Assembly: GCA_011322445.1 (NCBI GenBank)
Contig: DRMV01000031.1
Coordinates: 1 to 39,612 of the forward strand
Reading direction: 5' to 3'
DNA length: 39,612 bases
DNA from: Chloroflexota bacterium
GTDB taxonomy: Bacteria > Chloroflexota > Anaerolineae > Anaerolineales > DRMV01
Shown one piece after another: positions 1 through 39,612 of the stretch (position 1 is its first letter; each line of letters begins with the position of its first letter). Under the pieces are notes generated by a model. That model made no database searches and was not told the origin of the DNA. It saw only the letters and a list, made by a program, of their open reading frames with translations. Both the position numbers and the translations under genes were made by a program.

Positions 1-1212
1 ACTTCAGTTTAGCCCAGGCCGCTGCTCTGCGCAAGCACTTTTTGCCAGCCCGTTGGCGACAAATTCAAAAGCCCCTTGGCTAAGGGAAGCCCCTCGCCGC
101 TTTGACCAGCGCCTCAACCCCATAACCAGGCCGCGGCCTCAACGGCAGCTTCTGCCCCCCCCCTCAACTCGCGTTTGGAAAACCACCACCGCAAAAAAGC
201 CTCAGCCTCTCACTCGCCACCGCTTGCCAAAGCCTTGCCTTAGCCCCACTGCACCACAGCGGACAACAGCATCCCGACCAACCGGCTTCACCTCAATTGG
301 CAATGTGCCTCGCGGTCCAATCCGCCTGCCGCTCAATCGGCCTCGCCGCCGCTTGCCAAACCCTCCGCTTTCCCCACGCCCTGCGGCAAGCCCGCTTTGT
401 CGCGCCGTTCGCAGCCCCACCTGCCTCGGCGGATCCCACCTTTCTCCCTCGCGCCCAACGATTGCGTCAGCGGCGGGGCGTGTTTACCCAGCACCACGGC
501 TGGCGAATGCACCTCTGATTTTTTGCCGCCACGGTCACCGAGGGGCGCAGCCCCGTCCGCTGCACGCACGGTTAGGCCACGCCCCGCCTTGCCTCACCGG
601 CTTTTGCCAACTTTTGCCCGGCCTGATAGAGGTTTGGCCTTCACAAAGGTGTCTCGCCGACCATGCCCTGCACGGACTGGCAGAAGCCATCGGCTTTGCC
701 TCGACCTGCCCTCAGTTTAGCCCAACTCTGCGCTGCGCGCAACCACCTTTCGCTTGCCCGTTGACCAGCCCCTCCAAAAACTCTTGCGCCTCCACCCACT
801 CTTTACCTGCCACCGACAAGCACCAGCCAAGAGCACCCCTGCCGACAAACCGCACCTCGCTTGCCACGCAGCTTTTGCCCAACCTCCAAGCCGCAGCCTC
901 AACGATAGCCTCCGCCACGCGCTCACCACAACCTACCCAAGCCGCCTCTGCCAGTTTTGCCAAGACTCCAACACCTCTTCGCTTGCCCTCCGCTGGCCTG
1001 CGCCGATTTGCCACTTTTGGGGGACATAGTCACTTGCCCAACCAGCCCCACTTTGGCTTTTCAAGGTGCCTGCTCTTCAACTCGCCCGCCGCTCAACCCA
1101 ACTGCCCACGGCATGATCTGCCTTTTTGCCTTACACCGGCGGCCTGTGCGTGTCAGAATTTCTGCTTGCGACGGCGTTTTTTTCGCTTCTCGTTCTTCCT
1201 CGCTGACCTTTG
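1..1212 (-). other. Putative integron cassette region, gene-poor
   Basis: This 1.2-kb stretch lies on the far side of the attI-like site from the integron integrase, where cassettes belong. I see no convincing gene. Long open frames exist on both strands, but they are Pro/Arg/Ser-rich, overlap the attC site and lack ribosome binding sites. The plus strand is very C-rich. I count about 18 copies of TTGCC on the plus strand against 2 on the minus strand. The core-site word GTTGGGC/T occurs five times on the minus strand (720-726, 877-883, 1036-1042, 1096-1102 and inside the attC at 453-459). A related segment starting near positions 4 and 712 (CAGTTTAGCCCA) appears twice about 708 bp apart. The best explanation is an array of decayed or non-coding cassettes read leftward. 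A minus-strand GTG-started frame (712-1014, 100 codons) is the least bad cassette ORF candidate, but I do not call it. Confidence 0.55.
453..577 (-). other. attC recombination site (59-base element)
   Basis: On the minus strand the site starts with GCCTAAC (571-577, R'') and ends with GTTGGGC (453-459, R'), matching the RYYYAAC...GTTRRRY consensus. The inner arms are TGCGTCAGCGGCGGGGC (463-479) and the complement of GCCCCGTCCGCTGCACGCA (550-568). All 17 positions pair, leaving exactly two unpaired bases, both on one arm. Two extrahelical bases on one arm are the asymmetry that lets IntI choose the strand in known attC hairpins. The 70-nt centre (480-549) would form the variable terminal structure. 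The 125-bp length is within the known attC range. Orientation follows from the intI/attI layout. Confidence 0.85.
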
Positions 1213-1300
1213 GCCTAACGTCTGCTTCTCCCGCCCTCGCGCTTTATAACAACCAACTATGGAAAGATGATTGTGAACATTCCGCTTAAAAACCGGGGTT
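1213..1300 (-). other. attI-like primary integration site
   Basis: On the minus strand the sequence runs from intI to a GTTAGGC core (1213-1219) preceded by CAGAC, as in known attI sites, where cassettes join at G/TTAGGC. The core lies 225 bp upstream of the intI start and on its 5' side, the canonical integron layout. No long hairpin partner is present to the right, which distinguishes it from an attC. The accessory integrase-binding sites of attI are not conserved between integrons, so the right boundary is arbitrary. Confidence 0.6.
1243..1251 (-). promoter_or_regulatory. Candidate cassette promoter (Pc), extended -10
   Basis: The minus strand reads TGTTATAAA, an extended -10 (TGn plus TATAAA), 24 bp before the GTTAGGC core and pointing into the cassette region. 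The same TGTTATAAA word lies upstream of the SCP2 gene at 11252-11260. No good -35 is present at 17 bp. A second leftward candidate, TTGACT (1426-1431) with TAAGAT (1404-1409) at 16-bp spacing, overlaps the intI ribosome binding site. Confidence 0.4.
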
Positions 1301-1317
1301 CGGCTCTCCTGTAAGCG

Positions 1318-1326
1318 TGATAAAAT
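1318..1326 (+). promoter_or_regulatory. Candidate intI promoter, extended -10
   Basis: TGATAAAAT is an extended -10 about 118 bp upstream of the intI ATG. It sits inside a small inverted repeat (GTGAT-AAA-ATCAC, 1317-1329) that could be an operator. No clear -35 is seen, and I recognise no LexA box of the proteobacterial type. Confidence 0.3.
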
Positions 1327-1443
1327 CACCCCAAAGCGTCAAAAGCGGAATTCAGGCACCTTAAGCGCGGGAGATTAACTGTCCATTAACGCTACTTTAC
1401 CTTATCTTACTCTCTTTTGCTAAAAAGTCAAGGAGGCGACACC

Positions 1444-2430
<987 letters not shown>

Positions 2431-2453
2431 CCCCACCTCCGCAAGGAAAGCCC

Positions 2454-3242
2454 ATGCTCACCAAACGCATTATTCCCTGTCTCGACATTCGCGACGGCCG
2501 CGTCGTCAAAGGCGTTCACTTCGTCAACCTGCGCGACGCCGGCGACCCGGTGGAACAAGCCCGCCTCTACGACGCCCAGGGAGCCGACGAACTGGTCTTC
2601 CTGGATATTTCGGCCACCCCGGAAGGCCGTGCCACCACCGCCGACCTGGTTTCCCGCGTCGCCGAAGTCGTCTTCATGCCCCTGACGGTGGGCGGCGGCA
2701 TCCGCAGCGTGGACGACATGCGCCGCCTGCTGCTGGCGGGGGCCGACAAAGTCAGCGTCAACTCTGCGGCTGTGCGCACCCCCCGCATCCTCACCGAAGG
2801 CGCCGAGCGTTTCGGCGCACAGTGCATCGTACTCGCCATCGACGCCAAACGCGTCTCGCCTCCTCACGAACCGCCTCGCTGGGAAGTTTACATCAGCGGC
2901 GGACGCACTCCCACCGGCCTCGATGCCCTCGAATGGGCCGTGCGCGGCGTGGAACTCGGCGCGGGCGAAATCCTGCTCACCAGCATGGACGCCGACGGCA
3001 CCTTAGCAGGCTACGACCTGGAACTCACCCGCGCCGTCGCCGAAGCCGTGCCCGTGCCGGTCATCGCCTCGGGCGGGGCTGGGAAACCGGAGCACTTTGC
3101 CGACGTGCTGACCACCGGAAAAGCCGATGCCGCCCTCGCGGCTTCCCTCTTCCACGATGGTGTGTTGCGCATTCCCGATTTGAAGAACTACCTCGCGGCG
3201 CGGGGCGTCCCCATTCGCCCCACGGCCACACCCACTCCCTGA
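2454..3242 (+). CDS. hisF: Imidazole glycerol phosphate synthase subunit HisF
   Basis: HisF is the cyclase subunit of the cytoplasmic HisH-HisF complex. It joins ammonia to PRFAR, giving imidazole glycerol phosphate for histidine and AICAR for purine synthesis. The 262-residue (beta/alpha)8 barrel begins [11 protein letters not shown] and has both catalytic aspartates, D11 (CLDI) and D130 (AIDAK). It also has the phosphate-binding loops 'VGGGIRS' (near 80) and 'ASGGAG' (near 225). Length is slightly above the usual 250-258 because of a short Thr/Pro-rich C-terminus. The ATG at 2454 follows AAGGAAAG (2443-2450). An open frame extends upstream over intI in another register but is not coding. 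The gene lies 23 bp after intI and could be partly co-transcribed. No other his gene adjoins it; hisI and hisE lie 11 kb away. It meets the minus-strand gene at 3247 almost end to end. Confidence 0.95.
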
Positions 3243-3246
3243 ACGC

Positions 3247-3849
3247 TCACTTTTTCACCACGCCCAATTCCTTGATGCACACATAAAAAGAGGGGAAAGG
3301 ATACGTCGCGGGCATCAGCGGCTGGAGCACCACACGATAGTGCACCCCAGGCTTGAGTGCGCCAAAATCACCCCCTGGCACTCCCACAACGGTGTAAAAC
3401 GGGCCTGAACGGCTCATGCCAGCATAAAAAAGCAGCCCCGGCGGCGTCTGCTCCACCCATGCGTCTTCCAGCACGATGGGCTGCGGCTCTCCAATATCGT
3501 CCTGACCCTGCTGGTTCCCCAAAACAGGGACCATCTCGCGGTAAACTTCGGCTATACGAAATTCGTCCGGCGTAAGGCCACGATCCTTCGCCAACGCGGC
3601 ATCAATATACGCCAGTGTGTGGCGATACGACGCTGCCTGATCACCCGAAGCCTGCTGCAGCCAGTCCGCGTAACGCTGACGTTCCATCTCCAGGGCGCGC
3701 ACCGTGGCCTGCAGGCATTCGCTTTGCCACATCGCGGTGGCGTCCGGCGTGGGGGTGGTTGCGGGGGAAGCGCCTGGCGCACACGCCGCCAACGCCACCG
3801 CCACCCCTGCCAGGGCCATCCCAACCTGCCACATAAAACTGCGCTTCAT
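3247..3849 (-). CDS. Putative lipoprotein of unknown function
   Basis: A 200-residue protein with a typical lipoprotein signal: basic start (MKRSF), hydrophobic core and lipobox LAAC with the lipidated cysteine at residue 23, followed by a Thr/Pro-rich spacer ('TTPTPDAT'). It is therefore predicted to be anchored on the outer face of the cytoplasmic membrane. The mature part has a helical segment (about 40-100, with 'ATVRALEMERQRYADWLQQ') and a beta-rich C-terminal half ending in 'FYVCIKELGVVKK'. I recognise no family. The start at 3849 is preferred over an in-frame upstream ATG (3885) because GGAGG lies about 7 nt before it and the signal peptide then begins normally. The gene is convergent with hisF, with only 4 bp between stops, so termination must occur inside the opposing gene. 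Confidence 0.75.
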   Translation of the reverse strand: MKRSFMWQVGMALAGVAVALAACAPGASPATTPTPDATAMWQSECLQATVRALEMERQRYADWLQQASGDQAASYRHTLAYIDAALAKDRGLTPDEFRIAEVYREMVPVLGNQQGQDDIGEPQPIVLEDAWVEQTPPGLLFYAGMSRSGPFYTVVGVPGGDFGALKPGVHYRVVLQPLMPATYPFPSFYVCIKELGVVKK

Positions 3850-4020
3850 AGACCACCTCCCATACTTCCTTTTACTCAACGCCAACCACCACCCTCAGTA
3901 TACGCCGCGGCAGCACGGAAAGCAAGCCGCAAACTTCGGCACGGCGGCTTGCCGTGCACCCAAAGAGGCTTGAGAGAGCGTCCCGACCCTACAAGGCGCC
4001 CCACGTCCACTTCAAGCAAA

Positions 4021-4050
4021 CGGCGGGGCCGACCTACGCCAGCCCCGCCG
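4021..4050 (-). terminator. Hairpin terminator after the 4076-4831 gene
   Basis: A perfect 9-bp GC-rich stem (CGGCGGGGC 4021-4029, GCCCCGCCG 4042-4050; 12-nt loop) lies 25 bp past the minus-strand stop. Only a weak T tract (TTTGCTTG) follows on that strand, so termination may be inefficient. Confidence 0.5.
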
Positions 4051-4075
4051 CAAAGTTCACGCTCAAAAAGAAAAC

Positions 4076-4831
4076 TTACTTGCCGCTCATCATTTGCGCG
4101 GCCTGCATGATGGCCTGCACCACCACCTTGGCCGACTGGGCGCGATGCGGCGTTTGTCCCACGCCGGTTGCCGCGGCCAACGCATCCAGCGCCGCCTCAG
4201 TGGTGCTGTGCCCGCTTTGGGAAGCCTGCAGGAAAGCACTGCCGGCGCGCATCAGATCGTCAAGGCCAAGGCCATCGCTCAGCCCGCCGCCCTGACTTCC
4301 CGAGCCTTGCGCCTGCCCGCCGGTGAGCGCACCCAACAGGCCGCCCAGCAGGTCGCCGCCCGCGGGCTGCTGTTGCTGTTGCGGCTGCTGTGCAGGTTGC
4401 TGACCGCCGCCCGTCAGCGCACCCAACAGGCCGCCGAGCAAGTCGCCGCCCTGGGCTGGCTGCTGCGCCTGGGGTTGCGCAGCCGTGCCCCCCTGCGCCG
4501 AACCCAGCAACGCCTGGATGAGCAAAGGCAAGGTCTGTTGTGTGAGGGGCTTGCCGCGCAGTTGCTGCGCGCCCTGTGCCATGGTCTGGGCATACGCCTG
4601 GGCCGTACCGGTCGGCTTTTGCTGCAACATCTCGCTGGCACGCGCCAGAATGTCCGCCGGTTCCAGGCTGGGGTTTTCCTTCGCCACCTGCTCGACCAGT
4701 TGAAAAACTTCCACCACATGGTCGCCGTGGTCATGGTTATAGGTGTCGGCGGCGTTCAAATCTTCCCGTTTCTGGCTCAGCGCCTGGGTGACAAACTCAA
4801 ACAACTGCGCCATGTTCAAGGTATTGCTCAT
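4076..4831 (-). CDS. Gln/Gly-rich protein of unknown function
   Basis: A 251-residue protein without signal peptide or membrane segment. The N-terminal half is helical. It carries a His/Asp-rich motif 'NAADTYNHDHGDHVVEVF' (about 26-43), loosely like the metal/nucleotide site of DAK2/DhaL-type phosphatase domains; I would not assign that family on this alone. The middle is low complexity and contains a 15-residue repeat 'GGDLLGGLLGALTGG' twice, separated by a Gln/Pro run. The C-terminus is helical ('TTEAALDALAAATGVGQTPHRAQ') and may belong with the N-terminal fold. It starts 27 bp after the LysM gene stop, so the two are probably co-transcribed and may act together. The start at 4831 is the first in-frame Met. 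Confidence 0.7.
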   Translation of the reverse strand: MSNTLNMAQLFEFVTQALSQKREDLNAADTYNHDHGDHVVEVFQLVEQVAKENPSLEPADILARASEMLQQKPTGTAQAYAQTMAQGAQQLRGKPLTQQTLPLLIQALLGSAQGGTAAQPQAQQPAQGGDLLGGLLGALTGGGQQPAQQPQQQQQPAGGDLLGGLLGALTGGQAQGSGSQGGGLSDGLGLDDLMRAGSAFLQASQSGHSTTEAALDALAAATGVGQTPHRAQSAKVVVQAIMQAAQMMSGK

Positions 4832-4858
4832 GGGGCTGTCCTCTTCGTGACTGCCGAC

Positions 4859-5224
4859 CTACAGCGCCGGAATGTCAAGTTTCTGACCGGGAAAGATTTT
4901 GCCCGGGTCGTCGCCGATGGTGCGCTTGTTGGCCTTGTAAATTTCTGTCCACAGCGCCGCGTTGCCGTAATATTTGAGGGCGATCGCGCTGAGGGTGTCG
5001 CCGGATTCCACCACGTGCACTGCGGGCAGGCTGGGGCGCTCAGGTTTGGCCTCTTCTTTTTTGGCCTGCGCGCCCAGCATTTCCAGGGCTTCCTGCGCCT
5101 TGCGCTGGCGCTCAGCACGCGCAGCAGCCTCTTCACGCGCCCGCTCGGCCTGCTGTTCCTGGATGCGCTTGCGGTCTTCCGCTAAACGCCGCTCGAATTC
5201 GCTTTGGGCATCGTTCGTGCTCAT
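4859..5224 (-). CDS. Small LysM-domain protein
   Basis: A 121-residue protein with a charged coiled coil (about 8-60, rich in Arg, Glu, Ala) and a C-terminal LysM domain (about 70-121; 'VVESGDTLSAIALKYYGN' with the typical 'KIFPGQKLDIP' ending). No signal peptide is visible. This makes it resemble the cytosolic BON/LysM class (YgaU/Kbp-like) rather than a wall hydrolase, although there is no BON domain. Two adjacent ATGs (5227 and 5224) are possible. I take 5224 because AAGGAG (complement of 5231-5236) is 6 nt from it but only 3 nt from the other. It is the first gene of a two-gene unit with the Gln/Gly-rich protein. Confidence 0.85.
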   Translation of the reverse strand: MSTNDAQSEFERRLAEDRKRIQEQQAERAREEAAARAERQRKAQEALEMLGAQAKKEEAKPERPSLPAVHVVESGDTLSAIALKYYGNAALWTEIYKANKRTIGDDPGKIFPGQKLDIPAL

Positions 5225-5342
5225 CATTAACTCCTTACAAGTTGCCGGTTTGTTACCGGGGGAAAATGGATAAGAGATATTGCCTGCGAAGCATAACCCC
5301 GCTGCCCTTCCATTGTAACCGAAAGCGCGGCGAAAGCCAAGC

Positions 5343-5369
5343 CCGGCAGCGGCGCAGCAAGGCTGCCGG
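5343..5369 (-). terminator. Hairpin after the solute-binding protein gene
   Basis: An 8-bp stem (CCGGCAGC 5343-5350, GCTGCCGG 5362-5369; 11-nt loop) begins 5 nt past the minus-strand stop at 5375. The downstream minus strand is GGCTTGGCTTT, only mildly T-rich. Confidence 0.4.
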
Positions 5370-5374
5370 CAGGG

Positions 5375-7060
5375 TCAAGGGGCCATCTTCAGGTCATAGA
5401 AGAAAAACGGTACACGGGGGTCGTTGAGATTGTAACGGAACCCCTGCAAACCGTCGGGCAGCACGAAAGCCGCCTGCTCGTCATAGAGGAAAAGGGCGGG
5501 GGAAGCCGCCACCAGCAGGTTTTCGGCTTTCACCGCGTCGGCCTGGGCCGCCGCGAGGTCGGTGGCGCTTTCCCGCCAGGCCTTCTCCAGCAGGGCATCG
5601 AATTCGGCATTCTGCCAGTATGAAAGGTTGAGGAAGGGCTGCTTGCTGCTGTGGAAGAGCGTCCAGAGGTTATCGGCAATGCCGTCGCCGTAGGCCGGTT
5701 CGTAACGCATCAGGAAGACATCCTGCGTTTCAGGGCTTTCGGGGTCGGTGCGGGCAAACGCCCACTGGTCACGCCAGCGCATCGGGCGGATCAGCACCTC
5801 CACGCCCAGCCGCGCCCAGCCTTCCTTGAGGGCAGCGGCGATTTCGGCCTGGGCGGGGTCTTCCTCAGCATAGGTGAGGGTCAGTTTCAGGCCACCCGGC
5901 GCGACGCCCGCGGCTTCCAGCAGCGCCCGCGCCTTCGCCAAATCTTCGTGGTACTGCGCCACCTCTTCCGACCACGGCCACATGCCCTGCGGCACCGGAC
6001 CACGGCTCTGCACCCCCAGCCCCCCCGTGCGGCGGATGATTTCTGCATACGGCACCGCATAAGCCAGCGCCTGGCGCACCCGCGGGTCGTCCAGCGGGGG
6101 GCGCAGGGTGTTGAAAAAGGCGAGATAGTTCCTCGCCGTACCCACAGTCTGCAAGCGAAAATCCGGCTGGTTCGCAAGGCGCTGTGCTTCGGCAAAGGGA
6201 AGAGGGCCAACCAAATCCACCTTTCCGTACATCAACAACCCCACCTCGGTGGCGGCATTGGGCACGATCTGGATATGCACCATAGCGAGTTGCCCCGCCT
6301 GCCAGCCACCCCAATATTTTTCAAAGCGCCTTAAAATCACGTCCTTGCCAGGCACATAATCACTCAATCGGTAAGGCCCCGTGCCCCCATCGTGCCCCTT
6401 TTCAAAATAATCGGCGTCTTTCGCCACCGCAGCCAGCGCCTTCGGGCTGACGATCCAGGCATCGTAAGGCGCGGCCAGGATGAACAACAGCGGTGCAGGC
6501 TGCTTGAGGAAAAAGCGCACCGTGGCGTCGTCCACCACCTCGATGCGTTCCAATGGCGCCCACAGGAAGGCATCCGCGCCGCGGGTCGCGGCGGTTTCCA
6601 GGGAAGCCTTCACCGCCTCGGCGGTCAGCGGCTCACCGTCGTGAAAACGCACCCCCGGCCGCAAATGGAACGTCCACACCGTGCCATCGGCGTTGTGCTC
6701 CCAGCGGTCGGCCAGGAGGGGCGCAAAGCGCGGCTGCACCCCCGGCGGGTTGAGGCGCACCAGGGTTTCGTAGATGTTGGCGAGGAAAGCCGCTTCGTCG
6801 CCGTAAGCCGCGAAAGGATCCAGGGTGTGGATGTGGGCAAGCAACGCCACGCGGAGGGCCTGGGGAGCAGGCGCAGGCATGGGGGAAGGCCGCGCGGTCG
6901 CGGCAGCCGTTGGCGCAGGCGACGCGGCAAGGGAAGCCAGCGGGCGCGGCGACGCCGTCACCGTGGGGGAACGCGCCGGGAACTGGGCCGCGCAGGCCGC
7001 GAGGGCCAAAGCCAGTCCAAAAGTCAACAGCACGCTCAGGGTGAAACTTTTCCGGCCCAT
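5375..7060 (-). CDS. ABC transporter solute-binding lipoprotein, family 5 (peptide/nickel type)
   Basis: A 561-residue extracytoplasmic solute-binding protein of the SBP_bac_5 (DppA/OppA) family. The signal ends in the lipobox LAAC (cysteine at about 23) and is followed by a long Ala/Pro/Thr linker. The family signature is visible as 'RWEHNADGTVWTFHLRPGVRFHDGEPLTAEAV' type sequence (about 123-155), then 'GTGPYRL' and 'DDPRVRQALAYAV' (about 330). Members bind oligopeptides, nickel or other small solutes and hand them to an ABC permease. No permease or ATPase gene adjoins it, so it is an orphan here and its ligand cannot be told. The ATG at 7060 follows GGAGTGAGGT. The dispersed repeat at 7161-7262 separates it from the upstream oxidoreductase gene, so it probably has its own promoter. 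Confidence 0.9.
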   Translation of the reverse strand: MGRKSFTLSVLLTFGLALALAACAAQFPARSPTVTASPRPLASLAASPAPTAAATARPSPMPAPAPQALRVALLAHIHTLDPFAAYGDEAAFLANIYETLVRLNPPGVQPRFAPLLADRWEHNADGTVWTFHLRPGVRFHDGEPLTAEAVKASLETAATRGADAFLWAPLERIEVVDDATVRFFLKQPAPLLFILAAPYDAWIVSPKALAAVAKDADYFEKGHDGGTGPYRLSDYVPGKDVILRRFEKYWGGWQAGQLAMVHIQIVPNAATEVGLLMYGKVDLVGPLPFAEAQRLANQPDFRLQTVGTARNYLAFFNTLRPPLDDPRVRQALAYAVPYAEIIRRTGGLGVQSRGPVPQGMWPWSEEVAQYHEDLAKARALLEAAGVAPGGLKLTLTYAEEDPAQAEIAAALKEGWARLGVEVLIRPMRWRDQWAFARTDPESPETQDVFLMRYEPAYGDGIADNLWTLFHSSKQPFLNLSYWQNAEFDALLEKAWRESATDLAAAQADAVKAENLLVAASPALFLYDEQAAFVLPDGLQGFRYNLNDPRVPFFFYDLKMAP

Positions 7061-7160
7061 ACCTCACTCCTGCAGGAAGATGCCCCATTGTACCGCGGGA
7101 AAGCCCCCCCACCGTGGCACGCATGACAAGCACCCGCACAGACGGCTTGCCCCGCCCCTG

Positions 7161-7262
7161 TTTTTTATTCGGCGTTTGGCCAATCTATGCTCATCTGTGA
7201 AATCGGTGGATTTTTTTCTGCGGAATCTCTGTGGTTTCGCTTTGCCGGGGCTGAATAGATAC
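7161..7262 (-). repeat. Dispersed 'CACAGA' intergenic repeat, copy 1
   Basis: Read on the minus strand this matches the copy at 11291-11380 closely: TCAGCCC, then GAAACCACAGA, GCAGAAAAA, ATCCACCGATTTCACAGATG, AGCA(T/C)AGATTGG in the same order. It lies between the solute-binding protein and oxidoreductase genes. Function unknown. Confidence 0.7.
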
Positions 7263-7273
7263 CGGTGTTTTTG

Positions 7274-9073
7274 CTACGCCCCCGGCAAGCCCAGCCGGGA
7301 GCGCACCTCGGGGCGCGGCGCACCGGTTTCAGGGTCCCAGCCGCGGGCTTCGTAGTAGGCGGCCAGCATCTCGTCAAAGGGAATGCGGTAGCCCGCCGCG
7401 CCGCCGTCGGGCAGGGGTTCCAACAGGGGTGCGGGCAGGCGGTCGTCTTCCGGTTTCAGCCCCAGCCGCAGGTTGAGCAGCCGCTTCAGGTGCCAGGCGC
7501 GTTCCCCCACGGTCAGCAGGTCTTCCACGGTGTAATCCTCCCCCACCGCGGCGCTCACCAGCGCGGCCACGTCGTCGGGCGGCACATTGGCAAAAAAGCA
7601 CATCACAAGCGCGTTTTGCAACGTGCGCCAGTCCTGGTGGCGGGCGACGTTGGCGGCTTTTTCCGCCCCCGCGTGGCGGTCGTAGAAAGCCAGGCCGAGG
7701 CGCTCTTCCACCTGGCCGATGTCGGCGAGGAAGTAGTCGGACTGGTTATGGCAGGCCCCGCGCGGCGAGGTGGCATACACCAACGCCATGCCCGACGCGC
7801 CCCGCGGGTCGTGGTAGGGCATTTCCAGGCCGCGCACCTGCACGGCCTCCTCTTCCACGCCCAGCCGCCGCGCCAGCGCCAGGCTGCCTTCGGCCAGCCA
7901 CGCGCCGAAGCCTTCCCGCCGCACGGTCCGATGGATGAGTTCCTCCACCAGCGCGGGGTCACCCCAGCGCAGCCGCAGGCCGCCAGTTTCCCGCTCGGTG
8001 AGCACCCCCTGCTCGAAAAGGTAGAACGCCAGCCCCAGCGTGCCGCTCATGCTGATAACATCCAGCCCGTAGCGGTCGCAAACTTCACTCAGACGGGTAA
8101 TGGCGGCGGGGTCGTCGATGAGCAAGTTGGGGCCAAAGCCCACCAGCGCCTCGTATTCCGGCCCCTTGCGGCGCACGCCGTCGCCCAGGTCCACCACCCG
8201 GCCGCAGGCAATCACGCAGCCGTGGCAGGCCGAGGTGCCCACCAGCAGCGATTCGGCCACCGCCGCGCCGGAAACCCGGGCCGCGCCTTCCCATGCACCG
8301 GCGCGGAAATACTTTTTCGGCATCTCGCCGAGGTAGTCAAAATAATCGGCCGCGCCCGCGGTGCCCAGCGCGTGCAGGGTCTGGGTGAGGTTGTCGCTCC
8401 GCAGGGCGCGGTTGACGCGGGAACGCAGGGCCGCGTAAGCCTGCGGGTCGGCCAGGGGAATGCGCCCCCGCCCGCGCACCGCGATGGCCTTCAGGCGCCT
8501 GGCCCCGAAAACAGCCCCCAGGCCGGTGCGCCCGGCCATCCGCCCGTGGTCGGTGAGCAGGGAAGCGAAGGGGATTTGCGCCTCCCCCGCGGGGCCGATG
8601 CCCAGCACCCGGGCGCGCGGCTCGCCCACCGCGGCGCGCACGGCTTCCTGCAGGGCGTAGGTATCCAGCCCGGCGAGGTCGGGGGCTTCCCGCAGTTCCA
8701 CATGGCCATCGTGAATCCACAGGAAAGCCCAGGCCGGCGCGCGGCCGGTGATCCACAGGCCGTCATAGCCCGCGGCGCGCAGTTCCGGTCCCCAGAAGCC
8801 GCCGACGTTGGATTCCGCCCAGAGGTGCGTGGCGGGCGATCGGCCGCAGACCACGAAGCGGCCAGTGGCCGGGCCGAGGGTGCCGGTCAGCGGGCCGGTG
8901 AGGATGAGCAGCGGCGCTTCGGGGGCCAGCGGGTCGGTATCGGCGCTCAGGGCTTCATAGAGCAGGCGCGCCGCCAACGCCGAGCCGCCCAGGTAAGTGC
9001 GGGCAGCCTCGGGCGGCACCGTGCGCGGGGCTGCCTTCCCGGTAGTGAGGTCAATCTGCAAAATCGGCTGCAT
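7274..9073 (-). CDS. Aldehyde:ferredoxin oxidoreductase (tungsten AOR family)
   Basis: A 599-residue AOR-family enzyme. Members hold a tungsto- or molybdo-bispterin cofactor plus one [4Fe-4S] cluster and interconvert aldehydes and carboxylic acids with ferredoxin. Cluster ligands are C283, C286 and C290 ('CHGCVIAC') and C492 ('LVMCFF'), matching the spacing of the Pyrococcus enzyme (288, 291, 295, 494). N-terminal domain 1 motifs are present ('YLGGSALAARLLYE' near 27; 'GPLTGTLGPATGRF' near 60). The start ATG 9073 lies inside the end of the upstream MFS gene, a 23-bp overlap in another frame that implies translational coupling. An in-frame ATG at 9115 would add 14 residues unlike the family. 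The MFS partner suggests import or export of the acid or aldehyde substrate. Substrate and metal cannot be read from sequence. Confidence 0.93.
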   Translation of the reverse strand: MQPILQIDLTTGKAAPRTVPPEAARTYLGGSALAARLLYEALSADTDPLAPEAPLLILTGPLTGTLGPATGRFVVCGRSPATHLWAESNVGGFWGPELRAAGYDGLWITGRAPAWAFLWIHDGHVELREAPDLAGLDTYALQEAVRAAVGEPRARVLGIGPAGEAQIPFASLLTDHGRMAGRTGLGAVFGARRLKAIAVRGRGRIPLADPQAYAALRSRVNRALRSDNLTQTLHALGTAGAADYFDYLGEMPKKYFRAGAWEGAARVSGAAVAESLLVGTSACHGCVIACGRVVDLGDGVRRKGPEYEALVGFGPNLLIDDPAAITRLSEVCDRYGLDVISMSGTLGLAFYLFEQGVLTERETGGLRLRWGDPALVEELIHRTVRREGFGAWLAEGSLALARRLGVEEEAVQVRGLEMPYHDPRGASGMALVYATSPRGACHNQSDYFLADIGQVEERLGLAFYDRHAGAEKAANVARHQDWRTLQNALVMCFFANVPPDDVAALVSAAVGEDYTVEDLLTVGERAWHLKRLLNLRLGLKPEDDRLPAPLLEPLPDGGAAGYRIPFDEMLAAYYEARGWDPETGAPRPEVRSRLGLPGA

Positions 9074-10301
9074 CGGCGGCCTCCACGAAGGGGGCTTCCG
9101 GCAAAAGGAGGGCAAGGAAAAACGCCAGCCCCACCAGCCCCATCAGCAACACCAGCGAAAGCGTCATCGAGCCGGTGGTCGGCGATTTCAGGGCATCCAT
9201 CCCGAAAATGAAGGCGATGCCCGCAATCTGCCCCATGAGCAGCAGCAGGCCGTTGGAAGTGCCCTCCGGCGCGGGGTAAGTGATTTCCGCGCCGTACTGG
9301 AAGCCAATCGGCCCCGCGCTGAGCAGGAAAAAGCCCAGCACAAAGGCAGCGGTCAGCAGCAGGCCGTAGGTGCCCGCGTAGGTCAGGCCGACCATGCCCA
9401 CCAGCGCGCCGAGCACTGCCAGCACGAGGAAGGGCTTGCGGCGGCGGTAGCGGTCGGAAAGCAACGGCAGCACGATGGCGCCCGCAATGCCGCCGAGAAT
9501 CATCAGCCCGCCGGTGATGCCCGCCTGGGTGGCCGAGAAGCCGCGCGGGCGCAAAATGTCTTCAATCCAGGTGGAAACCGCGTTGAACACCCCCAGGCCG
9601 ATGAAGAAAATGGCGAGCAGCAACTGGAAATCGCGCTGGCGGAGCATCTGCTTCAGGCCGTCCAGCACCAGCGAGCGTTCCTCCTGGCCGGGCGGGCAGG
9701 GCGGCGTGGGCGGGCGTTCCCGCGCGAAGGCCACAAATGCCGCCGCCACAAGCAAAGCGAAGACGCCGTCGGCCAGCAGCATGGCGTGCAGGCCGAGGTG
9801 CAAGGCGAGGAAAGGCGTCGCCAGCATGCCCGCGAGGATGCCGAGGTAGATGGCCAGAGAACCCAGCCCGGCGGCGGTGGCGCGCTCATCCTGGGGGAAC
9901 CAGTGCGCCGCGACGGTGGTCACCGCGTTGAGGATGAACGGCTGCCCCAGGGCAATGCCGATTTGCGCCGCCAGCACCAGGCCGAAGTTGGCCCCGGCCA
10001 GCCCGCGCAGCAGGCCAAACACGCCGGTCAGCACCGCCCCAATGCCCACCGCCAGCCGAATGCCGTAGGTGTCGATGGCCCATGAGGCCGGAATGGCGGC
10101 GAAGAGATAGACGATCATGAAGACCATGGAAAGCAGCCCAATGCTCAAATCCGAAACGCCAAAGTAGCGGGTCGCCTCGCCGGTGATGGGGGCGAAGGTG
10201 ATCCAGAGCATCTGATTGGCGAGCACGGCGAGCATATACACCGCCAGCACCACCCAGCGGTAGCCGTAAACCCTGTATTCCGTCGCGGCCGTTGATGACA
10301 T
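9051..10301 (-). CDS. Major facilitator superfamily transporter
   Basis: A 416-residue integral membrane protein with about 12 predicted helices. The first helix follows 'YRVYGYRWVVLAVYMLAV'. A cytoplasmic loop after helix 2-3 has the MFS-like 'WAIDTYGIRLAV', and the second half contains 'LPLLSDRYRRRKPFLVL', a clear motif A variant between helices 8 and 9. The long central loop is Pro/Arg-rich. The fold resembles small-solute/organic-anion MFS members (FLVCR- and nitrate-porter-like), but no substrate signature is convincing. ATG 10301 follows AAGGAGG. It overlaps the AOR gene by 23 bp, so the pair is one transcription-translation unit, and the substrate is probably related to AOR chemistry. 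Confidence 0.88.
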   Translation of the reverse strand: MSSTAATEYRVYGYRWVVLAVYMLAVLANQMLWITFAPITGEATRYFGVSDLSIGLLSMVFMIVYLFAAIPASWAIDTYGIRLAVGIGAVLTGVFGLLRGLAGANFGLVLAAQIGIALGQPFILNAVTTVAAHWFPQDERATAAGLGSLAIYLGILAGMLATPFLALHLGLHAMLLADGVFALLVAAAFVAFARERPPTPPCPPGQEERSLVLDGLKQMLRQRDFQLLLAIFFIGLGVFNAVSTWIEDILRPRGFSATQAGITGGLMILGGIAGAIVLPLLSDRYRRRKPFLVLAVLGALVGMVGLTYAGTYGLLLTAAFVLGFFLLSAGPIGFQYGAEITYPAPEGTSNGLLLLMGQIAGIAFIFGMDALKSPTTGSMTLSLVLLMGLVGLAFFLALLLPEAPFVEAADAADFAD

Positions 10302-10356
10302 GCCTGCCTCCTTCGGGGGGGAAACCGTAGATCGCGCAGAGGAACGCAGATTTTTT

Positions 10357-10439
10357 GTAACTGTTCAGCCTCAGCAAAGAGAAATCACCGATGGAAAACC
10401 ACAGAAGGCACAGAAACGGCACCGAAAGCACAGAATTTT
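10357..10439 (+). repeat. Dispersed 'CACAGA' intergenic repeat, copy 2 (interrupted)
   Basis: GTAACTGTTCAGCC, AGCAAAGAGAAA, ACCACAGA, GCACAGAA occur in the order seen at 11291-11380. The MITE-like element begins directly after it, and a further stretch of the same word family continues in inverse orientation beyond that element at 10699-10770. Confidence 0.6.
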
Positions 10440-10698
10440 GGTCATTACCTACCCTACCCCAATCGTAGCGCTGGCAATGCAGGGCGTGTTTTCACACCGC
10501 GTTTTCCTTTGGCGCCGCCGCTGCGTTGACCCCGCCCCCGTCCCCTCCCCGCATGCGGTTCAAGGGCAGACACCTGCCTTTGAAAACGCCATTTTTTGGA
10601 GTGTGGTGCCTCGGCACCGCTTTGGAAAGCGGCGACTCGTCGCCGCACTCCAAAAAAACTGCCGCCAGAGGCGTTTTGCCACCACGTAGGTAATGACC
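10440..10698. mobile_element. MITE-like element with 13-bp terminal inverted repeats
   Basis: The ends are perfect inverted repeats: GGTCATTACCTAC (10440-10452) and GTAGGTAATGACC (10686-10698). Beyond them the flanks are also inversely related (AGCACAGAA on the left, TTCTGTGCT on the right), so the whole locus folds as a long nested palindrome. The inside holds further nested arms (GAAAACGCC and GGCGTTTT) and the strong hairpin at 10592-10657. No transposase is encoded. No short target duplication is obvious because the flanks are themselves repeats. A MITE or a REP/BIME-like palindromic unit are both possible. Confidence 0.6.
10592..10657. repeat. Strong nested hairpin inside the MITE-like element
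   Basis: Outer arms TTTTTTGGAGTGTGGTG (10592-10608) and CGCCGCACTCCAAAAAA (10641-10657) pair at 15 of 17 positions, the other two being G-T. An inner perfect stem CCGCTTT-GG-AAAGCGG lies at 10617-10632. A T tract follows the hairpin on both strands, so it could also act as a bidirectional terminator. Confidence 0.75.
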
Positions 10699-10770
10699 GT
10701 TTTTCTGTGCTTTCTGTGTTTTCCTCTCCGCATCTGCGCAATCGGCGTCATCTGCGGTTTCACCGGATTT
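10699..10770 (-). repeat. Dispersed 'CACAGA' intergenic repeat, inverse copy
   Basis: Read on the minus strand this contains GTGAAACCGCAGATGACG, GCGCAGATGCGGAGAGG and AACACAGAAAGCACAGAA, the same word family as the other copies but in the opposite orientation to copy 2. It lies between the MITE-like element and the end of the SCP2 gene. Confidence 0.5.
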
Positions 10771-10812
10771 TCTTGAGAAAACACCGCCGCCCCCCAAAAG
10801 ATAGCCGCGGCG

Positions 10813-11223
10813 TCAATCCTCTTTCCCCACCTCCCGGCACACGCGCACGAAATCGAGCACCACCGGCACATTGCGCATCATATAAGCCATGCTTCCTTTA
10901 ACCTTGAGTTTGCGCGTCAGCATGGCCTGCATGGGGTCCAGACGGCCATCCAGCACCTTACGGTAGTTTTCCAGCGACGCGGTGAGCACGAAAGCGGGGT
11001 TTTTCTCCGCCACATCCTGCAACATCGCGCTGCCGCGGCACTTCCCGTGCCACAAATCCACATACAGCACCATAGGGGCTGCGAGTTCGCCGGAAGCATC
11101 CGGCTCAATGACGAAGGCCAGGTCGCCTTCCCAGTTGCGGGCCACGCGGGCATACCGCTCGTCGCGGTTCAGGCGGGCTTCCAGCGCCTTCAGCCAGGCC
11201 TCGCTGGGGAATTTCGGGGGCAT
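10813..11223 (-). CDS. SCP2 sterol-binding domain protein
   Basis: A 136-residue single-domain protein of the SCP2 superfamily, a small alpha/beta fold with a hydrophobic tunnel that binds lipids or fatty acyl groups. Visible features are an N-terminal helix ('SEAWLKALEARLNRDERY'), the central beta strands ('GDLAFVIEPD', 'MVLYVDLWHGKCRGSAML'), and the typical end 'VLDGRLDPMQAMLTRKLKVKGSMAYMM' (about 88-115), where these proteins say 'G..dp...f..G+lkv.Gd'. No signal peptide, so cytoplasmic. ATG 11223 follows AAGGAGG (8-nt spacing). It stands alone between two repeat-rich gaps with a promoter candidate at 11252-11278. Confidence 0.88.
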   Translation of the reverse strand: MPPKFPSEAWLKALEARLNRDERYARVARNWEGDLAFVIEPDASGELAAPMVLYVDLWHGKCRGSAMLQDVAEKNPAFVLTASLENYRKVLDGRLDPMQAMLTRKLKVKGSMAYMMRNVPVVLDFVRVCREVGKED

Positions 11224-11251
11224 GGAGCACCTCCTTCCGGGGATGCTGTAC

Positions 11252-11278
11252 TTTATAACAAACCCGCGCAGAAGTCAA
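11252..11278 (-). promoter_or_regulatory. Candidate promoter of the SCP2 gene
   Basis: On the minus strand TTGACT (11273-11278) and TATAAA (11252-11257) are 15 bp apart, a short spacing compensated by an extended -10 (TGT before TATAAA). It ends 28 bp before the SCP2 start codon. Confidence 0.5.
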
Positions 11279-11290
11279 CGGCCTTCTTTG

Positions 11291-11380
11291 GTAACTGCTC
11301 AGCCCGAGCAGGGAGAAACCACAGATTCCACAGATTTCGCAGAAAAACATCCACCGATTTCACAGATGAGCACAGATTGG
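11291..11380 (+). repeat. Dispersed 'CACAGA' intergenic repeat, copy 3
   Basis: The clearest copy: GTAACTGCTCAGCCC, GAGAAACCACAGATT, CCACAGATTTCGCAGAAAAA, ATCCACCGATTTCACAGATG, AGCACAGATTGGG. CACAGAT recurs at roughly one to two helical turns. It matches 7161-7262 (inverse orientation) over about 80 bp. Confidence 0.75.
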
Positions 11381-11424
11381 GTGAAAAATGCGGAAAAGCA
11401 TCACGCTTACTTCCATTGTTTGGC

Positions 11425-11500
11425 GGCCTTGGCGCCCTTTTGGCGGTCTTGGCGTCCTAAAAATCCGTGTGCATCCGTGACCATCCGTGTCATCCGTGAT
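11425..11500 (+). repeat. Short-period repeats: TTGGCG and ATCCGTG words
   Basis: TTGGCG-containing words recur four times between about 11418 and 11458. Then ATCCGTG occurs four times at 11463, 11473, 11483 and 11492, a 9-10 bp period. With copy 3 these fill the 344-bp gap between the SCP2 gene and purH; no gene is seen there. Confidence 0.7.
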
Positions 11501-11531
11501 CTGTTTCCGGCAGATGAGTAGTTACCTTCTT

Positions 11532-11540
11532 TGGTAAAAT
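11532..11540 (+). promoter_or_regulatory. Candidate purH promoter, extended -10
   Basis: TGGTAAAAT is an extended -10 that would start transcription about 20 bp before the purH ATG. No -35 match is present 17 bp upstream. The nearby TTACC...GGTAA (11522-11537) forms an imperfect inverted repeat. Confidence 0.4.
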
Positions 11541-11567
11541 ACCCCATCCCACTTGCGGAGGTTGCCC

Positions 11568-13085
11568 ATGCCCACAGTCCTGCTTTCCACGTACGACAAA
11601 ACCGGCCTGGTGGATTTCGCCCGCCAACTGCACGCCCGCGGCTGGCAACTGCTCGCCAGCGGCGGCACCGCCCGCGCGCTGGAAGCCGCCGGGCTGCCCG
11701 TCACGCCCGTCAGCGCCGTCACCGGCGAACCGGAAATGCTCGACGGGCGGGTGAAGACCCTGCATCCGGCCATCCATGCCGGGATTCTGGCGCGCGACAC
11801 CGAGGAAGACCGCGCCGCGGTCGCCAGCCGCGGCTGGCCGCTGATCGACATGGTGGTGGTCAACCTCTACCCCTTCGAGCAGGTCGTCGCGCAACCGGAG
11901 ACCACCTTAGCCGAGGCCGTGGAGATGATTGACATCGGCGGCGTGGCGCTGCTGCGTGCTGCGGCCAAAAACTTCGCCCGCGTGACCGTGCTCTGCGACC
12001 CCGCCGACTACGCCGAAGCCCTCGACCCCGCCGACCCCGCGGCCTTCCGCCTGCGCATGGCGCAAAAGGCCTTTGCCCGCACCTTAGCCTACGACGCGGC
12101 CATCCAGCGCTACCTCGCGGCGCAAAGCGAGGCCCCCCAGGCCGTGCACCTGGCCCTCTTCCCCACCTATCCGCTGCGCTACGGCGAGAACCCGCACCAA
12201 AGCGCGGCTTACTACGCCGCCGCGCCCGATGCCACGCCCCTGGGCGCGGCCGTGCGCTATGCCGGGAAGCCCCTTTCCTATAACAACCTGCTCGACCTGG
12301 ACGCTGCCTGGCGGGCGGTGCAGGCTTACGATCAACCTGCGGCGGTGGTGGTCAAGCACCTCAGCCCGTGCGGCGTGGCCGTGGGCGAAAGCATCGCCGC
12401 GGCCCTGCCCCACGCCATCGCCAGCGACCCGGTTTCCGCCTTCGGCAGCGTGATTGCCGCCAACCGCCCGGTGGACGAAGCCTTCGTGGACGCCTTGGGC
12501 AAACTGTTCGTCGAGGCCATCATCGCCCCCGGTTTCACCCCCGAAGCCGAAGCGCGCCTCACCCAAAAGCGCAAGCGCATCCGCCTGCTGACGCGGGAAA
12601 ACGGCCTGCCCGCGCAGGAAACCGAATACCGCCGCGTGCTGGGCGGCTTCCTCGCCCAAGAGGTGGACCACGGCGACCCGCCCGACGCCGAGTGGCGGGT
12701 GGTCACGCAAAAACAGCCCACCACAGCCGAAATGGCCGCCTTGCGCTTTGCGTGGAAGGCCGTGCAGCATGTCAAATCGAACGCGGTGCTGCTGGCCCGC
12801 CCCACTGAAGGCGGCTTCGCCACCGTGGGCATCGGCGGCGGCCAGCCCAACCGGGTGGACTGCGTGCGCATCGCGGGCGAGCGCGCCGGCGAAAAGGCCG
12901 CGGGCAGCGTGCTGGCTTCCGATGCCTTCTTCCCCTTCCCCGACGGCATCGAGGAAGCCGCCAGACTCGGCGTGACCGCCGTGGTGCAGCCCGGCGGTTC
13001 GATCCGCGACCAGCAGGTCATCGAAGCCGCCGACCGCCTCGGGCTGGCTATGGTCTTCACCGGCGTGCGGCATTTTCGGCACTAA
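11568..13085 (+). CDS. purH: Bifunctional AICAR formyltransferase / IMP cyclohydrolase
   Basis: The 505-residue PurH catalyses the last two steps of de novo IMP synthesis. The N-terminal MGS-like cyclohydrolase domain (1-about 190) has 'LLSTYDKTGLVDFARQL', 'ASGGTARAL' and 'LDGRVKTLHPAIHAGIL'. The C-terminal transformylase domain has 'LRYGENPHQSAAYY' and the catalytic Lys-His in 'VVVKHLSPCGVAVGE' (about 264). It also has 'VKSNAVLLARPTEGGFATVGIGGGQPNRVD' type sequence and the ending 'MVFTGVRHFRH'. Length is typical. ATG 11568 follows GGAGG; an in-frame TTG 15 nt upstream would precede that site. It heads a tight plus-strand run (glycosyltransferase, hisI, hisE, HAD-like gene). Its substrate AICAR is a by-product of histidine synthesis, which fits the his neighbours. 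Confidence 0.96.
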   Translation: MPTVLLSTYDKTGLVDFARQLHARGWQLLASGGTARALEAAGLPVTPVSAVTGEPEMLDGRVKTLHPAIHAGILARDTEEDRAAVASRGWPLIDMVVVNLYPFEQVVAQPETTLAEAVEMIDIGGVALLRAAAKNFARVTVLCDPADYAEALDPADPAAFRLRMAQKAFARTLAYDAAIQRYLAAQSEAPQAVHLALFPTYPLRYGENPHQSAAYYAAAPDATPLGAAVRYAGKPLSYNNLLDLDAAWRAVQAYDQPAAVVVKHLSPCGVAVGESIAAALPHAIASDPVSAFGSVIAANRPVDEAFVDALGKLFVEAIIAPGFTPEAEARLTQKRKRIRLLTRENGLPAQETEYRRVLGGFLAQEVDHGDPPDAEWRVVTQKQPTTAEMAALRFAWKAVQHVKSNAVLLARPTEGGFATVGIGGGQPNRVDCVRIAGERAGEKAAGSVLASDAFFPFPDGIEEAARLGVTAVVQPGGSIRDQQVIEAADRLGLAMVFTGVRHFRH

Positions 13086-13095
13086 CGGGTTGTCT

Positions 13096-14679
13096 ATGGC
13101 TTCCTTGCGCGCGGCTTTCTCCAAATGGTGGGCGCACGTCGCCATCCTCGTCCCGGCGCTGGCCGTCGCCGCGGCCCTGCGGGGCCTCGCGCTGAGCCGC
13201 GTCCCGGGGTGGTATTCGGACGAAGGCACAGCCCTGGCGCTGGCGCGCAGTTTCCTGACGCAGCACCATTGGGATTACCTGGGCGTGCGCGACGGCATGC
13301 TTATGGCTGCTCGCCTGCCGCTCTTTCCCTGGCTGCTCACGGTCCTTAGCCATTTCCATCCTCTGGACATGACCCTCGCGCGCGGCGCGGCGGTCTTCCT
13401 CAGCCTGCTCACCATCGCGCTCTTTTACATCTGGATCTGGCTCAACAGCCACGATAGAGGGTGGGCTGCCGCCTCGGTGTGGATCTATGCCGGCCTGGGC
13501 TGGTGGGTGCTCTACCAGCGCATGGCTTTCAGCTACCACCTCGGCGCAGCCCTCATCATGGGAAGCGCCATTGCTCTCACCCGCTACTTCAACAAGGCTT
13601 CCCGCTGGTGGGGAGCGGCCGCTGCCGTGCTGATCGGGCTGGCCGCCTGCACCGACCTGGCCTTTTGGCCTTTTCTGCTCGCCCTCTTCCTCCTTGTGCT
13701 CTGGCATCGCCCGAAGGACACCCTGTGGATGATGGTGTCAGGCTTGCTACCTTTGGGGGTGATGCTGGGAGCGCTTGCCGTGCGCTCGCCGTGGATGCTC
13801 CACGACCTCACTTCGTTGCTGTGGAACACCTCGCAATCGCTGGTGCCCCAACTCGTGCTGCTGATTCTCAACTTCTCGGTCATCGGCAACGTATACCTCT
13901 GGTGGACTTTGAGCCAAATTGGCTGGCTGCTTGCCCCCCGTTCACGACGCATTTGGGGCACAGCGCTGGTCTTTTGGGGCATTCCCTGGCTGTTCATGGC
14001 CCGCACCCGCTTTATGGGAGGGTTCGGCCTCTATTACCAAATTCCCTACTGGCCTTACCACGCCGCCGGGCTGGGCGCATTGTTGCGCTATGGCCTTCCC
14101 TGGGCCACACAACGCCTGCAACACCTGCTCAAAGGCTTGTTCACGCGTTCTCCCCTCGATCGGGTGCCTTCTGGCCTTCAGCACCAAATCGCCCTCTGGG
14201 GCAGTGCATTGCTGCTCTTTGCCCTGCTCCTCGCCGGCCTGACCTACGAGGGCGCTCAGGCCATTGAAGTGCTTCAGGGCAATTTTGCGGGCCACATCGC
14301 TCTTGCCCTGACCCCTACCCACGACGCCCAACAGACCATCATCTATATGCGGGAACACACCCAAGAGGACGACCTGGTGGTGGCTTCTCCCGCACTGGCG
14401 TGGGCCATGCCCGGACACGCCACCGATTTCCAGATTACGCTCGCCGCGATGGGGAAGACAACGCCCTTCTTCCCCGCGGGCATTTCACGCACTCGCTGGC
14501 TCTATGAACTCCGTTACCCCCATGCCCAATATGCCGTCATCGACCCCATCTGGCGAAACTGGGGCGTCAAAACCCCCTCTATTCGGCAAATGACCGTTGA
14601 AATTCAAACTCACTGGGTGCCGGTCGCCGTGTTCGGGGCGGTGACAATTTACCGCAACCCCAACCAACCCTCGCGATGA
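13096..14679 (+). CDS. Multi-pass membrane glycosyltransferase, GT39/ArnT-like
   Basis: About 527 residues with roughly 10-12 transmembrane helices and a C-terminal soluble part. After the first helix comes 'VPGWYSDEGTALALARSFL'; an acidic pair in the first external loop (here D-E near 40) is the catalytic hallmark of the PMT/ArnT/GT-C glycosyltransferases, which move sugars from polyprenyl-phosphate donors. Amphipathic 'YLGVRDGMLMAARLPLFPWLL' continues the loop. The C-terminal part ('QTIIYMREHTQEDDLVVASPALAW') resembles the periplasmic domain of these enzymes. ATG 13096 is used; TTG 13090 is an alternative, and neither has a good ribosome binding site, so coupling to purH (10 bp upstream) is likely. 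It ends 9 bp before hisI, an unusual companion for purine and histidine genes. Acceptor unknown. Confidence 0.8.
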   Translation: MASLRAAFSKWWAHVAILVPALAVAAALRGLALSRVPGWYSDEGTALALARSFLTQHHWDYLGVRDGMLMAARLPLFPWLLTVLSHFHPLDMTLARGAAVFLSLLTIALFYIWIWLNSHDRGWAAASVWIYAGLGWWVLYQRMAFSYHLGAALIMGSAIALTRYFNKASRWWGAAAAVLIGLAACTDLAFWPFLLALFLLVLWHRPKDTLWMMVSGLLPLGVMLGALAVRSPWMLHDLTSLLWNTSQSLVPQLVLLILNFSVIGNVYLWWTLSQIGWLLAPRSRRIWGTALVFWGIPWLFMARTRFMGGFGLYYQIPYWPYHAAGLGALLRYGLPWATQRLQHLLKGLFTRSPLDRVPSGLQHQIALWGSALLLFALLLAGLTYEGAQAIEVLQGNFAGHIALALTPTHDAQQTIIYMREHTQEDDLVVASPALAWAMPGHATDFQITLAAMGKTTPFFPAGISRTRWLYELRYPHAQYAVIDPIWRNWGVKTPSIRQMTVEIQTHWVPVAVFGAVTIYRNPNQPSR

Positions 14680-14688
14680 GGTCTCCCC

Positions 14689-15057
14689 ATGCCCCCACTA
14701 CCCTCCCTCAAATTCGACGAACGCGGCCTGATTCCCGCCGTGGTGCAGGACGCCCATACCCACCAGGTGCTCATGGTGGCCTACATGAACGAAGAGGCCC
14801 TCAAGCGCACGCTGGAAACCGGCGAAGCGCATTTCTGGTCCCGCAGCCGGCAAGAACTATGGCACAAAGGGGCCACTTCCGGCAACATCCAAAAGGTGGT
14901 GGAAATCCGCGTCGACTGCGACGCGGACACCCTCTTGCTGCTGGTGGAACCCGCGGGCCCGGCCTGCCACACCGGTAACACCTCATGCTTCTACCGCCGT
15001 TTCCCCGCGCTCACATTCGCCCCCTGGCCGCCCACCGCCGACCAAGCAACCAAGTAA
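14689..15057 (+). CDS. hisI: Phosphoribosyl-AMP cyclohydrolase HisI
   Basis: A 122-residue HisI opening the purine ring of phosphoribosyl-AMP, the third step of histidine synthesis. Key features are '[26 protein letters not shown]' type sequence (about 28-53), '[10 protein letters not shown]' (about 57-66), the Mg-binding 'DCDAD' (about 76-80) and the zinc cysteines in '[11 protein letters not shown]'. It is the stand-alone form; HisE is a separate gene 26 bp downstream rather than fused as in enterobacteria. ATG 14689 lies 9 bp after the glycosyltransferase stop, behind a GAGG-like site (14678-14681). Confidence 0.95.
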
Positions 15058-15083
15058 CCAGGTAACCAAGCCCCCAAAACACC

Positions 15084-15359
15084 ATGACCCTTAACGAACT
15101 TTACGCCATCCTCCAGGAACGCCAGGCGCACCCGCGCCCGGAATCGTACACCGCCCGCCTGTTAGAAGCCGGGCTTCCCCGCATCGCCCAGAAAGTCGGC
15201 GAAGAGGCCGCCGAGGTCATTGTGGCCGCGCTGGCGCAAGACGACCAGCGGTTGACCGAAGAAATCGCCGACCTGGCCTACCACGTGCTGGTGCTGATGC
15301 TGGCGCGCGACCTGACGCCCGACGACATCGCCGCTGAACTGGAACGCCGCCACCGATGA
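15084..15359 (+). CDS. hisE: Phosphoribosyl-ATP pyrophosphatase HisE
   Basis: A 91-residue all-alpha enzyme of the MazG-like superfamily that removes pyrophosphate from phosphoribosyl-ATP, the second step of histidine synthesis. The metal-binding helices are visible: 'IAQKVGEEAAEVIVAAL' with E-E-x-x-E, and 'LTEEIADLAYHVLVLML' with the E-x-x-D pair. Length is typical for a stand-alone HisE. Its stop TGA overlaps the ATG of the next gene (ATGA at 15356-15359), so the downstream HAD-like gene is translationally coupled. Confidence 0.95.
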   Translation: MTLNELYAILQERQAHPRPESYTARLLEAGLPRIAQKVGEEAAEVIVAALAQDDQRLTEEIADLAYHVLVLMLARDLTPDDIAAELERRHR

Positions 15360-16504
15360 ACGTGCTGCTTTTCGACCTGGACGGCGTGCTGGTACAGCCC
15401 CTCGGCTACCGCAAAGCCATTGAGGCCGTCTTCCGGCACTGCGTGCGCGGCTGGGGCTGGCCCGACATGCCGCCCCCAGACGAAGAAGTCATCGCCTTCT
15501 ACGAAGCCCACAGCATCACCAGCGAGTGGGATATGCTCCCGCTAATGCTCGCCGCGGTGTGGGATGCGTGGGCTGCAGCCTATGGCACACCGCCGGAAGG
15601 CGCGCTGGACGCCTCCCATCCCGACCAGCCGCCCCCGCCCCCCGATTACCGTGCCGCGGTGCTGCGGCTGGTCCCTCACCTGCGTGCCGGGGCTTACCCC
15701 GCGGAAGTTGCCCTTGCCCAGCAGCACCAAGATCCTGACCACGCCCCCTTCCCCCACCTGCCGGCTGCCTCGCCGCTCCTCCGCCGCCTGCTGAGCCACA
15801 CCCGCGACGTCGCCCAGAACCACACCACCCGCCTGTTTCAGCAATTTGCCCTCGGCAGCGCCGCCTTCACCGCGACCTACGGCCTGCCCGCGGAAGTAGA
15901 AACCCCCTCCTTTCTCGAACAGTACGACCGCCCCTTGCTGGAACCCCTGGCGCGAGCCCGCCTGCAAACCCTGCTGGCCCGCGGGGAAGCCGTCGCCGCG
16001 GCCTACACCGCCCGCCCTTCCGCGCCACCGCACGGCGAGCCGACGCGGCCTGGCTACGCCCCCGAAGCCGAAATGGCCCTCACCGCAGCCGGCGTGCCTT
16101 CCCTGCCCCTCATCGGCTTTGGACGGCTGGCCTGGCTGGCCGAGCAATACGACCTCCCTCCAGAGAAAGCGCTGCTTAAGCCCGCGCCCTTCCATGCGCT
16201 GGCGGCCATTTTCGCCGCCCTCCTGGGCGACGAGCGCGCCGCCTTGCAACGCGCCGCGGCATGGTTACTGGAAAGCCGCCCCCTCACCGAGGGGCTGTCC
16301 CCCGCCATCACCCTCTACGGCTTCGAAGACAGCGTCGCCGGGCTGCACGGCATGGCCGAGGCCGCCGCAACCCTGCGGGAAGCCGGCATCGCCGTCACTT
16401 TCCAGCCCTTTGGCATCGCTACCCACCCTGACAAAAAAACAGCCCTGCGACGCACCGGCGCGCACATTGTGCCTTCCATCAACCACGCATTGTCAAGGCT
16501 CTGA
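15356..16504 (+). CDS. HAD-superfamily hydrolase-like protein
   Basis: A 382-residue protein opening with HAD motif I, 'LLFDLDGVLVQPLGY' (nucleophile D7, general acid D9). It is longer than most HAD phosphatases (200-280). An extended insert (about 60-160) is rich in Pro, His and Leu and probably forms an unusual helical cap. A later segment 'VPSLPLIGFGRLAWLAEQYDLPPEKALLKPAPFHAL' could hold the motif III lysine. 'LYGFEDSVAGLHGMAEAAATLREAGIAV' (about 320-347) is a good motif IV with E-D. Histidinol-phosphate phosphatase of the HAD type is a tempting guess from the his context, but the insert and length do not support it. Overlaps hisE by 4 bp. Confidence 0.75.
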   Translation: MNVLLFDLDGVLVQPLGYRKAIEAVFRHCVRGWGWPDMPPPDEEVIAFYEAHSITSEWDMLPLMLAAVWDAWAAAYGTPPEGALDASHPDQPPPPPDYRAAVLRLVPHLRAGAYPAEVALAQQHQDPDHAPFPHLPAASPLLRRLLSHTRDVAQNHTTRLFQQFALGSAAFTATYGLPAEVETPSFLEQYDRPLLEPLARARLQTLLARGEAVAAAYTARPSAPPHGEPTRPGYAPEAEMALTAAGVPSLPLIGFGRLAWLAEQYDLPPEKALLKPAPFHALAAIFAALLGDERAALQRAAAWLLESRPLTEGLSPAITLYGFEDSVAGLHGMAEAAATLREAGIAVTFQPFGIATHPDKKTALRRTGAHIVPSINHALSRL

Positions 16505-16525
16505 GGCCACGCTCCCTCAGCCCAC

Positions 16526-16550
16526 AATTGGGGGTATAATTTTGCCAATT
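16526..16550 (+). promoter_or_regulatory. Sortase-gene promoter with flanking inverted repeat
   Basis: A perfect -10 TATAAT (16535-16540) is flanked by the inverted repeat AATTGG (16526-16531) and CCAATT (16545-16550), a possible operator. Transcription would start about 7 nt past the -10, only 2-4 nt before the ATG at 16551, suggesting a leaderless mRNA; no ribosome binding site is present. No clear -35. Confidence 0.45.
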
Positions 16551-18371
16551 ATGGAACAATTCCACTTACGCTGGCGCTCCCCCAAATCGTTCTCTCTGGG
16601 CTTTCTCCTTGCCCTTTTCCTGCTGGCTGTGCTGGCCACCCCAGCCCGAGCGTGGGATATCTGGTTGGTCACCGACCACAACCGCATCCTCGTCATTCGC
16701 GACGTCGAAACCTCTCCTCACCAGGAATACATCATCACCCACGACGACGTCCCCGACGCTCACACCCGCTTTGGCTACTTTGGCTTTGGCGATATCGGTT
16801 TTTCCCTCACCGGCAAACTCTACGGCATCTCGACCACCCTGGAACAAAAATCGCACCTTTACACCATCGACCTGAACACGGGGCACATCACCCAACTGCA
16901 GCCGCAACTGCCTTTCGAATGGGGCAACGCGCTGGAATTCGGCCTCCGGACGGACATCGGCTACATCGGCGGCGGGCTGGAAAGTTACCAGCCTTACCGC
17001 TATCTTGCCGGCTTCTACGCCTTCTACGACGAGAACCCGACCACCACCACCCTGTGGCACGACATGCGCGCCGACTACCCGCAAGGCGGCTACACCGGCG
17101 GCTACACCGAGGCCAACGGCTACCTCTACGCCATTTGGGGACAAGGCAACTGGAACTCGCATCAAACCTACCTGCTGCAAATCACCACCGACGCCGCGGG
17201 GAACTTTGTTTCTTACACCAACCTGGGTGACGCCGAAAGCCACGGCGCGCCCGAAGGCATCTGGGGGCTGAACAGCGATGGAGCGCACCTGTATGGCCTT
17301 TCCGGGCAAACCCTCTACCGCATCACCATCGAGAACGGCGTGGCTACCTACCACAAAGTGCTCGATTTCAGCCTGTTGCCCGGCGAACACGTCAACGGCT
17401 CTTCTTCGCAGATCGCCGACCTCTCCCTCAACCTTACAACCAGCACTTCCTCCCCCACCCCTGGCAACCCGTTTCGCCTCACGGTGAACATCCATAATGC
17501 CGGGCCTTACGACGCCAACAGCACCACAGCCCAGGTCACGCTGCCCGTCGGCCTGACGCTAGTCAACAGCAGCACCGCAACCGGCACCTTTGCGGCTACC
17601 TCAGGGGTTTGGGACGTGGGCACCCTGCCCGCCAACCAAAGCGCCACCCTTACGCTGACCGTCCAGCCAGAAGGCAGCGGCAGCCTGACCGTGCAGGCGC
17701 AAATCACCCATACCGGCCCCGTCGACCCTGACAGCATCGCCTCGGTGGGCTTCGCCGAAGACGACTGGCACGACGGCCAGCCAGACGACGATGAAAGCAC
17801 CCTTACCCTGCACGTTGCCTCACCACCGCCCACCCCCACGCCTCCCCCACCTCCACAAGGCGGCATCCTGCTGCCCGTCACTGGCCTCCCGCCGGGGCAC
17901 CTCACAACACTGAAGCCGCCAGACCACGCCTACGCCACCCTGACCCTCACGCTGGAAATCCCCGCCCTGGCCCTGCGTGCGCCCATCGTCGGCGTTCCCC
18001 AAGGCCCGCAGGGATGGGATGTGCGCTGGCTGGGTAACACGGTAGGCTGGTTGGAAGGCACGGCTTTCCCCACCTGGGCTGGCAACACCGTGCTTACCGG
18101 CCACGTCTGGAACGCCGCCAACACCCCCGGCATCTTCGTGAACCTCAAACGCCTGCGCTTCGGCGACCGCATCCTCATCCATGCCGGGGAATTGACTTAC
18201 ACTTACGAAGTGCGGGAAAACCGCCTGCTACGCCCCGACGACACTTCCCTCGCCCTGGCACACAAAGACTACAACTGGCTCACCCTGCTAACCTGTGAAG
18301 ACTACTCGCCTACAAGCGGCACCTACCGCTACCGCCGCATGGTACGCGCGGTGTTGACCACCGTCAAATAA
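16551..18371 (+). CDS. Secreted sortase fused to a propeller-like and a DUF11-type domain
   Basis: A 606-residue protein. Residues 1-36 form a signal peptide or anchor ending 'ATPARA'. About 37-285 is a repeated beta domain ('DIWLVTDHNRILVI', 'GYFGFGDIGFSLTGKLYGI', 'LYTIDLNTGHIT') resembling a beta-propeller. About 288-420 is a DUF11/CARDB-like Ig domain ('LTVNIHNAGPYDANSTTAQVTLP', 'TLPANQSATLTLTV'). Then come a Pro/Thr linker, an LPVTG pentapeptide (441-445) and a sortase domain to the end. Sortase residues are H518 ('LTGHVW'), C582 ('LLTCEDY') and an arginine in 593-599 ('RYRRMVR'). Sortases cut LPxTG-type signals and join proteins to surface amines; the class E-like form is the nearest. 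The start at 16551 is chosen because the signal peptide begins there; the frame is open further upstream over the HAD gene. No C-terminal membrane helix. Confidence 0.88.
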   Translation: MEQFHLRWRSPKSFSLGFLLALFLLAVLATPARAWDIWLVTDHNRILVIRDVETSPHQEYIITHDDVPDAHTRFGYFGFGDIGFSLTGKLYGISTTLEQKSHLYTIDLNTGHITQLQPQLPFEWGNALEFGLRTDIGYIGGGLESYQPYRYLAGFYAFYDENPTTTTLWHDMRADYPQGGYTGGYTEANGYLYAIWGQGNWNSHQTYLLQITTDAAGNFVSYTNLGDAESHGAPEGIWGLNSDGAHLYGLSGQTLYRITIENGVATYHKVLDFSLLPGEHVNGSSSQIADLSLNLTTSTSSPTPGNPFRLTVNIHNAGPYDANSTTAQVTLPVGLTLVNSSTATGTFAATSGVWDVGTLPANQSATLTLTVQPEGSGSLTVQAQITHTGPVDPDSIASVGFAEDDWHDGQPDDDESTLTLHVASPPPTPTPPPPPQGGILLPVTGLPPGHLTTLKPPDHAYATLTLTLEIPALALRAPIVGVPQGPQGWDVRWLGNTVGWLEGTAFPTWAGNTVLTGHVWNAANTPGIFVNLKRLRFGDRILIHAGELTYTYEVRENRLLRPDDTSLALAHKDYNWLTLLTCEDYSPTSGTYRYRRMVRAVLTTVK

Positions 18372-18396
18372 TTGCTTCCACTGCCTGCCCCAATCA

Positions 18397-18421
18397 CGCG
18401 CCCACCGCGGCGCGTTTTTTG
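18397..18421 (+). terminator. Rho-independent terminator after the sortase gene
   Basis: Stem CGCGCC (18397-18402) and GGCGCG (18409-18414) with a 6-nt loop, followed by seven bases of T/G with TTTTTT. It lies 26 bp past the stop on the plus strand. Confidence 0.7.
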
Positions 18422-18438
18422 TTTTTCAAAACATCCAC

Positions 18439-18467
18439 TTGACAAACTTTAGAATTCATGATACGAT
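18439..18467 (+). promoter_or_regulatory. Sigma70-type promoter of the regulator operon
   Basis: A perfect -35 TTGACA (18439-18444), a 17-bp spacer and -10 TACGAT (18462-18467) lie 27 bp before the next ATG. This is the best promoter match in the window. It sits right behind the terminator at 18397-18421, so a new transcription unit begins here. Confidence 0.75.
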
Positions 18468-18493
18468 GTTTAGGATTTCACAAGGAGGAGGCT

Positions 18494-18895
18494 ATGCCAA
18501 AAATTCCAGCCACCTGCCCGCTCTGCGGTGGGAAACTCATCGTCACCGGTTTGCACTGCCAATCGTGCGGCACCACCTTTCAGGGGCACTTCGACGCCCC
18601 CCGCAGCGGAAGCGCTTTCGACCGGCTGACGCCGGAGCAATTGCACTTCCTGGAAGTGTTCATCCGCAACGAAGGCAAATTCTCGCGCATGGAAAAGGAA
18701 ATGGGGCTTTCCTACCCCACGCTGCGCAACCGGCTGCGCGCCATCATCCGCACGATGGGCTACCAGCCAGAAAGCGACGCCAAACCCGCCTCGCGCCTTT
18801 CGCCAGCGGCCAAGCAACGCATTCTCGACGACCTGGAAGCAGGCCGCATCAGCGCCGAAGATGCCGTCCGCCTGCTCAAAGGAGAAGAAGCGTAA
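18494..18895 (+). CDS. DUF2089-type zinc-ribbon/HTH protein
   Basis: A 133-residue protein. The N-terminal zinc ribbon has two CxxC pairs ('CPLCGG' near 8 and 'CQSCGT' near 22). A helix-turn-helix-like middle follows ('LTPEQLHFLEVFIRNEGKFSRMEKEMGLSYPTLRNRLRAII'), giving a DUF2089 architecture, a predicted transcription regulator. The C-terminus 'ILDDLEAGRISAEDAVRLLKG' is a SHOCT-like tail. Nearly the same tail ends the next gene, suggesting the two interact or share a regulatory partner. ATG 18494 follows AAGGAGG (18482-18488). The promoter at 18439 precedes it. Confidence 0.85.
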   Translation: MPKIPATCPLCGGKLIVTGLHCQSCGTTFQGHFDAPRSGSAFDRLTPEQLHFLEVFIRNEGKFSRMEKEMGLSYPTLRNRLRAIIRTMGYQPESDAKPASRLSPAAKQRILDDLEAGRISAEDAVRLLKGEEA

Positions 18896-18931
18896 TTTTG
18901 CCCCTTTCCACGCTTCCAACTGGAGGTCAAA

Positions 18932-19963
18932 GTGACAATCCCTGATTTCGACCCCGAAGCCCTCGAAAAGAACATCCGCCAAACCTTGCAAAGCGCCCTC
19001 GCCAACGCCCCCTTCATTCGCGAGGAAATCCCCTGGGAAGAAGGCGACACCGCGCCCCTTACCCTCAGCGCCAGCGGCCCGATTCACGTGCAGGGGGAAG
19101 ACACATCCACCGCGCACGTCCGTGGCCTGGGAACCGCCCGCCACGACCGCCCGCGCGCTTTCCAGATCAACGGTCCAGCGCAGGTACGCGTGCCACGGGC
19201 AGCCCACGTCGTGCTCGAAAGCATTGCCGGGCCCGTGCACGTCGGCGGCCTCACCCGCGGCCAGGTGCAAATCGGGGAAATCAACGGCCCCATCAAGGTC
19301 AGTGCCACTCAGGCGTGCCTGGGCAACCGCATCAACGGCCCGGCCGATTTCAAAGAGATCACCGAGCGCATTGAGATCCAAAACATCCGCGGCCCCGTGC
19401 TCGTCACGCCCTGCCCGCCGCTGGTGCGGCTGGAAGACGTGCGCGGGCCGGTTCGCCTGCATTGCCCCGACCCCGCGGGCAAGCGTATCGTCGTGCACAG
19501 CAGCCGTTCAGTGGTCATCAAAGTGCCCGCCGATACAGAGATTCAAGGCACCATCCGCAGCGTGGGGCAGGTGCAGGTTGACCTCAAACAAAACACCTCC
19601 CGCCAGGACGCCAAGATTCAACTGCGTGCCGAGCATCCTGAGCGCGCCCTCACCGTAGACATCACGGCGGGGAAACAGGTCTACATTGGCCCCAACCCGC
19701 CGGAAATCAGCGAAAGCGCCATCGGTTGGGAACTGTTGGAAAAATTCCTCAACCTGTGGCGGGGGCGGGCCCAAAAACCCGAAAAAGCCGCAACCGCGCC
19801 AGCGGCCACAGCGCCGCAGCCCCAGGCCGAAGCCCCCAGCGCTGCGGCTTCCGACCCCGAGGAAGAGTTACGGCAGGCCCGCCAACGCATTCTACGCCTG
19901 CTCGCGGATGGCAAAATCAGTCTCGAAGAAGCCGAGCGCCTGCTGGACGCCCTCGAAGCCTAA
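18932..19963 (+). CDS. DUF4097-like repeat protein with SHOCT-like tail
   Basis: A 343-residue protein with no signal peptide. The body (about 40-250) is a run of short beta repeats, each with 'INGP', 'IAGPV' or 'IRGPV' at a turn. This is the pattern of the DUF4097/putative adhesin beta-solenoid family (YvlB-like). A charged Ala/Pro/Gln linker (about 275-310) leads to 'ILRLLADGKISLEEAERLLDAL', the same tail type as in the DUF2089 protein. GTG 18932 is used because GGAGG lies 5 nt upstream; no ATG exists nearby. Lying between a regulator and an ABC exporter, it may be a regulatory or envelope-stress partner. The ABC permease gene follows 29 bp later, so one operon is likely. Confidence 0.8.
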   Translation: MTIPDFDPEALEKNIRQTLQSALANAPFIREEIPWEEGDTAPLTLSASGPIHVQGEDTSTAHVRGLGTARHDRPRAFQINGPAQVRVPRAAHVVLESIAGPVHVGGLTRGQVQIGEINGPIKVSATQACLGNRINGPADFKEITERIEIQNIRGPVLVTPCPPLVRLEDVRGPVRLHCPDPAGKRIVVHSSRSVVIKVPADTEIQGTIRSVGQVQVDLKQNTSRQDAKIQLRAEHPERALTVDITAGKQVYIGPNPPEISESAIGWELLEKFLNLWRGRAQKPEKAATAPAATAPQPQAEAPSAAASDPEEELRQARQRILRLLADGKISLEEAERLLDALEA

Positions 19964-19992
19964 CGCCCCCCTTTCCGCCAGGAGCATGCCCC

Positions 19993-20769
19993 ATGGCCTC
20001 CGTACGGCTGTTCTTCATTGCTCTGAAAAAAGAACTGCACCTGATGCGCAGTTACGGCTTCAACACCTTAGCCGAGTTCGGCACCATTGCAATGTTCTTC
20101 GCGCTGCTCTACTTTGGCGCGCACGCCCTGGTGGGCAACCGTGGCAACTTCCAGGGCACCACAGAAGCCCTCATCCTCGGCTACTGGATCTGGGTCGGGT
20201 TGCTGACCGCTTTCAGCCAGTTCACCTGGACGATTACCACCTACGCTCAGCAAGGCCTGCTGGAACAACTCTTCATGACGCCGTGGCAGTTGCAGAAAAT
20301 CCTTGCCGTCGAAGCCGCGGCATCCTTCGTCATCAATACCTTCATCAACCTCGGCATGCTGTTATTCTTCATGCTTCTCACCGGCCGCTGGCTGCACCTG
20401 GAACCGCTGACCACCTTCCTCCTCTATCTCACCACCTTGCTGCCCGCCTACGGCATCGGCTACGCCCTGGCAGGTCTGGCCATGCGGTTCAAAAACATCC
20501 AGAGCGTGTTCAACATCGTGCAATTCATCGTCATTCCCCTGCAGGCCCTGCCGGTCAGCAGCCATCCGTGGCTCAACGTCTTCCCCTTTGCCCAGGGAAT
20601 GCACATGCTGCTGGAACACACCCGCACCGGCACCCTGTGGTGGCAATTCACCCCCGCCCAATGGGGCATCTTGCTCACGCAGGCCGCGGTGTACCTCGGG
20701 CTGGGGCTGGCCCTCTACCACTGGCTGGAAAGCGCCGCCCGCGAACGCGGCCTGCTGGCGCACTACTGA
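19993..20769 (+). CDS. ABC-2 type transporter permease
   Basis: A 258-residue membrane protein with six predicted helices of the ABC-2 exporter permease family. It starts with the coupling-helix type segment 'RLFFIALKKELHLMRSYGFN' and continues with helices at about 30-47, 60-80 ('LILGYWIWVGLLTAF'), 110-130, 140-165, 172-190 and 230-250. A conserved-style 'GLLEQLFMTPWQLQKILAVEA' lies after the second helix. AGGAG precedes ATG 19993 by 9 nt. The ATPase gene lies 76 bp downstream and completes the exporter. Substrate unknown; such pairs export drugs, lipids or polysaccharide precursors. Confidence 0.88.
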   Translation: MASVRLFFIALKKELHLMRSYGFNTLAEFGTIAMFFALLYFGAHALVGNRGNFQGTTEALILGYWIWVGLLTAFSQFTWTITTYAQQGLLEQLFMTPWQLQKILAVEAAASFVINTFINLGMLLFFMLLTGRWLHLEPLTTFLLYLTTLLPAYGIGYALAGLAMRFKNIQSVFNIVQFIVIPLQALPVSSHPWLNVFPFAQGMHMLLEHTRTGTLWWQFTPAQWGILLTQAAVYLGLGLALYHWLESAARERGLLAHY

Positions 20770-20845
20770 TCTTCCAGAATAGCTCTTCCCCTTTCCCGCC
20801 TCTTTGTTCTTTTATGGCTATACGAAATTCCGTTGAGTTGAAACC

Positions 20846-21832
20846 ATGACAACGCCCGCCCTGCTGGTCGCTCACCTTTCCAAAACCTACCCTGCCAAAA
20901 CGCCCGTTGAGGCCGTGCGCGATGTTTCCTTCCAGGTGGCCGAAGGTGAAATCGTGGCCCTGCTCGGCCCCAATGGCGCCGGCAAAACCACCACCGTGAA
21001 GTGCATCCTCAACCTGGTACGCCCCACCGGCGGCGAAGTGCAGGTGTATGGTCACGACCACAACGACCTCACCCGCCTCTACCGCCACGTCGCCGCGGTG
21101 CTGGAAGGCAACCGCAACATCTTCTGGCGGCTGACCCCCTACCAAAACCTGGAAGTCTTTGCCGCTTACGCCGGCGTGCCGCCCCGCCAGGCGCGGCAAG
21201 GCATCGAGCGTTGGCTGGCCTTCTTCCACCTTGAAGACTTCCATACCGAAGTGCGCCACCTTTCCCGCGGCAACCAGCAGAAAGTCGCCATTGCCAGCGC
21301 GCTGGTGCGCCAGACGCCCCTCGTCATGCTCGACGAACCCACCCTCGGGCTGGATGTCGAGGCCAAGCGCGAACTCGTGCCCATGATTCGCCGCCTGGCC
21401 CGCGAGGAAGGCAAGACCATCCTGCTGACTTCCCACCAGATGGACGTCGTCGAAGCCTTAGCCGATCGGGTCATCATCATTCAAGATGGCCAGGTGATTG
21501 CGGAAGGCACCCCTGCCGAATTGAAGCGGCTTTTCGACGCCAAAACTTACCGGCTGGAAATCCGGCTGGCAGGGGGACTTCCCCCGGCGGTGCAAGCGCG
21601 CTGGCGATTGCAAGAAATCGAAGCCGCCGACGGCTACCACGTTTTCAGCGTGGTGCTGCCCGACCCCCAACGCATCTATCGCTTGCTCGACGATTTGGAA
21701 GCCGCGGGGGCGGAACTGCTGTCCCTCCAGCCTGACATCCCCAACCTGGAAGAAGCCTACGTGCGACTGGTCCAGAGCAACGGGAACGGTCACACACCGT
21801 CGCCCGCCTCAGTTTCCCCTCCCAAGCACTGA
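20846..21832 (+). CDS. ABC transporter ATP-binding protein (ABC-2 export type)
   Basis: A 328-residue ATPase with Walker A 'GPNGAGKTT' (about 41-49), Q-loop region, signature 'LSRGNQQK' (about 139), Walker B 'VMLDEP' (about 159) and H-loop 'TSHQMD'. The signature motif departs from LSGGQ, as in many CcmA/NatA-like exporters. After about 235 it has a C-terminal extension ('YRLEIRLAGGLPPAVQ...', 'LLSLQPDIPNLEEAYVRLV') typical of ABC-2 ATPases, plus a short disordered tail. ATG 20846 has no good ribosome binding site. It powers the permease at 19993-20769. Confidence 0.93.
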   Translation: MTTPALLVAHLSKTYPAKTPVEAVRDVSFQVAEGEIVALLGPNGAGKTTTVKCILNLVRPTGGEVQVYGHDHNDLTRLYRHVAAVLEGNRNIFWRLTPYQNLEVFAAYAGVPPRQARQGIERWLAFFHLEDFHTEVRHLSRGNQQKVAIASALVRQTPLVMLDEPTLGLDVEAKRELVPMIRRLAREEGKTILLTSHQMDVVEALADRVIIIQDGQVIAEGTPAELKRLFDAKTYRLEIRLAGGLPPAVQARWRLQEIEAADGYHVFSVVLPDPQRIYRLLDDLEAAGAELLSLQPDIPNLEEAYVRLVQSNGNGHTPSPASVSPPKH

Positions 21833-21855
21833 AAAACGCCCCAAACGCCTCGTTG

Positions 21856-21890
21856 AAAAAACAGGGAACGGCGCAAAGAGCCGTTCCCTG
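21856..21890 (-). terminator. Rho-independent terminator of the PP2C gene
   Basis: On the minus strand a perfect 11-bp stem (21880-21890 with 21862-21872; 7-nt loop) is followed by TTTTTT (21856-21861). It lies 11 bp past the phosphatase stop. On the plus strand no T tract follows, so it serves the minus-strand gene. Confidence 0.85.
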
Positions 21891-21900
21891 TGGCGTTATG

Positions 21901-23511
21901 CTACCCCCCAGGCGTAGGCACAGGGGTCCAAGTCGGCAAAGTGCGCATCCAGGGCGGCAGGCTCTGGAAACGCTGCCACCATCCCGTCCCCTGCTCGCAC
22001 ATGGTGCGGTTGACCAACGGCACAACCACCACCGTCGTCGGCGAAAAACGGCGCAACTGGTCTTCGAAAGCCGTCCAGGCGCGTGGGTCCTTGTCGGGCG
22101 CCACAGTGGGCACATCAATGGTCTGGAAGACACGGAAATCCACTGGCTGATCAGGGGGCGGAAGCGTCCGTTGCTCGGCATACAGCACCTGGCGGAAGCG
22201 ACCCCACGAAGCCACGCTGGCCCAGAAGGGTTCACGTGCCGCCACGGGGATAAGCCCCATTCGTGCCAGCAGGCCGTAGAACGAGCCCCCTGGGCCAATT
22301 TCGCCGGTGCAGGCATAGACCCCAGCGGGGAGCGGCGTAAGGGAAGGCGTCACGGTGAGGCCCGGCGTAGCCGTCGCGGTCGGGGGTGCGATGGCTGCCG
22401 CGGTCGGCGCAGGGGCGAAGGTGGCCGTAGGGGAAGGTCGCGGGGAAGGCGTGGAAGCGGGCGGCTGGGGCGTGGGGGAAGCCATGAGGGGCGCGATCGT
22501 CGGCGCAGGGGCCAACAACGCCCGTCCCAGCGCGACGCCCCCCATCCCCACACCACAACCCACAAGAAAGAGCAACGCCATCGCCAACCACCAGCGACGG
22601 GAAAAGCCGCGGGGTGCAGTCGGCGCCGGCGGGGATGCCTGCCCTTCGGCAGGGGCTTCCGCTTCGGTTTCCGGCACGGGGGCGTCCTCGCCCAGCCTTT
22701 CCGGCGGGGGCGGCAGCGCAACGGGCTGGGCCGCGGCCAGGACTTCCGACAGTAGCGGCTCGCCGATTTCCACCAGCAGCGCCGAGATGTTATCGGCCCC
22801 TCCCGCGCGGTTGGCAAAAGCGATCAGGCGCTCGACCACCTCCTGCGGATTCCCCTCAGCGGCCAGATGGGCCAGATCTTCCGCCGAGGCGTAGCGGGTC
22901 AGCCCGTCGGAGCAAAGCAGCACCCGGTCGCCCGGTTGCAGCGTGCGGGTGAAGATATCTACCTCGGGCGCAGGGCGCCCGCCCAGGCTGCGGGTCAGCC
23001 GATTGCGAATGCGGGCTTCCCGCGCTTCTTCCGCCGACATCAGCCCTTCCCGCACCATCTCTTCCCCCAGATTGTGGTCACGGGTGATTTGCTCGGCCAC
23101 CCCATTGCGCAGCAGGTAGGCGCGGCTATCGCCCACGTTGGCGACAATGAGAGTGTGCTGCCACACCACCGCGGCCACTAACGTGGTCGCCACCGGCCGC
23201 CCCACAGCCTCTTGCTGGCTATACGCATGAATCTCGCGGCTGGCTTCCTGAATTGCCTGCGCCAACCGCTCCGCGGGAGGCACGTCGGCACGACGGTAGT
23301 AAGTGTAGAGCACCTTCTGCACCGCGTAGCGGCTGGCTCGCTCGCCATAAGCCGCGCCGCCCACGCCGTCCGCGACCACATAAAGGCGCCCGCTGGCGCG
23401 CAGCGTAGACTCATCGTGCGGCTCAAACCAGCCAAGAAAATCTTCGTTGTGTGCGCGCCTCCGCCCAACATCGGTCGCCCCCGCGGAAGTCACGCGGAAA
23501 ACCACATTCAT
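21901..23511 (-). CDS. Membrane-anchored PP2C-type Ser/Thr phosphatase
   Basis: A 536-residue protein. Residues 1-about 250 are a PPM/PP2C phosphatase with the metal-binding motifs 'DVGRRRAHNEDFLGW', 'YVVADGVGGAAYGE', 'ANVGDSRAYLL', 'LLCSDGLTRY' and 'GGADNISALLVEI'. A Pro/Glu linker leads to one transmembrane helix (about 310-335, 'WWLAMALLFLVGCGVGMGG'), a long Pro/Thr/Ala-rich external stalk and a C-terminal external domain (about 415-530, three cysteines in view). This resembles PstP/Stp enzymes that reverse Hanks-type kinases, with an added sensor-like ectodomain. ATG 23511 follows GGAGG; an upstream in-frame Met (23544) would precede that site. No kinase gene is in the window. Confidence 0.92.
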   Translation of the reverse strand: MNVVFRVTSAGATDVGRRRAHNEDFLGWFEPHDESTLRASGRLYVVADGVGGAAYGERASRYAVQKVLYTYYRRADVPPAERLAQAIQEASREIHAYSQQEAVGRPVATTLVAAVVWQHTLIVANVGDSRAYLLRNGVAEQITRDHNLGEEMVREGLMSAEEAREARIRNRLTRSLGGRPAPEVDIFTRTLQPGDRVLLCSDGLTRYASAEDLAHLAAEGNPQEVVERLIAFANRAGGADNISALLVEIGEPLLSEVLAAAQPVALPPPPERLGEDAPVPETEAEAPAEGQASPPAPTAPRGFSRRWWLAMALLFLVGCGVGMGGVALGRALLAPAPTIAPLMASPTPQPPASTPSPRPSPTATFAPAPTAAAIAPPTATATPGLTVTPSLTPLPAGVYACTGEIGPGGSFYGLLARMGLIPVAAREPFWASVASWGRFRQVLYAEQRTLPPPDQPVDFRVFQTIDVPTVAPDKDPRAWTAFEDQLRRFSPTTVVVVPLVNRTMCEQGTGWWQRFQSLPPWMRTLPTWTPVPTPGG

Positions 23512-23580
23512 GGCACCTCCTCGGCGCTCGTGCCTTGCCTGCAAGGCTTCGGCTTCACCGCCCCAACAGGCGATGGCGCC

Positions 23581-23589
23581 ATTATACCA
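23581..23589 (-). promoter_or_regulatory. PP2C gene promoter, extended -10
   Basis: On the minus strand TGGTATAAT combines a TGn extension with a perfect TATAAT. Transcription would begin about 65 bp before the ATG at 23511. No -35 match is seen. Confidence 0.55.
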
Positions 23590-23605
23590 AAGCGCCCCAC
23601 GCGCT

Positions 23606-23632
23606 CACGGCGCACCTGAGCGGTGCGCCGTG
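23606..23632. terminator. Strong hairpin between the helical-repeat gene and PP2C
   Basis: Perfect 11-bp stem CACGGCGCACC (23606-23616) and GGTGCGCCGTG (23622-23632), 5-nt loop. It lies 39 bp past the minus-strand stop at 23671, but no T tract follows on that strand; on the plus strand GTTTTTGTTTTG follows. Probably the end of the 23671-24255 transcript. Confidence 0.5.
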
Positions 23633-23670
23633 GCAGGGGGTGTTTTTGTTTTGTGATTCGAGACAAACCC

Positions 23671-24255
23671 TTAGGGCAAGAGGGTGTTGATGGTCGCGGC
23701 CTCGGCGGCGATGGCGTTGCCGTTGGTGGCCAGGGTGTTGCTGCTGCTCTGAATCATCTGGGCCAGGCTGAGGGAACTGTCGCTAATCAGGTACTCGCTT
23801 TCCACAATGCGGTCGGCCATCACGCCGATTTGCAACTCCGTCCAGAGGATGCGGTCGGCCATTTCGCCAATCCGGTCGGCCATTTCGCCGATGTCGTCCG
23901 AGAGCGCCAGGGTGGTGCCTTCCGAATTGTCAATGCGGGTGTTGATGTCGTCAGCGGTCACCATGATGGCGGCGGCATCTTGCTCGGTCTGGGAAGCCAG
24001 GGCGATGAGGTCGGCGGCCCAGGCGTTCACATCGGGGTTGCTTTCGTTGGTCTGAATTTGTGCGGCGTAAGCCTGAATGGCCTGAGAAGCGCTCACGATG
24101 TCGGCGGCCTGCTGGCTAATGGCCGTGGCCTGCGTCTGAATTTCGTCCCACGGATCGGTGGAAGGCACGAAGGAAGCCGCAGCGGCCGGGTGGGCTACTG
24201 CACCCACCACCAGGGCCAACACGAGGGAAGTCAGCAAAACGATTTTCTTCAACAT
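23671..24255 (-). CDS. Small secreted helical-repeat protein, function unknown
   Basis: A 194-residue protein with a clear signal peptide (MLKKIVLL..., cut near 'HPAAAAS', about 27). The mature part is almost entirely helix, with few charged or aromatic residues and many Ala, Ile, Asp and Gln. A repeated heptad-like motif lies at about 121-150, with 'IGEMADRI' twice in tandem and 'IGVMADRI' a little later, each 7 or 15 residues apart. This suggests an amphipathic or coiled-coil rod outside the membrane. I recognise no family. AGGAGAGAAAATC precedes ATG 24255. It is monocistronic, bounded by a hairpin (23606-23632) and the terminator at 24361-24388. Confidence 0.75.
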   Translation of the reverse strand: MLKKIVLLTSLVLALVVGAVAHPAAAASFVPSTDPWDEIQTQATAISQQAADIVSASQAIQAYAAQIQTNESNPDVNAWAADLIALASQTEQDAAAIMVTADDINTRIDNSEGTTLALSDDIGEMADRIGEMADRILWTELQIGVMADRIVESEYLISDSSLSLAQMIQSSSNTLATNGNAIAAEAATINTLLP

Positions 24256-24360
24256 GATTTTCTCTCCTTGAGGTCGCCCGCAGGCGAAGTTTTCGGTTTT
24301 GTGTGACGCTTATAAGACGGCCCCAGAAGAGAAAAGGTTACAACTTTCCCCCGGGAAAGC

Positions 24361-24388
24361 AAAAAAATCCCTCGCCAGGAGGGATTTT
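24361..24388 (-). terminator. Rho-independent terminator ending the Liv/CoA-ligase operon
   Basis: A perfect 10-bp stem AAAATCCCTC (24364-24373) and GAGGGATTTT (24379-24388) with a 5-nt loop. On the minus strand it ends in TTTTTTT, 33 bp past the stop at 24422. Confidence 0.8.
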
Positions 24389-24421
24389 CTCATCAGCACA
24401 AGGAAGGCAATCGTCGCGGGG

Positions 24422-25594
24422 CTATTCCCACGTGCGCGTATCGCGGATGGGCGGGGCGTCGGGGGGCAGTTCGGCCACCCGGCGCACGGCGAGGCGGAAT
24501 TTGATGGCATCGCGAGCAGCCGCGGCCAGGCGGTCTTCCAGATCAGCAGGGGCGTCGGGGGCGACGATTTCCAGCGTGAGGTAGTCTTTGTGGGCTTCAC
24601 GGGTAATCACGGCCTGCCAGCGCGCCACTTCGGGGAAGCGCGCCATCAGGCCGCGCAGTTGCCGGGGGTGCAGGAACATGCCGCGCACTTTGACAGCATC
24701 GCCCACACGCCCCAGCCAGCCCACCAGCCGCGGGGTGGCGCGCCCGCAGAAGCACGGCTCGGTGTTCAGCGCCGAAAGGTCGCCGGTGCCAAAGCGCACC
24801 AGAGCGTATTCCTCATGCAGCACGGTCACGACCACCTCACCCACCTCGCCGGGCGGCAGCGGCTGGCCGGTGTTGATGTCGCAAATCTGCACAATGACAT
24901 CTTCCGGCACGTGCCAGCCGTCTTCGGCCTCGCATTCATAGCCCAGGTTGCCGCACTCGGCGGTGCCATAGCCCTGGCGCACGGTGGCAACGCCGCGGTT
25001 TTGCAACTCGGCGCGCAGGGAAGGCGGCAGCGGCTCCGCGGTCACGAAAGCCTTTTCCACTTGCAACGACAGGCCAAGGGCGTCGGCTTTGTCGAGCAGG
25101 GCTTTCAAATAAGAAGGCAGGCCAATGTAGCCGTTCACCCCCAGCGCGTGCATGGCCTGTACCTGCTGTTCCTGGTTGCCCACGCCGCCGGGCAGCACGG
25201 TGCAGCCCACAGCGCGCAGCCCTTCTTCGAACATTGCGCCTGCGGGCGTGAGGTGATAGCCAAAGGCGTTCAGCACCACATCGCCTGCGTGGAAGCCGGC
25301 GGCTTCCAGCGCCGAAGCCCAGCGCCAGTAATCGGGGCGGTCGGCTTCGGGTTCGTAAATCGGCCCCGGCGACTGGAAAACCCGCTTGAGGGCGCCGATT
25401 TCCACCGCCAGCAGGCCGCCAAAAGGCGGGTCTTGTGCCTGCAATTCGATGAGGTCGTCTTTCCGCAACACAGGAAGGCGGCTGAGGTCGTCCTCCGTGC
25501 GAATGTCGGCGGCAGTCAGCCCCGCGGCTTCCAGACGGCGGGCAAAGGCCGGTGCGTGGGCGGCCAAATGGGCAATGAGGTCGGAAAGCGTCAT
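24422..25594 (-). CDS. Phenylacetate-CoA ligase-like AMP-forming enzyme
   Basis: A 390-residue member of the PaaK branch of adenylate-forming enzymes, which make acyl- or aryl-CoA from acid, ATP and CoA. 'RLPVLRKDDLIELQA' at the start and 'VRQGYGTAECGNLGYECEA' (about 225) with the A5-type Y-G-T-A-E motif place it there. Next are 'FGTGDLSALNTEPCFCGRATPRLVGWLGRVGDAVKVRGMFLHP' type sequence (about 285-325) and the small C-terminal domain. It is shorter than PaaK (about 430), and the usual Thr/Ser-Gly-rich P-loop is not obvious. The normal region near 90 reads 'VFQSPGPIYEP', so ATP binding may be altered. ATG 25594 follows GAGGGAG. It is the last gene of the Liv cluster, 49 bp after livF. Confidence 0.88.
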   Translation of the reverse strand: MTLSDLIAHLAAHAPAFARRLEAAGLTAADIRTEDDLSRLPVLRKDDLIELQAQDPPFGGLLAVEIGALKRVFQSPGPIYEPEADRPDYWRWASALEAAGFHAGDVVLNAFGYHLTPAGAMFEEGLRAVGCTVLPGGVGNQEQQVQAMHALGVNGYIGLPSYLKALLDKADALGLSLQVEKAFVTAEPLPPSLRAELQNRGVATVRQGYGTAECGNLGYECEAEDGWHVPEDVIVQICDINTGQPLPPGEVGEVVVTVLHEEYALVRFGTGDLSALNTEPCFCGRATPRLVGWLGRVGDAVKVRGMFLHPRQLRGLMARFPEVARWQAVITREAHKDYLTLEIVAPDAPADLEDRLAAAARDAIKFRLAVRRVAELPPDAPPIRDTRTWE

Positions 25595-25643
25595 GGGAGG
25601 CTCCCTCGCGGTTGACAACGGGCAGCGGACAACGGGGCGGCGG

Positions 25644-26438
25644 TTACGACAACCAGCGCTTGCGGCGCTTGTAATGCTTGACTTCCCGGTACGACTTGCG
25701 CTTGCCCACTTCGGTGAGGCCCAGGTAAAACTCGCGCACGTCGGCGTTTTCTTTCAACTCGGCAGGCGTGCCTTCCAGCACAATGCGCCCGTTTTCCATG
25801 ATGTAAGCGTAATCGGCCACCTGCAAGGTGAGGTTGGCGTTCTGCTCCACCAGCAAAATGGTGGTGCCTTTCTCTTTGTTGATGCGCTGCACAATGCCGA
25901 AGATTTCCTGCACCAGCAGCGGGGCAAGCCCCAGCGAGGGTTCATCCAGCAGCATCAGTTTGGGGTGCGCCATCAGCGCGCGCCCAATGGCAAGCATTTG
26001 TTGCTCACCGCCGGACAGATAACCTGCCACCTGCTTGCGGCGCTCTTGCAGGCGGGGGAAATAGGTGTAAACCATCTCCAAATCGGAAGCCAGGCTACTG
26101 CGGGCAGGGCGGGTGTAAGCCCCCGCAATCAGGTTTTCCTCCACCGTGAGGTGCTCGAACACGCGGCGGCCTTCCATCACCTGGAAAATGCCCATCCGGA
26201 CGATGTCTTCCGGGTCACGGTTATGGATGGGCTGCCCCATGAACTCGATGGAGCCGTCGGTCACTTCGCCGTCTTCCGGCTTGAGCAGGCCCGAAATGGC
26301 TTTCAGGGTGGTGGTCTTTCCCGCGCCGTTGGCGCCCAACAGCCCGACGATTTTGCCCTCGGGCACCTCAAGCGACATGCCTTTCAGCACGAGAATGACC
26401 TTGTTGTAAATGACTTCCACATTGTTGAGGCTGAGCAT
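25644..26438 (-). CDS. livF: Branched-chain amino acid-type ABC ATPase LivF
   Basis: A 264-residue ATPase of the LivF family: Walker A 'GANGAGKTTT' (about 34-43), LivF-specific 'VMEGRRVFEHLTVEENL' (about 87-103), signature 'LSGGEQQMLAIGRALM' (about 141), Walker B 'LMLLDEPSLGLAP' and H-loop 'VEQNA'. It has a Lys/Arg-rich C-terminal tail ('KRKSYREVKHYKRRKRW') longer than usual. It pairs with LivG on the cytoplasmic face of LivHM. ATG 26438 follows a GAGGGTG site. The hairpin at 26502-26530 separates it from livK. Confidence 0.94.
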   Translation of the reverse strand: MLSLNNVEVIYNKVILVLKGMSLEVPEGKIVGLLGANGAGKTTTLKAISGLLKPEDGEVTDGSIEFMGQPIHNRDPEDIVRMGIFQVMEGRRVFEHLTVEENLIAGAYTRPARSSLASDLEMVYTYFPRLQERRKQVAGYLSGGEQQMLAIGRALMAHPKLMLLDEPSLGLAPLLVQEIFGIVQRINKEKGTTILLVEQNANLTLQVADYAYIMENGRIVLEGTPAELKENADVREFYLGLTEVGKRKSYREVKHYKRRKRWLS

Positions 26439-26501
26439 AACACCCTCGCTGGAAACCGCGCGGCCAGGGGCGCGGTCGTGGCTGGTGAACTCCCCTCCCC
26501 C

Positions 26502-26530
26502 GGCTTCTCCCCTCGGTGAGGGGAGAAGCC
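26502..26530 (-). repeat. Intercistronic hairpin between livK and livF
   Basis: A perfect 13-bp stem (GGCTTCTCCCCTC 26502-26514; GAGGGGAGAAGCC 26518-26530) with a 3-nt loop and no T tract. It is 49 bp past the livK stop. Such hairpins after solute-binding-protein genes often protect the upstream mRNA and reduce read-through. Confidence 0.7.
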
Positions 26531-26579
26531 ACAGGGGAAAACCTGCAACACACTTGGGGAGAGGGTTACGGACAAAAAG

Positions 26580-27779
26580 TTACGGGGCTTCGATGTAGTC
26601 GGTGACGCGCGTCCACTTGCCGTCCTTCACCTCGTAGATGCGCAGGGCTTTGCTGCCGCGATGGCTTTGCGGGGTGAAGGTAATGGGGGCCGTGACGCCG
26701 CCGGTGTCGAAGTCTTTGATGGTTTCCAGGGCAGCCTTGATGGCCTCGCCGCTGACATCACCCTTGGCCGCAGCGCGCTTGATGCCCTCGGCCATCACAG
26801 CCATCGTCCACCAGCCCTGAACATAGTGCACGCCCTTGGCTTCCAGGCTGGAGCCGTGGTCTTTCAGCCACTTGGCGGGCGCGTCGTGGCCGGGCACGGG
26901 GTCGCTGGGGGGCGTGAACGGGATCGTGCCATACACACCTTCGGCAGCGTCGCCGGCCAGTTTGAGGAAGATTTCATCGGCGCACCAGTTCATGTTGATG
27001 AACTTGATCTTGCCCAACAAGCCCTGGCTCTTGGCGTCTTTGATGAGCACCGCAGCGGGGCTGGAAACGGTGTGCACAATCACATAGTTTGCGCCGAATT
27101 GCTGAATCTGGGCCAGTTCGGCCACGTAGTCGGTCGCGCCCTTGGGCATGGCAAGGTGCATGAAAGCAACACCCTTGGAATCGGCAAACGCTTTGGCATC
27201 GGCCACCGGCGATTCACCGAAGGGGCTGTCATGGTGGATGAGCGCCACTTTGGGCATGCCGTCGTGGCCGGAAGCCTTCCAGTCTTGAATGGCCCACTGG
27301 ATGGCGATGATGGCCTGGTCGGAGTAGGTCACGCCAATGAGGAAGTTGTAGGGCGCTTTGGTGATGTCTTTGACCAGGTTGGCGGAGTAGGAAGCCGACA
27401 TGTAGGGGATTTTATCAGCCGCAATCTTCGAGCGCAGGGCTTCGGTATCGCCGGTGCCCCAGCCCATGAAGGCTACCACACCGTCGTTGACGTACTGCGA
27501 ATAGAGTTGCTCGGCCTGGTCAACTTTGTAGGCATAGTCAGCCCATTCCAGGTCGATCTGGCGGCCGTCGATGCCACCGTTGGCGTTCAGCCAGGCCACG
27601 TAATCGCGCACGCCTTCGCTGTACGGGGTGCCCACATCAGACGTTGGGCCGCTGAGGTCGAAGAGGCCGCCGACCTTAATGGGGCCGGTCGAGGCATTTT
27701 GGCTGCCGCCACCGCCGCAGGCAGCCAGCGCCACCGCGGCCAGCGCCACCACGGCAATCATGAGAAACCACTTACGCAT
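26580..27779 (-). CDS. livK: Liv-type ABC solute-binding lipoprotein
   Basis: A 399-residue periplasmic-binding-fold protein of the Peripla_BP_6 (LivJ/K) family. The lipobox LAAC at about 18-21 is followed by a Gly/Ser spacer. The family opening 'IKVGGLFDLSGPTSDVGTPYSEGVRDYVAWLNANGGIDGR' type sequence is clear (about 34-73). 'YKVDQAEQLYSQYVNDGVVAFMGWGTGDTEALR' follows, and 'HHDSPFGESPVADAKAFAD' lies in the second lobe. The Ser-rich binding-loop motif of true LivJ/K (...SSxxA/T...) is replaced by 'GWGTGDTEA'. The ligand may therefore be an aromatic or short-chain acid rather than leucine, consistent with the CoA ligases alongside. ATG 27779 follows AGGAGGTG. Confidence 0.93.
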   Translation of the reverse strand: MRKWFLMIAVVALAAVALAACGGGGSQNASTGPIKVGGLFDLSGPTSDVGTPYSEGVRDYVAWLNANGGIDGRQIDLEWADYAYKVDQAEQLYSQYVNDGVVAFMGWGTGDTEALRSKIAADKIPYMSASYSANLVKDITKAPYNFLIGVTYSDQAIIAIQWAIQDWKASGHDGMPKVALIHHDSPFGESPVADAKAFADSKGVAFMHLAMPKGATDYVAELAQIQQFGANYVIVHTVSSPAAVLIKDAKSQGLLGKIKFINMNWCADEIFLKLAGDAAEGVYGTIPFTPPSDPVPGHDAPAKWLKDHGSSLEAKGVHYVQGWWTMAVMAEGIKRAAAKGDVSGEAIKAALETIKDFDTGGVTAPITFTPQSHRGSKALRIYEVKDGKWTRVTDYIEAP

Positions 27780-27869
27780 GCTTCACCTCCTGAGTTGGTC
27801 GAGAAGAACAAACGAGTGAAAGGGCGAAAGTCTTGCGGCAAATCGTTCCATCACACCTCCTCAACACAC

Positions 27870-28913
27870 CTAATAACTAAACGGCCACAACCGGAAGTAA
27901 TCTTTGATGTCTTCCCACAATTTCTTCAAGCCCTCCGGCTCCAAAATCAAAAAGAGGATGATCACCAGGCCGAAGGTGGCTTCCTGAATGAACGGCATAA
28001 TAGCGTTGATGGACGGGAAGACCTTTCGCAATGCACGGCCCGCATTGGTCAGGAGGGCGGGCAACAGCGTCATAAACGACGCGCCGAACAACGAGCCGGA
28101 AACCGACCCCATGCCACCGATGATGATCATCGCCAGGTAAAGCACCGACACATCCAGCGTGAAGCGTTCCCAGGTCACGATGCTGCGGTAGTGCGCCAGC
28201 AACGCCCCCGACACACCCACGAAAAAGGACGAAATGGCAAACGCCAGTAACTTGTAGCGGAACAAATTCACGCCCATGACCTCGGCGGCAATGTCCTGGT
28301 CGCGAATGGCAATGAACGCCCGGCCATAATGGGTGCGGAAGAGGTTGAGGGTGAGCAGCGCCGTAATGCCCACCAGCGCCCAGGCCAACCAGTAGAAGTT
28401 GAAATCGGCATTCATGCGCAGGCCAAAGAGGTGCGGGTCGGGCACCACCAGGGCCTCCACCCCACCGGTCAGGCCTTTCCAGTGCGTCACCACCCAGAGG
28501 ATGATTTCCTGCGCGGCTAAGGTGGCAATAGCCAGGTAAAGCCCTTTCAGCCGCAGCGAGGGAATGCCAAAAAATGCCCCCACCGCCGCGGTGACAAAAC
28601 TCGCCACAATAATCGAAAGATACCACGGCATGCCCAACCGCACCGTCAGCAGGCCCGCGGCATAGGCCCCCACCGCCATGAAGCCCCCCTGCCCCAGGCT
28701 GATCTGGCCGGTATAGCCGGTGAGGATGTTCAACCCAATCGCGCCCACGGTAGCAATGGCAATCTGGTTGGCCAAGGTGAGGGTGTATTTGTTGGCGAAG
28801 AAGGGGAACAGCAAAATGAAGAGGATGAACAGCACAATGCGGATTTTCTGCGCCGGGGTCCGCCGCAGCGCCATATCCGATTCATACGAGGTATGGAAAA
28901 CACCAGAAACCAT
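27870..28913 (-). CDS. livM: Liv-type ABC permease LivM
   Basis: A 347-residue permease with 8-10 helices. The LivM/LivH signature region 'GLNILTGYTGQISLGQGGFMAVGAYAAGLL' (about 60-90) is clear. The ATPase-contact loop reads 'RTHYGRAFIAIRDQDIAAEVMGVNLFRYKLLAFAISSFFVGVSGALLAHY' type sequence (about 195-245), with E-A-A-like 'DQDIAAEVMG'. A C-terminal basic/aromatic tail ('LKKLWEDIKDYFRLWPF') follows the last helix. ATG 28913 follows GAGGAG. It forms a heterodimer with LivH in the membrane. Confidence 0.94.
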   Translation of the reverse strand: MVSGVFHTSYESDMALRRTPAQKIRIVLFILFILLFPFFANKYTLTLANQIAIATVGAIGLNILTGYTGQISLGQGGFMAVGAYAAGLLTVRLGMPWYLSIIVASFVTAAVGAFFGIPSLRLKGLYLAIATLAAQEIILWVVTHWKGLTGGVEALVVPDPHLFGLRMNADFNFYWLAWALVGITALLTLNLFRTHYGRAFIAIRDQDIAAEVMGVNLFRYKLLAFAISSFFVGVSGALLAHYRSIVTWERFTLDVSVLYLAMIIIGGMGSVSGSLFGASFMTLLPALLTNAGRALRKVFPSINAIMPFIQEATFGLVIILFLILEPEGLKKLWEDIKDYFRLWPFSY

Positions 28914-28949
28914 AACCGCCTACTCCTCTGCAGGGGAACGACTTACGGG

Positions 28950-29822
28950 CTACACGCGCTCGATGATTTCCTGGCCAAAGAGGCCATACGGCCGCACCAT
29001 CAGGATGAGGATGAGCACAATGAAGGAAATGACCTGATTCAACCCCATGCCGATGTAGCCGCCAACATAGGCTTCCAACAGGCCGATAATCACCCCCCCC
29101 ACAATCGCGCCGGGAATGGAATCCAGCCCGCCCAAAATCACCACCGGGAACACCCGCAGGCCGAAGCCCGCCAGTTCTGGCCCCACGCCCACAATGTTGG
29201 CCACCAGCGCGCCGCCGATGGCCGCGGTCATGGCCGCAATCGACCACGCCCAGGCAAAGATGCGCTTCACGCTGATGCCCATGCTCATCGCGGCCTGCTG
29301 GTCATCGGCCACGGCGCGCATGGCAATGCCTTCCTTGGAGCGGGTAAAAAAGAGGTTAAACAGGAAAAGCATCACCCCGGCGATCACGATCGCCCACAGG
29401 CGGTCGGCACCCACCGTCGCGCCCAGCACATGCACCGGCTTGCTGGGGATGAAAGCCGGAAAAGCCCGCGGCTGGTTGCCCCAAATGGTGCTCACAATGG
29501 CCCGCAGCAGGCTGCTCAAACCAATGGTCGCCATGATGACCGAAATGATCGGCTCACCGATCAGCGGGCGCAGCACCAGCCGCTCGACCGCCACGCCAAT
29601 GCCCACTGCCACCAACAGCGTGAGCACCAACCCAATCGTCCACGGCAACGAGAACTGCACCAGCATGGAAAACATTACATACGCGCCGATGAGCAAAAAC
29701 TCGCCCTGGGCAAAGTTGATGACGTCGCTGGATTTGTAGATGAGCACAAAGCCCAACGCCGCTAACGCCAGAATGGCGCCGTTGGTCAGGCCGGTGAGGG
29801 TGAGTTGAATGAACAAATCCAT
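28950..29822 (-). CDS. livH: Liv-type ABC permease LivH
   Basis: A 290-residue permease. It begins 'MDLFIQLTLTGLTNGAILALAALGFVLIYKSSDVINFAQGEFLLIGAYV', the usual LivH start, and has the cytoplasmic loop 'RSKEGIAMRAVADDQQAAMSMGISVKRIFAWAW' (about 185-215). The start at 29822 is chosen from family alignment and a GAGAGG site; the frame stays open upstream through the repeat and the ligase gene. It ends 36 bp before livM. With LivM it forms the membrane channel. Confidence 0.94.
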   Translation of the reverse strand: MDLFIQLTLTGLTNGAILALAALGFVLIYKSSDVINFAQGEFLLIGAYVMFSMLVQFSLPWTIGLVLTLLVAVGIGVAVERLVLRPLIGEPIISVIMATIGLSSLLRAIVSTIWGNQPRAFPAFIPSKPVHVLGATVGADRLWAIVIAGVMLFLFNLFFTRSKEGIAMRAVADDQQAAMSMGISVKRIFAWAWSIAAMTAAIGGALVANIVGVGPELAGFGLRVFPVVILGGLDSIPGAIVGGVIIGLLEAYVGGYIGMGLNQVISFIVLILILMVRPYGLFGQEIIERV

Positions 29823-29841
29823 AATTGGCCTCTCGGGGAGA

Positions 29842-29876
29842 ATGCAAGTTGCAGGATGCAAGTTGCAGGATGCAGG
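29842..29876. repeat. 14-bp tandem repeat
   Basis: ATGCAAGTTGCAGG occurs twice head to tail (29842-29855, 29856-29869) and is followed by a 7-base partial copy. It fills the gap between the acyl-CoA synthetase stop and livH. The unit holds the inverted words TGCAA and TTGCA, so it can also form a small hairpin. Confidence 0.85.
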
Positions 29877-29880
29877 GGTG

Positions 29881-31797
29881 CTACTTGCCGGCAGCGTCGG
29901 AAATATCGACGTCTTCGATGCGCAGGTTGGTGCGGATGGTCGCAGTCCGCCCGTCCTGATAGGTAATCGTGGTTTCGACGGGCACGCTGGTCGCATCGCT
30001 GTAAAGGGCCGAGATCAGGTCGTCGTAGCGCTTGGCAATCAGGCGGCGGCGCACCTTGCGGGTGCGGGTGAGTTCGGCATCGTCGGCGTCGAGTTCCTTG
30101 TGCAACAACAGGAAACGGCGGATGCGCGCCGCGGGCGGCAGGTCGGCATTGGCCTGCAACACATGCGCTTTGACGATTTCGTACACCTCGGGCTTCTGCG
30201 CCAGGTCGGTGTAGGTGGTGTAGGGCACCTGGTGTTTTTCAGCCCATTTGCCCACGTTGGCAAAGTCAATATTGATGAAAGCCGTGACAAAAGGCCAATC
30301 GCCGCCAAAGACCACGGCTTCCCGGATGTAGGGGCTGAACTTGAGTTTGTTTTCGATGAACTGCGGGCTGAATTTGGTGCCGTCGGCCAGAGTCATGACG
30401 TCTTTGGCACGGTCGATGACGATGAGGTGGCCGTCTTCATCAAGATAGCCCGCGTCGCCGGAATGCAACCAGCCTTCCTCGTCAATGGCCTGGGCGGTGG
30501 CTTCGGGGTCGTGGTAATAGCCAACCATCACCGCGGGGGAACGCATCAAAATTTCGCCGTTTTCGGCAATCTTGAGCTCGGTCTCAGGAATTGGCAGGCC
30601 GACGGTTTGGAACTTGATGTCGCCGTCGCGATGCACCACCGCAATGCCCACGATTTCGGTCTGGCCGTAGATCTGCTTGAGGTTGACGCCCATCGCGTGG
30701 AAGAAGCGGAAGATGTCCGGCCCCAGGGCCGCGCCGCCGGTGTAAGCCCGCTTCAGCCGCCGCAGCCCGAGCTGGTCTTTGATGTTCTCGAACACCAGCC
30801 AGTCGGCCAAAAAGTAGAGGATTTTCAACCCCAGCGAGGGCTTTTCTTTGCGGAAGCGGATATCGGCCATGCGGTAGCCGATGGGCATGGCCCAGTTGTA
30901 CATGAAGCGCTTGAAACGAGTAGTGTCTTCGATTTTGACCTGCACCTGGCTGACCAGGCTTTCCCAGATGCGGGGCGGGCTGAAGACCATCTGGGGGCCG
31001 ATTTCCCGCATGTCATGCTGCACGGTTTCCGGCGCTTCGGGGAAGTTGATTTTGAAGCCCACATTGAGCGCGCAGGCCACCGAACTCATTTGTTCGCCGA
31101 TCCAGGCCAGCGGCAGGAAGGAGACGAACTCGTCGTCGGGCTCCATTGGGTCCACAGCCATCAGGTTCTTGCCCATGCTGATCAGGTTGCCGTGGGTGAG
31201 CATGGCCAGTTTGGGGCGCGAAGTGGTGCCCGACGTGGTCGAAAGAATAGCGAGGTCGGAAGATTTCCCGCGGGCGACCCTTTCCTCGTAAAAGCCGGGG
31301 TGCTCTTGCTCATATTCCTTGCCCAGGGCTTCCACGTCGAGGAAGTACATGAGGTAGTCTTCCGTGTAGTTGCGCAGGCCCTTGGGGTCGTAGTAGATGA
31401 CCTTGTGCACCTGGCCTTCCAGTTGCGGCCAGATTTCAATCAGTTTGTCAACCTGTTCCTGGTCTTCGGCGACCACAAAGGTGGCGTCGGACCGGCTGAC
31501 AATATCGAGCACCTCTTCGCTCACCGAGTCTTGATAGATGCCCACCGACTTTGCCCCCATAGACTGGGCAGCCAGTTCGGCGAAGAGCCATTCCGGACGA
31601 TTGTCGCCGATGATAGCCACGGTGTCTTCCGGCTTGAGACCCAGGGCATGCAGGCCCAGCGCGAAATATTTGACGTGGTCGTAATATTGCTTCCAGGTAA
31701 CGGGTTGCCAGATGCCGTAAATGCGCTCGCGCAATGCCACTTTGTCGGGGGTGCGCTCGGCGTGCATGGCGAGGTATTGAGGCAGCGTTTCAGGCAT
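29881..31797 (-). CDS. Long-chain acyl-CoA synthetase-type AMP-binding enzyme
   Basis: A 638-residue FadD/FAA-like ligase that activates fatty or other carboxylic acids to CoA thioesters via an acyl-AMP. Motifs are the P-loop 'LSTTSGTTSRPKLAMLTHGN' (about 188-207), 'YGQTE' (about 372), 'LHSGDAGYLDEDGHLIVIDRAKDV' (about 445-468) and the C-terminal catalytic-lysine region 'KFSPQFIEN'. 'FLPLAWIGEQ' is typical of the bacterial long-chain group. The start ATG 31797 overlaps the livG stop by 8 nt, so translation is coupled. An open frame continues upstream but is not coding. Lying between livG and livH, it most likely traps the transported acid as CoA ester (vectorial acylation). Confidence 0.93.
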   Translation of the reverse strand: MPETLPQYLAMHAERTPDKVALRERIYGIWQPVTWKQYYDHVKYFALGLHALGLKPEDTVAIIGDNRPEWLFAELAAQSMGAKSVGIYQDSVSEEVLDIVSRSDATFVVAEDQEQVDKLIEIWPQLEGQVHKVIYYDPKGLRNYTEDYLMYFLDVEALGKEYEQEHPGFYEERVARGKSSDLAILSTTSGTTSRPKLAMLTHGNLISMGKNLMAVDPMEPDDEFVSFLPLAWIGEQMSSVACALNVGFKINFPEAPETVQHDMREIGPQMVFSPPRIWESLVSQVQVKIEDTTRFKRFMYNWAMPIGYRMADIRFRKEKPSLGLKILYFLADWLVFENIKDQLGLRRLKRAYTGGAALGPDIFRFFHAMGVNLKQIYGQTEIVGIAVVHRDGDIKFQTVGLPIPETELKIAENGEILMRSPAVMVGYYHDPEATAQAIDEEGWLHSGDAGYLDEDGHLIVIDRAKDVMTLADGTKFSPQFIENKLKFSPYIREAVVFGGDWPFVTAFINIDFANVGKWAEKHQVPYTTYTDLAQKPEVYEIVKAHVLQANADLPPAARIRRFLLLHKELDADDAELTRTRKVRRRLIAKRYDDLISALYSDATSVPVETTITYQDGRTATIRTNLRIEDVDISDAAGK

Positions 31798-32662
31798 GGG
31801 GGCCTCCTGCTGCACCGGCGGCAAAGGGGAAGACCGCCTGTTCTTCACCCAGGTAAGCCTGCACCACAACCGGGTTCTTGCGAATTTCGTCGGGCGTTCC
31901 TTCGGCAATCTTCTGACCGAAGTTGAGCACCGCGACCCGGTCGCTGATATCCATGACGACCCCCATATCGTGTTCAATGAGCACAATGGTCACGCCGTGC
32001 TCTTCGTTGACGTCCAGAATGAAGCGCGCCATGTCTTCCTTTTCTTCGCTGTTCATCCCAGCCATCGGCTCATCCAGCAAGAGGATGGCCGGCTTCATGG
32101 CGAGGGCGCGCCCCAGTTCCACCCGTTTTTGCAGGCCGTAGGCCAGGGTGCCCACTTTTTTGTCGCGGATGGATTCGATTTCCAGCAGGTCGATGATGTC
32201 TTCGACAAACTCCCGGAAGGCAATTTGCTCGCGCTGGGCAGGGCCCCAGTAGATCATCGCGCTGAGCAGGCCGCTCTTCATGTGCACATGGCACCCCGCG
32301 AGCAGGTTGTCGAGCACGGTCATGTGTTTGAAGAGTTCAATGTTCTGGAAGGAGCGGGCGATGCCAAGGCGGGCAATCCGATGAGGGCGCTTGCCAATGA
32401 GTTCATGGGCGCGCGTGCCATCGTAAAAGGTGATGCGCCCCCGCTGCGGTTTGTAAAGGCCGCTGATGCTGTTAAGAAGGCTGGTTTTACCAGCCCCATT
32501 GGGGCCAATGATGGCGAAAATCTCGCTCTGGCGCACCTCCAGGCTCACGCCGGTGAGGGCCGCGACGCCGCCGAAACTCAGGTGCAGGTTTTCAATCAGC
32601 AACTGGGTTTCACCTGGCTTGAGACGGCTGCTGTTGAGGGTATGGCGAAAACCTCGCAGCAT
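31790..32662 (-). CDS. livG: Branched-chain amino acid-type ABC ATPase LivG
   Basis: A 290-residue ATPase: Walker A 'GPNGAGKTSLLN' (about 53-64), LivG feature 'GIARSFQNIELFKHMTVLDNLLAG' (about 101-124), signature 'LAYGLQKRVELGRAL' (about 175; LAYG rather than LSGG, as usual in LivG), Walker B 'ILLLDEPMAGMN' and H-loop 'IEHDMG'. A short Ala/Gly C-terminal tail is present. ATG 32662 follows AAGGAG; an upstream in-frame Met (32689) lies before that site. First gene of the Liv operon, with a promoter candidate at 32781-32809. Confidence 0.94.
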   Translation of the reverse strand: MLRGFRHTLNSSRLKPGETQLLIENLHLSFGGVAALTGVSLEVRQSEIFAIIGPNGAGKTSLLNSISGLYKPQRGRITFYDGTRAHELIGKRPHRIARLGIARSFQNIELFKHMTVLDNLLAGCHVHMKSGLLSAMIYWGPAQREQIAFREFVEDIIDLLEIESIRDKKVGTLAYGLQKRVELGRALAMKPAILLLDEPMAGMNSEEKEDMARFILDVNEEHGVTIVLIEHDMGVVMDISDRVAVLNFGQKIAEGTPDEIRKNPVVVQAYLGEEQAVFPFAAGAAGGPHA

Positions 32663-32780
32663 GGCAACTCCTTGCCTCTCCGGGGGCATCCCCCGGGATG
32701 GATGGGGAAAGTGGACAATATCGCGTTTTCAACTGGTCAAAGGGGTGACGTTGGTCATATTGCCAATAGTGTTGCTCATC

Positions 32781-32809
32781 AGTATGGCATATCTTCGCGG
32801 AAAAGTCAA
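32781..32809 (-). promoter_or_regulatory. Promoter of the Liv/CoA-ligase operon
   Basis: On the minus strand TTGACT (32804-32809), a 17-bp spacer and CATACT (32781-32786) lie about 120 bp before livG. The leader that follows contains ATTGGCAATATGACC, which together with GATATGCCAT upstream makes an imperfect inverted repeat and may be an operator. Confidence 0.5.
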
Positions 32810-32955
32810 CCGGGTTTTAACGGCAAATTAATACTCCCCCCATCCCCGCTACAAACCCTCTTAGCTGGACTTTATCATTTACACATAAGGCCTTTCGCTC
32901 AAGCAGGTTGAAAAGCCTTGAGGTAGGGTTGCGGAGTTCAGCCCGCAAAGAATCG

Positions 32956-33201
32956 CTAAACGAGTCTCTGCGAGCCTGGTAAAGCGTCTTCCCAAGCGAC
33001 CTGGCACGTACTTTCAAGGATAGCCAGGAGCCCCTGGACCAATTCCCACCAATGCCGGGCGGTCAGGCGTTCTCGCTGCAAGGCGTCGCCGACGACATCA
33101 TGGCTGACCCTTGCCAGATGTTCGGCCAGATTGGTACAACTGCAGGTGACCGGTGTACTAATCAAATACTCAACACACTGCTGTTTGGCGAGCATGCCCA
33201 T
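32956..33201 (-). pseudogene. Remnant of a DDE transposase (IS701/IS4-like N-terminus)
   Basis: An 81-codon frame whose first 60 residues read like the N-terminus of IS701/IS4-like transposases: a 'YLISTPVTCSCTNLAEHLARVSHDVVGDALQRERLTARHWWELV' type segment, in which such proteins have 'YTCTNLAEHL..VSHDVV.DFL.RE..T...LWELV'. The match is from memory and not computed. After this the homology stops and the rest ('LLAILESTCQVAWEDALP') is unlike the catalytic core, so no DDE residues remain. Downstream to about 32870 the DNA contains the direct words CGCAAAGAATCGCTAAACGAGT, shortened here by decay, but no clear terminal repeat. It separates the Liv operon from the TPR gene; nothing else is seen in 32663-33264. 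Confidence 0.6.
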
Positions 33202-33264
33202 AGGAATACCTGATTCACGCTACAAGCGAAAGTCCCAACCATTTCATTCAAAACTCCTACAACT

Positions 33265-35157
33265 TCATTTGCCGGTCACAGGGGCCGAAAGCGGCGTGGG
33301 GGTGGGTGTCGGCGTCGGCGGCACCGGCGGCGCCCCCAGAAAGCGCAGGGCTTCCTTCGCCCGAGAACGCAGTTGCTTATCCTGGCTCAGCAGCAACACC
33401 TGCTGGAAATCGGCAATGGCTTTCTCGCGCTCGAAAAGGCGGTAATAAGCCACCCCGCGGTTGAAATAGGCCTGATCCAGCCGCTCTTTCAACTGAATGG
33501 CCTGGGTGTAATCGACAATGGCCTCCTTGTATTCCCGGCGGCGCAGGTATACATTGCCCCGCATGTAATAAGCCGCGCCATCGTTGGCGTTTTTCTCAAT
33601 GGCCTGCGTAAATTCGTCCAGGGCATCCGAATAACGCCCTTTCTGGAAATACAGCACCCCCAGGTTGTAATAGGCTTTCGCCAAATCGGGTCTCTTTGTC
33701 GCCAACGTTTTCCAGTCGGCTTCTGCTTTATCCCATTCTTTCTGGGCAAAATATACCAACCCCCGCTGGTAATAAGCATCCACCAGGTTAGGCGAAAGTT
33801 TCAGCGCCTGGGTGAAATCGGCAATGGCCTTGTCGGTTTCCTGCAAATAGGCCTCGGCAATGCCCCGGTTGTAATAAGCCAGGGCATAATCCGGCTTCAG
33901 GCGCACTGCTTCGTTCAAATCCTCGACGGCCTTTTTCCATTCCTTCAGCGCAATGTAGAGATTGCCGCGATTGTTGTAGGCTTCCGGGAAATCAGGCTTC
34001 AGGGCAATGGCCTTCGTAAAATCGGCCAGCGCCGCATCCTTGTTCCCCAAATCGCGCTGCACATTGCCCCGGTTGAAGTACGCGCGCGCAAACTTGGGGT
34101 TGAGGGCAATAGCCTTGTTCAGGGCCGTCAGGGCTTCCTGCAAATTTTGCGCGCGATAGGCCAAAACGCCAATCACATATTCGGTGTTGGCATCCTCGCC
34201 GTTGATAGAAAGTACATGGCGGTAATTTTCGATGGCCTGCTCGTAGTGCTTCTGCTGCGACCCGGCCACCGCGAGGTTGTAATACGCATCGGCATTCTTG
34301 GGGTTGAGGGAAACCGCCTTTCGCCAATCGGCAATGGCCTTGTCGGTTTCCTGCAAGGCATAATACACATTGCCGCGGGAGTAATACGCAATGTCGGCAT
34401 TGGGCTTCAGAGCAATCACCTGCGACCAATCGGCCAGGGCCTCTTTCCATTCCTTCAGGGCAGCAAAACACTCCGCCCGCAGCGCCAACACATCGGGGCG
34501 CTTGGGATTTTTGGTGAGTAGCTGGTCCGCGTCGTCAATGGCTCGCTGATACTGTTTTTGCAGGAAGCAAGCCTGTGCGCGCGCCCAGCGGGCGTTCTGG
34601 CCGTCGGGGCGAATCAGCAGGGCGCTGGTCCAATCGGCAATGGCCTTATCGAGTTGCCTGGCCTTCTGGTACGCCACGCCCCGCTGGTCATAAGCATCGG
34701 CATCGCGCGGGTTCAGCAAAATTGCCTGGCTGAAATCGGCAATACTTTTGTCAGTATCCCCCTTTTGCAACCACACCAGCCCCCGGATGTAAAAAGCCCG
34801 CGCGTTGCGCGGGTCCAACGCCGCCGCCCGATTGAGGTCGGTCAAGGCGTTGTCGAGGCGATCGAGGTAGAAATAAGCCGTCCCTCGCCCCACCAGGGCG
34901 TCCACCGCATCCGCATCCAGCAGCAGGGCCTGCGAGAAGGCTTCAGCCGCGCCCTTCCAATCCTGCGCGCTAAGGGCTGCCCGCCCTTTGGCGACATAAA
35001 CCGCGATTGAGGGCGTGGGCGCTACAGGTTTTCCCCCTTTCACGGCTGGCCCCATCACGCTTAGCACGAGGGAAGCCAGCACGACGGCGCCTAAAAGAAT
35101 CGTGAGCGTGCGGTATTTGCTCAGTTGCCTTTGCAAAATGCCCTCCGGCGGCGCCAC
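33265..35157 (-). CDS. Membrane-anchored TPR-repeat protein
   Basis: A 630-residue protein: a short cytoplasmic N-terminus, one transmembrane helix (about 17-38, 'LTILLGAVVLASLVLSVMG'), then about sixteen tetratricopeptide repeats of 34 residues (about 50-600), and a Thr/Pro tail ('PPTPTPTPTPL'). The repeats have the usual pattern of A/G-x-A-Y-Y-N-R-G at helix A and K/E-A-I-A-D at helix B, and are similar enough to suggest recent duplication. TPR solenoids bind peptides or partner proteins; here the repeat face should be outside the membrane. It starts with GTG 35157, 24 bp after the RTX gene, without a good ribosome binding site, so it is probably coupled to that gene and may help display or secrete the RTX protein. 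Confidence 0.88.
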   Translation of the reverse strand: MAPPEGILQRQLSKYRTLTILLGAVVLASLVLSVMGPAVKGGKPVAPTPSIAVYVAKGRAALSAQDWKGAAEAFSQALLLDADAVDALVGRGTAYFYLDRLDNALTDLNRAAALDPRNARAFYIRGLVWLQKGDTDKSIADFSQAILLNPRDADAYDQRGVAYQKARQLDKAIADWTSALLIRPDGQNARWARAQACFLQKQYQRAIDDADQLLTKNPKRPDVLALRAECFAALKEWKEALADWSQVIALKPNADIAYYSRGNVYYALQETDKAIADWRKAVSLNPKNADAYYNLAVAGSQQKHYEQAIENYRHVLSINGEDANTEYVIGVLAYRAQNLQEALTALNKAIALNPKFARAYFNRGNVQRDLGNKDAALADFTKAIALKPDFPEAYNNRGNLYIALKEWKKAVEDLNEAVRLKPDYALAYYNRGIAEAYLQETDKAIADFTQALKLSPNLVDAYYQRGLVYFAQKEWDKAEADWKTLATKRPDLAKAYYNLGVLYFQKGRYSDALDEFTQAIEKNANDGAAYYMRGNVYLRRREYKEAIVDYTQAIQLKERLDQAYFNRGVAYYRLFEREKAIADFQQVLLLSQDKQLRSRAKEALRFLGAPPVPPTPTPTPTPLSAPVTGK

Positions 35158-35168
35158 GTTGCAGGGCC

Positions 35169-35194
35169 GCGCCAGCCGGAGTCAGGGCTGGCGC
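35169..35194 (-). repeat. Hairpin spanning the RTX gene stop codon
   Basis: Perfect 9-bp stem GCGCCAGCC (35169-35177) and GGCTGGCGC (35186-35194). The 8-nt loop (35178-35185) holds the stop codon of the RTX gene (35182-35184). It has no T tract and lies 12 bp before the TPR gene's GTG, so it may tune coupling between the two. Confidence 0.6.
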
Positions 35195-38100
35195 ACAACC
35201 AGCACGAAGATACCGCTCTTCGTGGTCGTGGCCGTGATGCGCCCAGCGGCCTGCAACGCAGGGAGTTGCTGCACCGAGCCTTCCGACATCGCCCACGCCA
35301 GGATGTTCCCTGTTTGCAGCAGGTAGTCGGCCCACACCATCACGTGGGCTTCGCTCCACGCATCGCTGCCATCCGCATGCCAGCGGAGCAATACCGGCAC
35401 CTTCTGCCAGGTGCGCCGGTCGGGGTTCAGCAGCCACCGCCGCATCGGCAGTTCCACCCACTGGCCCTGGTCGGCATCCCAATGCAGCACTGCAAGGCCT
35501 TTGCCTTCCCACGGCTTCCACAACGGGAAGGAAACCGTCAGCGGCATCTGCTCAGGCATCTGGGTCACTTCCTGGCCTTCCGCATCCCACAGGCGGACAC
35601 GGACGGCATCGAGCAGGCGAAAGCCCTGCGGCAGCGGGGCGGGCAAGTCGGCTTCCCCGAGGTGACCGATCGCCACCAGAGTTGCCCAGGCATCCGCCCC
35701 CGTGGGCAGAATCACGGCCTCGCCGCCTTGCGGGTAAGCATCCTGCCTGCCTGTGCCGATGCTCTCCGGCGCTGCCGGATATTCTAACATAACAATGGTC
35801 ACCCGGTTGTGCGCAACCGCTACCCGCTCACCGCTGCGGGCAATCACCACCACCGGCGCCACCCACGGCTGCGGCTGCGGCTGCGGCTTGCCGCCCACGC
35901 AGAACACCCGCTCAATGCTGATGAGCACATCCAGGCCGCATTCCACATTGTAAGCCGTGTCGTAGCCCGGCCCGCCGTCGAGCACGTTCCGGACAGGGCT
36001 GGCGTAGAAGGTGTCGTCGCCGCTGCCGCCCGTGGCGTTCTGGAAATCGCGGATGCCGCCCGTGCCCGTGGCTTTGCCGTGCAGCAAGTCCACCGTCACG
36101 CCGGTCGTGTAGATGCTGTAATCCAGCGTGTTGACGCCCGCACCGCCATCGAGGAGCCCCTGGCCGAAAGCAAAGGTGCCGCCGTCGTGGGCAAAGCGGA
36201 AGAGGTCGTCGCCCAGGCCTCCAATGACCTGCTCGATGTAGTTGTCGGCATGGTAGGCCCGGTCGCCCACGCTGTCGGTCACGGTCACGCTGCCCAGGGT
36301 CACGGTCAGGTCGGCTTTCACATCGCCGAAGTCCATCGTGTCGAAGCCGCCATGCAGGCCTTCCTGCACCGTATCGTCGCCCCAGGCATCCTTGAAGTAG
36401 TAGATGTTGTTCTGGTTGTCGCCGATGAGCGTGTCGTCGCCGTGGCCGCTGAGGATGTTCTCGAAGTTCGTCAGCGTATCGGTGCCAATGCCGTTGGGGG
36501 CGGTGCCCTTCTGCTGCGCCACGCCAGTGGACAGGTTGACCGTCGCGCCCACGGTGTCGTGTGCGATGGAAACCGTATCGTTGCCGCCGCCGCCATCCAG
36601 GACGTCGTTGCCGGGACCGCCCTCAATGATGTTATCGTGCCCGTCACCGATGACCGTATCATTGCCGTGACCGGCCCACACATTTTCAATGCTCACCAGC
36701 GTGTCGTGGCCGATGTCAGCACCGTCGGCGGTGCCCGCAGGCAGGTTCACCACCATATCGGCCATCGCGTCGGGCTCAGCGTAAGTGTCGCTGCCGCCGC
36801 GGCCATCCACATAGTCGTTGCCCATACCCGGCGTGAAGAGGTTGTCGCCATCGGTGCCGTAGAGGCGGTCATTGCCACCGCCGGTCATCGCGTTCTCGAA
36901 GTTCAGCACCTCGTCGTTGCCCGTATCCGTCGCCGGATCGTTGCCCGCGCTGTGCGAGTAACCCGCCGCCAGGTCCACCGTGAGGTCATCCAGCGTGTCG
37001 GCCTCCTTGAAGGTATCGTTGCCGGCCTCGCCGTCCAGGTAGTCATCGCCGCCATAACCGGTAATCGTATCATCACCGGGGCCGCCGAGGATGCGGTTGA
37101 CCTTTTCGTTACCGATGAGCGTATCACCCGCCTGGCCGCCGATGATGTTGGCAAAGTTGGTGATACCCATCTGCGTGCCCGTGGCCTGGCCGGAGGTACC
37201 CCGCAAGTCCACATACACCGGCGTGGTGTAGGCGCTGTAATCCAGCGTATCGCCACCGCCCTGCCCGTCGATGGTACCCTCCACCCCCGCACCGTCTTCG
37301 AACAGGAAGTCATCCGCACCGGTGTTGCCGCGCAGGTTCTCGATGGAACTGAAAGTGAAGTCGCCGTTGAGCACACCGCTGTTCTGGCCGGTGAGGTGCC
37401 AGGTATTGTCGCCTGGCGGTGCGGTCAGCGTATCCACCGCGGGCGTCCCTACCACGCCGTCGATGTTGTCGAAGCCGTTGGGCAGGGTAATCTGCTCGGT
37501 GCCCTGATAGCCGTCCACGCTGCCCTCGCCGATGAGCCTCAGCACCAGTGGCTCGTTGTAGGAGCGGCCGCTGTAATCCAGAATGTCGTGCCCTGCGCCG
37601 CCGTCAGCCATGCTGCTCAGCGTGCCGCCCGTGGCGAAGGCAAAAGTGTCGTCGCCCGTGCCGCCACGCAGGTTTTCCATGCTCTGGAAGGCAAATTCGC
37701 CGTTCACATCGCCAGCATCCTGGCCGGTGATGTGCCAGGTCGTGTCCGCATCCGGCCCAAGCAGCGTATCCTGCGTCGTGCTGCCGCCCACCACGGCTTC
37801 CACCTGCTGGAAGCCCGCCAAACCGGTCGCTGTGTGGTCGGCCAGGCTGACGGTCACCGCCGAAGTGTAAGCGCTGTAATTCAGCGTGTCGGTGCCTGCG
37901 CCGCCGTCTACCGTGCCGGGGAAGGCCGCGCCGTCAGCAAAGGCAAAGGCATCGTCCGCTGCAGTGCCCACAAGACGTTCCACATTGATTGGGCCGGTGC
38001 CCCAGTTGTGCAACACGCTGCTGCCGTTGCTGGCGCCGCTGCCGACCACCTGCAAGCCGTCGTCAATGTTGAAGGCCACCGCATCGCTCACGCCGCTGAA

Positions 38101-39612
38101 GTCGAGCGTATCGGTGCCGCCATCCGCCGCCTCGACGACGGTGTCGGTGCCCCAGCCATCGGCGAAGGCATACACGTCGTCGCCGCCGCGGCCGATGAGC
38201 GTGTCGTTGCCCGGGCCGCCCTGGATGCGGTTGGCGGCATCGTCGCCCGCCAACGTGTCGTCGCCGGAGCCGCCCAGGATGTCTTCCACACCACTCACGC
38301 CGCCCGTGATGCCTGTGGCAACGCCCGTGAGCAGATCCACGTTCACGGCGCTCGTGTAGGGGCTGTAATCCAGGGTGTCAGTGCCTGCGCCGCCATCCAC
38401 CGCGCCGTTGAGCACGGCCGCGTCGTTCAGGCGGAAGGTATCATCGCCCGCCTCGCCGTGCAGGTTGAGGCCCTGCGCGCCGCTCACCACGAAGGTATCG
38501 GCCTGTGCGCCGCCGATCAGGTTCTCAAAGGAAACCAGGTCCAGCGAACGGCCCTGCGCCTGATACCGGTTGGCGCCGTCCAGCGCCCAGGTGGCGTCCA
38601 TGTCGGCGCCAGTGAGCGTATCGGCAGCCGCGCCGCCGGTGAGCGCGTCAAGGTTGTCAAAGGCCGTCTGGGTGGTCTCGATGACGCCCTGGAAGCCGTC
38701 GGTGGTGCCGAGGGCCGTCAAACGCACGCTCACCGGGGCCGTCGCCGCCGCGAGGCTGACGCTGTCGTGTCCTGCGCCGCCGTCCAGCGTGCCCGGCCAC
38801 ACCGCGCCGTCGGCGAAGGCAAAGGTGTCGTCGCCCGTGCCACCGGTCAGGGCTTCCACCGTGGAAGCATCGTCCACGGTCACCGTGTTGCCCGAGCCAT
38901 CGCCGACGGTGAGGCTCTGTCCCACATCGAAGGTCAGGTCTGCGCTCACCTGCGAGAAGTCCAGTGTGTCGTTCCCCTCGCGGGGCTGCTCGCGCACCAC
39001 ATCCTGGCCCCAGTTGCCGGTGAAGACATAGGTATCGTTGCCGCCGCGGCCCACCAGGGTATCGTTGCCAGAACCGCCCTGCAGCACATTGTCGTTGTCG
39101 TCGCCGTAGATGGTGTTACCCGCCGGGCTACCGACGACATTCTCAATGCCTGCAACGCCCCCCGTGCCTGTGGCCGTGCCAGCCGCCAGGTCCACATCCA
39201 CCGGACTGGCGTAGCCGCTGTAATCCAGCGTATCGGTGCCGCCACGGCCATCCACCACGCCGCCCACGCCCCCCGTGTTCTGGAAGGCAAAGGTGTCATC
39301 CGCCGCGCCGCCGGTCAGGTTCTCCACGCTCTGGAAGGCAAAGCCGTCCACATCGCCCGCATTCTGAGCAGTGATGTGCCACGTGTTGGCCGCGTTCGCG
39401 CCTGCCAGCGTGTCGGCCTGGCTGCTGCCCACCATGCCGTTCATGTTGTCGAAGCCGCCGCCCAGCGCCGTTGCCGTCCCGGCATAGCCGTCCACGCCCC
39501 CGGCCCCCGTCAGCGTTACCGTCACCGCACTGCCGTAACCGCTGAAGTCGAGGGTGTCCTCAGCATTGCCGCCGGTCAGGTTCTCCACGTTCTGGAAGGT
39601 GAAGCCATCCAC
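35182..39612 (-). CDS. Giant RTX-like surface/secreted repeat protein (partial, 5' end missing)
   Basis: The C-terminal 1476 residues of a larger protein; the gene enters from the right edge. The bulk (to about residue 1190) is made of roughly ten modules of about 110-140 residues. Each has a strand motif 'DTLDYSxYxxxVxVDL', often a 'NTWHITGQNAGDVNG' segment, an 'F.S.ENLTGG..DDTF.F' segment, and calcium-binding nonapeptides of the RTX type (GGxGxDxhx: 'GGSGNDTLVGRGGNDTY', 'GGPGDDTITGYGGDDYLDG', 'GGPGNDVLDGGGGNDTV'). RTX repeats form calcium-dependent beta-rolls outside the cell. A Gln/Pro hinge leads to a C-terminal beta domain (about 1230-1476) with 'VRVRLWDAEGQEV' and 'LAVLHWDADQGQWVEL', perhaps an anchoring or ZU5-like domain. 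No LPxTG or C-terminal membrane helix, so it is not an evident sortase substrate. Confidence 0.85.
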   Translation of the reverse strand: MDGFTFQNVENLTGGNAEDTLDFSGYGSAVTVTLTGAGGVDGYAGTATALGGGFDNMNGMVGSSQADTLAGANAANTWHITAQNAGDVDGFAFQSVENLTGGAADDTFAFQNTGGVGGVVDGRGGTDTLDYSGYASPVDVDLAAGTATGTGGVAGIENVVGSPAGNTIYGDDNDNVLQGGSGNDTLVGRGGNDTYVFTGNWGQDVVREQPREGNDTLDFSQVSADLTFDVGQSLTVGDGSGNTVTVDDASTVEALTGGTGDDTFAFADGAVWPGTLDGGAGHDSVSLAAATAPVSVRLTALGTTDGFQGVIETTQTAFDNLDALTGGAAADTLTGADMDATWALDGANRYQAQGRSLDLVSFENLIGGAQADTFVVSGAQGLNLHGEAGDDTFRLNDAAVLNGAVDGGAGTDTLDYSPYTSAVNVDLLTGVATGITGGVSGVEDILGGSGDDTLAGDDAANRIQGGPGNDTLIGRGGDDVYAFADGWGTDTVVEAADGGTDTLDFSGVSDAVAFNIDDGLQVVGSGASNGSSVLHNWGTGPINVERLVGTAADDAFAFADGAAFPGTVDGGAGTDTLNYSAYTSAVTVSLADHTATGLAGFQQVEAVVGGSTTQDTLLGPDADTTWHITGQDAGDVNGEFAFQSMENLRGGTGDDTFAFATGGTLSSMADGGAGHDILDYSGRSYNEPLVLRLIGEGSVDGYQGTEQITLPNGFDNIDGVVGTPAVDTLTAPPGDNTWHLTGQNSGVLNGDFTFSSIENLRGNTGADDFLFEDGAGVEGTIDGQGGGDTLDYSAYTTPVYVDLRGTSGQATGTQMGITNFANIIGGQAGDTLIGNEKVNRILGGPGDDTITGYGGDDYLDGEAGNDTFKEADTLDDLTVDLAAGYSHSAGNDPATDTGNDEVLNFENAMTGGGNDRLYGTDGDNLFTPGMGNDYVDGRGGSDTYAEPDAMADMVVNLPAGTADGADIGHDTLVSIENVWAGHGNDTVIGDGHDNIIEGGPGNDVLDGGGGNDTVSIAHDTVGATVNLSTGVAQQKGTAPNGIGTDTLTNFENILSGHGDDTLIGDNQNNIYYFKDAWGDDTVQEGLHGGFDTMDFGDVKADLTVTLGSVTVTDSVGDRAYHADNYIEQVIGGLGDDLFRFAHDGGTFAFGQGLLDGGAGVNTLDYSIYTTGVTVDLLHGKATGTGGIRDFQNATGGSGDDTFYASPVRNVLDGGPGYDTAYNVECGLDVLISIERVFCVGGKPQPQPQPWVAPVVVIARSGERVAVAHNRVTIVMLEYPAAPESIGTGRQDAYPQGGEAVILPTGADAWATLVAIGHLGEADLPAPLPQGFRLLDAVRVRLWDAEGQEVTQMPEQMPLTVSFPLWKPWEGKGLAVLHWDADQGQWVELPMRRWLLNPDRRTWQKVPVLLRWHADGSDAWSEAHVMVWADYLLQTGNILAWAMSEGSVQQLPALQAAGRITATTTKSGIFVLVVRQP

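Follow-up and report, generated by a model that had tools for sequence, protein, structure and literature searches.

The closest described counterparts of the site reported here are VCR, from the Vibrio cholerae superintegron, and the attC(aadA7)-type sites of class 1 integron cassettes. VCR is a long attC site with a branched centre of 65 bp and three extrahelical bases, the first of which is a G on the bottom strand (PMC2727003). In classical attC sites this first extrahelical base is almost exclusively a G on the bottom strand, and in the attC sites that have been studied the choice of the recombining strand is set by the extrahelical bases (PMC2727003). Replacing the VCR centre by three bases altered recombination only about two-fold, and a G to C swap lowered integration only 2.7-fold (PMC2727003). 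The attC(aadA7)-type sites are ~60 nt long, have a short loop and carry two extrahelical bases separated by six pairs, the first being a C on the top strand. A set of attC models published in 2021 gave 11 taxa models of their own (PMC8352920).

We analysed a contig of 39,612 nt from a Chloroflexota bacterium of the order Anaerolineales (hereafter the window, i.e., the whole stretch of DNA under study) that carries an attC site of 125 bp at positions 453-577. Its top strand is the minus strand, and the plus strand is the bottom, predicted recombining strand. Read on the minus strand, the site consists of the R'' box GCCTAAC (577-571; GTTAGGC on the plus strand), a short unpaired spacer, the L'' arm (550-567), a centre (549-480), the L' arm (464-479), a second spacer and the R' box GTTGGGC (459-453; GCCCAAC on the plus strand), which harbours the predicted crossover point. 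Both boxes, as read from the sequence, match R''=RYYYAAC and R'=GTTRRRY exactly and in inverted orientation, and of the two spacers between box and arm, one measures 2-3 nt and the other 3-4 nt. An arm-pairing scan and folding showed that the L' arm, free of bulges on its own side, pairs with the L'' arm through three blocks, given here in plus-strand reading: 464-467 with 564-567 (4 pairs), 468-473 with 557-562 (6 pairs) and 474-479 with 550-555 (6 pairs). Adding T463-A568 brings the stem from 16 to 17 pairs. Two bases remain extrahelical, namely 563 (G on the minus, C on the plus strand) and 556 (A on the minus, T on the plus strand); both lie on the R''-L'' arm only, i.e., the 3' arm of the plus strand, with six pairs between them.

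The boxes, 17 pairs, both bulged bases on the same arm and the centre of 70 nt had all been described in the initial annotation and proved correct base for base. It had also regarded the centre as large and possibly branched. Folding of the variable terminal structure (480-549, minus strand, exactly 70 nt) indeed predicts branching, while the size is not unusual next to the VCR centre and next to relatives whose whole sites measure 57-140 nt; the total length of 125 bp likewise falls inside the accepted range. Thus, the site resembles VCR in its length and in its large, branched centre (70 against 65), as well as in its R and L boxes, its unpaired central spacer and the placement of the extrahelical bases on the R''-L'' arm, but has two such bases instead of three and a C instead of a G as the first of them on the bottom strand. 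With the attC(aadA7)-type sites it shares the box logic and the six-pair gap, and it differs from them in its length, its larger centre and the G instead of C on the top strand. It is an ordinary, well-made attC site of a known kind.

To judge how readily such a structure arises by chance, we searched both strands of the 39.6-kb contig blindly for R''/R' boxes combined with arm pairing. This structural scan ranked the site first in the whole contig, with a score of 29.0 against 12.0 for the runner-up, and when the whole contig was shuffled 6,185 times with its dinucleotides preserved, 29.0 was reached twice. A profile was also made from the conserved letters of the two arms in 38 attC sites of other genomes, none of them from the window. 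Here, the site scored 38.5, the best of 6,654 shuffled contigs scored 31.9 and none reached the observed value; no second site passed in the whole contig. Both series bear out the earlier view that a chance origin is very unlikely. If the site were instead an intrinsic terminator, or an inverted repeat that pairs imperfectly by chance, in C-rich surroundings, this would be in keeping with the high GC content of the region and with a whole-site folding energy that, given the composition, is unremarkable (z -1.15 and -1.47). We nevertheless consider this reading highly improbable, given the profile shuffles, the homology of the arms to attC sites of another genome (see below) and, for a terminator, the lack of a T-run after the stem; arm homology and profile shuffles together refute it for practical purposes. 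An Rfam scan of the window returned no match.

Terminal inverted repeats of mobile elements can resemble attC-like repeats, and the site might on this ground be taken for the end of an unrelated element, such as an insertion sequence or a MITE. A DNA search of the genome for further copies of the region retrieved only the region itself, the boxes fit RYYYAAC/GTTRRRY exactly and the nearest gene encodes an integron integrase, all of which leaves this explanation with a negligible probability. The attC identity proposed at the outset holds on the grounds of anatomy, of arm homology and of the intact integrase nearby, which, like the orientation and the predicted fold, are results of our computation.

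For comparison, attC sites were gathered upstream of integron integrases in other genomes. A blastn search of window positions 1-1443 against all loci fetched by then gave no matches other than the arms of two attC sites, both located upstream of intI in one genome of the same family. An attC site from genome G006 of the same order and family (L119:2012-2136) has arms nearly identical to those of the site in the window (GCGTGC.GCGGAC and GCCGCTGACGC.ATCGTTGGGC), and agrees with it in length (125), in the positions of the bulges and in its place relative to intI, whereas centre and cassettes differ. The attC sites upstream of intI in the relatives point away from the integrase, as does the site in the window. 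We further ran a fixed two-bulge template on 40 sites of the same order, including the site in the window and four prophage sites described below. It was passed by 37 of them, and the bulges lie six pairs apart in all but one of these 37.

A covariance model (R1), built from 38 attC sites with trimmed centres, assigned the site only 13.3 bits and set its 3' arm in the wrong place. R1 under-scores sites with long centres: two long sites whose arms were among its training set received just 16.0 and 16.9 bits, and because even these score low, we do not read the value for the site in the window as a negative result. The model suits short sites, to which the prophage sites belong (34-51 bits).

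The first extrahelical base was then compared across sites. Among the 37 well-fitting sites of the same order it is a G on the top strand, and hence a C on the bottom strand, in 30, as opposed to 7 of 19 sites from other phyla, several of the non-Chloroflexota cases stemming from one genus, Salinisphaera; these are raw counts that ignore kinship. Since the G to C swap in VCR is of so little consequence, the bottom-strand C is a habit of the lineage and probably carries little functional weight. The survey within the order, in which the base is mostly C and its position hardly shifts, agrees with the low weight that published work assigns to the identity of this base.

The cassettes run leftwards from intI, which makes the minus strand the top and the plus strand the bottom strand. 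By analogy with studied sites, the plus strand of the window is therefore predicted to fold and recombine; the minus-strand folding that the initial annotation had suggested concerns the functionally wrong strand. The best fold of the plus strand, calculated with DNA parameters, contains the attC stem. The attC fold has a predicted probability of 0.33 on the bottom and 0.52 on the top strand, which lies within the range of other sites (for the bottom strand, compare 0.49 for an aadA7-like site in locus L101). As both strands fold about equally well, folding energy alone selects neither of them.

The integrase gene intI (1444-2430, plus strand) lies ~870 bp from the attC site and encodes an intact protein of 328 amino acids. 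It matches TIGR02249 with 459.9 bits (cut-off 265), contains the catalytic motifs and can be aligned over its entire length with V. cholerae IntI4 (2a3v, E 1.2e-94), the nearest solved structure. It is the sole integron integrase above the cut-off in its genome. In an integrase tree, it clusters with proteins from genomes of the same family, with that of G009 as its nearest neighbour, and the named integrases closest by identity come largely from Chloroflexota MAGs and in some cases from Proteobacteria. Judged by its integrase, the bacterium would belong to the Chloroflexota and be Anaerolineae-like. Chloroflexota hosts are also mentioned in a study on sul4 (PMC12772301). The gene hisF follows intI, and the same order is found in G003, a genome of the same genus. 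Over window positions 1444-3242, hisF is 89% identical to its counterpart in G003 (L029) and IntI only 66%, and the IntI of G009, which belongs to another genus of the same family, reaches 79%. Judging from these identities, the locus may have stayed in place while its integrase was exchanged for another.

Between intI and the attC site, a candidate promoter and an attI-type crossover sequence are found in canonical orientation. The lone GTTAGGC at 1219-1213 (minus strand), 224 nt before the start codon of intI, is the probable attI crossover; in G006 and G009, GTTGGGC/GTTAGGC occurs about 268 and 250 nt before the integrase match. Similarly, the element TTGACT-16-TAAGAT at 1431-1404 (minus strand), which reads into the array, is probably the cassette promoter Pc. 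One such element was found where 0.1 were expected, and a similar promoter-like element is present upstream of intI in G009 and G043.

The first cassette, delimited by the attI and attC crossovers (455-1217, minus strand), is ~763 bp long and contains one possible frame of 100 amino acids (712-1014, minus strand), for which a Pfam search gave no match. A second cassette (1-453, minus strand) runs off the end of the contig. Local alignment identifies it as a diverged copy of the first one, with a score of 88 against a maximum of 64 in 200 shuffles. The contig starts inside the array and includes one complete attC site. Since the second cassette is truncated at the contig end, its attC site would lie outside the contig. 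Both cassettes (window positions 1-1213) are C-rich and differ by many indels, with no reading frame in common. No recognisable gene was found in either by Pfam, and they may be non-coding or decayed.

These cassettes bear on the question of whether the attC site itself is a relic, once functional and now stranded in a dying array beside gene-less cassettes. Their divergence, their indels and the lack of a shared reading frame or a Pfam family would fit such a scenario, but a relic should have lost pairing, and boxes, 17 pairs, both extrahelical bases and the integrase frame are all intact. A decayed site is therefore unlikely in our view. Taken together, we conclude that the first cassette of a sedentary chromosomal integron almost certainly has its attC site at positions 453-577.

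How this integron would operate can be outlined from studied attC sites, from which we infer single-strand recombination, strand choice and cut position. When the region becomes single-stranded, the bottom strand (plus strand of the window) would fold into a hairpin in which R'' pairs with R' and L'' with L'. The two extrahelical bases on the R''-L'' arm would mark this strand for IntI, which is predicted to cleave within the R' box and to recombine the site with attI (1213-1219) or with another attC. A cassette would thereby enter or leave so oriented that the promoter at 1431-1404 lies ahead of it. The integron may still be active today.

As one half of what would refute the attC reading, the initial annotation had named the lack of similar sites elsewhere in the genome; four attC sites were found on another contig (C8). 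They are short (57-60 nt), are associated with small cassettes and lie at 97133-98254 of that contig (L143:9134-10255), between replication genes (VapE-like, Prim-Pol) and the terminase of a prophage. The letters of their arms resemble those of the site in the window, and three of the four have a bottom-strand C as their first extrahelical base. No integron integrase above the cut-off was detected on contig C8. A gene for a DNA methyltransferase (phrog_954) occupies one of the prophage cassettes, and attC clusters carried by phages together with methyltransferases are already known (PMC9892861). Among 84 viral loci scanned, a single attC-like site was obtained (L159:5964-6017, IMG/VR contig IMGVR_UViG_3300027365_000029; 32 bits), which immediately follows a gene related to this methyltransferase gene.

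The sequence AATAGTTGGGCG (L143:8982-8993), which borders the prophage array on its left, is identical to the probable attI crossover of G006 (L119). Judging from this match of 12 bases, the array could have been copied from an attI onward. The integrase frame of the prophage (L144:8441-9544) continues upstream into a stretch that resembles a translated tRNA gene (GRVAQLVRALPLQGRGRRFESCPAH). This putative tRNA gene suggests that the prophage integrated at a tRNA gene.

Our analysis adds a well-formed, long attC site together with an intact integron from a bacterial order outside the 11 taxa that have attC models of their own. The chromosomal integron and the resident prophage might, as a tentative reading to which we assign less than even chances, share one lineage-specific class of attC sites, and the host IntI could then move cassettes between the two. 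If this were true, the cassettes moved between chromosome and phage could include the phage DNA methyltransferase gene.
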